From NCBI GenBank assembly GCA_021323945.1, contig JAJPKA010000020.1, positions 434,001 through 498,000 on the forward strand: a stretch of 64,000 nucleotides of DNA, read 5' to 3'. This DNA is from Pseudomonadota bacterium. GTDB taxonomy: Bacteria > Desulfobacterota > Binatia > Binatales > Binataceae. The notes beneath the pieces were generated by a model. That model had not been told where the DNA came from and made no database searches. It saw nothing but the letters and a program-made list of their open reading frames with translations. This document shows, in pieces, positions 1 through 64,000 of this stretch. A program made the position numbers and the translations under genes. How positions within the stretch are numbered: position 1 is the stretch's first letter; every line of letters starts with the position of its first letter.

Positions 1-94
1 TCGGTCGGGCGATGTATTAACCATCTCCAATTAGCGGCGTTAGTCAAGCGCTGCGCGAGCAGCAACTATGGACTCGAACGTGGTGGTGCACTAA

Positions 95-136
95 TGGCCG
101 AGCATGAGAGGCACCCTCTGACCTGATGCTCGGCCA
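95..136. repeat. Inverted repeat before msrA
   Basis: Perfect 11-base arms TGGCCGAGCAT (95-105) and ATGCTCGGCCA (126-136) enclose a 20-base loop. No T-run follows on either side, so it is not a classical terminator. It may end an upstream gene outside the window or be a protein site. The rest of 1-219 shows no gene. Confidence 0.5.
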
Positions 137-219
137 CTCAGAACGCGGTTGTAGAGCGTCACGCCCGGGGTCTTGCGCACAATAGACATCCGGGGGAATT
201 CCGGAATATTCTGAGGATT

Positions 220-798
220 ATGGAACCTCGTACCGAAATTGCCGTCTTTGCAGGAGGATGCTTTTGGTGCACTGAGGCCGTCTTCAGCCGGCTGAAGGGT
301 GTTGTTTCAGTGGTGCCCGGTTATACGGGTGGCTCCCTGCCGAATCCGCGATACGAGCAGGTGTGTACCGGCAGAACAGGACATGCCGAGAGTGTTCGAG
401 TGGAATTCGATCCAGCAGAGATTTCCTACCGCGATTTACTCTCGGTATTTTTTGCGACCCACGACCCCACCTCGCTCAATCGCCAGGGCGCCGACGTAGG
501 TACCGAATATCGTTCAGCGATCTTCTACACTTCAGACGAGCAGCGCAAAGCCGCCGAAGCCTTTATCAAGGAACTGGACACCCAACTTCCACAGCGGGTG
601 GTCACAGAGGTGAGTCCTTTAGGCGAATTCTATGAAGCTGAGGACTATCACCACCAATACTATGACCGAAATAGCTTTGCGCCCTACTGCCAATTCGTCA
701 TAGAGCCGAAGTTGCGGAAGCTCTATAAGAACTTCGGGGAAATGGTAGCGGGGCGTAGCAAGGCCGTGGAGGATGGACCTTCAAAGATTGGTGGATGA
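220..798 (+). CDS. msrA: Peptide-methionine (S)-S-oxide reductase MsrA
   Basis: Repairs oxidised proteins by reducing the S-epimer of methionine sulfoxide with thioredoxin as electron donor, in the cytoplasm. The 192-residue protein has the family signature GGCFWC near the N-terminus (residues 12-17), where Cys14 is the expected nucleophile, followed by the conserved GYTGG, GHAE and GTEYRSAIF segments and the YHHQYY motif. Length is normal for stand-alone MsrA. The ATG follows a TGAGGA ribosome site. No MsrB domain or neighbour is present. The next gene is convergent, so it is probably monocistronic. Confidence 0.95.
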   Translation: MEPRTEIAVFAGGCFWCTEAVFSRLKGVVSVVPGYTGGSLPNPRYEQVCTGRTGHAESVRVEFDPAEISYRDLLSVFFATHDPTSLNRQGADVGTEYRSAIFYTSDEQRKAAEAFIKELDTQLPQRVVTEVSPLGEFYEAEDYHHQYYDRNSFAPYCQFVIEPKLRKLYKNFGEMVAGRSKAVEDGPSKIGG

Positions 799-849
799 TT
801 TCGGCCTTCACATCGTACCGTTCATGGAATCCGATAATGGCTAAATCGC

Positions 850-2070
850 TCAATAGATAACCTTTTCCTCAATCAGCATTTTTATTTCAGCGTTGCTCAG
901 TCCGAGTAACCCGCCGAATACTTCATAATTGTGCTGACCGACGTCAGGAGGATAGGAGTAGTTAAGCTCTGGCACGTTACTTAGTTTGACAGGAATTCCT
1001 GGCATGATTCGCTCTCCAACTTCGTGATGATTCATCTTCCACCAGTAACCCCACTCCCAAAGGTGCTGGTCCGCGAAAATTTCGATACTGTCCAGAACCG
1101 GCGCCGCCGGAACTCCGGCCTGCTGAAGTGTAGCGGCCAGGCTCAGGTGATCTTGGTTGCGAGTCCATTCACGCAGATAGCGATCGATTTCATCGCGGTT
1201 ACTCAAACGGCCAAACTGGTCAGCAAACTTCGGTGCGTGCGTCCAAGCCGGATCGCCCATCACCTTGCATAGCGCTTTCCACTCAGAATCATTGCTCACG
1301 GCGATGGCAATCCAATTATCGTCGCCCCGACATTTGTAAGTGTTGTGGGGTGCCATCAGATCGTCATGATTACCCCGTTGGCGCCGATCACGCCCGTTCA
1401 TGAAATAGTCCATGAACCACTCGTGCATTTGGCCAATCACGGTTTCTCCCATACTCGCGTCAATCCATTGACCTTCGCCAGTTCGGTTGCGATAGCGCAA
1501 AGCGGCGAGCGCATGAAACACTACAGTCGATGCGATTGAGTAATCTGGCCAAGTTCCACCAGTTTGGCGCGGAGGTCCACCGGGGTAGCCCTGTGCGTCG
1601 AACATCCCGACGAAGCAGCAGGCCATTGGGCCCCACCCGACCCAAGTGGAGGGCTCGGCGCCTGTTTTGCCGAGCAGCGAGACCGAAATCATGATGATAT
1701 CGTGCTTGACAGCCTTGATCTTCTCGTAAGTGAGCCCGAGCCGCTCGGCGACGGGACGCGGAAAGCATTCGAGGACGAAGTCACTTTTTTTGATCAACTC
1801 GCAGGCAAGTTCATAGCCTTTCGTGGTGCGCAGATTCAGATTTACCGCTTTCTTCCCATAATTGAGCATGTGGTAGAAGCCGTTGCGATTCGGGCCCGGT
1901 TTTCGCTCGGCCATTCCCGCGGGATTGGTGCGGCTTATATCCATGTAGACCTGCGATTCAATCTTGATAACCTCGGCTCCCATTGCAGCGAACCACTGGG
2001 CAATCTGAGGTCCGTTGATGATCCAACTAAAGTCCGCGACTCGGATACCGTCGAGCGGCAAATGTGCCAT
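850..2070 (-). CDS. CaiB/BaiF family CoA-transferase (third of a tandem run)
   Basis: A 406-residue class III CoA-transferase, a family that moves CoA between carboxylic acids in the cytoplasm through an aspartyl anhydride. The N-terminus has the family opening (LPLDGIRVADFSW, then GAEVIKIE). The catalytic Asp position is filled (PDYS, Asp176), and the GEGQWIDAS segment and a C-terminal dimerisation lobe are present. A GGAGAG site lies 5 bases before the ATG. It is the last of three consecutive minus-strand CaiB genes (4771 to 850) with short gaps, probably one transcript. The acyl substrate cannot be read from the sequence. Confidence 0.88.
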   Translation of the reverse strand: MAHLPLDGIRVADFSWIINGPQIAQWFAAMGAEVIKIESQVYMDISRTNPAGMAERKPGPNRNGFYHMLNYGKKAVNLNLRTTKGYELACELIKKSDFVLECFPRPVAERLGLTYEKIKAVKHDIIMISVSLLGKTGAEPSTWVGWGPMACCFVGMFDAQGYPGGPPRQTGGTWPDYSIASTVVFHALAALRYRNRTGEGQWIDASMGETVIGQMHEWFMDYFMNGRDRRQRGNHDDLMAPHNTYKCRGDDNWIAIAVSNDSEWKALCKVMGDPAWTHAPKFADQFGRLSNRDEIDRYLREWTRNQDHLSLAATLQQAGVPAAPVLDSIEIFADQHLWEWGYWWKMNHHEVGERIMPGIPVKLSNVPELNYSYPPDVGQHNYEVFGGLLGLSNAEIKMLIEEKVIY

Positions 2071-2177
2071 AATGCTCTCCGAATGATTGGCTAGTGTCCG
2101 TCGGTCTGAACAAGTTCAAGGCGGCAATCTCAAATTACGTTTGGGCCGGGGTCACGAATTGGTTCCCTATTAGCCTT

Positions 2178-3383
2178 TCAGATTATGCCAGTGGCGCGAA
2201 GACGCTGCTGTTCTTCGTGCGAAATGCCAAGCTGGCTTAGGATCTCAGCGGTATGCTCACCCAGCATCGGTGCACGCAACGGTGACGGCGGCGTACGGGA
2301 CAGTGAGACAAGATGCTGGGGATATTTAAAGCATCCAGCGACAGGATGAGAGATCTCCGCAAAGGCTTGCCTTGCGGTCAGATGTGGATGCTCGGCGGCT
2401 TGTGCGACGGTGTAGACGGGACCGATCGTCAGTCCCAGCTTTTGGCCTTCTGTTACCAGATACTCCATATCATACTTAATCAGCTCCTGGCGGATTAACA
2501 TCCGCAGTGCATCGTCATTCGCCTGACGGCCCGCCAAGGTGTCGAACAATTCACTGTCGAGCGCAGGAGGGTTGCCCAGGAGAGCCTTTAGTGCGGTGAA
2601 GTGCGAATCGGCTGCCCATAAGGTGTAAACGTAGCCGTCGCGGCAGGGTAAGGGTTCGAGGCCGGCCGGCTGCTTACCGCGCAAGCGGCTGAAGGGGACT
2701 CCAAAGTAGGAGTAAACCGCCATCTCAATCTTGGCCGTGTTAACCGTCGCTTGCCAGCAAGGTGCGTCGATCCACTGCCCCTCGCCGGTGGTGTCGCGAT
2801 GGAATAGGGCACACATAATCGCCGCTGCCGCGTTGGTGGCTCCCATCATCTCGGCTGCATGACCTGGTGCGCGCAGGGGGTTTTCGTTCTCCTCATCGTC
2901 CACCAGTGTCGGAGTATTGTATCCAGCGAGGCTCATGGCCCATTCGATCAGGTCGCAGCCCTTCCAATCCTTATACGGACCGTGCTGACCAAACGGTGTG
3001 ATTGAGGCCACGATAAGCCGCGGATTAATCGCATGTAAGGAGGCGAAATCCAGACCGATACTTGCGAGAAAGCCGGGCGGATGATTTTCAATCAGGACGT
3101 CAGCCGAGGAGATCAGCTTTCGGAAAATCGAGGCGCCCGTCGGTTTGGTGGGATCCAGGGTCAGACTTTTCTTGCCAGTGTTGAGGTACAGGAACATTCC
3201 GCTTTTTTCCGGATGCGGAACATCGCCCGCGAACGGCGGCAGGTGGCGCGCTTGATCGCCCCGGTCCGGCAGCTCGATCTTGATGACTTCCGCTCCCATA
3301 TCGGAGAACATCTTGGCGCACATCGGGCCCGACATTAGTTCTGCGTATTCGACCACTGTTATGTCGTCGAGCGCTTTTTTCAT
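2178..3383 (-). CDS. CaiB/BaiF family CoA-transferase (second of a tandem run)
   Basis: A 401-residue class III CoA-transferase paralogue. It opens with LDDITVVEYAELMSGP and has GAEVIKIELPDRGD and a normal C-terminal lobe with LGEHTAEIL. Where active family members have Asp (in human AMACR the LAD segment after the GHD loop) this protein reads GHAAEMMGA, placing Glu178 at that position. It may therefore be catalytically altered, or act with a neighbouring paralogue as a heterodimer. Ribosome site CGGAG sits 8 bases before the ATG. It lies between two other CaiB genes on the same strand. Confidence 0.87.
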   Translation of the reverse strand: MKKALDDITVVEYAELMSGPMCAKMFSDMGAEVIKIELPDRGDQARHLPPFAGDVPHPEKSGMFLYLNTGKKSLTLDPTKPTGASIFRKLISSADVLIENHPPGFLASIGLDFASLHAINPRLIVASITPFGQHGPYKDWKGCDLIEWAMSLAGYNTPTLVDDEENENPLRAPGHAAEMMGATNAAAAIMCALFHRDTTGEGQWIDAPCWQATVNTAKIEMAVYSYFGVPFSRLRGKQPAGLEPLPCRDGYVYTLWAADSHFTALKALLGNPPALDSELFDTLAGRQANDDALRMLIRQELIKYDMEYLVTEGQKLGLTIGPVYTVAQAAEHPHLTARQAFAEISHPVAGCFKYPQHLVSLSRTPPSPLRAPMLGEHTAEILSQLGISHEEQQRLRATGII

Positions 3384-3514
3384 CGTTCAACTCCGTCTTT
3401 TTGTCACTTGGGAGCGCACTGCACTTTTGATGCATTACCTGCCACTGCTGGAGAAATGAAGCGGGACAGCTCACAAACAGTGGCGCGGTATGCCTGCCTC
3501 TGGGGCGACTCAAG

Positions 3515-4771
3515 TCATTCGATCTCTCCGGCGGCTCGCAGCTCACGAACCCGTGGGTCCTGCCTTAGTATGCCTTCTTCGGTGAGTCTTGCGACCTCTG
3601 CTGCCGAGTAGCCAAGGAATTGACCGAGCACTCTTTCATTGTGCTCGCCGAGCAATGGCGCGCGGTTCCTAATCATCACCTGCGTCGCAGACATTCTGAA
3701 AGGCGATTTAGGCAAAGCTACCGGGCCCAGTCCAGGATGAGCGATGGACTGCATCGCGCCGCGCTCTTGAATAACCGGATGATTGATGACTTGACCGATG
3801 TCGAGCACCGGCGCCGCCAGGATTCGCGCTTTCTCGAGAATTGCCAGTGGTTCTTCACGGCTCGGGAAAGTCTGAAGCCAGTCTTCCAACAGCTTTGCCA
3901 GTATCAGCCGATTTGTGGCCCGCGTCTCTCGCGTGGCAAAGCGAGGATCCGCAAGCCATTCCGGATGACCGATGGTCGTGCAGAAGGTCTCCCATTGATG
4001 ATCCAGCACGGTAATAACGACATAACCGTCGGTTGCCTTGAAAATGCCACAGGGGGCCAGCAAGTAGTGATGCGAACCAAACCGGTTCGGATTGAGCCGC
4101 CCGTCGCTCATCACGTAAAACTCGATGGCCGTGTCGTGCAGATGGAACATGCATTCGAGCAGGGAAAGATCGATATACTGGCCGATGCCAGTCTTCTCAC
4201 GATAGTAGAGCGCAGCACATACAGCAGCGAGCCCGTGCACGCCCGCATTCTCGTCGGCTATGAACAGTCCAACATACACCGGTGGCCCGTCCGGCTCCCC
4301 GGTCAGATGCATCAAACCACTCATCGCTAAGGCCACGGTGTCATTACCGACCCGGTCTTTAAGGGGGCCGTCCTGACCGAATCCCGAGATTGAACACATG
4401 ATCACGCGTTCGTTGACCTGGCGGAAGTCGTGGTAGCCAAGACCATATCTGGAAAGCACCCCCGGACTGTAATTTTCTGTGATCACGTCGACGTGGCGTG
4501 CCAATGCGCGCACAATCGCCGCACCTTCGGCTCTCTTCAGGTCGACACAAATGCTCTGTTTGCCTCGATTGTGCTGGATGAAACCACCACTGTAACCATT
4601 TTTTACGATCGGCATGAAGCGAGACAGGTCACCATGAGGAGCAGCCTCGACCTTGATGATCTCGGCACCTAGGTCAGCCATCATGCGAGTAAGTATTGGG
4701 ACGGCAATGTAATGGCCCAGGTCAAGTACGCGTACCCCGCTCAGCGGCCCCGGTTTTTGAGAATCGGTCAT
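3515..4771 (-). CDS. CaiB/BaiF family CoA-transferase (first of a tandem run)
   Basis: A 418-residue class III CoA-transferase with GVRVLDLGHYIAVP at the N-terminus, GAEIIKVEAAPHGD, HNRGKQSICVDLK, the expected catalytic Asp in IADENAG (Asp173) and GIGQYIDLSL. I chose the ATG at 4771 because AGGGGA lies just upstream; an in-frame ATG at 4789 would add six residues. It heads the minus-strand run of three CaiB genes and is divergent from the rhodanese gene at 4959, so the promoter should lie in 4772-4958. Confidence 0.88.
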   Translation of the reverse strand: MTDSQKPGPLSGVRVLDLGHYIAVPILTRMMADLGAEIIKVEAAPHGDLSRFMPIVKNGYSGGFIQHNRGKQSICVDLKRAEGAAIVRALARHVDVITENYSPGVLSRYGLGYHDFRQVNERVIMCSISGFGQDGPLKDRVGNDTVALAMSGLMHLTGEPDGPPVYVGLFIADENAGVHGLAAVCAALYYREKTGIGQYIDLSLLECMFHLHDTAIEFYVMSDGRLNPNRFGSHHYLLAPCGIFKATDGYVVITVLDHQWETFCTTIGHPEWLADPRFATRETRATNRLILAKLLEDWLQTFPSREEPLAILEKARILAAPVLDIGQVINHPVIQERGAMQSIAHPGLGPVALPKSPFRMSATQVMIRNRAPLLGEHNERVLGQFLGYSAAEVARLTEEGILRQDPRVRELRAAGEIE

Positions 4772-4958
4772 TGTTCCCCTCATCAGCATCGAACGTGCGA
4801 TTTCCCAGCCCTTCTCTAGGGCGGAACTGCTTTCCAGTAATCATACGACGAATAGCGCTCGAACGGGCAAATCGCGCAGTGGTCTCAACGTTAACCTTGA
4901 ACCAGCTTTGTGCGTAGGCTTATTTCTGGCTTAGTTGGAGCCAAGAGGAGAGTTGCTC

Positions 4959-5366
4959 ATGCCCCTAAGACTCAAGAAAAGCGTGAAGGAAATGGTGGCC
5001 GAAGCCAACCGGGAAATCGAGACCATCAGCGCCCAGGAGGCCATTGCCCTCAAGGATGACCCCAACGTAGTGTTTGTGGATCTACGTGACATACGCGAGC
5101 TCGACCGCGACGGCCGCATCCCAGGTGCTTTTCACGCGCCGCGAGGAATGCTCGAATTTTGGGTCGATCCAGAAAGCCCCTACTACAAAGAAATCTTTGG
5201 CTCGGGCAAGAAGTTTGCGTTTTTTTGCGCCGGTGGTATGCGGTCTGCTCTGGCGGCCCAAACCGTTCAGCGTATGGGACTCGAACCCGTTTGCCACATC
5301 GCCGGCGGCTTTCGCGCCTGGAAAGAGGCCGGCGGCCCGGTCGAGGGCGGCAAGACGCAGAAATAA
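4959..5366 (+). CDS. Rhodanese-like domain protein
   Basis: A single rhodanese homology domain of 135 residues. Such domains carry persulfide sulfur on an active-site Cys, typically for cyanide detoxification or sulfur delivery in the cytoplasm. Visible features are FVDLRDIRELDRDGRIPGA and the active loop CAGGMRS with Cys90, then HIAGGFRAWKEAGGP at the C-terminus. The start at 4959 is preferred over 4935 because AAGAGGAG precedes it at good spacing. There is no signal peptide. The neighbour on the left is the divergent CaiB run. Confidence 0.9.
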   Translation: MPLRLKKSVKEMVAEANREIETISAQEAIALKDDPNVVFVDLRDIRELDRDGRIPGAFHAPRGMLEFWVDPESPYYKEIFGSGKKFAFFCAGGMRSALAAQTVQRMGLEPVCHIAGGFRAWKEAGGPVEGGKTQK

Positions 5367-5402
5367 GTTTCCGGTGCGGGCACAGCCCCGTATACTGCCG
5401 AG

Positions 5403-5795
5403 TCACCCGGCTGTGGGAATTTGTGAGACGTGAACTGCCACCTCGCGCCACTGGTCATCCGTTTTCGCGAAGACAAAGGTAAAGCGCGCGAATAGGGTCG
5501 TTAGCGGACCATCCTTGGGTTTCCTGGTCAAAGCCGTATGGCCCCAAACGATGCCCGTGTTCCCGATCACGCGACACTGCGCATTGATCGGAGAAAAGGT
5601 CACGCTTTCATTCTGCGCGAAATTGGCCTCGGCGAGTTGGCGCAGGGTGTTTTTGCCCTCAACTGCGAATGGTGAGAATGGGGGAAAAGCGACGATCTGC
5701 TCGTGCCAGAAGTTAGCGTAGGCGCTGGCATCTCGGCGACAAATTGCCGCCACCACCTGCTCAAAGGTTGCCTTCAGCTCATCAACGTCGGCCAT
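5403..5795 (-). CDS. SnoaL-like (NTF2-fold) protein
   Basis: A 130-residue NTF2-fold protein of the SgcJ/EcaC/DUF4440 kind, opening with an alpha-helical segment (ELKATFEQVVAAICRRD), then a cone-shaped beta-sheet pattern ending in a strand with FTFVFAKTDDQWREVAVHVS. Members are small isomerase-, hydrolase- or binding-type proteins and the sequence does not decide the reaction. GGAGG stands 6 bases before the ATG. It is convergent with the rhodanese gene. Confidence 0.78.
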   Translation of the reverse strand: MADVDELKATFEQVVAAICRRDASAYANFWHEQIVAFPPFSPFAVEGKNTLRQLAEANFAQNESVTFSPINAQCRVIGNTGIVWGHTALTRKPKDGPLTTLFARFTFVFAKTDDQWREVAVHVSQIPTAG

Positions 5796-6471
5796 AAATT
5801 CCTCCGTTTGGGCCGCGGAGTGAACGTTCCCGACTCGATATACTCTCTCCGCTTGCTACCGACAATGTTGCACTCGGGCGCGTCATCACTGGTTGGATCT
5901 CCACGGGAGACTGCGTAAGACGGGTTAATATATGGGGCGTTTTCGTTTAAGCCGAAAAAGGTTGGAATTTGAGACCAAATAGACGCGGTCGAGGCAGTCG
6001 GCGTTCGCGGAAAAAGGAAAATTGTGCTGCCGCTTCACCGTTGAAGCGTGGAATCGATTTTTCGCTTATCGATGAGTACGGCAATTCGCGGCTCTTCGCA
6101 CAACTTGTGCGCGAAGCAGAGGGTTCCGGCATGGATATCAATGATGCGTGATCTGACCAATTCTTATGCGCCACGCGCTTTTGCCGCGAGGCTGCAGAGT
6201 GTTCGACCGTTCCACAGCGCGCGCGAGCCCTTCGGGGTTGACCAGTTCTGTTCCATATCCGGTGACACGGCCGAAGGTCCGTTTGATGGTCACTTCGTAT
6301 ACTTGGTGCGATGCCGCTTGGTGGGTTGAAGCCTTCTATCCGAAGCGGTGTACCGTAACCCGAGTGCGCAGCCTGATTGGCTCGGAACCAGGACCAGTTG
6401 GTCAATAGGTAGTTAAAACGGCACAACTATGCGATCGGATGCGCAGTGTTCTCACATCAGGAGGAAAAAAC
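5796..6471. other. Decayed or non-coding stretch with a possible oxidoreductase remnant
   Basis: No intact gene is convincing here. In the frame of 6047-6151 on the plus strand a short run (YGNSRLFAQLVREAEGSGMD) resembles the N-terminal strand-helix of luciferase-like oxidoreductases, which usually read YGDPR...LAREAE..G. It stops at once and no downstream continuation is visible. On the minus strand around 6280-6150 a protein-like run also ends in a stop. I read this as relics of old genes, with weak support. Confidence 0.3.
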
Positions 6472-7236
6472 ATGGCTGGGATTCTAGACGGTAAAGTGGC
6501 ATTCATTACGGGAGCTGGCTCAGGTATCGGGCAAGCCACTTCGCGTATCTTTGCACGAGAGGGCGCGAAGCTGGTTCTGGCGGATGTTGTGGAGGAAGGC
6601 GGTAACAAGACCTTGAAAATGGTGCAGGATCTCGGCGCACAAGCGATCTTTGTTAAATGCGATGTGGCCAAATGGGCTGACGTCGAGGCGGCAATCGCGA
6701 AAACTGTCGAGACCTACGGCCGTCTGGACTGTGCGTTCAACAACGCCGGCATCGAAGGTCAAGGCGGCGAGACCCACGAGTGCAGCGAAGAGAACTGGGC
6801 CCGTGTTATTGCGATCGACCTCACAGGCGTGTTCTTCTGCATGAAGGCCGAAATCAACCAGCTACTGAAGCAGGGAGGCGGTGGGGCGATCGTCAATACC
6901 TCTTCTGGCGCGGGGCTGGCCGGGGTGCGCGGAATGCCGGCCTATGTTGCCGCCAAGCATGGAGTTGCCGGTTTAACGCGTGCAGCGGCCTTGGAATATG
7001 GCCGCCATAATATCCGCATCAACGCGGTCTGTCCGGGACCAATTCGTACTCCAATGATGGGTCGTATCGCCCAGGTCCGTCCGGATGTAGAGCAGCGTTT
7101 CGCACGGGCGGAGCCGCTGAAGCGCTTGGGGGAGCCCGAGGAGATTGGTGAGGCAGTGGCTTGGCTGTGTTCGGATCGCGCCTCCTATGTGACCGGTTTG
7201 CCGATGCCCGTAGATGGAGGATTTATGGCAGGATAG
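6472..7236 (+). CDS. SDR family NAD(P)-dependent dehydrogenase
   Basis: Classical short-chain dehydrogenase/reductase of 254 residues, interconverting a hydroxyl and a ketone with NAD(P). The Rossmann motif TGAGSGIG (13-20), NNAG, catalytic Ser145, Tyr158 and Lys162 (YVAAKHG) and the PGPIRTPM loop are all present. An Asp after the second strand (LVLADVV) favours NAD over NADP. The ATG at 6472 has AGGAGG 7 bases upstream, so the extra upstream residues from 6439 are not used. A bidirectional hairpin at 7320-7358 follows. Substrate not determinable. Confidence 0.92.
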   Translation: MAGILDGKVAFITGAGSGIGQATSRIFAREGAKLVLADVVEEGGNKTLKMVQDLGAQAIFVKCDVAKWADVEAAIAKTVETYGRLDCAFNNAGIEGQGGETHECSEENWARVIAIDLTGVFFCMKAEINQLLKQGGGGAIVNTSSGAGLAGVRGMPAYVAAKHGVAGLTRAAALEYGRHNIRINAVCPGPIRTPMMGRIAQVRPDVEQRFARAEPLKRLGEPEEIGEAVAWLCSDRASYVTGLPMPVDGGFMAG

Positions 7237-7319
7237 GCGCTCGATAAACGTCGGAAGCCTCTGGTTGCCGCATCTCGGCAGCGAACAGCTGCGCAAACAT
7301 CAGATCCACACTCGAACAA

Positions 7320-7358
7320 AGCAGAGGCCCGTGGACCATGATTCCACCGGCCTCTGCT
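7320..7358. terminator. Bidirectional terminator-like hairpin
   Basis: Perfect 10-base arms AGCAGAGGCC and GGCCTCTGCT, one mismatch, a further 5-base stem GTGGA/TCCAC and a 7-base loop. It lies between two convergent genes, the SDR gene ending at 7236 and the decarboxylase-like gene ending at 7377, which is where a shared terminator is expected. No long T-run follows. Confidence 0.7.
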
Positions 7359-7376
7359 GCCTATATAGACTCGAGT

Positions 7377-8135
7377 TTACGCTGCGACTTTGGTCGTGCC
7401 TTGAAAGGCGTCCTTGGTCGGGTCGCAGATGTAGCGAATCCGCCCTAGCGTGACGTCGCAGGTGCAGAAGGTTGCAGAGATTGGATAGTCCGCTCTCAGC
7501 ATATTACCGGCCGCCCAAGCCTGCGAGTCGAGCGAAATGATGTGGGGGCGGCCGCGCTCGGCCTTATGGAAGACCCATTCCGGGTCAACCTGCACCAGTA
7601 CCAGCTTGCCGTCTTCCTGGTTACGGGCAAGATGCATGCTGGAATTGTATTGGACGTCTGCGCCCGAGATCGGTTCGCGATCGATCATCTCCATATCAAG
7701 TACGTTGCGACCGCTGCCGTCAGCGACTCGCGCCACCACCCGATCGTGAAAGGCCCGCAGATAGATCTCTCCGCGGACCGTTGGATAGCCCCATCGCTGA
7801 GCCAGTTCGCGCACCGCGGCGTCGCTATCGACGTAGCTGCGGAGGACGAAGCCTCGCGGGCGAACACCGGCCCGGCTGCCGATCCTCACTTCGCCGATAG
7901 TGAAGGGTCCGACTGGGCTCTCGGGGTAACGCGTTACATTAAACACGCCCCAGGCAGGGATGGAGGGACGCATCGTCACCGGTAGCAGGTCGTCGATGGT
8001 GTCGTTATCAATTTCGTAATGTAGGTTGAGGATTTGCGCCCCCTTGAGCGACCACGGCTCGGTTTTATAGCCGTGGATCTCACGCGCAGCCTGCGCAGCA
8101 TAGGCTTCGACGTTCATGCGTCCTGAACGGGGCAT
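7377..8135 (-). CDS. Acetoacetate decarboxylase-like superfamily protein
   Basis: A 252-residue protein with the overall pattern of the acetoacetate decarboxylase fold: an early segment on bounding values (DDLLPVTMRPSIPAWGVFNVTRYPESPVGPFTIGEVRIG), a central RGFVLRSYVDSDAAVRELAQRWGYP segment and a C-terminal strand region. I cannot confidently identify the Schiff-base Lys of true decarboxylases, so another activity of the superfamily is possible. Its ATG overlaps the TAA of the upstream luciferase-like gene by one base (TAATG), which implies translational coupling and a shared pathway. Confidence 0.72.
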   Translation of the reverse strand: MPRSGRMNVEAYAAQAAREIHGYKTEPWSLKGAQILNLHYEIDNDTIDDLLPVTMRPSIPAWGVFNVTRYPESPVGPFTIGEVRIGSRAGVRPRGFVLRSYVDSDAAVRELAQRWGYPTVRGEIYLRAFHDRVVARVADGSGRNVLDMEMIDREPISGADVQYNSSMHLARNQEDGKLVLVQVDPEWVFHKAERGRPHIISLDSQAWAAGNMLRADYPISATFCTCDVTLGRIRYICDPTKDAFQGTTKVAA

Positions 8136-9247
8136 TAGCGACCTCCCCCTGCAGCAGCCGCTTGCGTGCTGCTGTCCTGGAAGTGTGGCATCACATATTT
8201 GGCGAATACCCGAAGGCTGTTGAGCACCTGTTCCTGCGGAACAGTTTCAAGGGCATTCAGCAGAAAGTTGATGCGGTCAACACCTACCGATTCCCACATC
8301 TTGCAGGCATGGAGAACCCGGTCGGGATTGCCGATGGCAATACCCTCGGGTACGCCCGCTTCGTCACCCGGACCCGCGGCCTGATCACGCAGCGCGGGCA
8401 GCAATCCCAGCGACGGATAGGAACGGGTCGGATACAGTTCGCGCGCCGCCGACAATTGAGCTGCGAGGAAATTGAAGGTCCCGAGCAAGCGGCGGCCGAC
8501 CTTGTTACCGATCTCCGTGTCTTCGTGCGTGAACAGGAAGTTCACCGTGCTAACCTGCTCGTTGACGAAGGAGCCAACCGGTTCACAGTTCTTGATCAGG
8601 TTATGATAAACCTTGACTTTCTGTTCCTGCTCTTTAAAGGAGCCGAAGGTAATACCGAGTGCTCCGATACCACGTTCGGCCGCGTCAATCTCGGTTCCGG
8701 GGCTGGTCACCGCCACCCACAGCGGTGGATGAGGTTTTTGGTAGGGTTTTGGAATGATGGCGCGCACCGGCATCGACCACGAGCGGCCCTGGTAGCCAAA
8801 TCGCTCCTGTGTCCACATTTTGGGTAGGCAGCGAACGAACTCATCCCAGGTTTTTTTGGTTTCGTCAGGATTGGCGCGAAAGCCGCCGAGTTCATTCCAA
8901 GTCGCTGAACGGCCGGTGCCGACCTCGAGCCGCCCGCCAGAGATAATATCCATGGTCGCGGTGCGTTCGGCGATTTTGATGGGGTGGTTGAACTCGGGGA
9001 CACAAATCACGATTCCGTGTCCGATCCGCATCTTCTTGGTTTTCATCGCACACGCGGTCAAGAAGATCTCGGGCGCGGAGCAGTGCGAATACTCTTCGAG
9101 GAAGTGGTGCTCGACGCACCATACCGAGTCGAACCCGAGCTCGTCAGCCAGGGCGACTTGTTCGAGGCAATTGTCAAAGACGCGCTTTTCGGTCTCCCGG
9201 CTCCATGGGCGCGGCACCGAAATCTCGTAGAAGATGCCAAATTTCAT
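8135..9247 (-). CDS. LLM class flavin-dependent oxidoreductase
   Basis: A 370-residue luciferase-like TIM-barrel monooxygenase using reduced FMN or F420. Diagnostic segments are MKFGIFYEI at strand 1, GFDSVWCVEHHFLEEYS, RIGHGIVICVPEFNHPIKIAERTATMDIISGGRLEVGTGR and PHPPLWVAVTSPGT. GGGAGG precedes the ATG by 7 bases. It is the first gene of a two-gene minus-strand unit; its stop overlaps the start of the acetoacetate-decarboxylase-like gene. No dedicated flavin reductase is adjacent. Oxygenation followed by loss of CO2 or rearrangement is a plausible joint role. Confidence 0.9.
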   Translation of the reverse strand: MKFGIFYEISVPRPWSRETEKRVFDNCLEQVALADELGFDSVWCVEHHFLEEYSHCSAPEIFLTACAMKTKKMRIGHGIVICVPEFNHPIKIAERTATMDIISGGRLEVGTGRSATWNELGGFRANPDETKKTWDEFVRCLPKMWTQERFGYQGRSWSMPVRAIIPKPYQKPHPPLWVAVTSPGTEIDAAERGIGALGITFGSFKEQEQKVKVYHNLIKNCEPVGSFVNEQVSTVNFLFTHEDTEIGNKVGRRLLGTFNFLAAQLSAARELYPTRSYPSLGLLPALRDQAAGPGDEAGVPEGIAIGNPDRVLHACKMWESVGVDRINFLLNALETVPQEQVLNSLRVFAKYVMPHFQDSSTQAAAAGGGR

Positions 9248-9593
9248 CGTCTTACCTCCCGCAATGCGGCCTCAAAAATGCTGCCAACAAGGCTCTGAAA
9301 TGATGATGTGCCACGCGGCGCGGCGCACACCTCCGAAGTTCCTATGCCTAGCGTTAGCGCAATCTATCGCGCAGGGGAAGTCCGGGGCAACCGCCAGGAA
9401 TTGGGCCGCTTCTTGCCTTTGGCAGGACCGCCCATCGATGAACTGTTCAGCTAGTCTGTCGGGGCGACAAAATCTATACGGCTTCTGCTCGACAGCGAGC
9501 CACGGATTGTGCGATTGAAGTCGCAAGGAGAGTTAAATTCGTCAAGGCAGGCCAATTGAGTATAGCGGCCGCTACAAACTTGCTCGAAAAACC
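9248..9593. other. Intergenic region between divergent genes
   Basis: This gap separates the minus-strand luciferase-like gene from the plus-strand kinase-like gene. It should hold both promoters, but I see no clear hexamers, hairpin or small ORF with a ribosome site. Confidence 0.4.
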
Positions 9594-10199
9594 GTGAGCA
9601 GCATTAAGCCAATCATTCTCATCGGCGGCACCGCTGGGACCGGCAAGACCACGCTCGCCAACGAGCTCTGCTGGCGGCTTGGACTGGATCATCGAATCGG
9701 CACAGGCTTTATTCGTGAAATCGTTAAGAGCCAACACCGCAAGGAAGATTGTCTCGAGCTTCACGGCTTTACCTTCCGCGCCGAGCAACCGATCGCAAAC
9801 ATTGTCGCACAGGCGCAACGACTGAAGCCGGCGATCGTTGCGTGTATTGAGCGGGCGCAGCGCGAAGGAACCTCGCTTTTGGTTGAGGGTACCCATCTCT
9901 TGCCCTCACTCTACCACGATGCGACGGTGGATTTGTTCGTGGTGCTTGAGGCACCAGACGTCGAGGAGCATCGGCGGCGGCTCCGCGGCCCGACCCATCT
10001 CCATCGGGAAACCACGGAAGCAGACTTTGCGAATGTCCGTTTGATTAACCAGTTTTTGGCCAACGAGGCCGCACGCTTTGGTATCAGATGCGAGCCGTTC
10101 GCCAGCGTGGAGAGGTTCGTGCGCGTTTTGGAGGAGTACACGCGCGTGACGACCAAACAGGAGGGTTTACGAAGATTGTCTCGTTCGGGGCCGATCTAG
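9594..10199 (+). CDS. P-loop kinase related to 2-phosphoglycerate kinase
   Basis: A 201-residue P-loop nucleotide kinase. The Walker A motif GTAGTGKTT occupies residues 12-20, and the following HRIGTGFIREIV segment is typical of the 2-phosphoglycerate kinase (Pgk2-like) family, which in methanogens makes cyclic 2,3-diphosphoglycerate precursors. LLVEGTHLLPSL and FVVLEAPDVEEHRRRL are consistent with the substrate and lid region. The start is GTG. No related gene is nearby, so the bacterial role is unknown; phosphorylation of another small acid is equally possible. Confidence 0.72.
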   Translation: MSSIKPIILIGGTAGTGKTTLANELCWRLGLDHRIGTGFIREIVKSQHRKEDCLELHGFTFRAEQPIANIVAQAQRLKPAIVACIERAQREGTSLLVEGTHLLPSLYHDATVDLFVVLEAPDVEEHRRRLRGPTHLHRETTEADFANVRLINQFLANEAARFGIRCEPFASVERFVRVLEEYTRVTTKQEGLRRLSRSGPI

Positions 10200-10222
10200 A
10201 AGGGCGTGGAACGACATCGATA

Positions 10223-11590
10223 TCAGGCTTTGATTTGGACGGTCTTGATGTTCACAAATTCCCTGATTCCGTAGGAACCTAGTTCACGCCCATAGCCTGA
10301 TTGCTTGATGCCACCGAATGGTAACCTGGGGTCTGATGCAACCAGGTCGTTGACGAAGGTCGAGCCGGCTTCCAGTTCGCGGGCGATTCGCTCCCCGCGC
10401 TGTAGGTCGCGAGTGAACACGGCCGCTCCAAGCCCGAATACGGAGTCGTTGGCGATTCGCAGGGCATCCTGTTCATCTTTGGCCCGGATGATTGCCGCAA
10501 CCGGACCAAATAGCTCGTCCTCGTAGGCCGGCATTCCAGGCAGCACCTCGCCGAGGACGGTTGGAGGATAATAGGCGCCCGGCCCAGGGGGAATTTCTCC
10601 ACCGAGCAAAAGCCTGGCGCCCCGCCTGACCGACTCGAGCACCTGTTGATGCAACTCGTCGCGCAGATCACGGCGCGCCATTGGTCCGACTTCGGTCTCT
10701 TCTGACAAAGGGTCGCCAACGATCTTCGACTTCATCTGCGCCACACAGGCCTCGGTGAACTTCGCCAACACTGGTTCAACGACCACGAAACGCTTTGCGT
10801 TAATGCAACTTTGACCACTGTTGATTAAGCGCGAACTGACGCAAGTTCGTACAGCTAGATCCAGGTCTGCGTCTTCCAGCACCAAATAAGGGTCGGAGCC
10901 GCCGAGCTCGAGCACAGTTTTTTTCAGTGCCGCGCCCGCTTGCGCAGCGACCGATCTGCCGGCTGGGGTGCTGCCTGTGAGCGTCACGGCACGCACTCGC
11001 GGATGTTCGATTACGGCAGACACCTGCTTACTGCCGATCAACAGCGTCTGAAACGTGTTGGGCGGCAATCCCGCCTGTTTGAAGATTCTTTCGATCTCGA
11101 GAGCGCAACTCGGAACATTGGAGGAATGCTTAAGTACGGCTGTATTGCCCGCCATCAATGCAGGTACCGCGAACCGAAACACCTGCCAAAAGGGAAAGTT
11201 CCAGGGCATTACGGCAAATATTACGCCGGGCGGTTCGAACGCTACATAAGATATAGACGCTTCGGTTGCAACGCGATCGGGTCTCAGATGGGTTTCGGCG
11301 TTTTCTGCATAATAATCGCAAACCCAGGCGCACTTCTCGACTTCCGCGATACCCTGACGCACTGGCTTGCCCATCTCCAGGGCCATCAGGCGAGCGAGTT
11401 GGTTCTTGCGCTCACGGATGATGGCTGCGGTTTGCCTTATCCACCGGGAGCGCTCCGCGAACGATGTTCTTCGCCATGAAAGCCATGCCGCATGCGCGCG
11501 CTCAACTGCCGCAGCGGCCGCTTGCGGCGTCATCTCATCGTAAAGGTTAAGCGTCTCGCCGTTGGCCGGGTTGATAGAGGCAATTTTCAT
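10223..11590 (-). CDS. NAD(P)-dependent aldehyde dehydrogenase, succinate-semialdehyde type
   Basis: A 455-residue aldehyde dehydrogenase closest in pattern to Sad/YneI-type succinate-semialdehyde dehydrogenases, oxidising an aldehyde to its acid. MPWNFPFWQVFR cofactor region, FTGST-like TLTGSTPAGR, the general base Glu in LELGGSDPYLV, the catalytic Cys in NSGQSCINAKRF and PFGGIKQSGYGRELG near the end are all intact. GAGGA lies 8 bases before the ATG. It runs tail to tail with the kinase-like gene. The true substrate could be another semialdehyde. Confidence 0.9.
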   Translation of the reverse strand: MKIASINPANGETLNLYDEMTPQAAAAAVERAHAAWLSWRRTSFAERSRWIRQTAAIIRERKNQLARLMALEMGKPVRQGIAEVEKCAWVCDYYAENAETHLRPDRVATEASISYVAFEPPGVIFAVMPWNFPFWQVFRFAVPALMAGNTAVLKHSSNVPSCALEIERIFKQAGLPPNTFQTLLIGSKQVSAVIEHPRVRAVTLTGSTPAGRSVAAQAGAALKKTVLELGGSDPYLVLEDADLDLAVRTCVSSRLINSGQSCINAKRFVVVEPVLAKFTEACVAQMKSKIVGDPLSEETEVGPMARRDLRDELHQQVLESVRRGARLLLGGEIPPGPGAYYPPTVLGEVLPGMPAYEDELFGPVAAIIRAKDEQDALRIANDSVFGLGAAVFTRDLQRGERIARELEAGSTFVNDLVASDPRLPFGGIKQSGYGRELGSYGIREFVNIKTVQIKA

Positions 11591-11651
11591 GGCGAAAATC
11601 CTCTGCGGAATTCCACGACGGCTAGTGCCAAATCGAAACGCAACCGCCGGC

Positions 11652-12512
11652 TCAGGGCGCGGCAGCTGGGCCCATCAAGCGCTCGATCTCAGAAGGGGCA
11701 AGTCTGATACCGAAATGGAAGGGGCCGAACTCTGCATACCTAGCACTCGATTCGTCGAACCGCATCTCATAGACCAGTTTTTTAAAAACCAGCGGATCAT
11801 CGGCGAATAAGTCGACGCCCCATTCCCAATCGTCGAACCCGATCGAACCCGAAATGATCTGAGTAACCTGTCCTGCGTAACGGCGCCCGATCATGCCGTG
11901 ATCGTGCATCAGCTGCTGGCGTTCGTCGAGTGTGAGCATGTACCAGTTGTCTGCTCCCGAACGCCGCTTGCTCATGGGGTAAAAACACACGTATCGCCGT
12001 TGCGGAATCTTTGGCCACAGGCGCGGGGCCAGCCGGGCACGCTGTTCAATCATTTCGGTCGCCACTGCCTCGCGCCATTGCGGCGATTCGGGTGTGAGGC
12101 CGCGTGCGGCGAGCATGGAATTGAGCTGCACCGTGGCTTCGTAAAGCCCCACTTCAACTACCGAGAGATACGAGCCCGAGATTTCGAGAAATTCTCGCAA
12201 TTCGGACTGATCCAACGTGCGTTTCACCTCGGCGAGCTCGTCAAATGTGCGCCTGAAATGAATCAACACTAGATCCGCCTTGTGTCCAAGCTCGCAGAAC
12301 AAAGCAGACTGACCATCATCCCTTTGAGCCATCGAGGTGAACATCGAAGCTGATCGCGCTACTATTTCCGCACGTTCGTTGCGCGGACGTCGTGCCCACT
12401 GACGTCTCTTGATATGAAAGAACTGATGAAGGATGGCGTAACCTTCGAGCGTGTGAGGGACCGAGCTTGCGCCCCTGAGCCCGAATTGCCGTGTAGCTGA
12501 TTCCTTTTCCAT
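11652..12512 (-). CDS. Chlorite dismutase family haem protein, coproheme decarboxylase-like (ChdC/HemQ)
   Basis: A 286-residue member of the chlorite dismutase family in the ChdC/HemQ branch, which decarboxylates coproheme III to haem b with peroxide. The protein keeps FYPMSKRR, where Tyr178 corresponds to the radical-forming Tyr and Lys182 follows, the proximal His205 in HDHGMIGR, the distal Gln218 in GQVTQIISGS and Arg251 in EMRFDESSARYAEFG. The chlorite dismutase distal Arg context is not what is seen at Gln218. There is no obvious Shine-Dalgarno. Other coproporphyrin-pathway genes are not in the window. Confidence 0.83.
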   Translation of the reverse strand: MEKESATRQFGLRGASSVPHTLEGYAILHQFFHIKRRQWARRPRNERAEIVARSASMFTSMAQRDDGQSALFCELGHKADLVLIHFRRTFDELAEVKRTLDQSELREFLEISGSYLSVVEVGLYEATVQLNSMLAARGLTPESPQWREAVATEMIEQRARLAPRLWPKIPQRRYVCFYPMSKRRSGADNWYMLTLDERQQLMHDHGMIGRRYAGQVTQIISGSIGFDDWEWGVDLFADDPLVFKKLVYEMRFDESSARYAEFGPFHFGIRLAPSEIERLMGPAAAP

Positions 12513-12571
12513 CGATTGCGAAACGCGTGCTGCAAACTCTTTATGGAGCGAAACTTCGGCCGGTTGCTATC

Positions 12572-13414
12572 TCAATGGACAAGATAGACCGGGTCACCGA
12601 CACGAACTTTTCCAGGCGCACCGATCGAGGCGAATAGGCCGAGTCTGGCGTTATGATGCTTGGCCGCGGCGCGCAGGATCCGTAAGTCTCGGGCCAGTTC
12701 GCTTTGCCGATGTGTGGTCATGACGCATCGGAGCGCCTGTTCCAGAGCTACGATTTTTACAGATGACCCGGTCTCGAGTGTACCACCCAGCCACTCATCT
12801 TCGACGAAGCCGGTTAGGCGCGGATCAGTTTCGATAACGATGTTCGGACGAAAGCGGCGCGGGTCCACCTGCGCATCGGGCCCTATGAGCGAACGCATGT
12901 GTTCCAAGGTGCCGGTCGCAATGACGTGAATCATCGCCGAATCGAAGAACGTGCCGCGCGGTAGCCCGAAAGTGTCCGGCAGCGTAGCCTCGGTAAACGC
13001 TGGAATCACGTTGGCCACTCCGACGTCCCCGAACACGGTTGCCGGATCAATTTCGGCCCGCGAATGCTCTTCTGGGCGCGCTCGTTCCAGCTTCACCGGT
13101 CGGCCCAGATACTTCGAGAGGAGCTCGGAAGCGGATGGGTCTTCGGTACGGACCGACGTGCCGTTGGGTAGCATGATTTTGACCGGTGGTAGGGCTTCAC
13201 TGGTGGGTGTGCCTTCATATGATGCCTCGAAACCCAGCATATCGGCCCATTTCTTTGCGGTGACAATCCGTCCGTTGGCCTCGCGCAAGGCCCAGGCACG
13301 ATCGCCCAAGACCCCTTTGGTGCCGATTTCGACCTCGGTCAACCGCTCCCCAAGCATCGATTTGACCGGATAGCGGAAAAGCGACTGAACTACTCCGACC
13401 TGTAAGCGGGTCAT
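12572..13414 (-). CDS. MOSC domain-containing protein (copy 1)
   Basis: A 280-residue two-part protein: MOSC N-terminal beta-barrel domain (SLFRYPVKSMLGE) and a C-terminal MOSC domain with the conserved Cys in RCVMTTHRQ. MOSC proteins bind molybdenum cofactor or act as N-hydroxyl-reducing/sulfur-transfer enzymes (mARC, YiiM/YcbX relatives). It is followed by a paralogue in the same orientation upstream at 13457-14242, with only 42 bases between them. There is no fused ferredoxin domain, unlike YcbX. Confidence 0.88.
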   Translation of the reverse strand: MTRLQVGVVQSLFRYPVKSMLGERLTEVEIGTKGVLGDRAWALREANGRIVTAKKWADMLGFEASYEGTPTSEALPPVKIMLPNGTSVRTEDPSASELLSKYLGRPVKLERARPEEHSRAEIDPATVFGDVGVANVIPAFTEATLPDTFGLPRGTFFDSAMIHVIATGTLEHMRSLIGPDAQVDPRRFRPNIVIETDPRLTGFVEDEWLGGTLETGSSVKIVALEQALRCVMTTHRQSELARDLRILRAAAKHHNARLGLFASIGAPGKVRVGDPVYLVH

Positions 13415-13456
13415 CTGGACCTCGATAATTCGAAGTTTGTCAGGTTGGTCGACACT

Positions 13457-14242
13457 TCAACTGGCCAGGAAGACCGGATCGTTAAGCCGAATTCTGCCGG
13501 GTGCACCGACTGCGGCAAATACCCCTACGTAAGCCTGATGAAATTGCCAGGCGGTACGCAGAATATTGACGTCGTGGGGCAGACCGGCCTGCGGATGGGT
13601 GGTCATGGCGCATCGGATCGCCGGCCGCATACCTATAATTTGGACGTGGTCGCCGATTTGCAAGATACCATCAAGCCAACGGTCTTCGATAAACCCGTCA
13701 GCTTCCCGACCAGTATCAATATACACGTTGGCGCGAAATCGACGAGGATCGAAGTCGGAGCCGGGCTGTAGCGTGCGCATAAATTCCAGAGTTCCTGTGG
13801 CGACCAGATGCATCACCTCTTCGTCGAAGAAATCACGATGCGGAGGATAAGCTTCTCCACGCATAATTGCTTTAAGCTCAGCCTCACTTGGTCGTTCAAC
13901 CCGAACTCGCTCCAAAGTGACCCGGCGATGCAATATGTTTGAGAGGACCGTCGGGGCCTCAGGATCATCCGGTCGGATTTCACCTCCGCCGGGCAGGTCG
14001 ATTTTGATGCGGGCGTCTTGGCCGCTGACGGGATCTCTCTCCCAATAGGCCCTTAATTCAAGCAAGAACGGAAAAGTACGGGCACTCATGATTCCTCCAT
14101 GTTGCAGTTCCCGCACGGCCCATACACGATCGCCCGCGATGCCGCGTTCGGTTACCCACGCCTCATCCAACGACTCTCCGCGCATCGATTTGACGGGATA
14201 CCGCCACAAGGCAGCTACCGTGCCGATTTGCCGCCGTCCCAT
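13457..14242 (-). CDS. MOSC domain-containing protein (copy 2)
   Basis: Paralogue of the adjacent MOSC gene, 261 residues from the ATG at 14242 (a GTG two codons upstream is possible). It has the same ALWRYPVKSMRGE opening, GDRVWAVRE, a PRRFRANVYIDT segment and Cys in RCAMTTHPQ, ending in APGRIRLNDPVFL. The shared layout shows a tandem duplication that has diverged. The window also encodes molybdoenzymes (19871 and 60443), but no direct link is visible. Confidence 0.88.
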   Translation of the reverse strand: MGRRQIGTVAALWRYPVKSMRGESLDEAWVTERGIAGDRVWAVRELQHGGIMSARTFPFLLELRAYWERDPVSGQDARIKIDLPGGGEIRPDDPEAPTVLSNILHRRVTLERVRVERPSEAELKAIMRGEAYPPHRDFFDEEVMHLVATGTLEFMRTLQPGSDFDPRRFRANVYIDTGREADGFIEDRWLDGILQIGDHVQIIGMRPAIRCAMTTHPQAGLPHDVNILRTAWQFHQAYVGVFAAVGAPGRIRLNDPVFLAS

Positions 14243-14319
14243 GAGCACGACTCTAAGCTCATCGCCAAAATAAGATCAAAAGCTCGTGCGTCCGGCCGTT
14301 GTCCCCCACGCAGGCTGGT

Positions 14320-15090
14320 CTAGAGATTCTTGGCTGCACCATTACCGGCGCTCGGAGATTCAGCGGGAGCAGGGCTGATCGAAGGGCTACTGCTGATCGG
14401 TGGCGATGCCGAGGGAGCCGCACCTGATGACGAACCCGGAGGTGTCGGTATTGTTCCCGGTGTGGCCATGACCGAAGCGGTGGGAGTTGGGGTAGCGCTT
14501 TGTGTCGCAGAAGGAATCGGCGATGGCGTTGCCAATGGAGCTCCAGGGAGAGGCGCAGCAGTGGTTGCTTCAGCACCTGGAACCCCGGGCGACGCTGACG
14601 GCTGGGGAGTCGTTTGGCCGCCTGCATACGCTGCGGTGCCTATCCCGTAATCGTACACCATCACGCCGCCGAGATGGCCCTGATAGACAATGAGAACGCC
14701 CGAAACAATCGCAGCCAACAGATAAATCGGGCGAGTCGCCGCCAGAAACCCGAGGAATTGCGAACCTAGCCGCCACAGTGCCAGGACGGCGAACACCCAC
14801 GGCAGAATATCGCCCCACCACGCGTGTCGTTCCAGTACATCTTTGCCGGGTCCACTTACCGAATTCCATATTCGATGCGCCTCCCATCCGCCAGTAATGT
14901 TCGAGAGGGCCGCCCCGATTGCACCTAGAATCATCAGACTCAGCGCCATGTACCTGAGCCAGAGACGCGTGGAGAAAATGCTCCCAACTAGATCCGTAAC
15001 AATTCCCAGCAGAATCAGGGCAACGGTGAAGTGGTCAACGAACGGATGAGGTTGCCAGAGCTTCAGGTATTCGATCACCGACTGCATCAT
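14320..15090 (-). CDS. DUF2231-like membrane protein with a Pro/Ser/Thr/Ala-rich tail
   Basis: A 256-residue inner-membrane protein. About 155 residues contain four hydrophobic segments and the DUF2231-like opening (QPHPFVDHFTVALILLGIVTDLVG, conserved HP and H residues). The last roughly 95 residues are almost only Pro, Ser, Ala, Thr and Gly, an extended disordered tail. Function is unknown; DUF2231 proteins are often near haem or redox genes. The ribosome site AGGAGA is close to two in-frame ATGs (15090 and 15087); the second has better spacing. Confidence 0.72.
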   Translation of the reverse strand: MMQSVIEYLKLWQPHPFVDHFTVALILLGIVTDLVGSIFSTRLWLRYMALSLMILGAIGAALSNITGGWEAHRIWNSVSGPGKDVLERHAWWGDILPWVFAVLALWRLGSQFLGFLAATRPIYLLAAIVSGVLIVYQGHLGGVMVYDYGIGTAAYAGGQTTPQPSASPGVPGAEATTAAPLPGAPLATPSPIPSATQSATPTPTASVMATPGTIPTPPGSSSGAAPSASPPISSSPSISPAPAESPSAGNGAAKNL

Positions 15091-15240
15091 TCTCCTAAGC
15101 CGGCTTCAGGAAGGTACAAACCCGGCGCATAGTGGTCGCTCAAATTCGAGCGATTATTGCAGGCACTAGTCGCCACGACAAGCCATGACACACAGCGGCC
15201 ATCGGCTTGGTGCTCCTGCTGTATCGGCGCCCAAGTTTCA

Positions 15241-16152
15241 CTAAGGAGCTGCCGCTCGCCGAGCAGGTATCTCAGCAGCGGACTCACCCAATTGAGTTGC
15301 CACCGATGTGCGGAACCGGCCGACCACGAAGTACTGGTACAGCAGACCGAAATCGACCAATATGACGAATCCCCACAACCCGTACGCAGCGGCTGGTGCC
15401 AGCAGTTTCAGCTCGATGATCGTTCGCGCCAACCCAAAACCGACGATCCACGCGTCGAAACTCATGCAGACCCGCCGGAAAGTCTCGCTGTTGACGTATC
15501 GAATCAGATACGAGCCCAGTGGTAGCCCGAGCATTACCGCGGGTGCGATCGGCACAACTACGTTGAAGGTTCGTACATTGAACAGTCCCAAACATGTATA
15601 CGCCACGGCAGTTAACGTAGTCTCGACTATGCGCACTGTGCCCAGCGCCGCGCGGAACTCCTCTTTGCGAAGCCCCTGGTTGTTGAACATCAGAGCCAGT
15701 GGTGGCCCCGAGATAGTGGTCGTCGCATAAAGCACGCCCACACCGGCACCCAGCGGCAGGCTCGCGGCACGTTCGGCATGAATCGGCCGCCGGATGCCGG
15801 CAGCTTGCAATAAAATTAACGGCAGCAAAACGAGATACGTACCGAATTTCAGCCATCCCGGATTGGCGCTGTTTAGCAGAAAGCTGCCGACCAGAATGCC
15901 CGGCACGAGGCCCAGCAGGATGGGAAGCGCTCGCCGGCGAACTACCACAAGGCTGCCGCGATTGTTTACGACCACCCAGCTGTTGATTACCAGTTCGACC
16001 AAGACCAACGCTGGGCTCAACAATTTCTGCGGGACGAACAGAAGCGCGATTGGGACTGTCAGCGACGAAAAGCCGTAGCCCAGCGCCCCGTTGGCCGTTG
16101 CGGCGAGCATCGCCACCAGAAAAAGAACTCCCTGACCCAAGTCAAAAGCCAT
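15241..16152 (-). CDS. TauE/SafE (TSUP) family permease
   Basis: A 303-residue integral membrane protein with about eight hydrophobic helices and the family pattern ATANGALGYGFSSLTVPIAL in the first repeat and GVLYATTTISGPPLALMFNNQGL in the second, the two half-repeats of TSUP transporters. These move sulfite, sulfonates or small organic acids, or act as sulfur exporters. I prefer the ATG at 16152, since AAGGGG lies 9 bases before it, rather than the TTG at 16161. Substrate unknown. Confidence 0.88.
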   Translation of the reverse strand: MAFDLGQGVLFLVAMLAATANGALGYGFSSLTVPIALLFVPQKLLSPALVLVELVINSWVVVNNRGSLVVVRRRALPILLGLVPGILVGSFLLNSANPGWLKFGTYLVLLPLILLQAAGIRRPIHAERAASLPLGAGVGVLYATTTISGPPLALMFNNQGLRKEEFRAALGTVRIVETTLTAVAYTCLGLFNVRTFNVVVPIAPAVMLGLPLGSYLIRYVNSETFRRVCMSFDAWIVGFGLARTIIELKLLAPAAAYGLWGFVILVDFGLLYQYFVVGRFRTSVATQLGESAAEIPARRAAAP

Positions 16153-16487
16153 CTTCGGCAACCCCTTGAATTAGCCGGCTGGGATACGTGTTTGTTGACT
16201 TCGGAATACCTGCTGCTCGGCTGCGATCAGCGGACGTCGGCTAAAACGCATCCAAACGATACACTCTATCGAGTTACTAGGCAAGAAGAATTTGCCGGAG
16301 CTGGTCATGGCTCTCTGCGGGCAATTCCACCCTCACGATCTCAGCGGTTCACGCAGTCACATTGCCCGATGCCGGCAGCCAGTGGACCCTGATGTTGGTC
16401 GTTGATTTCTCAATCCCGGCGAGTCTTGAGTTTGCATCAAAGCTGGGAGATGCTGGCGATGCGCCGTGGACAAGGAGGCCAGCAGCT
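16153..16487. other. Intergenic promoter region, divergent genes
   Basis: It separates the TSUP gene from the plus-strand catabolic block. It should hold the promoter of the monooxygenase gene at 16488. No convincing small gene, hairpin or operator is visible; an open frame from 16362 is a 5-prime extension of that gene without a good ribosome site. Confidence 0.4.
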
Positions 16488-17717
16488 ATGAAATTTATGT
16501 ACTTTTTCCTACCGACATTGCCTGCCACGTTCGAGGAACGACGCCGGCTGCGCCCGATCGCGATGCACCAGGAACGTTGGCAGCGCATGATCGACGAAGT
16601 GACCGAACTAGCCCGTGTCGCCGAAGACGTGGGTTGTGATGCGGTCACTTTCCCGGAACATCACCTCCATAGTGAAGGCTTGGAGCTCGGCAGCCTGCCG
16701 GTGCTAACGCAACACGTCATTCATCACACCCGGCATATCAAAGTTGGCCCCATTGGCTATGTTCTTCCCGGATGGAATCCACTGCGCCTCGCGCTCGAAA
16801 TCGCGTGGCTCGATCAATTGACCAAGGGGCGCACCTTCGTCGGCTTTGCGAGAGGCTACCAGGCAAGGTGGCTCAACCAGATGGCGCAAAAGATTCACGT
16901 CTCCGCTACCAGCAGCGACAAAAGTGAAACCGATCGCATCAATCGGGAAGCGTTCGAAGAGGTGTTCCAGTTTCTGAAGCTGGCCTGGAGTGATGAGCCT
17001 TTCCGTTTCAAAGGCAAATATTATGAGTATCCCTATCCGCAGGAGGGTACTCCCTGGCCTGCGGCAGAGTGGACACGAGAATATGGTTTTCCTGGCGAGG
17101 TCGACGAGCTTGGCCGCATTCAGAAGATTAATGTGGTGCCCAAGCCTTATCAGCGGCCTCATCCTACTTTGTTCCAAGCCTTTTCGGTCAGTGAGGAGAC
17201 CGTAAGATGGTGTGCTCGCGAGGGTATCATACCAACGATTTTGCTCCCACAACCCCCGGTCGTGCGCAAATTAGCCGAAGCCTATCAGCAAGAAGCCCGG
17301 GGTGTCGGACGGAATCTCAGACTCGGGGAAAACCTTGGTGTGGTCCACTGCGTGTATCTGGCGGGAAGCAAGGAGCAAGCTCGCAAGCTTGCCAATGAGG
17401 GGATCATTGCTGCCTTCCGCCACTTCTTTCATCATTTCGGCTTCTCCGAAGCATTTCGCGAAGACCAGGACGAAAGCCGATACCCGCGGGGCAAGGTTAA
17501 CCTACCGGCATCGGAAATCACGATTGAGCGAATGGAGCGGATCGACTTCGCTTACGCGGGAACGGTTGACGATGTCCGACGCGGCATCGATGCGCTGGTC
17601 GAAAACGTTCATCCAGAATGGTTCGTGTGGCAAGGTGACCAGGGATTGCTGCCCCTGGCTGAAGTCAGAAGGCAGCTCGAGATTTTCGGTAAAGAGATTA
17701 TCCCTCGCTACAAATAG
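16488..17717 (+). CDS. LLM class flavin-dependent oxidoreductase
   Basis: A 409-residue luciferase-like monooxygenase. MKFMYFFLPTLP, GCDAVTFPEHHLHSEG, KVGPIGYVLPGWNPLRLALEIAWLDQLTKGRTFVGFARGYQ and PYQRPHPTLFQAFSVSEETV match the TIM-barrel family that adds oxygen with reduced flavin. The start at 16488 is set by AAGGAGG 9 bases upstream. It heads the plus-strand block; the next gene, a FAD dehydrogenase, starts 47 bases after the stop. No reductase partner is adjacent, so reduced FMN must come from elsewhere. Confidence 0.9.
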   Translation: MKFMYFFLPTLPATFEERRRLRPIAMHQERWQRMIDEVTELARVAEDVGCDAVTFPEHHLHSEGLELGSLPVLTQHVIHHTRHIKVGPIGYVLPGWNPLRLALEIAWLDQLTKGRTFVGFARGYQARWLNQMAQKIHVSATSSDKSETDRINREAFEEVFQFLKLAWSDEPFRFKGKYYEYPYPQEGTPWPAAEWTREYGFPGEVDELGRIQKINVVPKPYQRPHPTLFQAFSVSEETVRWCAREGIIPTILLPQPPVVRKLAEAYQQEARGVGRNLRLGENLGVVHCVYLAGSKEQARKLANEGIIAAFRHFFHHFGFSEAFREDQDESRYPRGKVNLPASEITIERMERIDFAYAGTVDDVRRGIDALVENVHPEWFVWQGDQGLLPLAEVRRQLEIFGKEIIPRYK

Positions 17718-17764
17718 GTCGACGGATTGCCCAAGCTGACAGAGCCTGCCTGGAGGGCGGTAGA

Positions 17765-19237
17765 TTGGCTGATTACGACGTCGTCGTCATTGGTGCTGGC
17801 AACGCAGCTTTGGCTGCGAGTGTTTCCGCGCGAGAGTCGGGCGCCGAGCGAGTCCTGGTGCTCGAAAAAGCACCGGAGGAAATGCGCGGCGGCAACACCT
17901 ACTATAGCGGCGGACTCTTCCGAATCGCCTTCGACACCACTGAGCAACTTCTTCGCCTGTTGCCCCGAGCACGAGAACTCGAAGGTTTTGTTGAAGGTAT
18001 CGAACCATATCCTGCTGAAAGTTTCCGGGCGGATTTGCTCCGGATGACAAACGGGCACACCGACCCCGAGCTTTCCCAGCGCCTGATATCCGACTCTTAT
18101 GATACCGCGTGCTGGATGGCTGCGCATGGAATCAGGTTCGAGCCCGCTATCAGTCTGGGGGCGGTCAAACTTGGCGGCGTCATCAAGTGGCCTAAGGGAG
18201 CGATCGTGCGCGCCGCCAATGAAGGTGTCGGACTTTCGAGGATGTGGTTTTTGATTGCGGAGAGAAGCGGAATCAACATCCGCTACAACACCGCCGCCAT
18301 TCGTTTGCTGCAGAACAGCCAGGGTAGGGTATGCGGCGTGATGGTCCGCGACAGCAGCGGCATCCATGAAATACAAGCCGGCGCGGTGGTGCTCGGCTGT
18401 GGAGGGTTCGAAGCGAATGCAGCCTGGCGGGCACAGTACCTCGGGCGTCCGTGGGACCATGCAAAGGTACGCGGCACTCCACACAATCAGGGTGACGGGC
18501 TGCGGATGGCTCTGGAGATTGGGGCGTTGCCCTGGGGTCAATGGAGCGGCTGTCACGCGACACCTATTAGTGCCGAGGCTCCACCCTTCGGGGACCGCAG
18601 GCTCACCGACAAGACAAATCGGCTCTCCTATCCGTACGGTGTAATGCTAAACCGACTTGGCCTGCGCTTTGTTGACGAGGGAGAGGATCAAGCCCTATTC
18701 ACCTATGCCAAGTTTGGGGGTGCGATTCTCAACCAGCCTGGCGGTGTCGCCTACCAGATCTTCGATCATAAGGTGGCCGCCTTGCTTGAACCTCGGTACG
18801 CAACCAGCGAGCCGATTGTGGCCCAGCGACTCGATGAACTTGTGCGGAAGCTCGAGCTCGACCACGAAGCGGCGCTGCGAACGTTGAATGAGTTCAACCG
18901 CGCGGCTGGTTGCGGCTCGTTTAACCCCAGCATTCCCGACGGCATGGCAACGCGCGGAATATCGCCTCCCAAATCGAATTGGGCGCAGAAATTGGATACT
19001 CCTCCGTTCTCCGCTTACCAGGTGACCGGCGGGATAACCTTTTCGTTCGGCGGACTGAAGATAGACCAGCGGGCGCAGGTTCTGAGCACCGCTTGGACCC
19101 CGATCCCCGGCCTTTATGCCTGCGGAGAAATGGTCGGTGGCTTGTTCCACAATAATTACCCGGGAGGTTCGGGCCTAATGTCGGGGGCGGTCTTTGGCAG
19201 GATAGCCGGGGCGAACGCGGCACGCGATCGGGCTTAG
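17765..19237 (+). CDS. FAD-dependent dehydrogenase, TcuA/fumarate reductase flavoprotein-like
   Basis: A 490-residue flavoprotein of the succinate dehydrogenase/fumarate reductase superfamily, closest in pattern to FAD-dependent tricarballylate dehydrogenase TcuA. It opens with the dinucleotide fold DYDVVVIGAGNAALAA, then VLEKAPEEMRGGNTYYSGG, a central capping domain and a C-terminal IPGLYACGEMVGG...GGSGLMSGAVFGRIAG. Expected role: desaturation of an acid or cyclic ketone beside a carbonyl. The start is TTG, supported by GGAGGGCGG just upstream. A 3-ketosteroid dehydrogenase-like role is an alternative. Confidence 0.85.
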   Translation: MADYDVVVIGAGNAALAASVSARESGAERVLVLEKAPEEMRGGNTYYSGGLFRIAFDTTEQLLRLLPRARELEGFVEGIEPYPAESFRADLLRMTNGHTDPELSQRLISDSYDTACWMAAHGIRFEPAISLGAVKLGGVIKWPKGAIVRAANEGVGLSRMWFLIAERSGINIRYNTAAIRLLQNSQGRVCGVMVRDSSGIHEIQAGAVVLGCGGFEANAAWRAQYLGRPWDHAKVRGTPHNQGDGLRMALEIGALPWGQWSGCHATPISAEAPPFGDRRLTDKTNRLSYPYGVMLNRLGLRFVDEGEDQALFTYAKFGGAILNQPGGVAYQIFDHKVAALLEPRYATSEPIVAQRLDELVRKLELDHEAALRTLNEFNRAAGCGSFNPSIPDGMATRGISPPKSNWAQKLDTPPFSAYQVTGGITFSFGGLKIDQRAQVLSTAWTPIPGLYACGEMVGGLFHNNYPGGSGLMSGAVFGRIAGANAARDRA

Positions 19238-19372
19238 GTTGGCAAACAGCTTAAGCAGGCAAGGCCGATCCTTGAATTAACCCACGATCTTGCCAATTAT
19301 TAGCTTTCCGCTGTCAGGCCCGAATGGAGGGGCGAGGGCCGCCCCGGAAAATTACCCTGTGAGGAACAAACC

Positions 19373-19753
19373 ATGGCAGTTAATTGTGAAAAAGTCGTCA
19401 ACGAGCTGTTCGCCGCGTGGAGTCGTCTCAATCTGGAAGAGATCATGAGCCATTTTGACGAAAACGGCGTGTGGGACAATGTGCCAATGAACAATCCCGC
19501 CAAAGGCAAGGCGGCTGTGCGTCAGCTCACGCAGGGCTTCCTCAAAGATACTGCGGCGTTTGAAGTCAAGATCCTGAAGAGCGCACACGAGGGGAATCTC
19601 GTATTCAACGAGCGGATCGATACAATCCGAATGAAGAATGGCAAGACCGCGTCGATCCCCGTTGCCGGAGTGTTCGAACTCAATGACGCTGGCAAGATTG
19701 TCAGTTGGCGCGACTACTTTGACATGGCGACCTTCAACAAACAGCTTGCCTGA
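19373..19753 (+). CDS. Limonene-1,2-epoxide hydrolase family protein
   Basis: A 126-residue protein of the limonene-1,2-epoxide hydrolase fold (SnoaL-like cone), which adds water across epoxides without a covalent intermediate. The catalytic Arg-Asp pair is visible in NERIDTI and the closing Asp in WRDYFDM, the same Arg/Asp/Asp arrangement as the Rhodococcus enzyme. The start is ATG at 19373. It lies between the FAD dehydrogenase and the molybdenum hydroxylase, suggesting that the pathway forms an epoxide. A terminator-like hairpin at 19785-19806 follows. Confidence 0.82.
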   Translation: MAVNCEKVVNELFAAWSRLNLEEIMSHFDENGVWDNVPMNNPAKGKAAVRQLTQGFLKDTAAFEVKILKSAHEGNLVFNERIDTIRMKNGKTASIPVAGVFELNDAGKIVSWRDYFDMATFNKQLA

Positions 19754-19784
19754 CAAGCCGCCTACCCAGGCAGACCGCTGATAG

Positions 19785-19806
19785 CGACCCGACTGTCGTC
19801 GGGTCG
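19785..19806 (+). terminator. Hairpin after the epoxide hydrolase gene
   Basis: Perfect 9-base arms CGACCCGAC and GTCGGGTCG around a TGTC loop, followed a few bases later by TTTATTT. It fits a partial or attenuating terminator between 19753 and the next gene at 19871. Confidence 0.6.
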
Positions 19807-19870
19807 TGCTGTATGAGTTTATTTGCACGACCCTTCATTTAAGAAGGCTCTTCGGCCGGGAGGCTTTCTC

Positions 19871-22126
19871 ATGAGTGCAGCCGCTTCTCGAGAATTTAGG
19901 GTGATTGGGACTCGTCCAATTCGGCACGACGGTATCGACAAGGTAACCGGGCGAGCCAAGTACGGTGCCGATATAAGCTATCCGGACATGCTCCACGGGA
20001 AGGTGCTGCGCAGCCCCTATGCCCATGCTCGGATCAAATCTATCAATGTCAAGAAGGCGCTGGAGTTGCCCGGCGTAAAAGCGGTGATCACGGGGGCCGA
20101 TCTGCCTGAACTGCCGAATCAAATGGTTGCGATGGGCGAGCTGCCGGTTAATCCGCACTTTCTGGTCCGGAACATCCTGGCCAAAGAGAAGGTGCTCTAT
20201 TCCGGCCATGCGGTTGCTGCCGTGGCAGCCGTATCGCCACATATCGCTGAAGAAGCGCTCCAATTGATCGAGGTGGATTACGAGCCGCTACCACCTCTTA
20301 TGACGGTGCGGGAAGCCATGGCCCCGGAGGCGCCGGCCTTGGTCGATGGCGTGGAGAATCCTGAAACTCCCGGCAAGCCCACCAATATCGCGTCTCATGT
20401 GCAGTTTGCGCGCGGCGATCTCAAGGCCGGATTTGCGGCGGCCGACTATATAGTGGAGCGCGAATTTAACACCGCAATGGTCCATCAGGGTTATATCGAG
20501 CCGCACAATGCGTTGGGCATCTATCATCCCAACGGTCACGCGACTGTCCATTGTTCGGTGCAAGGGCCGTTCGAAGCGCGCGCTATGTGCGCGCAGGTGC
20601 TCCAGATGCCCGAGAGCCACATCAAGGTTGTGCCGGGTGAGATTGGTGGTGGTTTTGGCGGCAAGATCAACATCTACCTTGAGCCGCTCGCGATTTTGCT
20701 TTCCAAAAAAACCGGTCATCCGGTCAAGTTGGTGATGGGGCGAGCCGAGGTGTTGCGGGCTACCGGCCCCACCTCGGGCTCGACCATCAAAGTGAAAATG
20801 GGGGCTACCAAGAACGGACGCATTACGGCTGCTGAGATTTGGATGGCATATGAAGCGGGGGCTTTTCCAGGTTCACCCGTCACCGCCGGCGCCATGTGCA
20901 TTATAGCGCCGTACGCAATCGATAACTTTCTGATTGACGGCTACGACGTGCTGGTCAACCGCCCGAAAACGGCCGCGTATCGAGCCCCAGGGGCGACGAA
21001 CGCGGCCTTCGCCTGCGAAACCGTCATCGACGAGTTGGCCGAAAAATGCGGTATGGACCCGATCGACTTCCGCCTAAAAAACGCAGCCAAAGAGGGCACG
21101 GTGCAGGTTATCGGATTGCCCTACAAGCGGATCGGGTTCGTCGAAGTTTGCGAAGCGCTCAAAAACAGCCCTCATTACAAATCCAAACTTAGCGGCAGGA
21201 ACTGTGGCCGAGGAGTGGCCTTCGGCTTCTGGTTTAATGCCGGACTGCAATCGTCTGCCACGGTGAGCATTGATGCCGACGGAACAGCCGCCGTCGTAAC
21301 CGGCTCAGTTGATATCGGCGGGACGCGCGCGGCGTGTGCGATGGTTGCCGCTGAAGTTCTGGGCCTCTCCGCCGAGGAGGTAAGACCATCGAACACCGAC
21401 ACTGACTCCATCGGGCGGACTGACGTGACCGGTGGCAGCCGGACTGCCTTCGCCACCGGTTGGGCGGTGCATGAGGCTGCGCAAGACGCCTTGCGCCAGC
21501 TCAAAGAGCGAGCCGCAAAAATATGGCAAGTTTCCCCCGAGAAAGTCGGCTTTGCAGACGGGCGCTTTGTCAACCATGCTGATAACGGAGCAACGATGAC
21601 CCTGAAAGAATTGGCGCCGAGGCTGGGCCATACTGGCGGACCGGTAATTGGGCGCGGTACGGTCCATGCGGGACCGATGGGGGCTCCAGCTTTCGCCGGA
21701 TGTCTGGTGGATATCGAGCTTGACCCCGAAACGGGCAAAATCCAGATTCTGCGCGCCAGTGTTGCTCAGGACGTCGGCCAGGCGCTGCACCCCAGTTACG
21801 TTGAAGGACAGATGCAGGGTGGCACCGCCCAGGGGCTCGGCTGGGCGCTAAACGAGGAATATTTTTACGATGAGCAGGGTAGCATGCGAAATCCCGGTTT
21901 TCTCGACTACCGAATACCGACCTGCCTTGACCTGCCCTTGATTGAGACACATATTGTTCAGGTTCCGCATCCTGACCATCCGCTCGGCGTACGCGGCGTC
22001 GGCGAGGTATCCATTGTGCCACCACCGGCGGCCGTCGCTAATGCCCTGTATAGAGTCGCGGGTGTTCGTATGACCGAGTTGCCGATGTCTCCTCCCAGGG
22101 TCTTGAAGGCGCTTCTGAACAAATAG
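19871..22126 (+). CDS. Xanthine dehydrogenase family molybdopterin-binding subunit
   Basis: A 751-residue large (Mo) subunit of the molybdenum hydroxylase family, which inserts hydroxyl groups from water into substrates. It has an N-terminal aldehyde oxidase/xanthine dehydrogenase-like hammerhead (VTGRAKYGADISYPDMLHGKVLRSPYAHARI), GGGFGGKINIY for cofactor contact, AYRAPGATNAAF and the terminal Glu motif RGVGEVSIVPPPAAVANAL. The start at 19871 has GGGAGG upstream. No small FeS or FAD subunit follows; the next gene is instead the Rieske-P450, beginning 59 bases on. Partners must be elsewhere or absent. Confidence 0.92.
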   Translation: MSAAASREFRVIGTRPIRHDGIDKVTGRAKYGADISYPDMLHGKVLRSPYAHARIKSINVKKALELPGVKAVITGADLPELPNQMVAMGELPVNPHFLVRNILAKEKVLYSGHAVAAVAAVSPHIAEEALQLIEVDYEPLPPLMTVREAMAPEAPALVDGVENPETPGKPTNIASHVQFARGDLKAGFAAADYIVEREFNTAMVHQGYIEPHNALGIYHPNGHATVHCSVQGPFEARAMCAQVLQMPESHIKVVPGEIGGGFGGKINIYLEPLAILLSKKTGHPVKLVMGRAEVLRATGPTSGSTIKVKMGATKNGRITAAEIWMAYEAGAFPGSPVTAGAMCIIAPYAIDNFLIDGYDVLVNRPKTAAYRAPGATNAAFACETVIDELAEKCGMDPIDFRLKNAAKEGTVQVIGLPYKRIGFVEVCEALKNSPHYKSKLSGRNCGRGVAFGFWFNAGLQSSATVSIDADGTAAVVTGSVDIGGTRAACAMVAAEVLGLSAEEVRPSNTDTDSIGRTDVTGGSRTAFATGWAVHEAAQDALRQLKERAAKIWQVSPEKVGFADGRFVNHADNGATMTLKELAPRLGHTGGPVIGRGTVHAGPMGAPAFAGCLVDIELDPETGKIQILRASVAQDVGQALHPSYVEGQMQGGTAQGLGWALNEEYFYDEQGSMRNPGFLDYRIPTCLDLPLIETHIVQVPHPDHPLGVRGVGEVSIVPPPAAVANALYRVAGVRMTELPMSPPRVLKALLNK

Positions 22127-22184
22127 CTTGAAATTGTTGACCGCGTCGGTTCTGAAGCCGACTCCAGCGATTCGAAGGAGGAGG

Positions 22185-23792
22185 ATGGCCAAAGTAAGAA
22201 TCGGGACCATTGATGACCTGGCTGAAGGGCAAACCGTTCGCGTTGATGCAAACGGACGTCCACTGCTGCTTTCGCGCTTTGACGGGCAATTTTTTTCGGT
22301 CGACGCCATCTGTTCGCATGCTGGCGGCCGCCTTGAGGATGGCGATTTCCAAGGCCGGTGCGTGACCTGCCCAATTCATTCAGCGGTGTTCGATCTCACT
22401 ACTGGCAAAGCGCACCCCGAAACCGACTGGGCCCCTGACCTGGAAAGCTTTCCCGTCATTGCCGAGGGCGTGGAGCTCTTTGTTGAAATTGGAACCGAGA
22501 CCGGGGTGAGTGCAGCGTCGAACTCATCCGCGCCCCTATCCTCCGGCACCTGCCAGTTCGCGGCTGCCGCTGCGGGCATCGACTTCGATCCGATGTCCGA
22601 AGAGCAGCGCGAATGCCCGTTCGATGTGTATCGAAAGGCGCGGGAGAGTTTACCAGTCTTTTACAATGAACGCTTCGATCTTTGGGTCGTAACCCGCTAC
22701 GACGACATCGTGCGGATCCTCAAGGATCCTGCAACGTTCTCCTCGGCGCAGTCGCTATCGGTCGACGCTACCGTACCAGTGGAAGTCCAGGCAGTGCTTG
22801 ATACTGGTTATCCTCCTACTCCGACGATGGTTACCGCCGATCCGCCGGTGCATACGCGGTTTCGCGAGCTGGTAGGCAGGGCCTTTACATCGCGTCGTAT
22901 TGCGTTGATTGAGCCCCGGATGCGCGAAATCGCCAATCAGCTAGTCGACGGCTTTGTCGAGCGCGGACGGGCCGACATTGTGCGGCAGTTCGCCTATCCA
23001 TTCCCGATGGAGGTAATTGCTGAGATCCTTGGTGTACCCACGGGGGATATGGATCGCTTCAAGCGCTGGTCCGACGATATGAGTGCTCGCTTTGGACCGC
23101 TTCCCTTGGAGCGTCAGCTCGAGTGTGCTCGCAGCGAGGTCGAGTTTCAACACTACTTCGCGGCCCAGCTCGAGGAACGACGCTCTCATCCCCAGCGGGA
23201 TTTTCTCACCGACCTGCTCAATGCGCGTGTCGAGGGAGAAAGGCCGCTCGATATGCCTGAGCTTCTAAGCGTCCTGAAGCAGCTGCTCATTGGAGGGAAC
23301 GAAACGTCAACCAACCTGATCGGCAGCGCGATGTTCTGGCTGATGAATAATCCGGAGCAACTTCAGGCTGTGCTCAATGACCGCACCCGGATCGCGAATG
23401 CGGTCGAGGAGACGCTGCGGCTTGACTCGCCGGTCCAGGGGCTGTTTCGCACTACCACCCGAGAAGTGGAGATAGGAGGCGTTCGACTTCCCAAGGGCGC
23501 TCATCTCGAGCTGCTCTACGCCTCGGCAAACCGCGACGAGCGGAGGTTTCGCGACCCGGATCGATTTGATGTTTTTCGGACCGACTCGAGCAACCATATG
23601 GCCTTCGGCTTCGGGATCCACTTCTGCATCGGCGCTCAACTTGCGCGCTCTGAAGGCCGTATTGCGCTCGAAACGTTGCTTAATCGCTTGCCCAATCCTC
23701 GTCTGGCTGACGGGCAGCGTATCGAGCACCATTCCCACTTTTTCCTGCGGGGACTCAAGCAGCTCGAAATTGAATGGGACGCCATCCACTAA
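22185..23792 (+). CDS. Rieske-type ferredoxin fused to cytochrome P450
   Basis: A 535-residue fusion. Residues about 1-105 form a Rieske-type [2Fe-2S] ferredoxin domain: CSH (Cys43, His45) and CPIH (Cys62, His65), spaced Cys-x-His-x16-Cys-x2-His. An Ala/Ser-rich linker of about 25 residues follows, then a P450 from about 135: ETLR (ExxR), oxygen-activation helix GGNETSTNL and haem loop FGFGIHFCIG with Cys481. The product should hydroxylate or epoxidise a hydrophobic compound. The ATG at 22185 follows AAGGAGGAGG closely; an upstream TTG at 22128 is less likely. No reductase is fused or adjacent. Confidence 0.92.
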   Translation: MAKVRIGTIDDLAEGQTVRVDANGRPLLLSRFDGQFFSVDAICSHAGGRLEDGDFQGRCVTCPIHSAVFDLTTGKAHPETDWAPDLESFPVIAEGVELFVEIGTETGVSAASNSSAPLSSGTCQFAAAAAGIDFDPMSEEQRECPFDVYRKARESLPVFYNERFDLWVVTRYDDIVRILKDPATFSSAQSLSVDATVPVEVQAVLDTGYPPTPTMVTADPPVHTRFRELVGRAFTSRRIALIEPRMREIANQLVDGFVERGRADIVRQFAYPFPMEVIAEILGVPTGDMDRFKRWSDDMSARFGPLPLERQLECARSEVEFQHYFAAQLEERRSHPQRDFLTDLLNARVEGERPLDMPELLSVLKQLLIGGNETSTNLIGSAMFWLMNNPEQLQAVLNDRTRIANAVEETLRLDSPVQGLFRTTTREVEIGGVRLPKGAHLELLYASANRDERRFRDPDRFDVFRTDSSNHMAFGFGIHFCIGAQLARSEGRIALETLLNRLPNPRLADGQRIEHHSHFFLRGLKQLEIEWDAIH

Positions 23793-23864
23793 CAACGGTA
23801 AGGGTGCAGCCGGCATCGTGCAGGCGCACGGACCCTTGTCGGGAATGCCGGCCATCCAAAATCC

Positions 23865-24875
23865 TCAAACAGCGATACAGATCTTGCCGAAGTGAGCGCC
23901 GCTTTCCAGGTATCGATAAGCTTCGCGCGCCTCGGAGAAGGGAAAGACGCGGTCTATCACTGGATGAACGCGGTTGATTTCCATCGCCCGATTCATTTGT
24001 TCGAACATGGTGCGCGATCCGACATAGATACCCTGTAGGGTAATGCCTTTAAGCAGAATCGGCATCGGGTCGATTTGTCCACCGCCGGCGAGTAGTCCGA
24101 TCAGGCTTATTCGGCCTCCCAGCTTAGCTGCGCGAATTGACTTAGCGAGCGTGCCGGCGCCCCCAACTTCGACGACATGGTCAACGCCTCCGTTGTCGGT
24201 CATCTCAAGCACCTTAATCTCCCAGTCCGGAGTGGTTTTGTAATTGATCACCTCCGAGGCGCCTAGCTCGCGCAGACGGCCGAGCTTGGCGTCGCTACTG
24301 GACGTCGCAATGACGCGCGCGCCATGCATTCGCGCGAACTGCAGTGCGAAAATCGAGACTCCTCCAGTGCCCATCACGAGGACACTCTCTCCGCCAGTTA
24401 GATGGCCAGCCGTGACCAGCGCGTTCCAGGAGGTAACCGCCGCGCATGGCAACGTCGCGGCTTCTTCGAAGGACATGTAGTCAGGGATCCGTACCAGCCC
24501 TTCCTCGCCCAAGGCGGTATATTCTGCCAGCATTCCGTCGACCGCACCGCCCAAGGCTGATCGGAAAAATGCAGGCTCGATAGGTCCTGTCAGCCAGCTC
24601 TGGAAGAAACTTGCCGCTACCCGGTCGCCCGGTTTGAACCGAGTTACTTCGTTACCTACTTCAACCACTTCGCCGGCGCCATCCGAGAGTGGAACTAAAG
24701 GAAGTCGGATGCCGCGTGTGACGGCACCGCCCTTTACCGTTACCAGGTCACGATAATTGAGCGAGGTGGCTCGGACGCGGACCAGAACTTCTTTGGCTTT
24801 GGGTTTGGGGATTGGCCGGTCGACCAATTGGAGGCTATCGATCCCTTTGGGTTCCGCTATCTCGTATGCTTTCAT
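23865..24875 (-). CDS. Zinc-less MDR family oxidoreductase (quinone oxidoreductase-like)
   Basis: Medium-chain dehydrogenase/reductase of 336 residues, NAD(P)-dependent. MKAYEIAEPKGIDSLQLVDRP opening, VRVRATSLNYRDLVTVKGG, a GTGGVSIFALQFA nucleotide-binding loop, and a hydride-transfer core (GGVDHVVEVGG). It lacks the Cys-rich structural zinc lobe, so it reduces an alkene, quinone or aldehyde. It is on the minus strand, convergent with the P450 gene, and its start at 24875 faces the cupin genes. Its substrate may be an intermediate from this block, but that is inference. Confidence 0.87.
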   Translation of the reverse strand: MKAYEIAEPKGIDSLQLVDRPIPKPKAKEVLVRVRATSLNYRDLVTVKGGAVTRGIRLPLVPLSDGAGEVVEVGNEVTRFKPGDRVAASFFQSWLTGPIEPAFFRSALGGAVDGMLAEYTALGEEGLVRIPDYMSFEEAATLPCAAVTSWNALVTAGHLTGGESVLVMGTGGVSIFALQFARMHGARVIATSSSDAKLGRLRELGASEVINYKTTPDWEIKVLEMTDNGGVDHVVEVGGAGTLAKSIRAAKLGGRISLIGLLAGGGQIDPMPILLKGITLQGIYVGSRTMFEQMNRAMEINRVHPVIDRVFPFSEAREAYRYLESGAHFGKICIAV

Positions 24876-25157
24876 TCGCCTGCCTGACCTCATTTGATTT
24901 GGTCTCGAAGGACTCTTCAGCCTCGTTCAGAAAACCCAGCTTTTTCGCATTATGGGTTCGTAGCTGCGATTAGCGTCCTTCCCCCTTCGTTGTAGGGTCT
25001 TTGTGCAACGATTTGCTATTCCGTTCAAGGGCACTGGATCGTTCCGTTGCGCGATTGACATCAGCCACATAACCGGATTAGCACCGAGTTGCGGCGTGTG
25101 AAGGCGGCCCATTTGGGGCTGTGCGTTGGGTCAAAGATGAGCATAGGGGAAAGAACC

Positions 25158-25826
25158 ATGGCTGAGGTTTCATCTCAAATAATCCGCGTCAACGATATTG
25201 AATGGACTCCGATGATGCCGAATGTAAAGGCAAAACTACTCTGGTCGGATCCTGCAACTAAGCGGCGGGCTCAATTGACCCGCTTTGAACCCGGTGCCGT
25301 TTTGCCCATGCATCGCCACACCGGCGACGAACTCCTCTACGTGATCGAAGGTGCGATTTCCGACGAACATGGAACCACCACTTCTGGCAACGTCGGCTAC
25401 CGTCCCAACGGTTGCGTGCACACCGTAAGCTGTAAAAACGGTGCAACGGTACTCGCGATTATCACCGGTGGCGTCGAACCCGCGAGCGATGCTAAGGGGG
25501 CGCCACCCTCTCAGAATTTCAACCTGAGCGAAATCGCCTGGACCGAGGCGATGGCTGGGGTTCAGCAAAAAGCTATCTGGCAGGACAAGGAAACCAAACG
25601 TCGGGCCGTTTTCGTCAGGTTTGCACCGGGCGCCCAGCTGCCTCGGCACAAGCATATTGGCGATGAGCTAATCTTCGTGATCGAGGGCTCGAATGCCGAT
25701 GAATCGGGCGAGGTGGTTGCGGGTAACATGAACTACCGGCCAAATGGCTGCGTCCATTCGGTCTGGACGAAAAATGGCGCAACGGTGCTGGCATTCGTGA
25801 CCGGTGGCGTCGAAATGATGAAGTGA
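25158..25826 (+). CDS. Double cupin protein (internally duplicated)
   Basis: A 222-residue protein made of two similar cupin barrels (about 1-110 and 115-222), recalling ChrR-type cupins. Each repeats TKRRA, HxH...GDEL, YVIEG or FVIEG, NYRPNGCVH or GYRPNGCVH, and NGATVLA. The His residues of HRHTGDEL and HKHIGDEL plus GCVH His suit a divalent metal site in each half. The start at 25158 has AGGGGAAAG upstream. It lies upstream of an LLM oxidoreductase, so a dioxygenase or metal-binding support role is possible. Confidence 0.8.
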   Translation: MAEVSSQIIRVNDIEWTPMMPNVKAKLLWSDPATKRRAQLTRFEPGAVLPMHRHTGDELLYVIEGAISDEHGTTTSGNVGYRPNGCVHTVSCKNGATVLAIITGGVEPASDAKGAPPSQNFNLSEIAWTEAMAGVQQKAIWQDKETKRRAVFVRFAPGAQLPRHKHIGDELIFVIEGSNADESGEVVAGNMNYRPNGCVHSVWTKNGATVLAFVTGGVEMMK

Positions 25827-26008
25827 AGCGCCGTCCGATAGGCCTCACTGACTCGGGGCTCAGCCGTTCATCCGTGTGTTACCAATCCTGATTTCACCGC
25901 CGGGGTGGTTCGCGACGAGCCTTCGCCGGGTAAGGCCACGAACAGGACAGCCGCGACACGAACCATGGACTCAGATCGTTCGGGGATTGCGAACTTAATG
26001 AGGCCCTT

Positions 26009-27070
26009 ATGAACGAGATTAAATTCGGGGTCTTTGACCACATCGAGCGCAGAGGCGACAGTCTCGAACGCCTTTACCAGGGTCGGCTGGAATTGTTGCG
26101 AGAGTACGATGCGGCGGGGTTTTTCTGTTATCACGTCGCCGAACACCATGCGACACCTCTAGGGATGGCGCCCTCACCAGGGATTTTTCTTGCGGCCGCC
26201 GCGCAATGCACCCGACGGATCCATTTCGGGCCGCTGGTCTATTTGCTGCCCTTGTACAATCCGCTGCGTCTTATCAGCGAGATTTGCATGCTCGACCAGC
26301 TGAGCAATGGGCGCCTGGAAATCGGGGTGGGCCGCGGTGTATCACCGTTCGAGCTCGCCTACTACGGCGTTTCATTCATGGACTCTCGTGAGATTTTCGA
26401 CGAAGCGCTCGAGGTAATTGTCAGTGGCCTGAGGAGCGAGCGGCTGACGCATCGTGGGCGTCATTTCCGTTTCGATGGCGTTCCAATGGAGTTGGGACCG
26501 AAGCAACGTCCCAATCCACCATTTTGGTATGGCGTAAGTACCCCGGAGAGCCTGATGGCGGCTGCTAGTCGGGGCATGAACATGGTCACACTTGGTCCAG
26601 CAACGATGGTCAAAGAACTGAGCGCGCGTTATCGGGAGGAAGTTGCGCGCTACAAGGGTGGTCCACGCGATCTTAATCCACAGGTCGCCACGCCGATAAT
26701 TGGCGCGATTCGTCATATTTATGTTGCCGGCGACGAACGCGAGGTAGAGCAAATCGCGGCGCCTGCTTACCGTATCTATTACAACAACATTACCAAGCTC
26801 TGGCTCGATTTTCGGACCCTTCCCGCCGTGGGCTTCACCCCCGATCTCGCCCGTGCGTGTCAGATGGACGTTGCGTATGCCGGAACGGCCGAGCGCATTT
26901 TGGACGAACTCGGCCGTTTCTTCGAGAGGAGCGACTGCCGCTACCTGGTTTTGTCATTCGCCTGGGGTGGTTTGGATCAGGATGCCTCGCGGCGGTCAGT
27001 CGATCGGTTCATTAGCAAAGTTATGCCCCACTTTGTCAGCTCAGCGGCGCCGGCGCGCGTCGCGGATTGA
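26009..27070 (+). CDS. LLM class flavin-dependent oxidoreductase
   Basis: A 353-residue luciferase-like monooxygenase. MNEIKFGVFDHIERRGDSL, YDAAGFFCYHVAEHHATPLGMAPSPGIFLAAAAQ and FGPLVYLLPLYNPLRLISEICMLDQLSNGRLEIGVGRGVSPFELAY with NPPFWYGVSTPES are typical. It starts at ATG 26009 without a strong ribosome site. Its stop overlaps the open frame of the following cupin gene, so the two are probably cotranscribed. It is the third luciferase-like gene in the window. Confidence 0.9.
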   Translation: MNEIKFGVFDHIERRGDSLERLYQGRLELLREYDAAGFFCYHVAEHHATPLGMAPSPGIFLAAAAQCTRRIHFGPLVYLLPLYNPLRLISEICMLDQLSNGRLEIGVGRGVSPFELAYYGVSFMDSREIFDEALEVIVSGLRSERLTHRGRHFRFDGVPMELGPKQRPNPPFWYGVSTPESLMAAASRGMNMVTLGPATMVKELSARYREEVARYKGGPRDLNPQVATPIIGAIRHIYVAGDEREVEQIAAPAYRIYYNNITKLWLDFRTLPAVGFTPDLARACQMDVAYAGTAERILDELGRFFERSDCRYLVLSFAWGGLDQDASRRSVDRFISKVMPHFVSSAAPARVAD

Positions 27071-27099
27071 ACATCAGCTCATCCAGGAGGTGGTTTTGG

Positions 27100-27450
27100 A
27101 TGCGGCTATTCCGTCTTTTTACAGGTACAGATGGCCAGTCTCATCTGGAAGAGATCAAGCTTCATTTCGCCCCCGGACAATTTGCCGAACAATCGCCCAG
27201 TCAACCCGCTACCAGCATCTCATTTAGCCGCATGGCACCGGGGACTTTCATCGATTGGCACAACGCGCCGAGGCGCCAATACGTAATTACCCTGGCCGGA
27301 GAGGTCGAGATTGGCCTTGGGGATGGCTCGATTCATCGCTTCGGTCCGGGCGAAGGAATCCTGGCGGAAGATCTGACCGGAAAAGGTCACACGACACGTG
27401 CGGTGGGCAACGAGCCACGAATTACGGTAACCATTCCGCTGGCCGACTGA
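27100..27450 (+). CDS. Cupin domain protein
   Basis: A 116-residue single-barrel cupin with segments DWHNAPRRQYVITLAGEVEIGLGDGSIHRFGPGEGILAEDLTGKGHTTRAVG. One metal-type His lies in FIDWHNAP and another in GKGHTTR. I chose the ATG at 27100 because AGGAGG sits 9 bases upstream; a TTG at 27067 would overlap the oxygenase stop. It is likely cotranscribed with the monooxygenase at 26009 and could act with it. Confidence 0.78.
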   Translation: MRLFRLFTGTDGQSHLEEIKLHFAPGQFAEQSPSQPATSISFSRMAPGTFIDWHNAPRRQYVITLAGEVEIGLGDGSIHRFGPGEGILAEDLTGKGHTTRAVGNEPRITVTIPLAD

Positions 27451-27545
27451 AGCGCCGCGTGCCACACGGCTTTGACGCGTTGGGATCCGTGAGCATAATC
27501 TGCGGATCGAAACGCTTAGCACCAATCTCTCGGAGAGAAAGAATC

Positions 27546-27944
27546 ATGAGTGCGACGGAAAACAAGGAAATCATCCGCAACATGTTCGCCGAATTATCGA
27601 AGGGCAACGGCCAGGCCTTTCTCGACAAAATGGCGGATAATGTGCGCTTCACCATCATTGGCAGTACAAAGTTTTCAGGCACCTTCAATGGTAAGCAGGA
27701 ATTTGTCGAGAAGGTTCTGCGGCCGTTGAGTGCAGAGCTGGACGGTGGCTTGACGATTACGCCCGACAACTTCATCGCCGAAGGCGACTATGTGGCCATG
27801 CAGGCCCGGGGTAATTCTCGGACCAAAGCCGGTGGGACGTACAACAATACTTATTGTCAAATCTTCCGTCTCGCTAATGGCAAGGTACAGGAAGTCACCG
27901 AATATCTCGACACCGAACTGGTGACCCGAGCATTTGGCAAGTAA
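27546..27944 (+). CDS. SnoaL-like / ketosteroid-isomerase-related NTF2-fold protein
   Basis: A 132-residue NTF2-fold protein: SATENKEIIRNMFAELSKGNGQAFLDKMADNVRFTIIGSTKFSGTFNGKQEFVEK, then ITPDNFIAEGDYVAMQARGNSRTKAGGTYNNTYCQIFRLANGKVQEVTEYLDTEL. The family includes isomerases, cyclases and hydrolases. The ATG at 27546 has GGAGAG at slightly long spacing. It is followed by a large inverted repeat and then the two-domain CaiB gene. Substrate unknown. Confidence 0.83.
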   Translation: MSATENKEIIRNMFAELSKGNGQAFLDKMADNVRFTIIGSTKFSGTFNGKQEFVEKVLRPLSAELDGGLTITPDNFIAEGDYVAMQARGNSRTKAGGTYNNTYCQIFRLANGKVQEVTEYLDTELVTRAFGK

Positions 27945-27965
27945 CAGCCAGAAGTTCTGCCGCTT

Positions 27966-28033
27966 ACGTGGCGCCAGGCGCTGTGCGTCAGACGCACGGG
28001 CCGTGGCGACCGATTCCTGATTTGGCGCCACGT
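27966..28033. repeat. Nested inverted repeat (terminator-like or cruciform)
   Basis: Outer arms ACGTGGCGCCA (27966-27976) and TGGCGCCACGT (28023-28033) match perfectly over 11 bases. Inside, GTGCGTC (27983-27989) and GACGCAC (27991-27997) form a second short palindrome. The element lies between the SnoaL gene ending at 27944 and the CaiB fusion starting at 28101. Confidence 0.6.
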
Positions 28034-28100
28034 TTCGCCCTTCGAAGGCTGGTGCTTCGCCCTATAGCCGTTCGTTTCTGAACGTTGGAGTTGAAGGAAA

Positions 28101-30587
28101 ATGGCTGAGCTTGCTGGCGGCCATGGCTCGGTAGCGACGGGATGCCTGCCCTTGGACGACGTCCGGGTGGTGGAGTGTGGCGACGGCGTCGCCGCCGCTT
28201 TCGCGACCAAGCTGATGGCGCTGTTGGGTGCCAATGTGATCAAAGTCGAGCCCCCTAATGGCGATCGAACCCGCCTCCGTGGTCCGTTCTTTGACGATCG
28301 AATCGATGCCGAAAACAGCGGCCTCTTCCTGTACCTCAACGCAGATAAGCGCGGTGTGACACTGGATCTGCGGTCGAATGCCGATCGGGCCAGGCTCGAT
28401 GAGCTGCTGGCGAACGCTGACATTCTGATTCACAACTTCCCGCCACACGAACGGCCGCTCCTCGGGATGGACAGTGCGGCAATTCACGCGGCGCATCCAC
28501 ATTTGATTATCACCGGCATTTCAGCCTTCGGAGATTATGGGCCACGCGCGAACTGGCGCGCCTACGAGCTGAACGTGGTTCATGCGGGAGGCGTAGCCGC
28601 GCTTGGGCCCCTCTGTTCCAAACGTCCTGATTTGCCGCCGCTAAAACTTTACGGCCATCAGGCGGAATTTCAGGCGGGCAACCATGCAGCATTCGCCACC
28701 CTGGCCGCGTGGTTTAATCGCATCCAAGGGGGTGCGGGACAGACCGTGGAAGTGTCAGCACAGGAATGTCTGGTGGCGATGCTCGAGCTCAGTTTGCTTT
28801 TCTACACTTACATGGGCCTGCGGACCTCGCGCCTCGGCGGCCGGTTGATCGGGCCTTGGAGAATTTTCGACTGTCGCAACGGGAAACTCCTGCTGGCTTG
28901 TGTCGAAGAGCATCAATGGCACTCACTGGTCGAGCTGATGGGTAACCCCGAGTGGGCTGGAGAAGAAATCTTCAAGGATCGCCTCCACCGGGGACGCAAC
29001 TACGACGCCCTGTGCGCCTTGATGGAAGAATGGTTCCGGCAATGGGATGTAACCGAGCTCTTCCACGTGTGTCAGCAACGGCGGATACCGGCGGCGCCGG
29101 TTAATCGGATGGCGGATATCTTTGCGGATCGACATCTGCGCGAGCGCAATTTTTTTCATCCGCTGCCGCTGCGTGATCCGACCTCTCGTATCGAAGTTGC
29201 CTCGATGCCGTTCAAGGCATCTGACATGGGGTGGCGGCTCGAGCGTCCCGCGCCGCTTTTAGGGGAGCATAATACCCAGGTTTGGAGCGCCCAGGCGCCC
29301 GCGATTCGGAAAACCGCCGACCACCTATTGTCCCCGGACCGACAACTCGGGGGACTTCGTCAGAGCGGAGATAGTAAAGGGCCGCTGGCGGGAATTCGGG
29401 TGTTGGATTTTTCCTGGGTCTGGCAGGGACCGTTCTGCACCCTTCAACTGGCCCACCTTGGCGCCGAGGTTATCCGGGTCGAGAGCGCGAAACGACCCGA
29501 GATCAATCGGCTCATTCCGCCCTTTGCGGAGGGCAAACCGGGCATCAACCGCGCCGGTAGCTTCAACCAGTGGAACCAGGGAAAAAAGAGCATCCTGCTG
29601 GATTTGAGCAATCCCCGAGCCGTTGAGATTGCACTTGCGCTCGCCGCGCATTGCGACCTGGTGGTCGAGAACTTTGCCCCGGGAATTATCTCCCGAATGG
29701 GACTTGGCTACGAACGCCTTCGACAGTCGCGTCCCGACATTATCATGTTATCCCTTTCGGGCTATGGCCAAACCGGGCCCTACTCGCGCTATGTCAGTTA
29801 TGGTGGTCTGTTGGGTGCCCAATCGGGTCTCTTCTCAGTGAGCGGTTACGTTGCCGAAGAGCCTGGGGAAACTGGTATTACATACGGCGATCCTAACTCG
29901 GGGGCTTTGGCGGTGTTTGCCGCTATTGCTGCACTGATTCATCGGGCGAAAACTGGCCGAGGGCAATACATAGATGTCTCGCTTTGGGAAGCGCTTGAAA
30001 TGGTACTGCCGGAAGCCTGGCTCGAATATTCAATGAATCGGCGCGAACCGCCGGTGAGCGCCAACCGCGACCGCTGGATGGCCCCGCACAACTGTTATAA
30101 AAGCAAAGGCGACGCGGAGGAATGGATCACGATCGCCGTCGGCAGTGAGGAGGAATGGGCTGCCTTCTGCACCGCTATCGGTCAGCCTTCGCTTGCCACC
30201 GACCCACGCTTTGCCACTTCTGCGCTCCGCAAGCAGAACGAAGATGAGCTTGACGCGATAATTACGCGTTGGACGTCTGCTCGTGATCGTTGGGAAGCCG
30301 CAGAATTGCTGCAGCGAGCAGGGGTCGCCGCCATGCCTACGCTCACCAACCAAGACCTCGCTCTGGACCGTCACCTGCGTGAGCGGGGTTTCCTCGTCGA
30401 ATTGGAGCATCCGGAGGTTGGTAAGCGGACTCATGCTGGAGTGCCATGGCAGATGAGCGGTACGCCCTGCAGGGTGACGCGCCCTGCACCTGTTCTGGGG
30501 GCAGATACTGAGCAGGTCTTGCAATCACTACTTGGCTTTTCGGAGCAGGAGTTGCAAAGACTCCGTCGCGAGAACGTAATCGCCTGA
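28101..30587 (+). CDS. Two-domain CaiB/BaiF CoA-transferase fusion (N+C)
   Basis: An 828-residue fusion of two full CaiB-like transferases (about 1-420 and 425-828), each opening with its own DVRVVECGD or GIRVLDFSW and its own GANVIKVE or GAEVIRVE. In the C-terminal half the catalytic Asp is present (GDPNSG, Asp597). In the N-terminal half that position is Glu189 (QAEFQAG). This fits a built-in heterodimer with one active site, like the two-subunit BbsEF transferases. The ATG has AAGGAAA upstream. It ends the plus-strand catabolic block. Confidence 0.9.
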   Translation: MAELAGGHGSVATGCLPLDDVRVVECGDGVAAAFATKLMALLGANVIKVEPPNGDRTRLRGPFFDDRIDAENSGLFLYLNADKRGVTLDLRSNADRARLDELLANADILIHNFPPHERPLLGMDSAAIHAAHPHLIITGISAFGDYGPRANWRAYELNVVHAGGVAALGPLCSKRPDLPPLKLYGHQAEFQAGNHAAFATLAAWFNRIQGGAGQTVEVSAQECLVAMLELSLLFYTYMGLRTSRLGGRLIGPWRIFDCRNGKLLLACVEEHQWHSLVELMGNPEWAGEEIFKDRLHRGRNYDALCALMEEWFRQWDVTELFHVCQQRRIPAAPVNRMADIFADRHLRERNFFHPLPLRDPTSRIEVASMPFKASDMGWRLERPAPLLGEHNTQVWSAQAPAIRKTADHLLSPDRQLGGLRQSGDSKGPLAGIRVLDFSWVWQGPFCTLQLAHLGAEVIRVESAKRPEINRLIPPFAEGKPGINRAGSFNQWNQGKKSILLDLSNPRAVEIALALAAHCDLVVENFAPGIISRMGLGYERLRQSRPDIIMLSLSGYGQTGPYSRYVSYGGLLGAQSGLFSVSGYVAEEPGETGITYGDPNSGALAVFAAIAALIHRAKTGRGQYIDVSLWEALEMVLPEAWLEYSMNRREPPVSANRDRWMAPHNCYKSKGDAEEWITIAVGSEEEWAAFCTAIGQPSLATDPRFATSALRKQNEDELDAIITRWTSARDRWEAAELLQRAGVAAMPTLTNQDLALDRHLRERGFLVELEHPEVGKRTHAGVPWQMSGTPCRVTRPAPVLGADTEQVLQSLLGFSEQELQRLRRENVIA

Positions 30588-30949
30588 TTTGGGCCAGCCT
30601 CTAGCGCGGCTGCTAATGGGCCGTTCGCCGCCCGAAACGTGCCTATGCCCTATCCCCTCCCCAATGGGTTGCGAGGGTCAAGCGATTTCATTCCTCGCGA
30701 CCTCTAGTCCTGCAGGGCATGGATACTCGTGGCAAAATTCCGTGACCCTGCAGCGCAAAGTCGATTGCGCCTACTATCGGCCCAGTCCTTACCGGACGCG
30801 GAAATTCACGACGAATTAATGAACGCCGCGCTCGTAGTTCATATTCGAGCGCGGCAGAGCAGAAGAACAACGCGAAGATTTCCCCATTTCATTGCCTGGC
30901 CAATGCAGATGGTCCTTAGGACGTAGCTGGAGACTGACACGTAGCTAAG
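30588..30949. other. Intergenic region between convergent genes
   Basis: It separates the CaiB fusion from the enoyl-CoA hydratase gene. The only structure I see is the palindrome at 30825-30855, noted separately. Confidence 0.4.
30825..30855. terminator. Palindrome between convergent genes
   Basis: Perfect 10-base arms GCCGCGCTCG and CGAGCGCGGC with an 11-base loop. It lies between the stops of two convergent genes, so it is a candidate shared terminator although no T-run follows. Confidence 0.5.
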
Positions 30950-31738
30950 TCATCTTCCTTTCCAGCGCGGCTTGCGTTTTTCAGCGAATGCACGGGGTCC
31001 CTCGATCGCGTCCTCAGAGCTAAAGAGGCGCTTCATAGCCGGAAACGTCGTGCGGTTGGCTTCCTCGAGTGACATATGTAGACCTCTGTAAGCGGCTTCC
31101 TTGCTTGCCTGAATCGACAGAGGCGAGCATTCCATGATTTCTGCAGCCCACCGCTCAGCGGTCGGGATCAGGTCTTTTAATGGTACCACCTCGTTGACCA
31201 ACCCCCACCGGTAAGCCTCGGCGGCGGTGATATGCCTACCAGTCATCATCATTCCCATGGCGATTTTCAGGGGCATGTGGCGTGGCAGCCGGTGCACGCC
31301 GCCGGCTCCGGCCATTAGCCCGACACGCGGTTCGGGCAAGCCGAAGCGTGCGTGTTCAGCCGCAATGATGATGTCGCAGGCGAGGGCGATCTCGAAACCA
31401 CCACCCAGTGCGAAACCGTTAACTGCTGCTATGATAGGCTTGTTTATGTCATAACGTGCGGTGATCCCTGCAAAGCCGCCCCGCCACTGCGGCATCGGCT
31501 CACCACGATGGGCGGCGGTGTATTTCAAATCATTGCCAGCAGAAAATGCTTTATCCCCCGCACCGGTGACGATGGCGACCCACATCTGCTGGTCAGCGAC
31601 AAAATCATCCCAAACCGAGTCCATTTCGACGTGACACGGAGGATGCATAGCATTGAGCACTTCCGGCCGGTTGAAGGTTATATAGGCCAGGTGTTCTTTC
31701 TTTTCGTAGCGCACGAATTTGAGGTCCATTTTCGACAT
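30950..31738 (-). CDS. Enoyl-CoA hydratase/isomerase family protein
   Basis: A 262-residue crotonase-fold enzyme. Substrate-binding loop NGFALGGGFEIALACDI and the following FGLPEPRVGLMAGAGGVHRLPRHM carry the two Glu residues expected for hydratases, one in each segment. The oxyanion loop AFSAGNDLKYTAA is also present. The pattern is near crotonobetainyl-CoA hydratase CaiD. It probably hydrates a 2-enoyl-CoA made from substrates activated by the CaiB proteins, which are encoded on both sides. Confidence 0.9.
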   Translation of the reverse strand: MSKMDLKFVRYEKKEHLAYITFNRPEVLNAMHPPCHVEMDSVWDDFVADQQMWVAIVTGAGDKAFSAGNDLKYTAAHRGEPMPQWRGGFAGITARYDINKPIIAAVNGFALGGGFEIALACDIIIAAEHARFGLPEPRVGLMAGAGGVHRLPRHMPLKIAMGMMMTGRHITAAEAYRWGLVNEVVPLKDLIPTAERWAAEIMECSPLSIQASKEAAYRGLHMSLEEANRTTFPAMKRLFSSEDAIEGPRAFAEKRKPRWKGR

Positions 31739-31860
31739 ACCTCACGCACATATTCATCAAATCGAACGAACCGATTTGCTTCATAGACCGAAGAGGGCCT
31801 GTGACAATTTCGTGGGCCAAGGCTCACTTGCCCGTAAACCCTCACGCCGTTTTCCAACGT

Positions 31861-32106
31861 CTACATTGGCGAGGGCTCTTCGTCGAGCAACTCAAAGAAG
31901 GCCTCGACACTTTGCAAAAGTTGGCGGCGGATCTGGGCACGCGTTCCTTGGATAAGATGCATGGTGATACGGCCCGAACCGCCGTCAGCCAGACTCACTT
32001 TAGCCGCCTCGACGCCTGTTATGCTATCTGTGGCAAATATTCTCATCCCATAGACCAACGCCCATTGAGGCTCTCGCCCTTTAACCAGTTGGAGCTTACG
32101 CCGCAT
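31861..32106 (-). CDS. Small uncharacterised protein
   Basis: An 81-residue frame, MRRKLQLVKGREPQWALVYGMRIFATDSITG..., with TGGAG 9 bases before the ATG and a protein-like mix of strands and a C-terminal helix (RAQIRRQLLQSVEAFFELLDEE). I do not recognise it. There is no signal or membrane segment. An overlapping plus-strand frame is more biased and less credible. Genuine but not certain. Confidence 0.5.
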   Translation of the reverse strand: MRRKLQLVKGREPQWALVYGMRIFATDSITGVEAAKVSLADGGSGRITMHLIQGTRAQIRRQLLQSVEAFFELLDEEPSPM

Positions 32107-32242
32107 AGTTCAAATCTCCAGTATACTCAGCTGCATATAACGGCCCTTTCCCTGGCATTATCGGTGCAACCTCTTTCTATCATCCTGGCTGCAATCGCCA
32201 ACCTGTAATTGACTCTTTTTAAATTCCTCCGCACAATCGCCT

Positions 32243-32677
32243 GTGGCGATGTGTGCGGCCAGGCCTAGGACTTTGAGTTTTTTTGCAATTCTTGTGGTTG
32301 CAATTAGCGGTTGTGGCTTGGCGTATAATGCCAGCACGGAAGTCCGGGCTAGTCGCATGGCCCGGTCGTTGAAGCCGGGTGAGTCTTCGCTCGAGATTCA
32401 TCGGAAATGGGGCGAGCCGGACATCCGTCAGTACTCGGGCCGCGATGAGGAGGTTTGGAGCTATGCGGTTCGGCCAAATAGCAATGACGCCGCGGCAACC
32501 CTACTTTATACGTCCGTTAAACCTGGCGACAACGGGAGCTTCCTCGACTTGAAGTTTATCGACGGCAAACTCGTCTCATGGAACAAAGCTGACCACACGA
32601 TGCCCGCCAAGCAGGGTAACGGCTTCAGTTTCGGCGTCGGACCTGGCGGTGCGGTGTCGAATATTGCTCATTTTTAG
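32243..32677 (+). CDS. Lipoprotein, BamE/SmpA-like
   Basis: A 144-residue secreted protein. The signal peptide ends in a lipobox VAISGC, so the mature protein is lipidated at Cys24. The next part (SRMARSLKPGESSLEIHRKWGEPDIRQYSGRDEEVWSYAV) resembles the BamE/OmlA pattern of a turn, helix, then GxPD. A similar pattern recurs in the lipoproteins at 42130 and 42593. Likely at the outer membrane; function not shown. Confidence 0.72.
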   Translation: MAMCAARPRTLSFFAILVVAISGCGLAYNASTEVRASRMARSLKPGESSLEIHRKWGEPDIRQYSGRDEEVWSYAVRPNSNDAAATLLYTSVKPGDNGSFLDLKFIDGKLVSWNKADHTMPAKQGNGFSFGVGPGGAVSNIAHF

Positions 32678-32810
32678 CCGGGGCGAGGTCAGATTTTGCG
32701 GGAACGCAAACGGTGGCGATAGTGGTGTAATTGATCGTTTTTTAATCTATAGTTGTAGAACTGTCGACGTCAGATTCCTTCGTATCGTCGTGTTGCCAAT
32801 AAGATGTTAA

Positions 32811-34529
32811 TTGATGGCCACTGCGCGAAAGAGCTTTGAGACTCTCCTGCTCGACCGATCGTGGGTTTCGCCCCAGGATCTGGAAAAAGCGCGCCAGCGC
32901 CGCAAGCCAGGCCAGGAACTTACCGACGTGTTAGTCGATATGGGTGCGCTGGAACCTCAGCGTCTCGCCCGTGCGCTTGCGCAAGAGTACCAGTTGCCAT
33001 TCCTGGCCCAGATCGACGAGCACATGGTTCAGGCGGAGCTGGTCGCCAAGGTTCCAATAAATTATGCCAAGAAGAATCGCTTGCTTCCTCTCGGGAGCAA
33101 CGGTGACGAGATTACGGTCGCCATTGCTGACCCTGCGAACTACGAAGCGCTGGACGATCTGCACGTATTGTTCAGAAAGATCATCCAGCCAGTCGTGGTT
33201 CCAGCCGAGGCTATCCAGGAGGCAATCAATCGCGCCTATGACCAGGCAACCGCAACCTCGGCCCAGGACCTGATGATTGACCTCGACGAGGCGAGGCTCG
33301 ATCTCGTTGCCAGTGAGCTCGCCTCCGAGCCGCGGGATTTGCTCGAGGCGGACGACGCAGCACCCATAATCAAGCTGGTCAATGGACTGTTATCACAGGC
33401 CGTTAAGGACCGTGCCAGCGATATCCATATTGAGGTATTCGAGCAGGAGTTGGTGGTGCGCTTCCGTGTCGACGGCATGCTGTATGACGTGCTGTCACCA
33501 CCCAAACGCTTTCACGCGGCGATCACCTCACGCATCAAGGTGATGTCGGGTTTGAACATCGCCGAAAAACGTTTGCCCCAGGATGGACGAATTCGGGTCA
33601 AGATTGCCGGACGTGATATTGATATACGCGTGTCGGTAATCCCGACTGCTTTTGGGGAACGTATCGTACTCCGACTACTGGACCGGGCCCAGGCGTTGGT
33701 GGACGTGAACCTCGATCGCCTCGGTTTTTCCGGAGACAACTTGCGCAAGATTGACCGGCTCATCCGCCAAAGCCACGGTATCATCCTGGCTACTGGACCG
33801 ACCGGCTCAGGCAAGACCACCACTTTGTATGCGTGCTTGAGCCGAATCAATTCGCCGGAAAAGAACATCATCACCATCGAAGATCCCATCGAGTATCAGC
33901 TCCACGGCATCGGTCAGATGCAGGTCAATCCGAAGATTGATTTGACCTTCGCCAGCGGCTTGCGGTCGATCCTGCGTCAGGACCCGGACGTCATAATGGT
34001 CGGCGAAATCCGTGACAGCGAAACCGCTGAGATCGCTATTCAGGCGGCTCTAACCGGCCATCTGGTCTTTTCTACCCTGCATACCAATGATTCGTTTGGT
34101 GCTCTGACGCGGCTGGTCGATATGGGAATCGAGCCTTTTCTGGTTTCCTCATCGGTTATGGCGGTGTTGGCGCAGCGCCTGGTGAGAGTGCTTTGTCCCG
34201 ACTGCCGCGAGCCGTTCATGCCTTCTGCCTCGGAGTTGAACCGAATCGGTCTGCGTCCGTCGGATTGCGAAGGCCCGATTTACCGGGCAAAGGGATGTCG
34301 CGCCTGCCGCAACACGGGTTACCGCGGGCGCAGCGCGGTGCACGAGCTGATGATCGTCGACGATGACGTGCGTGATCTGGTCATGAAGAAAGCTGACGCT
34401 GCCTCGATTCGGCGCGCATGTACCGCCAAAGGGATGAAGGTGCTGCGCCAGGATGGTGCTGAGCGTGTATTGGCTGGTCATACGACGATCGAAGAGCTGC
34501 TGCGAGTGACGCAGGAGGACATTGTCTAA
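32811..34529 (+). CDS. gspE: Type II secretion/type IV pilus assembly ATPase GspE
   Basis: A 572-residue ATPase: N-terminal GspE/PilB (MshEN-like) domain (about 1-150), ATPase core with Walker A GPTGSGKTTT, IEDPIEYQL, the Asp box and TLHTNDSFGALTRLVD, and a C-terminal four-Cys zinc knuckle CPDC...CRAC. It drives pseudopilus assembly at the inner-membrane face. Starts TTG at 32811 or ATG at 32814. It heads the gspE-gspF-gspG-coaE unit. A PilB-like role is a possible alternative. Confidence 0.9.
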   Translation: MMATARKSFETLLLDRSWVSPQDLEKARQRRKPGQELTDVLVDMGALEPQRLARALAQEYQLPFLAQIDEHMVQAELVAKVPINYAKKNRLLPLGSNGDEITVAIADPANYEALDDLHVLFRKIIQPVVVPAEAIQEAINRAYDQATATSAQDLMIDLDEARLDLVASELASEPRDLLEADDAAPIIKLVNGLLSQAVKDRASDIHIEVFEQELVVRFRVDGMLYDVLSPPKRFHAAITSRIKVMSGLNIAEKRLPQDGRIRVKIAGRDIDIRVSVIPTAFGERIVLRLLDRAQALVDVNLDRLGFSGDNLRKIDRLIRQSHGIILATGPTGSGKTTTLYACLSRINSPEKNIITIEDPIEYQLHGIGQMQVNPKIDLTFASGLRSILRQDPDVIMVGEIRDSETAEIAIQAALTGHLVFSTLHTNDSFGALTRLVDMGIEPFLVSSSVMAVLAQRLVRVLCPDCREPFMPSASELNRIGLRPSDCEGPIYRAKGCRACRNTGYRGRSAVHELMIVDDDVRDLVMKKADAASIRRACTAKGMKVLRQDGAERVLAGHTTIEELLRVTQEDIV

Positions 34530-34580
34530 AGTCGCGCGAAGAAGTGGCTCGCTCGCTGCCTGCTTGGCTTGCTCAGGACG

Positions 34581-35804
34581 ATGCCGGTTTTTGCTTACCG
34601 GGGCTTAGCGCCCAACGGCCGCACCATCAACGGCGTCATCGACGCCGACAGTCCGCGTACTGCCCGTGTCAAGCTACGTGAACTTGGAATCTTTCCCACC
34701 GAACTCTCACCCGAACGTGCGGTGCCGAAGGCGTCGGGGGCCCAGCGTTGGATACCAAGCCTGCGGCAACGAATTCCCTCGACTGAACTTTCGCTGTTGA
34801 CCCGCCAGCTCAGCGCCTTGTTGGGTGCTGGTGTTCAGCTAGTTGACGCACTAGGCGCGTTAGCCGGCCAGACTTCGCGGTCAGCTACCAAGCGCATCCT
34901 ATCTCAGGTCCGCGAAAGTGTACGCGAAGGCTCATCGCTGGCTGACTCGCTCGCCGCCCATCCTGATACCTTTTCCGAGCTTTATGTCGGTATGGTGCGC
35001 GCCGGCGAGGCGGCAGGAGCGTTAGAGGCGGTGCTGAACCGCCTGGCTGAGTATTCGGAGCGTCAGGCCGAGTTTATCTCCAAAGTTCGCGGCGCGCTGA
35101 CCTATCCAATTATCATGATGTGTGTCGGTGCGCTGATTATGGGATTCCTGGTGAGCTATGTGGTCCCGCAGGTCGCCACTATTTTTGAACAGCAACACGC
35201 AGTGTTGCCGCTCATGACCCGAGTGCTAATCCGCGGCTCTGATTTTCTGGCTCATTACTGGTTTGAACTGCTCTTGCTGCTGGTCACTCTCGTAGCCGGC
35301 ATTACCTTCGGGCTCTCCACCAAGGCTGGGCGGCGACTTTACGATAGCTGGCTATTACGCGTTCCATATGTCGGACCAACGGTTGTGCGGGTAATTTGCG
35401 CACGCTTTGCGCGTACCCTCGCGACTCTGCTCAAGAGCGGCGTCCAGTTACTGCCGTCGCTCAGCGCCGTAAAGCAAGTGGTAACCAATGGACTGCTGGC
35501 TGAAGCGCTTGAACAGAGCCGGGAGAGCATCCGGGAAGGGCATGGGATGGGCCAGACCTTGGAACGCAGCCGCCTATTCCCACCATTACTGGTCGAAATG
35601 ATCAAAGTAGGTGAGCGCTCAGGTGAGCTCGAGCAAATGCTGGAACGGGTCGCCGACAACTATGAACGCGAGGTGGAGAGCTCTTTACGCCAGATGACCA
35701 CCATCCTTGAACCTCTGATGACGCTGCTGATGGCCGGGATGATCCTGTTCATGATGCTGGCGGTGCTCCTTCCGATCTTTCAGCTCAATCAAATGATGCA
35801 ATGA
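34581..35804 (+). CDS. gspF: Type II secretion inner-membrane protein GspF
   Basis: A 407-residue membrane scaffold protein with two repeated GspF domains, each a cytoplasmic helical bundle (LTRQLSALLGAGVQLVDALGAL and ARTLATLLKSGVQLLPSL), and three hydrophobic helices; the region TILEPLMTLLMAGMILFMML ends it. It anchors the ATPase GspE to the membrane. I prefer the ATG at 34581, with AGGA upstream, over the TTG at 34569. Gene spacing to gspE and gspG is typical of an operon. Confidence 0.9.
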   Translation: MPVFAYRGLAPNGRTINGVIDADSPRTARVKLRELGIFPTELSPERAVPKASGAQRWIPSLRQRIPSTELSLLTRQLSALLGAGVQLVDALGALAGQTSRSATKRILSQVRESVREGSSLADSLAAHPDTFSELYVGMVRAGEAAGALEAVLNRLAEYSERQAEFISKVRGALTYPIIMMCVGALIMGFLVSYVVPQVATIFEQQHAVLPLMTRVLIRGSDFLAHYWFELLLLLVTLVAGITFGLSTKAGRRLYDSWLLRVPYVGPTVVRVICARFARTLATLLKSGVQLLPSLSAVKQVVTNGLLAEALEQSRESIREGHGMGQTLERSRLFPPLLVEMIKVGERSGELEQMLERVADNYEREVESSLRQMTTILEPLMTLLMAGMILFMMLAVLLPIFQLNQMMQ

Positions 35805-35805
35805 A

Positions 35806-36252
35806 ATGGAGACCATTGAGTTGAGAACACATCGACGCATTTCTCATCCAGGGTTTACTCTAATCGAATTGATGGTGGTCATTCTCATCATCGGGCTGCT
35901 CGCCACCATCGTGGTACAAAATTTGCGCAGCGCTACGGACAAAGCCAAGCGAGTCAAGGCCGAAGCCGATATTTCACAGCTCAAGAGCGCACTCGATCGT
36001 TACTATCTCGATGCTGGTTCCTACCCTACGACTGATCAAGGCCTGGCAGCGTTGGTGTCGCCTCCGAACTCCGGCAATGACCCCAAAGATTGGGGGGGGC
36101 CCTATATTGAGCGGATTCCGCTAGATCCTTGGGGTCATCCTTACGTTTATCAAAGCGATGGCAACCAATATCTGTTGAAATCCTACGGCGCCGACGGAGT
36201 CGAGGGGGGAGAGGGCAAGAATGCCGATATCGATGGGAGCAGCAACGGTTAA
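35806..36252 (+). CDS. gspG: Type II secretion major pseudopilin GspG
   Basis: A 148-residue pseudopilin. The prepilin peptidase motif HPGFTLIELMVVILIIG is followed by an alpha-helical spine and a GspG C-terminal domain with DLR-like YYLDAGSYPTTDQGLAALV, the calcium-loop region and LDPWGHPYVY. The stop TAA follows shortly. The ATG begins one base after the gspF stop; a TTG at 35821 is also possible. It is the only pseudopilin visible here; gspC, D, H-M are absent from the window. Confidence 0.9.
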   Translation: METIELRTHRRISHPGFTLIELMVVILIIGLLATIVVQNLRSATDKAKRVKAEADISQLKSALDRYYLDAGSYPTTDQGLAALVSPPNSGNDPKDWGGPYIERIPLDPWGHPYVYQSDGNQYLLKSYGADGVEGGEGKNADIDGSSNG

Positions 36253-36279
36253 GCCCCTTGACCGGCTGGACGCAGGCAG

Positions 36280-36879
36280 ATGCTGACGATAGGACTAACT
36301 GGCGGGATCGGGTCGGGTAAGAGCACCGTGATGGCTATTCTTCGCGAGCTGGGCGCACCCATCATCGATGCGGACAGGGTCGGTCACGCAATCTATGAAC
36401 CAGGCGGGCCCGCTTATGAGGAGGTCGTAGCCGCCTTCGGTGAGCAAATCCTTGCTCCCGACGGGACTGTCGACCGTCGGAAACTTGGTCCGATTGTATT
36501 CGCGGACACCGTCGCACTAAAGCGGCTCAATTCGATCGTTCATCCCAAAATGTTCACTCGGATGCAAGAGATGATCGGTCAATTGCGCAGAAACGGAGAG
36601 ACGCGTCCGATCGTCATCGAAGCAGCGATTCTGATTGAAGCTAACTGGCAATCGCTGTTCGATGAGATTTGGCTGATCACCGCCTCGAGAGAGCATGTCG
36701 TGGAAAGAATTGAGCGTGAGCGTGGCTTGCAGCGCGAACAGACCGAAGCTCGCATTCGTGCCCAGTTGCCCGACGAGGAGCGCCGCAAACACTCAAGCCT
36801 CGTGATCGATAACAACGGCACAATCGAGCAGTTGCGCGAAAAAGTTATAGGTGCCTGGCGCGCGGCCTTGGCTCGCTAA
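36280..36879 (+). CDS. coaE: Dephospho-CoA kinase
   Basis: Last step of coenzyme A synthesis, phosphorylating dephospho-CoA. The 199-residue protein has the P-loop GGIGSGKSTV near the N-terminus, the DADRVGHAIYEPGGPAY acceptor region and the lid Arg-rich helix ERIERERGLQREQTEARIRAQLPDEERRKHS, and ends at normal length. It is 27 bases after gspG and likely cotranscribed. A CoA-synthesis gene among many CoA-transferase genes is noteworthy but may be chance. Confidence 0.93.
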   Translation: MLTIGLTGGIGSGKSTVMAILRELGAPIIDADRVGHAIYEPGGPAYEEVVAAFGEQILAPDGTVDRRKLGPIVFADTVALKRLNSIVHPKMFTRMQEMIGQLRRNGETRPIVIEAAILIEANWQSLFDEIWLITASREHVVERIERERGLQREQTEARIRAQLPDEERRKHSSLVIDNNGTIEQLREKVIGAWRAALAR

Positions 36880-39371
36880 CCGACAGCGTCACTGGACTCC
36901 GCACCGCCGGCGGTGCCTTCAGGCCAATGGATGATACCGCGCGCATGCAAATCCGAGATCTCCGCCCTGCTGTAACCTAGCTCCAACATTATGCGCTCGG
37001 TGTGCTCGCCCGGCCAGGGGGCATGCAGTAGGCGCGTTGGTGCCGAGGCGAAATCAACAATCGCTCCGTGGCGCAGGTATTTCCCCAGGCGCGGGCTTCC
37101 GACTTCCACCGTCATCCGATTCGCCGCAGCCAGCGGATGACTCTCTAGAAAAGCTCCGGTGTCGATGTCGGCACGCACGCAGGCGATATTGGCGCCGGTC
37201 AGTAGTTGTTCCCAAGCATCGGCCGGACGTGTGGCAAAAATCTGACTGATTTCGGCGACCAGCTCCGCATCATGAGCCCTCCGCGCTGACGCGCTGGCGA
37301 AGCGGGGATCGCTTAGCAACTCCGGTCGATTCACTGTTGCACAAAAGTCTTTCCACTCCCGATCGAAAATGCAGGCCAGGAAGATCCAGCCGTCACTGGC
37401 CTGGTAAAGGCGATAAAGCGCATTAAGCCCGAAGCATTGATCATCGGGCAACACGTAAGGAGGGCGACCATTGAAATAATAAGCTTCGTCTGCGTTAGCC
37501 CAGGCATTGGCCTGCAGCATCGTGACCTCGACCGCCTGACCGAGGCCTGTGCGAGTGCGCGCGAACAAAGCCAGCATGATGGCAGTGGCGACCGCCTGCG
37601 AAGTATTGGGATCGGGATTGGCTTCGTTCGCTCTCATTAACAGCCTGGACACTTCTTTAATTTCGTCCAAGCTCATAGGCTGATCGGGAGCGGGTGGGAA
37701 TGCCCGCCCCGATTGACGCAAAGCACCGCCGAGCAGCGCGCCGGGAATCGGATGCGCGCCGGGACGTCGCGAGTGAGGTCCGGTCGCACCGTATGCTCCC
37801 ACATAGACGTAGATCAGTCCGGGATTGAGTTGCCGACAGGTCTCCCAGTCAATTGCCAGACGTTGAGGAACGCCAGGACGAAAATTGTGCAACAACACAT
37901 CAGCTCGTCCGACCAGTCTGTGGATGATCTTTTGACCCTCAGTGCTTTGCAGGTTGACTTGGATTGCTTCCTTGCCGGCATAGTTTTTCAAATTCAGAGG
38001 TATCATGGCACGGCCGAGACTGAGCGCCTGCTCGCGCTCCGGGGTAGCATCGATTTTGATCACGCGAGCGCCCATTTCCGACAGAAGAGAAGCTGCATAG
38101 GGGCCAGCGATAACCATCGAGAAATCCAGGATCGTAGTTCCTTCCAGGGGCGGACGCTGCGTCTCGCGCCGACTGGCGGCTCGCAAATCCTGCGGCTGAG
38201 CGCTCCCTAAAACTTGGTCGCTCGACCGGGCGGTACGGGCGAGAATCTCAATGTTGTGTTGACCAAGATCCGGGGCCGGCCCGCCAACTCGGCCCGGTGT
38301 GCCACTTAACTGGCAGAGGACGCCCGGACATGTGAGACGGCCAACTCGCGGGTCGGCAATTTCAATCGCATGACGGTTGTGTAAAAACTGCTCATGCTTC
38401 ATGCCTTCGATCGGGTATAAGAATGGTTCCGCGGCTACGTTGCCATCCTCGATATACAGCCGCATCCACTCATCCAGAGTCCGCTCTTGCATCCGGTTGA
38501 GGATAAGCTCGCGGAGTGCTTCGCGGCTCTCATCACCAAGCCGTGGCGCATCTTTGAACACCTCCTCTTCCAGTACCCAGCCCAAGCCGACCACTCTGAG
38601 GAAGGCATGGAACAGGCGGTCCATGAGGTTGGCGTGCTGCAGCCACCGCCCGTCTTTGGTTCGTACCGGAATGTATTGCAACATCGGTAGACGAAGTTGT
38701 GCTCCCAGAAGATCAGGCGGGAAGCTCGCGGGATATTTGCGACACAACTGCCGCATCATCAAACCGGCCAAATCGTACGGCATCATGTTTTGGAGGATGC
38801 TCGTCTGAATCCAGTCCCCTCGCCCTGAGACCGCCCGCGCAATCAGAGCAGCGAGAATGCCTCTAACAGCCGCTTGGCTAGCGGCCCAGGTGCCAACCGG
38901 CACAGCGGAGAAAGCAGGACCCGGACGATTGAGCTGACCCTCGAAACTCGCCATTCTGCCGAACTTCGCAGCGACCACGCCCTCGTATCCGGCGACCTTG
39001 CTGAGAGGACCAGCCTGGCCCCATCCTGTGATCGAGGCATATATCAGGCGAGGATTTCTCTCCGAGAGGGTCTCATAGTCGATCCCTAAACGGCGGGTTG
39101 TGCCTGGGCGAAACGATTCGATTACCACGTCAGCCTGTTCAGCCAAGTCCTGTGCTTGTCTTTGTCCCTGGTCAGTCTTCAGATTGACAACAACACTCTT
39201 TTTGCCGCGGTTCCAGGCCAGCCATGCTGGACTACTGCGAAAGGGGTCGCCCTGCGGGGGTTCAAGCTTGATTACCTCGGCCCCGAAATCCGCCAGCACC
39301 GCTGTTGCTAAGCCACCCGGCATGCCCCAGCTAAAGTCGAGAACGAGGATTCCTTCGCACGGTCCGGCCAT
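36876..39371 (-). CDS. Two-domain CaiB/BaiF CoA-transferase fusion
   Basis: An 831-residue fusion of two CaiB-like domains (about 1-400 and 405-831). The C-terminal half has ATILDFSMVIAGPYA-like opening, the GARVIKID segment and Asp587 in PDPNTSQ. The N-terminal half lacks Asp at the equivalent place (VGTWAAS) and also has GRGDWIQTS instead of the usual GxGQxxD. The N-half therefore appears catalytically silent. It is convergent with coaE, overlapping its stop by a few bases, and unlike the fusion at 28101 has no close companion enzymes. Confidence 0.9.
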   Translation of the reverse strand: MAGPCEGILVLDFSWGMPGGLATAVLADFGAEVIKLEPPQGDPFRSSPAWLAWNRGKKSVVVNLKTDQGQRQAQDLAEQADVVIESFRPGTTRRLGIDYETLSERNPRLIYASITGWGQAGPLSKVAGYEGVVAAKFGRMASFEGQLNRPGPAFSAVPVGTWAASQAAVRGILAALIARAVSGRGDWIQTSILQNMMPYDLAGLMMRQLCRKYPASFPPDLLGAQLRLPMLQYIPVRTKDGRWLQHANLMDRLFHAFLRVVGLGWVLEEEVFKDAPRLGDESREALRELILNRMQERTLDEWMRLYIEDGNVAAEPFLYPIEGMKHEQFLHNRHAIEIADPRVGRLTCPGVLCQLSGTPGRVGGPAPDLGQHNIEILARTARSSDQVLGSAQPQDLRAASRRETQRPPLEGTTILDFSMVIAGPYAASLLSEMGARVIKIDATPEREQALSLGRAMIPLNLKNYAGKEAIQVNLQSTEGQKIIHRLVGRADVLLHNFRPGVPQRLAIDWETCRQLNPGLIYVYVGAYGATGPHSRRPGAHPIPGALLGGALRQSGRAFPPAPDQPMSLDEIKEVSRLLMRANEANPDPNTSQAVATAIMLALFARTRTGLGQAVEVTMLQANAWANADEAYYFNGRPPYVLPDDQCFGLNALYRLYQASDGWIFLACIFDREWKDFCATVNRPELLSDPRFASASARRAHDAELVAEISQIFATRPADAWEQLLTGANIACVRADIDTGAFLESHPLAAANRMTVEVGSPRLGKYLRHGAIVDFASAPTRLLHAPWPGEHTERIMLELGYSRAEISDLHARGIIHWPEGTAGGAESSDAVG

Positions 39372-39563
39372 TTTCTCAGCGCTCCTTCGCAGCGACTTGC
39401 TAGAGCCTATATCATGCAGAAACCGCTTGTCGCCGCTAGCTCGGGTGGCGTATGGGAATACTGCGGTCGCGTCATTCGCAATTTAAATGCATACCACGTC
39501 GCACTGGGGCACGCAGATTGGTTCCAAACCACGCGGCGCTGTCAGTCCATTGGAGGGCTGTAC

Positions 39564-40397
39564 ATGTCAACACGAGTTGGATTCATTGGGCTCGGCAATA
39601 TTGGCAAGCCGATGGCGATTAATCTGGCCAAGGCGGGATTTGACTTGATGGTTTACGATCTACGGCCTGATCCAATGCGAGAGCTGGCCACGTTTGGCGC
39701 GACATGCGCCCGTTCGGTCGAAGAAATCGCTCATCACTCGGAAGTCGTCGAGTTGGTTGTGGTCGATGACGCCCAAGTAGAAGCGGTTACAATCGAGGAA
39801 GGCGGTTTGCTCGCCTCAGCCAGGCCCGGCACGATCATCGCGATTCATAGCACGATCCACCCACGTACGGTGCGGAAGGTTGCTGCCTTGGCTCAGGCGA
39901 AAAGCGTAGTCGTGATCGACGCACAGGTGAGCGGCGGTGAACGCGGTGCTTATGCAAAGACGCTTTGCTACATGGTGGGTGGTGACAAGAGTGCCTTCGA
40001 GAAATGCCGGCCACTATTTGCGACTTCGGGCGCAGAGATTTTTCATCTTGGCGCGCTCGGAGCAGGTGCCGCTGCCAAGCTGGCTCACAACCTGATCGTC
40101 TATGTGAACATGCTGGCCGCTTCCGAAGGGATGAGCTTAGCGCAGGCCGCAGGTGTCGATGTCGGCACGATGGAAAAGATCGTTCACGCCGGTGCGGCAC
40201 AGAGCCGCGTCGCCGATCATTGGTCACAGCAACGAGCGCTTGCCGACACTTATACGTCCGGACCCAAAGGCCTCAAGGAGCTGATCCATAAGGACCTGCG
40301 TTTGGTGCTGGAGTTGGGGCACGATCTGGAGCTCGGGCTACCCGGTGCGGCGCTCACTCAGCAATTAATCAACCGAATTTTCGAGGTCAGCCAGTAG
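39564..40397 (+). CDS. 3-hydroxyisobutyrate dehydrogenase family NAD(P)-dependent oxidoreductase
   Basis: A 277-residue beta-hydroxyacid dehydrogenase. N-terminal Rossmann fold GFIGLGNIGKPMAINL, substrate segment DAQVSGGERGAY and the catalytic Lys in GAAAKLAHN. It oxidises a 3-hydroxy acid or reduces a semialdehyde such as tartronate semialdehyde. The start at 39564 is set by GGAGGG; the upstream extension to 39414 is not used. It lies downstream of and divergent from the CaiB fusion at 36876. Substrate not determinable. Confidence 0.9.
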   Translation: MSTRVGFIGLGNIGKPMAINLAKAGFDLMVYDLRPDPMRELATFGATCARSVEEIAHHSEVVELVVVDDAQVEAVTIEEGGLLASARPGTIIAIHSTIHPRTVRKVAALAQAKSVVVIDAQVSGGERGAYAKTLCYMVGGDKSAFEKCRPLFATSGAEIFHLGALGAGAAAKLAHNLIVYVNMLAASEGMSLAQAAGVDVGTMEKIVHAGAAQSRVADHWSQQRALADTYTSGPKGLKELIHKDLRLVLELGHDLELGLPGAALTQQLINRIFEVSQ

Positions 40398-40647
40398 AGC
40401 GGGCGGACGTCTACTCTTTGACAGCGTTAAACATGCGTTGGCGCCTAGGTGTTTCCGACCTTGCTACAAAAATCCGACCTAGAGCGCACTGTTTGCGCCT
40501 CCAGGCATTTTGGGGCGATACTCGCAAACGACTACCGTAACTGTAACTTAGCTGAAGTTGCGCACACGGCGGCAGTGACGCCGTTGATATGGCGTCGCGG
40601 ATACGATACGCGACTGTCCGGCGGTGACGGAAGCTCCCTGCTCTAAC

Positions 40648-41049
40648 TCAATAGAAGAAAGGACCCGGCCACATCATCCAATTGAATTGTTCCAATTGCG
40701 CCGCATTCTCGTTCATTTCGGCTGCCGCTTCTGCCTGTTGAACCATCCGCTGTTCAAGCTTGAGTTGCTGATATTTTTGATAAGCGGCCTCGTCGCCAAT
40801 ATAAACACAGTTGCAGACATATGGATCGGCGAACCAATAGTGCGGTTTGCCATTAGCAAAGTAATATCGCACTTTGAGCGGTGTATGAGCCTTTAGTTCC
40901 TGTTGACGCTCGGCAGTATCGGCAGGAACCATGTGAAAGCCGGCAGCCGAAAGCATTGGTTCGAGCCGATAGGCTCGTTGGCGCGGCGTTTCGGCGCAGC
41001 CCGTCAGCATCAAGCAGCTCAGGAAACTGAGAATCAACCAGTCACGCAT
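40648..41049 (-). CDS. Small lipoprotein
   Basis: A 133-residue secreted protein with signal peptide LILSFLSCLMLTGC, a lipobox with Cys18. The mature part has FHMVPADTAERQQELKAHTPLKVRYYFANGKPHYWFADPYVCNCVYIGDEAAYQKYQQLK followed by a Glu/Gln-rich helix. I do not recognise a named family. It is on the opposite strand to the BamE-like lipoproteins at 42130 and 42593. Confidence 0.7.
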   Translation of the reverse strand: MRDWLILSFLSCLMLTGCAETPRQRAYRLEPMLSAAGFHMVPADTAERQQELKAHTPLKVRYYFANGKPHYWFADPYVCNCVYIGDEAAYQKYQQLKLEQRMVQQAEAAAEMNENAAQLEQFNWMMWPGPFFY

Positions 41050-41705
41050 CAGAGATTATATATAGCGAATTGCAGTCTTTTGGACTTGACGCTCTGTGGG
41101 CAGTGACCCAGTTCCCGAAGAGCGGCGTGGCTTCAAAACGCCCGTCGAAGTCGCCGTTCGCGGCGCCGCGCAGCAAAGCGCTTGCCCTTTAGCCGCTCAA
41201 CTTCAGTTGAAAAGCGTACAATTTCGAAACCGATGGTGGAAGGAGCAGGGATGTGAAATCCGGGCTTTCGGTTTGCGGGCTGCTCTTAACGACCCTTGTT
41301 ATGTCCGCGCCGACAACGACCACGGCAGACCTATGGAAGCCCGACATCAGGTGACAGCCGGCAATCGCGCGGGGATAGCCTGGGCCGGAAGCAGAGTCGG
41401 GCCGGCGTGCCGCCTCCAGCAGTTGGAGTGCCCCGATCGTCGCGCACTAGCCAATGAAGTCGCTATCGCGCTTGCCGACAAATCACGGGCAACCTGGACT
41501 CGGTTAATTCTATTGAGATCGTGTAAACCGTCTCAAGCTGAATCGCGAAAGCGCACGTAACGTAATAGTTGTCGTGCGCAATTGGGATGGCGCCGTTTGT
41601 CTCGCTCGCTCTGTTAGCTTCGGCGATGGAGCGATGTTTCCGATCAGCACCGGCCTTGTGCCGCTGGCCTACCAACCATTACGGCGTCAGTGCCGGAGGC
41701 AAAAA
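41050..41705. other. Mostly uncharacterised region before a small ORF
   Basis: No complete gene is convincing. At 41253-41354 a GTG with AAGGAG 7 bases upstream begins a 33-codon frame (KSGLSVCGLLLTTLVMSAP...) that looks exactly like a signal peptide but stops at TGA; see the separate note. Other frames are shadows. Confidence 0.3.
41253..41354 (+). pseudogene. Orphan signal peptide, possibly a frameshifted secreted protein
   Basis: A GTG at 41253 with AAGGAG at 41240-41245, 7 bases upstream, begins VKSGLSVCGLLLTTLVMSAP, a clear Sec signal peptide with charged start and hydrophobic core. The frame ends at a TGA after TADLWKPDIR. Downstream, one of the other frames (through about 41560) could supply the mature part after a single indel. 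I cannot decide between a broken gene and a very short peptide. Confidence 0.3.
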
Positions 41706-42089
41706 ATGACAACGCATCCAACCGGCAGGCGAACCGTCCGAGTTGAAAACACTTGGACTTTCGGCGCAATGGCCTTGAGCGGCGCGGCGCGGACGCTTCA
41801 ACGCAACAAGTTGCGCTCGATCGCGAAGATGGTGGGCACGTTCATCGGTATCCCAACTCGCCCACTAGTCGTTTGGGCGAGTGCTCAGCTGGCTCCGCAG
41901 GCCCGGACTTTGGGATTGTCGGCTCGCAGGATTCTCGGGCATGGCGCTCTGTCCTTGCGGTGGTGTTTTTTCGCATCCACGGCCGACGGCTTCACTTTGC
42001 TGTTGGCGTCGAATTTTTCCGGGGCAGGTCCCGCCACGCCTCGCTGCTATCCGAGGCTCTCCGCAACGAGTGATGGCCAATATGGATAG
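41706..42089 (+). CDS. Possible small protein of unknown function
   Basis: A 127-residue frame with GGAGG 6 bases before the ATG. It starts MTTHPTGRRTVRVENTW and contains basic segments but no recognisable domain. An overlapping frame (41753-42073) is about as long, so coding status is unsettled. It overlaps the upstream extension of the next lipoprotein. Confidence 0.3.
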   Translation: MTTHPTGRRTVRVENTWTFGAMALSGAARTLQRNKLRSIAKMVGTFIGIPTRPLVVWASAQLAPQARTLGLSARRILGHGALSLRWCFFASTADGFTLLLASNFSGAGPATPRCYPRLSATSDGQYG

Positions 42090-42129
42090 CACCAAAAGCC
42101 AAGCAAACCCAGAGGGTCTCAGTACGATC

Positions 42130-42579
42130 ATGCTTAACAGTGCCACCGCCGAGCCGCGACGTTGGGTTCGACATAAAGCTGAGGCTCGGCCGGATCGCCA
42201 ACCCATTCTTGTCGGCCTGCTCTGTATGGGACTCATCATGCTCGGAGGGAGCGGATGCGCGTTCACTCGGGGCGACCTTGGAGGTGGTGCCGCGTTTACC
42301 CAAAGCGATATTTCGGCCATCCAGAGAGGAAAGACGACAGAAGCGCAGGTGGTCGCGCTGCTCGGGGCACCGAACAGTATCCAGAGCATCAACCATCAGG
42401 AAGTCTTCCACTACTACCGATACGCTTTGAAGCACTCGACGGTGCTAGTGTTTTCGCGTGTGAATATCGCCAGCGATGATTTGTACGTGTTTTTCGACGA
42501 CGATGGCGTGGTTAGCCAGGTGCTATTCGGCAATCGGACAAAGCAGCTTAAGTTCCAGTTCTGGCCCTTTGGTGGCTGA
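42130..42579 (+). CDS. Lipoprotein, BamE/SmpA-like
   Basis: A 149-residue lipoprotein. After a basic start (RRWVRHKAEARPDRQ) a hydrophobic segment ends in LGGSGC, the lipidation Cys. The mature domain is SDISAIQRGKTTEAQVVALLGAPNSIQSI...VFHYYRYAL, the strand-helix-GxP signature of BamE-like proteins that help assemble outer-membrane proteins, followed by VFSRVNIASDDLYVFFDDDGVVSQVLFG. The start is uncertain between 42073, 42082 and 42130. Its stop overlaps the region used as the ribosome site for the next gene. Confidence 0.72.
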   Translation: MLNSATAEPRRWVRHKAEARPDRQPILVGLLCMGLIMLGGSGCAFTRGDLGGGAAFTQSDISAIQRGKTTEAQVVALLGAPNSIQSINHQEVFHYYRYALKHSTVLVFSRVNIASDDLYVFFDDDGVVSQVLFGNRTKQLKFQFWPFGG

Positions 42580-42592
42580 GGAGACGTCGGCG

Positions 42593-43048
42593 TTGCTATC
42601 GGGCTGGCCGGTCAGTCTGATTCTGGCTCTCGGCCTGGGGCTGACCGGGTGCGGTCCTATTGCGTGGACCCGGGTTACGATCAATCGTCCGATAAAGCCG
42701 AGGGATGTCGCTTTCATCGTTCCAGGCCGGACCAAATGGGACGAGGTGATGCAAAATCTCGGCGCTCCCAACGAGCTCGTTAAGGCGCCGGACGACGGTG
42801 TCGTGGCACACTACTACTATTGGGACAGTAAGCGGTTTGGATTCGATCTCGGCTGGCCTCTGGGCTTTTTCCTCCCCCCAGGTGCATCAGAGGCCCCGCA
42901 CGAAATGGACTTCGGGAATTCGGGAATTGGGATGGACACATTTGAGGTGGCTTTCGACGGCAGCGGCATCGTTCAGTATGATGGCTTTTCCCATGCCAAC
43001 GCAGCTGCTCGATTCAAAGGCTTGCCGTTCGAAAGCTATAAGCCTTGA
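42593..43048 (+). CDS. Lipoprotein, BamE/SmpA-like
   Basis: A 151-residue lipoprotein starting at TTG 42593, chosen because GAGGAG lies 9 bases before it and it gives a clean signal peptide LSGWPVSLILALGLGLTGC. The mature part has IVPGRTKWDEVMQNLGAPNELVKAPDDGVVAHYYYWDSKRFGFDLGWPLGFFLPP, again BamE-like (short helix, LGAPNE). The start lies 13 bases past the previous stop, implying coupling. It is probably cotranscribed with the preceding lipoprotein. Confidence 0.7.
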   Translation: MLSGWPVSLILALGLGLTGCGPIAWTRVTINRPIKPRDVAFIVPGRTKWDEVMQNLGAPNELVKAPDDGVVAHYYYWDSKRFGFDLGWPLGFFLPPGASEAPHEMDFGNSGIGMDTFEVAFDGSGIVQYDGFSHANAAARFKGLPFESYKP

Positions 43049-43438
43049 CAAGCTGTGTCCGTTCTAGGGGTCGTCCCGGCGGACGGTGCGACGCTCGCGT
43101 GAATAATCGCCAAATGTTAATTGTCCTCGTGCTCGCAAGACTTCTAACCGGGCATCTTCGATGATCCGATCTGGCCACTTTGGTGATAAAACTTGGCTCA
43201 CCCCTTTTGACTTTTTCCCGCTTGCGCCTTAAAAGCGATCCGTCTTCCAAAGCTGATTGTTTTCTCCTCCGATGCACGGCCGCCGTCGAAATTCCCTTTC
43301 CAGTGGTTCAGGCGTGAAAAACCTCACGCAAGAGATTTGATCGTTTGCCGCATGCGGCTTCGCCATGCGTCAGCGCGCTGCCAACGTGCCATGTGAGTGT
43401 CGATAGTTGCGGAGGGCAAGCAGCGCTATTATAGAAAC
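43049..43438. other. Intergenic region
   Basis: No supported gene. A minus-strand frame (43014-43277) is basic and lacks a good start. Nothing with terminator or operator shape is clear. Confidence 0.35.
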
Positions 43439-43909
43439 ATGGCGGGCCACAGTTGGCTGTCGAGCCCTTGGCGCCTGATTCTGGTGCTGAGCCCATTTTT
43501 GATGTCGCCGATCGGGTGGAGCTTCGCGCAATCCTATAGAGTCGATAACAGTGCCAGCTCAGCGCTGACCAACTATCTTCGGCATAACCGATTGCCGCTC
43601 GTAGGTGCGCAGGTGCTGACCGACGGCGTCAGCGTAAGGCGCATTGTGCTCTATGGCTTTGTTGCCAGCGAATTCGGCAAAAATGACGCAGCGCAAAAGG
43701 CGCTTGCGTACGTTACCCATCAAATACAGGCGGAAACCGTTGCGCCGGCTGTCGAAAATCGTATCGAGGTCCGACCGGAAATAGCGCGAATGAGATCAAA
43801 CGCGATGCCCGCTTCATCCAATATCAGCCATGAATCGCTCGACCAGGTCCTGAACGATATCGCTCGCTACGGCGTCAGGATAGTCAACGGGGAGTCAGAT
43901 CAGAGATAG
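43439..43909 (+). CDS. Secreted protein, possible BON-like
   Basis: A 156-residue protein with an N-terminal signal peptide (PWRLILVLSPFLMSPIGWSFAQS; probable cleavage after FAQ). The following VDNSASSALTNYLRHNRLPLVGAQVLTDGVSVRRIVLYGFVASEFGKNDAAQKALAYV looks like a BON-type strand-helix-strand domain, which is found in periplasmic stress proteins. It starts at ATG 43439. It is upstream of the helicase gene, which is separated by about 90 bases. Family is not secure. Confidence 0.6.
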   Translation: MAGHSWLSSPWRLILVLSPFLMSPIGWSFAQSYRVDNSASSALTNYLRHNRLPLVGAQVLTDGVSVRRIVLYGFVASEFGKNDAAQKALAYVTHQIQAETVAPAVENRIEVRPEIARMRSNAMPASSNISHESLDQVLNDIARYGVRIVNGESDQR

Positions 43910-43997
43910 CCTTTACGTCCGAATGCTTGTCGCCTTGCTTGCAATTTGAAACCTGTGGCGGAGCAGGAGCCATCGACCCCGTGCTAGACTCCCAGCC

Positions 43998-46013
43998 GTG
44001 GCTGAAAAGGTTATTCTGCTGAAGACTCAGCCGGCCGTCGGCGACGCAGACGAAAGCAAGTTCCGCATTCGGTATGCCGAAGCACTCAATGCGCAGCAGC
44101 TTGCCGCCGTGGTTCATCGTGACGGTCCGTTACTGGTCATTGCCGGCGCTGGTTCGGGCAAGACGCGCACTCTAATCTATCGCGTGGCGCGGCTGATCGA
44201 GAGCGGCGTAGCGCCAGGCGCAATTCTGCTGCTTACCTTCACTCGTCGCGCCGCCCAGGAGATGTTGCGCCGTGTGGAGCAACTAATCGGTGAAAGGGGT
44301 GGGCAAGTCAGCGGCGGCACCTTCCATTCATTCGCCAACCAGGTCCTGCGGCAATACGGCAACCTGATTGGACTCAAGCCGAATTTCACGATTCTCGACC
44401 GCGCCGATATGGAAGACATTATAAACCTGCTGCGCGGTCGAATGGGGTTGGGTTCGAAGGAGCGGCGGTTTCCAAAGAAGGCGGCAATCGCCGAAGCGAT
44501 CAGTATGGCCCGCAACAAAAACCGCGGGCTTAAGGAGGAACTGGAACTGGATTTTCCTCATCTGCTTGAGCACGAACCGGAGCTTATTTCGCTGGCCGAG
44601 GGGTATGAAGTTTACAAGCGCGAACGCGGCCTGCTCGATTACGACGATCTGCTTTTTCGGATGGCTGAGCTGTTGACCGGCCACGACAGCGTACGGCGGC
44701 GTCTGTCTGATACTTATCGCTACATACTGATTGACGAGTATCAGGATACCAACGTAATCCAGGCCGAATTGGTACGTCTGCTGGCCGCAACTCACTCCAA
44801 CGTGATGGCAGTGGGGGACGACGCGCAATCAATCTATTCGTTCCGCGGCGCTAATTTCCGCAATATCATGGATTTTCCCTCGTTGTTCCCCGATACCCGG
44901 ATTATCAAGCTCGAGCAAAATTACCGTTCCCTGCAAGGCATCCTCGACCTCGCCAACGAAGTCATTTCGCGCGCAGGAGAAAAATATACCAAGGTGCTCT
45001 TCACCGAACGCCGCGGGCAATTTCGTCCACTGCTGGTGCGCGCCGCCGACGAACATATGCAGTCGCGGTTCATCGCTCAACGGATACTCGAATTGCGCGA
45101 AGAGGGAGTCCCGTTGGGGGATATCGCGGTACTGTTTCGCTCGAGTTTTCACTCGTTTGATCTGGAGCTGGAGTTGCAGCGCCGTGACATTCCTTTCGTG
45201 AAACGCGGTGGCTTCAAATTTATCGAGACGGCTCACATCAAGGATGTTCTGGCCCATCTCCGGATCGTTACCAATCCGGCCGACGCGGTCTCCTGGATGC
45301 GGGTGCTGGTGCTGGTTGAAGGTATCGGCACTCGAAGTGCCGAGCGTCTGATCGATACCATAATCCATGCTGAGCAGCCCGAGGAGGAATTGCGGCGCAA
45401 TTTCGGCCGGCTCGGTTCGCGTGCGCAAAAAGCGGCTGCCGGATGCGCTGAGCTGGCTGCCCTAATCGCTCGCCTTCGTACAGGACAGGGCCGCCCTGCG
45501 GACCAACTGGCAGAGGTCGTTCAGTATTATTTGCCAATTATGCGGGATCACTATCCCGACGATTATCCCAAGCGCGAGCGTGACCTCGAACACTTTCAGG
45601 ATCTCGCTGAACGTTATCGCAGTCTGGAAGCCATGTTGGCAGACATGGCGCTTGAGCCCCCCAGCGATTCGATTGGCGATGTGCTGGCGGTGGATCCCGA
45701 GGAAGGTTACGTGACGCTTAGCACAATCCACTCGGCCAAGGGCCTCGAATGGCGGGTTGGTTTCGTGATTTGGGTTGCCGACGGACGGTTCCCCGGCCCG
45801 ATGAGCGTGCGGCCCGAGGAATTGGAAGAAGAACGGCGTCTGATGTACGTCGCGATTACTCGTGCTCGCGACGAGCTTTACTTAACCTATCCCGTCTACA
45901 TGATCGAGCGCAGTCTCGGATACGTCATGGGACGCGCATCGCGGTTTATCGAAGGCATCGACATGACCGTGCTCCCGACTGCAATGCTTCAGGAAGCGGA
46001 CGAAGAACAATAG
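43998..46013 (+). CDS. UvrD/PcrA-like ATP-dependent DNA helicase
   Basis: A 671-residue superfamily 1A 3-prime to 5-prime helicase for repair or replication restart. Walker A AGAGSGKTRT, LLTFTRRAAQEML, IDEYQDTN, GDDAQSIYSFRGA, EQNYRS and TIHSAKGLEW are all intact. It is somewhat shorter than classical UvrD (about 720) and lacks the RuvAB-interacting or RNA-polymerase-binding tail. It begins at GTG 43998 without a strong ribosome site. It converges with glgB, which starts 100 bases past the stop. Confidence 0.92.
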   Translation: MAEKVILLKTQPAVGDADESKFRIRYAEALNAQQLAAVVHRDGPLLVIAGAGSGKTRTLIYRVARLIESGVAPGAILLLTFTRRAAQEMLRRVEQLIGERGGQVSGGTFHSFANQVLRQYGNLIGLKPNFTILDRADMEDIINLLRGRMGLGSKERRFPKKAAIAEAISMARNKNRGLKEELELDFPHLLEHEPELISLAEGYEVYKRERGLLDYDDLLFRMAELLTGHDSVRRRLSDTYRYILIDEYQDTNVIQAELVRLLAATHSNVMAVGDDAQSIYSFRGANFRNIMDFPSLFPDTRIIKLEQNYRSLQGILDLANEVISRAGEKYTKVLFTERRGQFRPLLVRAADEHMQSRFIAQRILELREEGVPLGDIAVLFRSSFHSFDLELELQRRDIPFVKRGGFKFIETAHIKDVLAHLRIVTNPADAVSWMRVLVLVEGIGTRSAERLIDTIIHAEQPEEELRRNFGRLGSRAQKAAAGCAELAALIARLRTGQGRPADQLAEVVQYYLPIMRDHYPDDYPKRERDLEHFQDLAERYRSLEAMLADMALEPPSDSIGDVLAVDPEEGYVTLSTIHSAKGLEWRVGFVIWVADGRFPGPMSVRPEELEEERRLMYVAITRARDELYLTYPVYMIERSLGYVMGRASRFIEGIDMTVLPTAMLQEADEEQ

Positions 46014-46113
46014 TGGCCGACCGAAACCGTCGCCGGAAGCGCGTCGCGCCCGCCGTGGAAGCCAATGCCGCGTCGACCCATGGCGGTGAGCTTGTGCACC
46101 CGGAGTCTTCGCT

Positions 46114-48303
46114 TTAGGGCACGGCGAACCACGTTACCGCGAGAGGAGGCAACGTTAAACGCAAAGAGTAGTCAAACCCGTGTCGCGGGATGGCTTCGGC
46201 CTCGACTGAGCCGCGGTTGCCGACGTTGCTGCCGCCGTACCATTGCGAATCAGTGTTGAGCAGTTCCTGGTAGTTCCCGGGCACCGGCACGCCGATTCGA
46301 TAATCGTCACGTACTACCGGTGAGAAATTGCAGACACAAATTATCCGGCGGGCGCCGTTTTTCGGAATACGCATAAACGCGATGACGTTTTCGTCAGAAT
46401 TGTCAGCATCAATGAAATGAAATCCCGCGGGGTCATTATCCGCTTCCCAAAGGGCCGGTTCGGCCCGGTAAATGCGATTTAAGTCTCGCACCAGGGCCTG
46501 CAATTGGCGATGTTCGTCATATTGGGTCAGATGCCAGTCGAGGCTTTCATCGTGATTCCATTCGCGCCACTGGCCAAACTCGCCTCCCATAAACAGCATC
46601 TTCTTGCCGGGCCGCGCCCACATGTAGGCATAGAGCGAACGCAGATTGGCAAACTGCTGCCAGCGATCGCCCGGCATCTTGGCCAGGAGCGAGGCCTTTC
46701 CGTGAACAACCTCGTCGTGTGACAGGGGCAGGATAAAGTTTTCACTCCAGGCGTAAAGAAAACCAAAGGTTAATTCGTGGTGATGGTAACGGCGATGAAT
46801 CGGATCCCGCGCGAAATAGTTGAGCGTGTCGTGCATCCATCCCATATCCCACTTGAAGCCAAAGCCAAGTCCGCCAAGGTAGGTGGGCTTGCTCACGCCA
46901 GGCCAGCTAGTTGATTCCTCCGCGATGGTGATGGAGCCGGGTGCTCGGCCATAGGTGAGTTCATTGAGGGATTTGAGGAACGTCACCGCCTCGAGGTTCT
47001 CACGACCCCCATAAGCGTTCGGGAGCCATTCACCCTCTTTGCGGCCGTAGTCCAGGTACAACATGGATGCGACCGCATCCACACGAAGCCCGTCAACGTG
47101 GTAGTCCTGCAGCCAATGCAGAGCACTGGCGATGAGAAAGTTGCGAACCTCTTCGCGACCATAATTGAAGATATAAGTATCCCAGTCCGGATGGTGACCT
47201 TTGCGCGGGTCGAGATGCTCGTACAAGGCAGTGCCGTCGAACCGCGCCAGGGCGAACGAATCGGTGGGAAAATGAGCTGGCACCCAATCCAGGATCACTC
47301 CGATTCCGCGCTGATGGAGATGATCCACCAGGTAACGAAAATCATCGGGCGTGCCCCACCGCGCCGAGGGCGCAAAATAGCCGGTCACCTGATAGCCCCA
47401 CGAACCCGAGAACGGGTGCTCCATGACCGGCAGGAATTCGACGTGAGTAAATCCCATCTCATTGACGTAATCGGCCAACAGCGGGGCAATTTCGCGATAA
47501 CTTAACCATCGGTTGTGCTCTTCGGGTACCCGGCGCCACGAGCCCAGATGAACCTCGTAGATCGACAAAGGTGAATTGAGCATTTCCCGGTGCTCGCGCG
47601 ACTCCATCCATTCGTTATCTCCGAAGTGATAGGTGGACTGAAAGATGCGCGAAGCTGTGGCTGGCGGCTTTTCCGTCGCCGTCGCAAATGGATCGGCTTT
47701 GAGCGTCAGCTGATTATCGGCAGTGAGAATTTCAAATTTATAGTTCGTACCGGGCTCGAGTTCAGGGATAAACATCTCCCATATGCCCGATGAACCCAGT
47801 ACTCGCATCATATCGAGCCGTCCGTCCCAGTCGTTGAAGTCGCCCACGACGCTGACCCGACGCGCATTGGGCGCCCATACTCCAAATGCGACACCTTTGA
47901 TGCCGTCGAGCTCGCAAACGTGTGCGCCGAGTTTTTCATGGATACGTTCGTGGCGTCCCTGGTTCCAAAGCAGCTGGTCGAGTTCGCCGATCGTGGGTAG
48001 GAACCTGTAGGGGTCGTGGATTGTCGTCACTACCCCATTGGGGTATTCGACCCGGAGCTTGTAGGGGAAGACTTCTTTCCGATTTTCAATCAGGATTTCG
48101 AACAGACCATCGCCATTGCGCTGAAGCATTGGTCGGGGCTTGGCGCCGTCTTCAACCACCGCGATCTCATTGGCACCGGGACGCCAGGCACGGATCGTGA
48201 CGCCCTCGGGACCCGGATGAGCACCGAGGATTGAATGCGGATCGGAGTGTTCAAGTCTCAGGAGACGTTCGATCTCGGAACTGGCGATCAAATCAGATGC
48301 CAC
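46114..48303 (-). CDS. glgB: 1,4-alpha-glucan branching enzyme GlgB
   Basis: Adds alpha-1,6 branches to glycogen. The 729-residue protein has N-terminal CBM48-type domain (SDPHSILGAHPGPEGVTIRAWRPGA), a second early-strand domain (GVWAPNARRVSVVGDFNDWDGR) and the GH13 barrel: YQVTGYFAPSARWGTPDDF, catalytic Asp409 in GLRVDAVASM, the acid/base Glu in IAEESTSWPGV and the third Asp in LSHDEVVHGK. I chose GTG at 48303 because GAGG lies 9 bases upstream and the length then equals E. coli GlgB; the longer open frame adds no domain. No other glycogen gene is visible. Confidence 0.95.
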   Translation of the reverse strand: MASDLIASSEIERLLRLEHSDPHSILGAHPGPEGVTIRAWRPGANEIAVVEDGAKPRPMLQRNGDGLFEILIENRKEVFPYKLRVEYPNGVVTTIHDPYRFLPTIGELDQLLWNQGRHERIHEKLGAHVCELDGIKGVAFGVWAPNARRVSVVGDFNDWDGRLDMMRVLGSSGIWEMFIPELEPGTNYKFEILTADNQLTLKADPFATATEKPPATASRIFQSTYHFGDNEWMESREHREMLNSPLSIYEVHLGSWRRVPEEHNRWLSYREIAPLLADYVNEMGFTHVEFLPVMEHPFSGSWGYQVTGYFAPSARWGTPDDFRYLVDHLHQRGIGVILDWVPAHFPTDSFALARFDGTALYEHLDPRKGHHPDWDTYIFNYGREEVRNFLIASALHWLQDYHVDGLRVDAVASMLYLDYGRKEGEWLPNAYGGRENLEAVTFLKSLNELTYGRAPGSITIAEESTSWPGVSKPTYLGGLGFGFKWDMGWMHDTLNYFARDPIHRRYHHHELTFGFLYAWSENFILPLSHDEVVHGKASLLAKMPGDRWQQFANLRSLYAYMWARPGKKMLFMGGEFGQWREWNHDESLDWHLTQYDEHRQLQALVRDLNRIYRAEPALWEADNDPAGFHFIDADNSDENVIAFMRIPKNGARRIICVCNFSPVVRDDYRIGVPVPGNYQELLNTDSQWYGGSNVGNRGSVEAEAIPRHGFDYSLRLTLPPLAVTWFAVP

Positions 48304-48584
48304 ACCACAAACCTCACATGAGTATTTGCCATTGGGTTGTCGGGCCGTGTAAATGCTGCCAAGCGGCCGATTGCTGACTCCGTTGCTGCTTCTGGGCGGA
48401 AAAGGGCAGCGCCGCACCGCAGTAGTGGCCGCCGATTTCGAATCCGGATTGCAGGCGATCGATTTCCGTCGAGCAGAGCAGCGACGAGGCCGCCCCTTCC
48501 AGCCTAAACTGCTGCAGGGGAGCACTCAATTGGGAACCAACGGTTCACATCGGGACTCAGGGAGAAAAACTGCAGGATACAACA

Positions 48585-49601
48585 TCATGAGCGCGGAAAT
48601 TCAGGGAGGCGAAGCACAGCTGCCCCTTGGAGTTCATCATGCTTGAGCTTTCGCAGCGCCAGATTGGCATCGTCCAAAGCCATGATAGTCGTATGACTAC
48701 GGATAGGAATCTCCCCGGCAATTTTCAAAAATTCCTCGCCATCGGCGCGGGTGTTGGCCGTAACACTGCGCAGCTCCCTTTCGTAAAAGAGATGGCGCTC
48801 GTACTCGAGCGAGGGTATCGGGCTCAGATAGATTCCGGCCACGGCAAGAATCCCCCCACGGTCTAGTGCTTGGAGCGCGGGCTGGACCAGTTGCCCGGCC
48901 GGGGCAAAAAGAATGGCCGCATCGAGTGGCGCGGGCGGTCGTTCTTCGGCGCGGCCAATCCAGTCGGCGTTCATTTCCCGGGCGAACTCTTGATGGCGGC
49001 CACCTCGGGTCATCACAAACACGCGGCATTTCCAATGACGGAGCACCTGTAAGGCCAGATGCGCAGAACCGCCAAACCCGTACAGCCCGACAGTGGCTCC
49101 CGGCTGTATCTCGGCACGCTTGATTGCCCGATAACCGATAATGCCGGCGCAGAGCAATGGAGCTGCTTGTTCATCCGGAATCGTTGACGGCAGCGGATAG
49201 GCGAAGTCCTCGCGCACGGTTGCCCATTCGGCATACCCGCCATTCTCATCCCATCCGGTAAAACGTGCGTTAGGACAAAGGTTCTCGCGTCCGAGTTGGC
49301 AATACTTGCAGCGACCACAAGTCTCGCGGAGCCAAGCAATTCCAACCCGGTCACCGGGCCTGAACCGACTGCAATGGTCGCCTAATTCAACAACTTCGCC
49401 GACCAACTCATGGCCAGGAATGATCAGCTCCTGTTTGGGTGGCAGGTCACCCTCGGCTACGTGCAGATCAGTCCGGCAGACGCCGCAAACCCGTACGCGA
49501 ACAAGCAGCTCCCCTGTTCGCGGCCGCGGCCGTGCCAGTTCGACTGGTTGGAGCGGATTGATTTCAATGGGTGCGGGTGTCCGCACCGCCATAGCCCGCA
49601 T
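48585..49601 (-). CDS. Zinc-dependent alcohol dehydrogenase
   Basis: A 338-residue MDR alcohol dehydrogenase. The catalytic zinc Cys is in VCGVCRTDLH, GHELVGEV follows with its His/Glu, and the structural zinc lobe CGRCKYCQLGRENLC is present, then GFGGSAHLALQVLRH for NAD. It oxidises a primary or secondary alcohol to aldehyde or ketone. I prefer ATG 49601, which has GGAG at short spacing; 49610 or 49637 are alternatives. Confidence 0.9.
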   Translation of the reverse strand: MRAMAVRTPAPIEINPLQPVELARPRPRTGELLVRVRVCGVCRTDLHVAEGDLPPKQELIIPGHELVGEVVELGDHCSRFRPGDRVGIAWLRETCGRCKYCQLGRENLCPNARFTGWDENGGYAEWATVREDFAYPLPSTIPDEQAAPLLCAGIIGYRAIKRAEIQPGATVGLYGFGGSAHLALQVLRHWKCRVFVMTRGGRHQEFAREMNADWIGRAEERPPAPLDAAILFAPAGQLVQPALQALDRGGILAVAGIYLSPIPSLEYERHLFYERELRSVTANTRADGEEFLKIAGEIPIRSHTTIMALDDANLALRKLKHDELQGAAVLRLPEFPRS

Positions 49602-49673
49602 GGACTCCATCGCGTCCCGGCTCCCAGCCTCAATCATACCAGCGGCTGGGAGCGTGTTGGGAGCCTTGCGTGG

Positions 49674-51854
49674 CTAACTGTCGCGGCGTTCACGCGTTAC
49701 ACGATTCGACCAGTAATCATAGGAAACTTTGAGGGCCGCGGCGGATCGCTCGAAGCTGTCGAACACTACGAGGCCGCGCTCGCGCGCGAGCTGCTTTGCG
49801 CGCGCCACGATAGTTTCAACATGAGCCGGGTGGAGAATCACAAAGAATGGCTTCAGGGTCTTACGGTTGAACTCCGCGATGTGGTCCAGCAGGCGGGTCA
49901 GCTCATCCTCATGACTCGCCCACCTTTGCGCGCGCAGCCCCGTGCCAATTTCGAGCACAATCGCATCAATTATCGGGTCGCGGTCGAGGATATCAAGGAT
50001 GCGAGCGAGATTGCCGCGATTGACGTCTCCGCCCATGATAGTTCCGCCGGCGTCGAGGGGATTACGGTAGCTGCCGCCAATCACATTGAAAAAGGTTTTC
50101 AGCTCGTCGTAGGAGGAATCCGACAAGGTTGGAATCTCGAGGCCGGCCGAGGCGAAGGTATCGGTTATAACCACCGATTGACCACCAGTCATTGCCACCA
50201 GGCCCATCCGACAGCCCTTCATCGGGCGCCCGCGCGCGAGTGCCTCAACCGCATCTAGCATCGCATCCAGGCCGGCGACACTTACCGCGCCACTCTGCCT
50301 GACCATTGAATTCCAAACCGCTGCCGGCGTCGCCAGGGAACCGGTATGGGACAATGTTGCGCGTGCTCCGGCCTCGGTCATGCCACCCTTCCAAATCACG
50401 ACGGGAAAGCGTGCACAGGCGCGCCGCAGGCTTTCATAGAAGCGCCGTCCGTCGCGTACCCCTTCGATATACATCCCAACCACGCGTGTGCGCGCATCCT
50501 CGGCCATGAGGTCGAGGTAATCTGCCGCCTCGAGCATTAGCGCGTTGCCGATCGAGGCCGCCTTGTTGATGCGCAAGCCTCGCAGGGGAGCTTGCGAGGA
50601 GAAATTTATCGTGTGTGTGCCGCTCTGCGAGATAAAGCAAACGTCGCCAGCTTCCCCGACGTTGAGATCCGGAAAATTACAAAGCCCGACCTCGGGGTTG
50701 TACAGGCCCATACAGTTCGGTCCAACCAAGGCGATATCCGACGATAATGCGATCTCTTTGAGCTGCTGTTCGAGCCGGATACCCAGTTCTTCGCCGGTCT
50801 CGGAAAAGCCGGAAGTAAAAAACCCGATCGCGGCGACCTTGTTTTGCACGCAATCCTGCAGAATGCGAGGTGCGACCTGGCGAGGCACGGCGCTGACCGC
50901 ATAATCGATCGGGTCAGGAACCTCGGCCAAAGACTGGTAATTCTTGATGCCCATTGCTTCGATGCCGAGAATTTCCTTCGGGTCGATCTGCACCGAGTAC
51001 AGTTTGCCGCTGAAGCGTTTCATCGCCCTTAGCCACATGTAGCCGCCCAGCCGCTTATCGCCAATTACCGCGACGGTGCGGGCTTCCAGGCCGCGCTTTA
51101 GGTTGAGCCGGCGCTGTTCGTGATGGGGGTCGAACGCTGTGTCGTCAAGCGCGTCAGCGCCGTTTACCACGATCCGCGCGTCGAGGACCTTAAATCCGTC
51201 GGCATATGCAACCACGGGGTTGAGGTCCAACTCGCTGATATTGCGCTGCTCCCAGACTAATCGAGAGATGGTCGCTATGAGCTCGGCCAGAGCGGTCAGA
51301 TCTACGGCGCGTCCGCCCCGCAATCCCTGTAGCAGAGCTCGACCCCGCAACTCATCCAGCATTCTGCGGGCCTCAGCAGCTTCCACAGGGGCCAAACGCA
51401 AAGCGGTGTCGTCCATTACTTCCACGAACACGCCACCCAAGCCCGCCAGAATCAGAGGGCCAAATCGGCGGTCACGGACAGCACCGACGATCAACTCAAC
51501 GCCAGGGGGAGCCATCTTTTGCACGACTACCCCTTCGAAGCGTGCCTGAGTTGCGTACTGAGCCAGGTTTCGGCGTATGCGCTCGAAGGCAGCGCGTACC
51601 TCCTGCTCTGAAGTCAGATGGAGCATCACGCCGCCAACCTCGCTTTTATGCGTGATATCCGGCGACAGCACCTTGAGGACCGCGGGAAAACCCAGGCGAT
51701 TTGCCGCGGCGACGGCATCATCGGCCGTGCGCGCCGGTTCCGCCATCACGGTCGAAACTCCGGCAGCTTCCAGAAGCCGTTTGGACTCGACTTCAGAAAG
51801 AGTCGCGCGTCCACCAGTTCCAGCAATGATTTGCTCAATAATGCGCTGATCCAC
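49674..51854 (-). CDS. NDP-forming acyl-CoA ligase, ATP-grasp domain first
   Basis: A 726-residue acyl-CoA synthetase of the ADP-forming (AcdAB) superfamily, making acyl-CoA from acid, CoA and ATP or running in reverse. Here the ATP-grasp domain comes first (about 1-235: GFPAVLKVLSPDITHKSEVGGV), then the CoA-binding domain (TVAVIGDKRLGGYMW), then succinyl-CoA ligase-like domains (GPNCMGLYNP, ISQSGTHTINF). The phospho-His motif SHTGSLATP is present. It begins at GTG. This domain order differs from the PatZ/YfiQ type with CoA-binding first. Confidence 0.9.
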   Translation of the reverse strand: MDQRIIEQIIAGTGGRATLSEVESKRLLEAAGVSTVMAEPARTADDAVAAANRLGFPAVLKVLSPDITHKSEVGGVMLHLTSEQEVRAAFERIRRNLAQYATQARFEGVVVQKMAPPGVELIVGAVRDRRFGPLILAGLGGVFVEVMDDTALRLAPVEAAEARRMLDELRGRALLQGLRGGRAVDLTALAELIATISRLVWEQRNISELDLNPVVAYADGFKVLDARIVVNGADALDDTAFDPHHEQRRLNLKRGLEARTVAVIGDKRLGGYMWLRAMKRFSGKLYSVQIDPKEILGIEAMGIKNYQSLAEVPDPIDYAVSAVPRQVAPRILQDCVQNKVAAIGFFTSGFSETGEELGIRLEQQLKEIALSSDIALVGPNCMGLYNPEVGLCNFPDLNVGEAGDVCFISQSGTHTINFSSQAPLRGLRINKAASIGNALMLEAADYLDLMAEDARTRVVGMYIEGVRDGRRFYESLRRACARFPVVIWKGGMTEAGARATLSHTGSLATPAAVWNSMVRQSGAVSVAGLDAMLDAVEALARGRPMKGCRMGLVAMTGGQSVVITDTFASAGLEIPTLSDSSYDELKTFFNVIGGSYRNPLDAGGTIMGGDVNRGNLARILDILDRDPIIDAIVLEIGTGLRAQRWASHEDELTRLLDHIAEFNRKTLKPFFVILHPAHVETIVARAKQLARERGLVVFDSFERSAAALKVSYDYWSNRVTRERRDS

Positions 51855-51993
51855 GAATGTCGCGTATATCAGAGCTCTTCATCGCTTGCCATCCTCCGGA
51901 GCCGGGTGGTTCGCCATCGGATCGCCAGGTTGGTGCCATCTTTGTTCACTAATTCACGCGGGGGATGAGGGTAGCTTGGTGTATGCTCTATAC

Positions 51994-52578
51994 ATGAAGC
52001 GCGTTTGTGTCTTTTGTGGCTCCAACCAGGGCGCCCTGCCTGAGTATCGGCAGGCCGCTATCGAATTTGCCGAGGAATTGGCTGCGCGCCGTATCGGAGT
52101 CGTCTACGGTGGCGCGTCCGTCGGTTTGATGGGCATCATCGCCGATACGATGCTGTCGTGCGGCGGCGAAGTGATAGGCGTCATCCCGAACATGCTGGTA
52201 AATAAGGAGGTTGCTCATCGGGGACTGACGAAGCTGTACGAAGTCAAATCAATGCACCAGCGCAAAGCGTTGATGGCCGAATTGTCCGACGCCTTTGTAA
52301 CGCTCCCCGGAGGTTTCGGTACGCTCGAAGAATTCACCGAGGTCATAAGCTGGCGTCTGCTCGGACTTCACCAAAAGCCGTGCGGGCTGCTTAACATCCT
52401 CGGCTATTTCGACAGGTTTTTGCAGTTTCTGGATTACGCCGTCAGCCAACAATTCATCAAACCGGCGCATCGGGCGCACATCCTGGTAGATGATGATCCG
52501 GCCCGCCTGGTCGCAACGCTGGTGCAAAACTTTACGGTGTCCGATGGCGTTTGGCTTACGGGTAAGGAGCAGACGTAG
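51994..52578 (+). CDS. LOG family nucleotide phosphoribohydrolase
   Basis: A 194-residue LOG-family protein (Lonely guy), cleaving a nucleoside 5-prime monophosphate to free base and ribose phosphate, as in cytokinin activation. Motifs CVFCGSNQGALPEY, GGASVGLMGIIAD and the PGGxGTxxE signature LPGGFGTLEE are visible. The ATG at 51994 is chosen as it starts the conserved VCVFCGS strand. Role in this organism could be purine nucleotide turnover. Confidence 0.88.
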   Translation: MKRVCVFCGSNQGALPEYRQAAIEFAEELAARRIGVVYGGASVGLMGIIADTMLSCGGEVIGVIPNMLVNKEVAHRGLTKLYEVKSMHQRKALMAELSDAFVTLPGGFGTLEEFTEVISWRLLGLHQKPCGLLNILGYFDRFLQFLDYAVSQQFIKPAHRAHILVDDDPARLVATLVQNFTVSDGVWLTGKEQT

Positions 52579-52672
52579 GCCACGACAGCCACCCTGCGAT
52601 AAATATCGACTGTGCATATCCCACCGCGCCGTTTCTGGCCTCAGATGGGCAGCTGCAATAATTTTTGATCGA

Positions 52673-53530
52673 ATGGGTAACTTGGAGATAATCGAACGGG
52701 TAGCGATTCGTGCTGCACGAGCTGCCGGCAGAATTCATCTGAGGCGCCTCAGTCATACCACTGCCAGCCGCAAGAGCAACGCCATTGACCTGGTGACGGA
52801 AGCTGATCATGAGGCCGAGGCCGCTATCTTGGACGTCCTGCAGCGGGAGTTTCCAGATCATACGATTTTAACTGAGGAAGGCAGCGGGAATTGCACTCTC
52901 ACCGGGGATAATCGATGGATCATTGACCCACTCGACGGTACGACCAATTTCGCTCACACCTATCCCCAATTCTGCGTTTCCATCGCCTACGAGTCGCGGG
53001 GGCGAATTCAGCTGGGCGTGATTTTTGACGCACTCAAAAAGGAACTGTTCGTGGCCCGTCGAGGCGCTGGCGCCTGGCTGAATCGTCGCCCAATTCGCGT
53101 AAGCCAGGTCCGTTCACTCGAGACCTCGCTGTTAGCCACCGGCTTTCCCTACGACCGACGGGAACGCCGGCGCTTCTATCTGTGTTTTTGGGAAGCTTTC
53201 ATGCTCCGCACCCATGGGGTCCGGCGTACCGGTTCCGCCGCTTTGGATCTAGCGTGGGTCGCATGTGGCCGAGTCGACGCATTCTGGGAATTTGGACTGA
53301 AACCTTGGGATGTCGCGGCAGGTTCCTTGTTAGTTGAAGAAGCAGGCGGTCGCGTGAGCAACATGGACGGCACGAGGCTCAGGCTCGGGGCAGGAGAGAT
53401 CATCGCGAGCAACGGCCAACTCCATGAAAAAATGATTGAAACTCTCGCCATGGTTCGTCCTGAAGCAGAGCGGCGTCATGCCGAGATGTTGCGCGAAGAA
53501 CAGGTTCCCACTGGAATCGAACGGATCTAA
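52673..53530 (+). CDS. Inositol monophosphatase family protein
   Basis: A 285-residue Mg-dependent phosphatase. The metal motifs TEEGS and WIIDPLDGTTNFAH and the C-terminal WDVAAGSLLVEEAGG are all intact. It hydrolyses myo-inositol phosphates or related sugar phosphates. The ATG at 52673 gives a normal-length protein; longer upstream frames add nothing. It lies about 95 bases after the LOG gene on the same strand. Confidence 0.92.
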   Translation: MGNLEIIERVAIRAARAAGRIHLRRLSHTTASRKSNAIDLVTEADHEAEAAILDVLQREFPDHTILTEEGSGNCTLTGDNRWIIDPLDGTTNFAHTYPQFCVSIAYESRGRIQLGVIFDALKKELFVARRGAGAWLNRRPIRVSQVRSLETSLLATGFPYDRRERRRFYLCFWEAFMLRTHGVRRTGSAALDLAWVACGRVDAFWEFGLKPWDVAAGSLLVEEAGGRVSNMDGTRLRLGAGEIIASNGQLHEKMIETLAMVRPEAERRHAEMLREEQVPTGIERI

Positions 53531-53610
53531 CCGGAGCAAAGATGCCCCAACTTACACGTGTGCAGCCAGCGAGCGTTTGTTCTTTTTCTGATATACTCTC
53601 GGTGTTTTCT

Positions 53611-53685
53611 GCCCCGGTAGTGAAAAGGACATCACGGAGGTCTCCGGAACCTCAAGTCCGGGTTCGACTCCCGGCCGGGGCACCA
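53611..53685 (+). tRNA. tRNA-Arg (anticodon CCG)
   Basis: Seventy-five bases including CCA. Acceptor stem GCCCCGG/CCGGGGC, D-stem GTGA/TCAC, anticodon stem GAGGT/ACCTC with loop CTCCGGA (anticodon CCG at 53644-53646, reading CGG), and a T arm with CCGGG-TTCGACT-CCCGG. The CCA is encoded. A TATACT at 53592-53597 could be the minus-10 box of its promoter; I see no clear minus-35. This is the only tRNA I find in the window. Confidence 0.95.
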
Positions 53686-54084
53686 TCGTTTAAAGGCGGT
53701 TACGGCCAAAGCCGGCCACGCCATCTGATCGACCTGGGGCGAAGGGACGGGGCCGCAGGTTAGTGGGTCAGGTCACGCCGAGTAGTTGTTTTTTCGGGTT
53801 TCTCGGAATATTAGAGCGGGCCTCATAAGCACCCGTCTCCCAGCACCTACCTCCCCCACCAAGCGGTCGAGGTGTCCTCTGCGCAAGCTGCCCTCGATGT
53901 TTGATAGGACGACAAATTGCAAACCGGCATATAGAGGTGGCGACGATGCTTGTTCGGTGTTGGCCAGCCGCCTTCTGAAAGCAGGCATTTCAGAAAATGC
54001 CGCTCGCAGGCGTGCACTGTGGGGGGGTAGTACTACTATGTTGAGTCACAGCGCGATGAATAGCCGAAGAGAAAGGAGATCGGA
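53686..54084. other. Region downstream of tRNA-Arg, no gene
   Basis: No open frame looks real. A small hairpin (GGCATTT at 53984-53990 and AAATGCC at 53995-54001, loop CAGA) is the only structure seen. No integrase or direct repeat of the tRNA end is visible here. Confidence 0.4.
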
Positions 54085-54690
54085 ATGGGCCAGCAGATGC
54101 TAGAGCAAGCGCCTCAGCGAGAAACCGTTGAACATTTGGATGGCAGCGTGACGGAGTACAGCTATTTCGAGCCCTCCGCGGATGCAATGGATAGGCTAGT
54201 GAAGCGGCTTTTCGCGGATCATTGGAATGAGATAACTGTCGGGCCTTGCATTGAGGGAGCAGTCTTCGAGATTAGGTTCAGCGAAGCGCCGAAGCTTTCG
54301 ATGCTGGATGGCTACCTCACTGTGAATCTCGGCCCATGGCACTTCCACCTTTGTATCGGCGAGCATAAGGGCAATCGGTCCCCTGAACTGGCGCGTAAGC
54401 GCCGCGTTGCACGTGTCGCCCTGTTTGAGATGCGAGGCGCAGGATGCGGCGGTGGGCACAGCTGGGGAGTGCGAATGTGGAATGGTTTCGGCGAGCAGAT
54501 GATTACCGTCTTTCTTCCCAACCCGAGATTGTCGGACGAGCTGAAGGTGCTGAGCGAACCCGACTGGGATCGACTGCGCCTGTGGTACGATTTGCGCCGC
54601 GAGTTTCTCGGTGAGGAACCACCTGCCGATATCGCGGCCGCACAGACCGCTGAGCGCATCGGGGGACCGGTTCTTGATAGCGATCATTGA
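54085..54690 (+). CDS. Conserved-looking protein of unknown function
   Basis: A 201-residue cytoplasmic protein I do not recognise with confidence. It has AAGGAG upstream of the ATG. Visible features: DHWNEITVGPCIEGAVFEIRFSEAPKLSMLDGYLTVNLGPWHFHLCIGEH, strands with a HFH motif, a cysteine-rich FEMRGAGCGGGHSWGVRMWNG centre and a helical C-terminus (LWYDLRREFLGEE). The HFHLCIGEH and GCGGGHSWG segments could bind metal. No domain name is claimed. Confidence 0.72.
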   Translation: MGQQMLEQAPQRETVEHLDGSVTEYSYFEPSADAMDRLVKRLFADHWNEITVGPCIEGAVFEIRFSEAPKLSMLDGYLTVNLGPWHFHLCIGEHKGNRSPELARKRRVARVALFEMRGAGCGGGHSWGVRMWNGFGEQMITVFLPNPRLSDELKVLSEPDWDRLRLWYDLRREFLGEEPPADIAAAQTAERIGGPVLDSDH

Positions 54691-55128
54691 TGAGACGGTC
54701 TGCCCCCAACGTTGATCGAGGGAATCAGACGGGCACATGCCGGAGCGGGAGCGCGTCGCTAGCATTAATATTAATATTGAATCGCGGCGGCATTGATTGG
54801 CATAAGCGTTGGCCCGCGCAAGCGCGGCGAGGGCTCCACTTTCGCGCGGCGTGGCGCTCGGCTCTTTAATGAAATTCGTTTTTGATCACGGTTGCCGAGC
54901 GCCAGATATGCGGCTAGCCCAGCAAATTCTCTTTTGATTGATTGGCGGATTATCCAATCGCACATGGGCTCATATTAGACCAGCCTTAAACAAATTTTAT
55001 CTTAGGCCGCGTGCCAATTCCTGAAGCTCTGCCGCGAGGCTCTGACATCAGGTCCGGACGAGCGGTCACAACTCCGAGCCTCTCATTCCAGCTGTCGAGG
55101 ACTCAACGAGAATGCAGACCCATCGTCT
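54691..55128. other. Intergenic region with an inverted repeat
   Basis: An 11-base perfect inverted repeat TGGCGCTCGGC (54852-54862) and GCCGAGCGCCA (54894-54904) is the only structure noted. No gene with credible start and length is seen. Confidence 0.4.
54852..54904. repeat. Inverted repeat
   Basis: Perfect 11-base arms TGGCGCTCGGC and GCCGAGCGCCA separated by 31 bases. It may be a transcription terminator for the gene ending at 54690 or for the propeller gene, but no T-run is adjacent. Confidence 0.4.
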
Positions 55129-55767
55129 TCAGAGGCCCCGTCGCGGACGACGGACGGCTCGGATCTTCCCGCTCTTTCCTCCACCGCAGAAGAAGAGATC
55201 CTTACCGTTGGATTCGAGGCCCGAGACGCCTACACTCGGCGGCAAGTCTATTCGTTCGAAGACTTCCCCGGTATCAGCATCGATCCGCCGCAAATCGCTC
55301 CTGTCACCGTCCCATGTTCCGTGCCAGAGCTCGCCCTCAACCCAGGTCACTCCGGTGACGAAGCGGTTGGACTCGATGCTGCGCAAAACCGTTCCGGTTT
55401 GGGGATCCACTTGATAGATTCTCCCGCTTCGATACTCTCCGACCCAGAGCCTGCCTTCGGCCCATGCGAGTCCCGAGCAGTTGCTGCCCGGCGCCGGGAG
55501 TGTCGCAAGCACCCTGCCGCTCTTAGGATCGATCTTCTGGATGTGGTCGCCTGCGAGTTGAAAGAGGTGATGGCCGTCAAAAGTCGTTCCCGCATCAGCA
55601 GGTGCAACGATCGCGTGCACGATCGTGCCGGTCGAGGGGTCGAGGGCATTTAGCCGGTCTCCAGCAGCGAACCAGACGCGACTACCGTCAAAGGTGACTC
55701 CATGCACGTGACTGACACCTGGCAAGGGCCCGTATTCGCGAACGATTTTGGCCTGTGATCGATTCAT
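55129..55767 (-). CDS. Glutaminyl-cyclase-like beta-propeller protein
   Basis: A 212-residue soluble repeat protein without a signal peptide. Repeated blades such as LNALDPSTGTIV, IQKIDPKSGRVLATL, YQVDPQTGTVLRSI and LRRIDADTGEVFERI follow a V-[F/W]-aromatic pattern like SMP-30/glutaminyl-cyclase or YncE propellers. Function is binding or hydrolysis unknown. It ends just after 55129 and starts 9 bases downstream of the HTH gene's stop codon, so the two are probably cotranscribed. Confidence 0.72.
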   Translation of the reverse strand: MNRSQAKIVREYGPLPGVSHVHGVTFDGSRVWFAAGDRLNALDPSTGTIVHAIVAPADAGTTFDGHHLFQLAGDHIQKIDPKSGRVLATLPAPGSNCSGLAWAEGRLWVGEYRSGRIYQVDPQTGTVLRSIESNRFVTGVTWVEGELWHGTWDGDRSDLRRIDADTGEVFERIDLPPSVGVSGLESNGKDLFFCGGGKSGKIRAVRRPRRGL

Positions 55768-55776
55768 TCTTCCATC

Positions 55777-57030
55777 CTAGTCACCTGGGAAAGGAGCGGG
55801 GAGTAACAAGGTTGTCGTGAACTGGGGTATAGGGCTGCTGATCCAGCGGCGCGCTCGCCCCCGACCAAATGATTGCACCTTACCCGCTGCCGAAAGCGAG
55901 TCGAGACCTCGCTGGACGCTGCGCTGGCTCATACTCAGCACAAGCGCCAAGGCCGAGCTCGACCATGGCTCACCGTCGGCGAGAAAGGCAAGTATGGCGG
56001 AATTTTCTCCTTCGATGGGCGGTGCCAACACGATGACCCTGCGCGCCCGGTGCGGCACCAGCGCAAACCCTTGCCGGGTCGCAGTGACGCGGGCCAATGA
56101 TCGAATCGCTGTCCGAAGCCTCGCAATTTCGACTCGCAGGCGTGCACGATGCGACTCATCAGCGTGCTTTGCTCCGAAAGTTCGTGCCAGGAGCAACTCC
56201 CTGGGTACATCCTTCGGCCATGCCTCGCCTAGCGCACGTAGGAGTCCGAACAGGATCGGACGCCGGGCGAGCGAGAGTACCCCGCCAACATGCCTCAGGA
56301 CGTGACGACAGCCGTCCACTACGAATGATTCCGACTCCAGCAATGCTTCGACTTCGTCGAGCAATAGCAGCCGCTGTTGACCACCGGTGATGACGCGCGC
56401 CGCGGGCGTCTTCAAGGCGAGTGCTGTGTGTTCCACTTCAGCCGCAAGCGCGGGAATACGTGCCTGCAAAGCTGCTTGCCTGGCTCGAGCGAGCGCCGAG
56501 CGCGCTACCCTCGTTCGCAGGCTTCGAATCGCGATTCCCGCCACTATCAGTTCGTGTAGCGCTTTCAAGAAAGCAGGTAGAGGCGAGGGGTTTACCGCCG
56601 CCAGCGTACGCTCGGCCTGCGCGATGCGGCCGGTCAGTAGCAAGCGCCGCACTTCCAAATATCGGGCGTAAGCCCCGTTAGCACGATCGCCGTGCTCCTC
56701 GAGCGTAGCGCGTGCAGCCTCGAGCGCCTCCCCAGGCCAAGCAGGCTCCCGCGCCACAAGGGCGATGTCAGCCTGGGCGACGACACACCTGGCACGGGCC
56801 ACGGCCTCATTCGGGCCAAATCGTCGTGCAGCCCTTCGCAGCAGCGCTTTCGCTCGGGCAAGGTCTCCGAGCCGCGCCATCGCGATGCCTCGAAGTGCCA
56901 GTGCGGCGGCATCGTTGCGCAGAGCCACCCGGTTCAGCGCACCAAGCCCATCGCCCTCAGCCAGCGCTCGCGCCGCCTCAGTGATGGTTAAGTCCATCGG
57001 AATCCTGTCAAACTTGTAACTCTCACTCAC
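55777..57030 (-). CDS. HTH-type transcriptional regulator-like protein
   Basis: A 417-residue protein. The first part has helical repeats rich in Ala and Leu (GLGALNRVALRNDAAALALRGIAMARLGDLARAKALLRRA), suggesting a TPR-like fold; the C-terminal part contains a winged-helix-like segment (SMSQRSVQRGLDSLSAAGKVQSFGRGRARRW) that should bind DNA. GTG start at 57030, or ATG at 56997. It sits divergent from the DUF899 gene at 57127, a plausible target. Basis is pattern, not a firm family call. Confidence 0.62.
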   Translation of the reverse strand: MSESYKFDRIPMDLTITEAARALAEGDGLGALNRVALRNDAAALALRGIAMARLGDLARAKALLRRAARRFGPNEAVARARCVVAQADIALVAREPAWPGEALEAARATLEEHGDRANGAYARYLEVRRLLLTGRIAQAERTLAAVNPSPLPAFLKALHELIVAGIAIRSLRTRVARSALARARQAALQARIPALAAEVEHTALALKTPAARVITGGQQRLLLLDEVEALLESESFVVDGCRHVLRHVGGVLSLARRPILFGLLRALGEAWPKDVPRELLLARTFGAKHADESHRARLRVEIARLRTAIRSLARVTATRQGFALVPHRARRVIVLAPPIEGENSAILAFLADGEPWSSSALALVLSMSQRSVQRGLDSLSAAGKVQSFGRGRARRWISSPIPQFTTTLLLPAPFPGD

Positions 57031-57126
57031 CGATACCCACAGGGTACATGTATCCGGCGGCTATCAATGAGACTCCGCGTATCGCAAAGCAACCCATGAC
57101 CGCAACGCCAAAAGGAGAACAGCGCG

Positions 57127-57873
57127 ATGACAAAGCACCGAACCGGCACCCGAGAAGAATGGTTGGCTGAGCGGCTCGAGCTGCTCAAGGCTGAGAAGGA
57201 GCTCACACGCCGCAGCGACGAACTGGCGCGACGGCGCCAGGAACTGCCGTGGGTTCGGATCGACAAGCAGTATCGATTTGAGACAGACGAGGGCAGCGCT
57301 TCGTTGGCGGATCTCTTCCGAGGGCGCTCGCAACTGCTGGTCTATCATTTCATGTTCGGGCCCGATTACACCGCCGGTTGTCCTTCGTGCTCGACGATCG
57401 CTGACAGCTTCAACGGGTTCGTCGTACACTTGGCAAACCACGACGCGATGCTCTGGGCGGTTTCGCGCGCACCGCTCGCCAAGCTGCAGACCTACAAGCG
57501 GCGCATGAAATGGACTTTCCCTTGGGCGTCTTCCTTCGGCACGGACTTCAACTCCGACTTCAGCGTGGGATTCACCGAGGAGCAGCAGCGCATTGGGGGC
57601 ATCGACTACAACTACCGACACGAGCCCCCCTTCTTCGAAAAAAGAGGCGTTGTTCACGCCCGCATGTGCGGAATCGACACACCGACATATTTGCGTGAAA
57701 AACCCGGCATGAGTGCCTTCGCGCTCGAAGACGGCGTAGTTTACCATACATATTCCACCTATGCGCGCGGATTAGACGCCCTTTGGGGCATGTACCAGTG
57801 GCTCGACCGTGCCCCCAAAGGCCGCAACGAGTCGGGTCCCTGGTGGCTTCGGCACGATGAGTACAAAGACTGA
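57127..57873 (+). CDS. DUF899 family thioredoxin-fold protein
   Basis: A 248-residue member of the DUF899 family, predicted to have a thioredoxin-like fold. Features: EWLAERLELLKAEKELTRRSDELARRRQELPWV at the N-terminus, LLVYHFMFGPDYTAGCPSCSTIADSF with a CxxC motif, and FPWASSFGTDFNSDFSVGFT. It may act in redox or detoxification. AAGGAG lies 8 bases before the ATG. It is divergent from the HTH regulator at 57030, a common arrangement for a regulator and its target. Confidence 0.88.
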   Translation: MTKHRTGTREEWLAERLELLKAEKELTRRSDELARRRQELPWVRIDKQYRFETDEGSASLADLFRGRSQLLVYHFMFGPDYTAGCPSCSTIADSFNGFVVHLANHDAMLWAVSRAPLAKLQTYKRRMKWTFPWASSFGTDFNSDFSVGFTEEQQRIGGIDYNYRHEPPFFEKRGVVHARMCGIDTPTYLREKPGMSAFALEDGVVYHTYSTYARGLDALWGMYQWLDRAPKGRNESGPWWLRHDEYKD

Positions 57874-58329
57874 AGCGACGGTGCTTGTGGCAGGCGCCGA
57901 TGGGAATGGAAACCCACGACGTATGGCTTCGGTGGAACTTCGCGAGGACACGTTCCCTTACACGAATTGAAGGACTGTCGTTAGTTCTAGAGAAGCTTTT
58001 ATCCCGTTCCGCGCCGGCCATCATGATTGTCGACCCAGTCGCGGACAAAGGGGCATGCGATGCTCTTAAAGGACGGGTTAGGGGACGAGGGTTTCGGGTC
58101 ACAGGAGTCCGCCGCGATTCGGTTTTAGACGGCTAGGCAAACCGACTGGGTGCAGTCGCCCTCGCGAGAGTTGAGAAAAGATGTGCTGTCCGCTCGAAAA
58201 CGCCGCAAATAGTTTCATCACAGATGCGCCGTTTCTACCCGACACTCTTTAGCGCGCCAGTTCCTCTCGCAGGATCAATGCTTACGTTCGCTCCTAGCCG
58301 GCCTTTTTCGCGGTTATGCCGTCACTTTT
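57874..58329. other. No clear gene; possible fragment
   Basis: An 83-residue frame (57885-58136) ends in a protein-like run (PAIMIVDPVADKGACDALKGRVRGRGFRVTGVRRDSVLDG) but has no ribosome site or known domain. It may be a relic. Nothing else is supported. Confidence 0.3.
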
Positions 58330-59058
58330 CGCCGTGAGCACAGGAGTGACCATCATCTAGTGAGCTTCGATGCGTTCAACTGCCCGGATGCCAATGCCAG
58401 GGGGGCTGGACGAGGTCGATGATGTGGATGCCGATGTCTGGGCAGACCTGGCCCGGAGCGGCAACGTCATTTCTCAGCATGTGAGCGGTAAGCATGGGCG
58501 TTATGATGCCGCCGTCGCTCGCCGACCTTGCGGCGCTACCGGACGACATTCTTCAGAGTGGAGACGCACCTAGGGTGCTTACCGCTTTGGTCGGCGTAGG
58601 CTACTTCCTCGTATAGACCGCGTTCGGGATGGTCGTGTTTCCGGTGGGAATTGGCTTGGCAGCCCTCTAGATAGCCTAGCCTAGATCAGCGCGCGCCGTA
58701 CCAACAGCAGTTGCCTTAGTGCTCCTGAACGCCGGCATCTTCCAGCTCACCGCCCGCAAGGCCTATCGTCTTGCCTGCTGGGCACAGATGCCCGGTGACA
58801 CCTCTAAGTTATCAGCTGACTGCGGCAACGCATGGCGCTACGGTCTATGTCTGGGCTCCGTGCTGTTACTGCGGCGCCAACCTCATGCTGACCTTACTAG
58901 TGACCGGGATGATGGATCTGCATGCCATGGTACTGGTGACAGCAGCCGTCACCCTCGAACGTCTTGCGCCAGAAGGGCGACATCTGGCTCGCGGTTTCGG
59001 TGCTCTGATGATAGGGACGAGCCTCTTTTTAATCGCTCGGGCAATCGCACTGCGATGA
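58330..59058 (+). pseudogene. Broken DUF2182 metal-binding membrane protein gene
   Basis: Read across frames the region gives MPMPGG, WTRSMMWMPMSGQTWPGAATSFLSM, then VGVGYFLV-stop-TAFG, LLNAGIFQLTARKAYRL, and finally CCYCGANLMLTLLVTGMMDLHAMVLVTAAVTLERLAPEGRHLARG, a good match in order to the DUF2182 pattern. A one-base insertion in a G6 run near 58393-58398, at least five in-frame stops (near 58360, 58480, 58614, 58668 and 58677) and a frame change near 58860 destroy it. Most of the stops stand where the family has Trp (TGG changed to TGA or TAG). Confidence 0.85.
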
Positions 59059-59301
59059 GGCCTTGCAGCTTGATCTTATCATTTGAGCCGATGCGAGCAT
59101 AAAAAGCTTCGGATAAGCCGTCTGTGAGCCCGGGTTGAGTGCCAGGAATTTGAGGGTGACTCCGACGCGCTTCTGTCGCCGACAGTTGGATTTCAGAGTC
59201 TACGAGTCGGTCCGAAAATTTCCTGCAAAACGCAGGTTCTGCGCCCTATAGGAACGTGCCGGAGGTGACTTCGTCTGCTTTTTATGGGTCTCGAGTGACT
59301 T

Positions 59302-60213
59302 TCAGCTCGTCGCACTGAGCAGACGTGGAATCTCTTCCTGGCAAACTCTGAGGAAGTTGCGCCGCGGGCCGACCAATTCGGTGCCATGATGATAGGCCAG
59401 GCACCACTCGCGAAACACCCCGCTATCACCCAGAGGCATCGCGCGCAATTCGCCACGCTGGATTTCGACAAGTATCGACCACCGCGGCGCCACCGTGACT
59501 CCATGACCTTCTACCGCCAGTCGCTTGGCAACCTCGAGATCATCAGTTTCGATGCTGATCTCCGGGAACACGCCGGCTTGGATAAGAAACGCATCCCAAG
59601 CGGCCCACAACTTGTTACCAGGATTCGGCACGACCAGCCCTTGCCCTTTCAGATCTTTCGCATGCAGTCGATCGCGGCTAGCCAACTGATGCTGCGGGGC
59701 AACCGCAGCGACAAGCTCGTCATTCCCCAAACGTACCATTCCCAGCGACTGCTGTTTTACAGCAAAAGGCAAGAGGACGAGATCGAGCTCGCGATGGGCC
59801 ACTCGGGCTACCATCGAATCGGGGTCAGCCGTAATTACTGACAAGGCAATTCTGGGAAAGCGGCTGCGAAACAAGCCCAGCACTTTGGGTAGTACTGAGC
59901 GGCTAAACAGCGAGGGGGCGCCGATCGAAAGATGCCCCGACGCCGTTTTGGTGTGTTCGGCGAGCAAATCCCTGGCCCGGTCGAGATTGTCGAGCACCTG
60001 GCGAGTACATTGCAGGAAGATTTCGCCGGCGACGGTCAGGCCGACAAATTTGTTCGAACGCTTTAGGAGCTGCACACCTAGGCTTCGCTCCAAAGCGCTG
60101 ACTTGCTGGCTCACCGATGATTGGCTAAGCCGCAGTCTCTTGGCTGCAGCGGTGAAGCTCCTTGTATCGGCGATGGCCCGAAATGTTCTCAACAAGCGAA
60201 TGTCCGGCTCCAT
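59302..60213 (-). CDS. LysR family transcriptional regulator
   Basis: A 303-residue LysR-type regulator: N-terminal winged HTH (LLRTFRAIADTRSFTAAAKRLRLSQSSVSQQVSALERSLGVQLL, about 5-50) and a C-terminal two-lobe ligand domain (HLSIGAPSLFSRSVLPKVLGLF and beyond). It is divergent from the nitrate reductase gene at 60443, and a T-N11-A element at 60232-60250 sits just upstream of its own start. It may control the nitrate reduction genes; the effector is unknown. Confidence 0.9.
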   Translation of the reverse strand: MEPDIRLLRTFRAIADTRSFTAAAKRLRLSQSSVSQQVSALERSLGVQLLKRSNKFVGLTVAGEIFLQCTRQVLDNLDRARDLLAEHTKTASGHLSIGAPSLFSRSVLPKVLGLFRSRFPRIALSVITADPDSMVARVAHRELDLVLLPFAVKQQSLGMVRLGNDELVAAVAPQHQLASRDRLHAKDLKGQGLVVPNPGNKLWAAWDAFLIQAGVFPEISIETDDLEVAKRLAVEGHGVTVAPRWSILVEIQRGELRAMPLGDSGVFREWCLAYHHGTELVGPRRNFLRVCQEEIPRLLSATS

Positions 60214-60231
60214 TACAGTTACAAATGTTTT

Positions 60232-60250
60232 TCATTGACGGTCGTAATGA
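60232..60250. promoter_or_regulatory. Possible LysR-type operator
   Basis: TCATT (60232-60236) and AATGA (60246-60250) form an interrupted dyad of the T-N11-A kind typical for LysR regulators. It lies in the divergent region between the regulator's start at 60213 and the nitrate reductase gene. This is a candidate only. Confidence 0.4.
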
Positions 60251-60442
60251 CCACCACGCGCATGGGCGACCTGCCCAAGAACTAGGCGTCCGCCTTGATG
60301 AGCGACATCACTGGCGACCAGCTGCTCTGAGCACTTCCAATTTTTCCGCCTACTTTGGCGACTCGGCCAGCGAGGTCAACGACGGCACCAAGTTTGCGCT
60401 CTCATCCGAGCAACTTAGCGGCCAGAACGATGCGGCTAAGGC

Positions 60443-62599
60443 ATGGAAGCGATTAGCGATCGTGATTGTAGAAATCGCGAAATGGGTGCTCGCTTGACCG
60501 AGACCCATTGCCCTTACTGCGCCTTGCAGTGCGGCATGAAGCTAAGCGTCGACCACCGCGGAGTTCGGGTGATACCACGCGAATTCCCGACCAATAGAGG
60601 AGCTCTGTGTCAGAAGGGCTGGACTGCGGCCGACTTGTTGATCAGCCATGAGCGCCTGACCTCTCCTCTGATGCGCGAGCGACGCAACGAACCTCTGCGT
60701 CCGGTCAGTTGGGAGCAGGCGTTGGCCCGCATCGCGAGCGCTTTTGTCAGGATCAGGGAGCGTTACGGCCGTGACGCCATCGGTATTTTCGGTGGAGGCG
60801 GGCTTACCAATGAGAAGGTTTACGCCCTCGGCAAGTTCGCACGTGCGGTGCTGGGCACACGCAACATCGATTATAACGGTCGCTTCTGCATGTCCTCCGC
60901 GGCGACCGCCGGCATGATGGCCTTGGGACTCGACCGCGGACTGCCGTTTCCGCTCGAGGACATCCCCAACGCCGAGGTGATCCTCCTCGTCGGCGCCAAT
61001 CCTGCCGAAACAATGCCACCAATCATGCAGTACTTTAACGAGCAACAGCGGCGTGGTGGGCGTTTGATCGTCGCGGATCCGCGGACGACGGCGACCGCAC
61101 GCGCCGCTGACCTTCATCTGCAGTTAACCCCGGGTTCGGATGCCGCCCTCGCAAACGGCCTGCTTCACCTCGTGATGGCGCAGGGCCATTTGGACCATGA
61201 GTTTATAGCAACTCGCACCACGGGGTTTGAGGCGGTCAGGAGAATTGCGGCTGCGTATTGGCCCGAACGCGTCGAGCGCCTTACCGGGGTGCCTGCGCGT
61301 CTGTTGCGCAAAACTGCGCACATGTTGGGTGACTGTAGGTATTTAATGATCCTGACGGCACGGGGGGCAGAGCAACAGAGCCGCTCGGTGAACAATGTAC
61401 TCGCTTTTATCAACTTGGCCCTCGCCCTCGGCAAGGTCGGCCGCAAATACTGTGGATGGGGTTGTCTGACCGGACAGGGCAACGGTCAAGGGGGCCGCGA
61501 GCATGGTCAAAAAGCCGATCAGCTTCCCGGTTATCGTCGTCTCGAAAACCCTCTTGACCGCGAGCACGTCGCACGGATTTGGAAAATGTCTCCCGAGCAG
61601 CTACCCGCGCCGGGCCGCTCGGCCTTTGAGCTGCTCGACTCCATTGGCACTGACAATGGGTTAAGGGCGTTGCTGGTCATCGGTTCCAATCCGGTGATCT
61701 CCGCTCCAGACTCCGGCCGAATCGTGCGCCGCCTCAGCAGTCTCGACTTTCTCGCAGTTGCAGACATCTTTCTGTCCGAGACCGCCGAGCTGGCCGACGT
61801 AGTTCTTCCCGTGACTCAATGGGCCGAAGAGGAGGGCACGATGACTAACCTTGAAGGCCGCGTGATTCGGCGCCGGCAAGCCATACAGCCACCAGCCGGG
61901 GCGCGTTCAGACCTGCAGATTCTAGCTGGACTTGCGGCCTTGCTAGGCGCACCGGGAGTGATTGCCGACGAACCGCGCGCAGTCTTCGATGAGTTGCGCC
62001 GGGCCAGTGCGGGCGGTGTAGCCGACTACGCAGGGATCACTTACGAGCGCATCGATCGCCAAGAGGGAGTCTTTTGGCCGTGTCCCGACAAGAACCATCC
62101 GGGGACCCCAAGAGTCTTCCTCGAGCGTTTTGCTACGGCCGATGGCCGTGCGCGCTTCCATCCTGTGGAATATGAGCATCCGGCCGAGGAACCGGACGAT
62201 GAATATCCTCTTTATCTGACCACGGGGCGCGTTACTGCGCATTATCAGTCGGGCGCTCAGACCCGCCGCGTAGCCGCACTCAACGCCTCGCAACCAGAGC
62301 CGTTTGTCGAGATCCATCCCGCGATCGCTCACGATCTCGGGATCGCCCCGAATGAGCTCGTACGACTGGCCACGCGCCGGGGCGCGGCCTTGATGCGGGC
62401 GCGACTGACCGAGACCCTGCGGATGGATACGATCTTCGCTCCATTTCACTGGGGCGAAGCAGGGTGCGCAAACCTCCTGACCAATCCCGCGCTCGATCCC
62501 TTGTCGAGGATGCCAGAATTCAAGGTTTGCGCAGCGCGTCTCGAAAAGCTCACGCCGGCGGCCGTGTTACCAATGGTTTGCTCGGACGATCGCAGCTGA
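60443..62599 (+). CDS. Assimilatory nitrate reductase catalytic subunit (NasA/NasC-like)
   Basis: A 718-residue molybdopterin oxidoreductase of the nitrate reductase type, reducing nitrate to nitrite. Cys23, Cys26, Cys30 and Cys56 (CPYCALQCGM and GALCQKGW) bind a [4Fe-4S] cluster. NGRFCMSSAA contains a Cys suited to bind molybdenum, and GCLTGQGNGQGGREHGQKADQLPGYR follows. The C-terminal molydopterin-dinucleotide domain (LYLTTGRVTAHYQSGAQTRR) completes it. A start at 60482 is a shorter alternative. It is followed by a matching FAD oxidoreductase. Confidence 0.9.
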   Translation: MEAISDRDCRNREMGARLTETHCPYCALQCGMKLSVDHRGVRVIPREFPTNRGALCQKGWTAADLLISHERLTSPLMRERRNEPLRPVSWEQALARIASAFVRIRERYGRDAIGIFGGGGLTNEKVYALGKFARAVLGTRNIDYNGRFCMSSAATAGMMALGLDRGLPFPLEDIPNAEVILLVGANPAETMPPIMQYFNEQQRRGGRLIVADPRTTATARAADLHLQLTPGSDAALANGLLHLVMAQGHLDHEFIATRTTGFEAVRRIAAAYWPERVERLTGVPARLLRKTAHMLGDCRYLMILTARGAEQQSRSVNNVLAFINLALALGKVGRKYCGWGCLTGQGNGQGGREHGQKADQLPGYRRLENPLDREHVARIWKMSPEQLPAPGRSAFELLDSIGTDNGLRALLVIGSNPVISAPDSGRIVRRLSSLDFLAVADIFLSETAELADVVLPVTQWAEEEGTMTNLEGRVIRRRQAIQPPAGARSDLQILAGLAALLGAPGVIADEPRAVFDELRRASAGGVADYAGITYERIDRQEGVFWPCPDKNHPGTPRVFLERFATADGRARFHPVEYEHPAEEPDDEYPLYLTTGRVTAHYQSGAQTRRVAALNASQPEPFVEIHPAIAHDLGIAPNELVRLATRRGAALMRARLTETLRMDTIFAPFHWGEAGCANLLTNPALDPLSRMPEFKVCAARLEKLTPAAVLPMVCSDDRS

Positions 62600-62620
62600 G
62601 AGGAGATTCGACTGGCAGTA

Positions 62621-64000
62621 ATGGTTTCAGCGAACGATAGCAGACAAAAACTAATCGTGATCGGTAATGGTATGGCCGGCGCCCGCACCGTCGAGGAGAT
62701 TCTTGCACGCGGCGGCGGGGAGCAATTCGCGATCACTGTCTTCAGTGAGGAACCTTATGGCAATTACAATCGAATCCTGCTCTCCAACGTACTGTGTGGC
62801 GCGCAGGATCCGTCGCAGATCTTCCTTAACCCGCCCGAATGGTACGAGGAACAGGGGATTACGCTTCGCCTGGGGGTGCGCGCCGATGTGATCGCTCGGC
62901 CACACAAGGCGATTCATTGCGACGATGGTAACTGGTACAGCTACGACAAGTTAATTATTGCGACGGGCAGTCGGCCGACGATTCCCCCGATCGCCGCTCT
63001 GCGCAAGCCCACCGGGGAGTTGCGACCAGGTATTTTTGTATTCCGAACTCTCGACGATTGCCGGCGCATCGCGGAATATGCGGCAAATTGTCGACACGCC
63101 GCGGTCATCGGCGGCGGACTCCTCGGTCTCGAAGCCGCGCGAGGTCTGCTCACTCAGAAGGTTGAAGTCAGCGTCATTCATCTGCTCGACCATTTGATGG
63201 AGCAACAACTCGACCCGGTGGCCGGCGCGCTCCTCAAGCGGACCATCGAGGCAATGGGAATCAAAGTCTATCTGAAGAAGCTCACCAAGGCAGTGCTCGG
63301 AGACAACCGGGTGACTGGCCTCGCCTTCGAGGACGGTAGTTCTCTCGAATGCGATATGGTGGTGATTGCCACTGGCATCACACCAAATGCTGAAATCGGC
63401 TCGCGCTGGGGTCTCACCACCGAACGCGGCATCGTCGTCGACGATCAGCTCCGCACTTCAGACCCGGACATCTACGCGGTTGGGGAGTGTGCGCAGCATC
63501 GCGGCCGCGTCTATGGTCTGGTGGCTCCGCTGTGGGAACAAGCCAAGGTTTTAGCTGACCACATCACCGGGTCAAATCCGGCCGCGGCCTACCAGGGTTC
63601 GAAGCTAGCGACCAAGCTTAAGGTAATGGGCGTCGAACTGGTCTCCATGGGTGCCATTACTCCGGACGGAGAGCACGAAGACGTGGTTCAGTTCCTCGAA
63701 GCCCGCCGCGGTATCTACAAGAAACTGATCATCCGAGATGGGCGACTGGCGGGCGGCATCCTGATGGGTGACATCGGCAAAGGCGCATACCTGATGCAAG
63801 CGTACGATCGCGGCATCCGCTTACCCGATGAGCGTCTGTCGCTGCTGTTCGAGACTGGCGCACCCTCGGTCCAGGTAACGTTCGAGGAGATGCCTGACAG
63901 CGTACAAATTTGCAACTGCAATGGGGTCAACAAAGGCGCGATCGTGGCGTCGGTTGCGGCCGGTCACCGCAGCCTGCGCGCCGTAATGGAAAACACACGG
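62621..64000 (+). CDS. NAD(P)/FAD oxidoreductase, NirB/NasB-like, cut by the window edge
   Basis: At least 460 residues; no stop is reached, so the gene continues beyond 64000. It begins LIVIGNGMAGARTVEEILARGG (FAD fold) and has SVQVT and a BFD-like [2Fe-2S] motif QICNCNGVNKGAIVASVAAG near the end of the visible part, as in the N-terminal half of the nitrite reductase large subunit NirB or the nitrate reductase electron-transfer subunit NasB. It lies 21 bases after the nitrate reductase stop. The GAGGAG site is far from the ATG, so the start is not certain. Confidence 0.85.
   Translation, partial: MVSANDSRQKLIVIGNGMAGARTVEEILARGGGEQFAITVFSEEPYGNYNRILLSNVLCGAQDPSQIFLNPPEWYEEQGITLRLGVRADVIARPHKAIHCDDGNWYSYDKLIIATGSRPTIPPIAALRKPTGELRPGIFVFRTLDDCRRIAEYAANCRHAAVIGGGLLGLEAARGLLTQKVEVSVIHLLDHLMEQQLDPVAGALLKRTIEAMGIKVYLKKLTKAVLGDNRVTGLAFEDGSSLECDMVVIATGITPNAEIGSRWGLTTERGIVVDDQLRTSDPDIYAVGECAQHRGRVYGLVAPLWEQAKVLADHITGSNPAAAYQGSKLATKLKVMGVELVSMGAITPDGEHEDVVQFLEARRGIYKKLIIRDGRLAGGILMGDIGKGAYLMQAYDRGIRLPDERLSLLFETGAPSVQVTFEEMPDSVQICNCNGVNKGAIVASVAAGHRSLRAVMENTR

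Follow-up and report, generated by a model that had tools for sequence, protein, structure and literature searches.

The locus described here raises the question of whether a Rieske ferredoxin domain that precedes a cytochrome P450 within one reading frame is a genuine fusion and, if so, whether it could serve as electron donor to the P450 to which it is tethered. Rieske ferredoxins are known mainly as donors of Rieske oxygenases. The window, i.e. the whole 64,000-nucleotide stretch of DNA analyzed, contains the following features in and around this gene (window coordinates, strand and description):

19823..22126, plus strand, molybdenum-hydroxylase large subunit (MoCoBD_1, MoCoBD_2, Ald_Xan_dh_C), ending 58 bp upstream of the fusion gene
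22127..23864, no strand, segment between both neighboring genes, replaced by 54 bp at the syntenic locus of the congener G001
22185..23792, plus strand, Rieske ferredoxin-cytochrome P450 fusion gene, 535 aa, with an intact orthologue in G006 (L009)
22185..22493, plus strand, Rieske ferredoxin domain, residues 1-103 (PF00355, HcaC-type match, 2qpz match, model)
22311..22379, plus strand, [2Fe-2S] ligand motif C43-x-H45-x16-C62-x2-H65 (motif reading)
22494..22574, plus strand, flexible small-residue linker, residues 104-130 (composition, weaker constraint, low pLDDT)
22575..23789, plus strand, cytochrome P450 domain, residues 131-535 (profile, fold match)
23604..23633, plus strand, haem-binding motif FGFGIHFCIG, residues 474-483, with the thiolate ligand Cys481
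23865..24893, minus strand, zinc-type alcohol dehydrogenase, convergent to the fusion gene

The fusion gene begins with an ATG at 22185, located 3 nt downstream of a Shine-Dalgarno-like AAGGAGG, and extends over 535 codons to a TAA at 23790-23792 without internal stop. As the initial annotation had proposed, this is a single intact frame in which Pfam finds both domains in the order Rieske then P450, and Cys43, His45, Cys62, His65, GGNETS, ExxR and Cys481 are each found at the residue number given there. The frame is likewise open between residues 90 and 140, where a stop or frameshift, set beforehand as evidence against the fusion, is absent. The Ala/Ser linker corresponds to residues 104-130, of which 70% are Ala, Ser, Gly or Thr, and has a pLDDT below 50 in the full-length AlphaFold model.

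At the N-terminus, the Pfam Rieske profile matches residues 4-77 (E 3.7e-13), and residues 1-103 align with positions 1-103 of the 105 positions of the NCBIfam HcaC-type Rieske ferredoxin model (E 2.3e-16), a match of 60 bits against a curated cut-off of 150 that is therefore read at family level only. The Rieske motif arose by chance in 2 of 20000 shuffles of the fusion protein, and its four cluster ligands are invariant in all five aligned Rieske rows. The best PDB sequence matches of this part are stand-alone dioxygenase ferredoxins, among them the naphthalene dioxygenase ferredoxin 2qpz (E 3.4e-15). Modelled alone, the domain reached a pLDDT of 85.6 and superimposed on 5bok and 2qpz with TM scores to the query of 0.85 and 0.87, respectively; ranks 1-11 of the fold matches were all ferredoxins (TM to query 0.80-0.87), the first Rieske oxygenase appearing at rank 26. 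It comprises a Rieske fold of about 100 residues without an oxygenase catalytic domain, and the remainder of the chain is a P450 with no mononuclear iron domain, which sets the protein apart from the Rieske non-haem iron oxygenases. Judged from profile and predicted fold, the domain is thus of the ferredoxin type and not of the oxygenase type. In the full-length AlphaFold model the Rieske part is poor, and only 5 of the 25 other alignment rows reach it; owing to this quality, the docking of the two domains was left uninterpreted.

The C-terminal part matches the Pfam p450 profile at residues 208-501 (E 1.3e-31) and contains GGNETS (370-375), ExxR as ETLR (409-412), PxRF as PDRF (458-461) and FGFGIHFCIG (474-483). 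It therefore combines the FxxGxHxCxG haem motif, the ExxR motif, the I-helix acid-alcohol pair and, in the model, the fold of a cytochrome P450, this part of the full-length model being mostly of high confidence. Its best fold match is CYP109Q5 (6gmf), followed by CYP142, CYP109A2, CYP109E1 and others. Identity in the structural alignment is 42% to CYP109Q5, and 34-36% to CYP109A2, CYP109B4 and CYP109E1, solved structures only being compared; assignment to the CYP109 family follows a rule of more than 40% identity to its members. No reductase domain was matched in the chain by Pfam or NCBIfam, in agreement with the annotation, and nothing follows the P450 domain, so that the flavin/NAD-[2Fe-2S] reductase tail of class VII and the C-terminal CPR-type reductase of class VIII are both absent. 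Since none is fused, an external reductase is still required.

To what extent is this architecture shared by relatives? In a first search of 96 genomes (the own genome and 95 relatives), the matches listed extend through the Rieske domain only in G006 and G035, apart from the window genome. Of two additional rows, one begins at residue 42 and corresponds to a Rieske fragment separated by a stop from a distinct P450 gene; the other begins at residue 65 and is without Rieske motif. When 148 genomes of the class were searched, among them the own one, 32 matches reached E<=1e-95; three of these extend into the Rieske domain, and 29 start only at model position 109 or later. Searching the same genomes with the Rieske domain alone brought up, among the matches listed, two more copies, one broken (G037) and one truncated (G035, in addition to the copy already found there). 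Traces of the fusion are therefore present in at least 4 of the 148 genomes, with intact genes in two (the window genome and G006) and only broken copies in G035 and G037. The orthologue in G006, which belongs to a second genus of the same family, is 69% identical, lies in a different gene context and has the same in-frame junction. A wider contig scan, run as one pass with two short conserved peptides as query, yielded 34 loci, namely 2 fusions (L028 and L029, on the same contigs as the G006 and G035 fusions), 29 P450 matches, all beginning at residue 59 or later, and 3 matches to the Rieske part only.

Using the Nei-Gojobori method on three aligned fused copies, we obtained dN/dS values of 0.21-0.31 for the Rieske part, 0.07-0.10 for the P450 part and 0.49 and 0.57 for the linker, which was computable in two pairs; synonymous change between the window gene and the other copies is near saturation, and the values are accordingly rough. 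The reading frame is preserved through the linker among the aligned copies, and identity of the window gene to the other two is 52-58% in the Rieske part and 77-80% in the P450 part. These substitution patterns indicate that purifying selection acts on both the Rieske and the P450 domain, the linker being relaxed. In a 39-row P450 tree, the three fused proteins form one clade (support 100/100) among unfused P450s of the class, and on this topology a single fusion event would suffice.

These observations bear on an alternative in which docking, folding or redox sensing accounts for the retention of the Rieske domain, and a separate ferredoxin reduces the haem in class I style. Separate ferredoxins do occur in the own genome, namely a Fer2-like 122-aa frame (L160, identified by sequence reading) and a stand-alone HcaC-type Rieske protein (L107), and a study on Methylococcus describes that the P450 domain, fused or separate, was efficiently reconstituted by E. 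coli flavodoxin and its reductase (PMC9519919). Yet a docking domain need not keep its cluster ligands, and all four are kept in the five fused copies where they can be read, broken copies included, in a Rieske domain that is itself under purifying selection. We consequently regard this alternative as unlikely, albeit the strongest of those considered.

The neighborhood of the gene points to a second possible role, in which the Rieske domain serves an acceptor in trans, either a Rieske oxygenase or the neighboring molybdenum hydroxylase, with the P450 as a passenger or a branch point. The fusion gene is preceded on the same strand by genes for a luciferase-like monooxygenase, a TcuA-like flavoprotein, a SnoaL/limonene-epoxide-hydrolase-like protein and the molybdenum-hydroxylase large subunit; for the latter, no CoxS-type small [2Fe-2S] subunit motif was found by motif scan within the 64-kb window, which, with this subunit ending 58 bp upstream, would fit such a role. 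However, hydroxylase homologues (E <= 1e-120) occur in 41 of 57 genomes searched, and G001 keeps the hydroxylase, 90% identical to that of the window across the 362 residues on that contig, at the same locus, where hydroxylase and dehydrogenase are 54 bp apart and the entire fusion gene is absent. In G006, moreover, the fusion and the hydroxylase genes are on different contigs. A role in trans therefore appears improbable. Among 35 genomes of the family, 19 have at least two molybdenum-hydroxylase matches, several of them side by side.

In G006 the fusion gene lies between thiolase and ChsH2-type OB-fold genes on one side and an SDR gene on the other, and the setting in G035 is similar, judged from likeness of frames. 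The fused gene thus occurs, or is missing, as a whole, and it is found in two settings, suggesting a modular function. From this context and the CYP109-like sequence, one may guess at a lipophilic substrate (steroid-, terpenoid- or fatty-acid-like). PADLOC returned no match for an anti-phage role. Elsewhere in the window, 28101-30587 and 36876-39371 encode CaiB/BaiF-like proteins of 828-831 aa, the former with two CoA-transferase III units in tandem and the latter assigned by reading its sequence.

The scarcity of the gene raises the further alternative of a non-adaptive fusion heading for loss, given that it was found in just 4 of 148 genomes, two of which have broken copies only. The copy in G035 stays in a single frame between about residues 29 and 498 but is out of frame at either end, which may reflect decay or an assembly error. 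The broken copies in G037 (L109) and G035 (L110) both have an SDR neighbor, L110 also thiolase and OB-fold neighbors, pointing to a fusion that is decaying in that genus. As these two relatives hold only frameshifted or truncated copies, the fused gene is dispensable in places. On the other hand, the two intact copies have diverged to 69% identity with near-saturated synonymous change, and the motifs are conserved in both domains, so that we give little credence to general decay. Finally, the joining is real and not an assembly accident, because an orthologue that is independent and likewise intact shares the in-frame junction in another gene context, both domains are under purifying selection and the frame is kept through the linker, and an assembly or base-calling error joining two adjacent genes can practically be dismissed; a chance origin of the architecture was rejected on the basis of the orthologue, the constraint and the 2/20000 shuffles.

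Taken together, our preferred reading, to which we assign a probability of roughly 0.7, is that the protein would be a two-domain monooxygenase component with a tethered Rieske donor and a CYP109-like P450, fed by an external reductase, whose electron path, reductase and substrate we infer. An external NAD(P)H-dependent ferredoxin reductase would reduce the tethered Rieske [2Fe-2S] centre, the flexible linker would allow the Rieske domain to swing over to the proximal face of its own (or a neighboring) P450, and the Rieske centre would deliver the two electrons of the catalytic cycle to the haem one at a time, allowing the haem to hydroxylate a lipophilic substrate in a catabolic pathway. This NAD(P)H-reductase-Rieske-haem route appears the most economical by analogy with the SpFdx4/SpFdR3/DoxA system and the CYP51-ferredoxin fusion discussed below. 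The tethered donor is supported by the completeness of both cofactor sites, the ferredoxin type of the Rieske domain, the intact fusion of a second genus in a different gene context, purifying selection on both domains with a relaxed linker, the presence or absence of the gene as a whole and the single clade. Against it count the lack of a reductase alongside, the two broken copies among four carriers, the lower conservation of the Rieske than of the P450 domain and the finding that stand-alone Rieske genes of the class do not as a rule lie next to P450 genes. On balance, the fused P450 probably carries its own putative electron donor, and we lean, at somewhat better than even odds, towards a natural P450 with a built-in Rieske donor in ferredoxin-P450 order, in which evolution would have fixed Rieske-to-haem delivery in one polypeptide.

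Which reductase could supply such a donor? No ferredoxin-reductase gene was recognized among the ten neighboring genes in the window or the three in G006, and no BphA4-type Reductase_C domain was found in the own genome, controls being positive in 3 of 14 genomes. The own genome has 21 Pyr_redox_2 matches, 14 of them above the curated cut-off, and three NAD_binding_1 matches. Two of the NAD_binding_1 proteins (C8:388994 and C18:69746) are Fer2-FAD-NAD reductases, and almost the entire length of each aligns with MmoC/BenC, at scores below the cut-offs of those models; by sequence reading, one lies beside a YHS-type hydroxylase-like protein and the other beside a Rieske-oxygenase-like protein. 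Both could serve the fusion and are its obvious candidate partners.

We also considered whether an equivalent pair of separate genes exists. A 'split' Rieske ferredoxin gene beside the closest unfused P450s was rejected, as a motif scan of frames of at least 80 residues revealed no small ferredoxin in 16 neighborhoods (L078-L093), the only Rieske motifs being in two oxygenase-sized frames of 460-464 residues (L085, L091). Among 104 loci with a P450 haem frame (many representing the same place), seven (L045, L046, L047, L051, L053, L085 and L091) are accompanied, on the same strand and no more than 1.5 kb away, by a Rieske frame of oxygenase size (340-457 aa); in the first five, the P450 is actinobacterial and the Rieske frame, of 340-353 aa, lies about 1 kb downstream. 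A small Rieske frame near a P450 haem frame was found at one place only among the 104 loci (L161/L163, G060). There, a fragment of a Rieske ferredoxin, located at the edge of its contig, precedes an unfused P450 by 88 bp in the same orientation (L163:2-1456, G060:C217). This tandem was set aside as a split version and gives only a weak hint of one, since a near-identical Rieske gene in the congener G053 has a different gene behind it. Around stand-alone Rieske genes of the class, no P450 gene was nearby in any of three sets of loci (0/26, 0/39 and 0/2), the set of 39 likewise counting against the tandem.

Rieske frames of at least 430 aa were screened as further fusions, and none of 21 contained a P450, among the matches listed and with the fused ones excluded. 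Other combinations were encountered. Three proteins from the same bacterial family (L121:2772-4562 in G023, L124:1486-3435 on the minus strand in G022 and L126:3-1736 in G010) have an N-terminal Rieske domain followed by about 450 residues, which in L121 match no Pfam family at E 1e-5. In L123:1606-3201 (minus strand) and L128:2429-4156 (the latter read from sequence), a Rieske domain precedes a pyridine-nucleotide reductase, which in L123 contains Reductase_C, an order that we take to be AIFM3-like. L125:1274-3157 (by Pfam) and L127:2873-5146 (minus strand, by sequence reading) are nitrite/sulphite reductases with a C-terminal Rieske domain.

The view that the domain order is not commonplace held up at the sensitivity used, as no other such protein was found, among the matches listed, in plasmid, phage, genome and literature searches. 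In 72,556 plasmid records, none of 438 matching records covers 80% of a query composed of the Rieske domain and the P450 N-terminus. Other plasmid searches counted two records at >=80% coverage that are not among the matches listed, and one plasmid record at this coverage was rejected, being a Streptomyces P450 running into its neighboring gene and starting at residue 58, past ligands 43 and 45. Neither 50,697 phage records nor a viral scan with the Rieske domain gave a match. A sample of 395 genomes of the phylum matched only in the window genome and G006, the known carrier G035 being undrawn or missed; 385 genomes from the class of the Sphingobium genome of L032, a sample without a known-match genome, gave no match, and 394 from the class of the Mycobacterium genome of L034 gave 27, none starting before residue 95. 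These three samples were scored after a loose first filter with at most six candidates per genome. No natural Rieske-P450 fusion was found in the open literature (5.39 million papers), going by titles and abstract openings, and exact-phrase searches were empty. If true, a Rieske-P450 in one covalent unit would allow direct measurement of the 1:1 Rieske-to-haem step, offer a template for building Rieske-driven P450s and connect two large bacterial oxygenase electron-transfer systems.

How does the fusion compare with known systems? The closest solved P450, CYP109Q5, is in its matched chain (6gmf) a P450 alone of 397 residues, whereas that of the window carries a Rieske domain. This domain shares fold and ligand motif over its whole length with the Rieske ferredoxins of dioxygenases (2qpz, 5bok, BphA3, CarAc), which, in contrast to the fused domain, are stand-alone and pass their electrons to Rieske non-haem iron oxygenases. 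In class VII P450s, the iron-sulphur domain is a plant-type ferredoxin, not a Rieske one. To our knowledge, the Rieske donor type is not known in any natural P450 fusion.

A Rieske-type Cys2His2 ferredoxin likewise feeds a bacterial P450 in Streptomyces peucetius, where, in the account given in PMC12979805 (2026), SpFdx4 and the reductase SpFdR3 constitute the natural donor chain of DoxA; these are three separate, unfused proteins, while the window encodes one chain. In CYP116B (class VII) and CYP102A1/BM3 (class VIII), a redox partner is tethered to the P450 as in the window, but the P450 comes first and a reductase is included, whereas here the Rieske domain is first and a reductase is absent; the main text of the review describing these P450 classes does not mention Rieske (PMC11173547). 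Most similar in layout is the Methylococcus capsulatus CYP51-ferredoxin fusion (CYP51-fx), in which, according to PMC9519919, a flexible tethered ferredoxin passes electrons to the P450 with spinach ferredoxin reductase. Like the window protein, CYP51-fx unites P450 and ferredoxin in one chain and needs an external reductase, and its 20-residue linker and flexible ferredoxin are a further likeness. It differs in that its ferredoxin is C-terminal, and the word Rieske does not occur in the main text of PMC9519919, whereas the ferredoxin of the window protein is N-terminal and of the Rieske Cys2His2 type and its P450 is CYP109-like, which places it outside the CYP51-fx type. Overall, P450-ferredoxin fusions are already known, and what appears new here, within what was searched, is the Rieske type of the ferredoxin together with the ferredoxin-first order.
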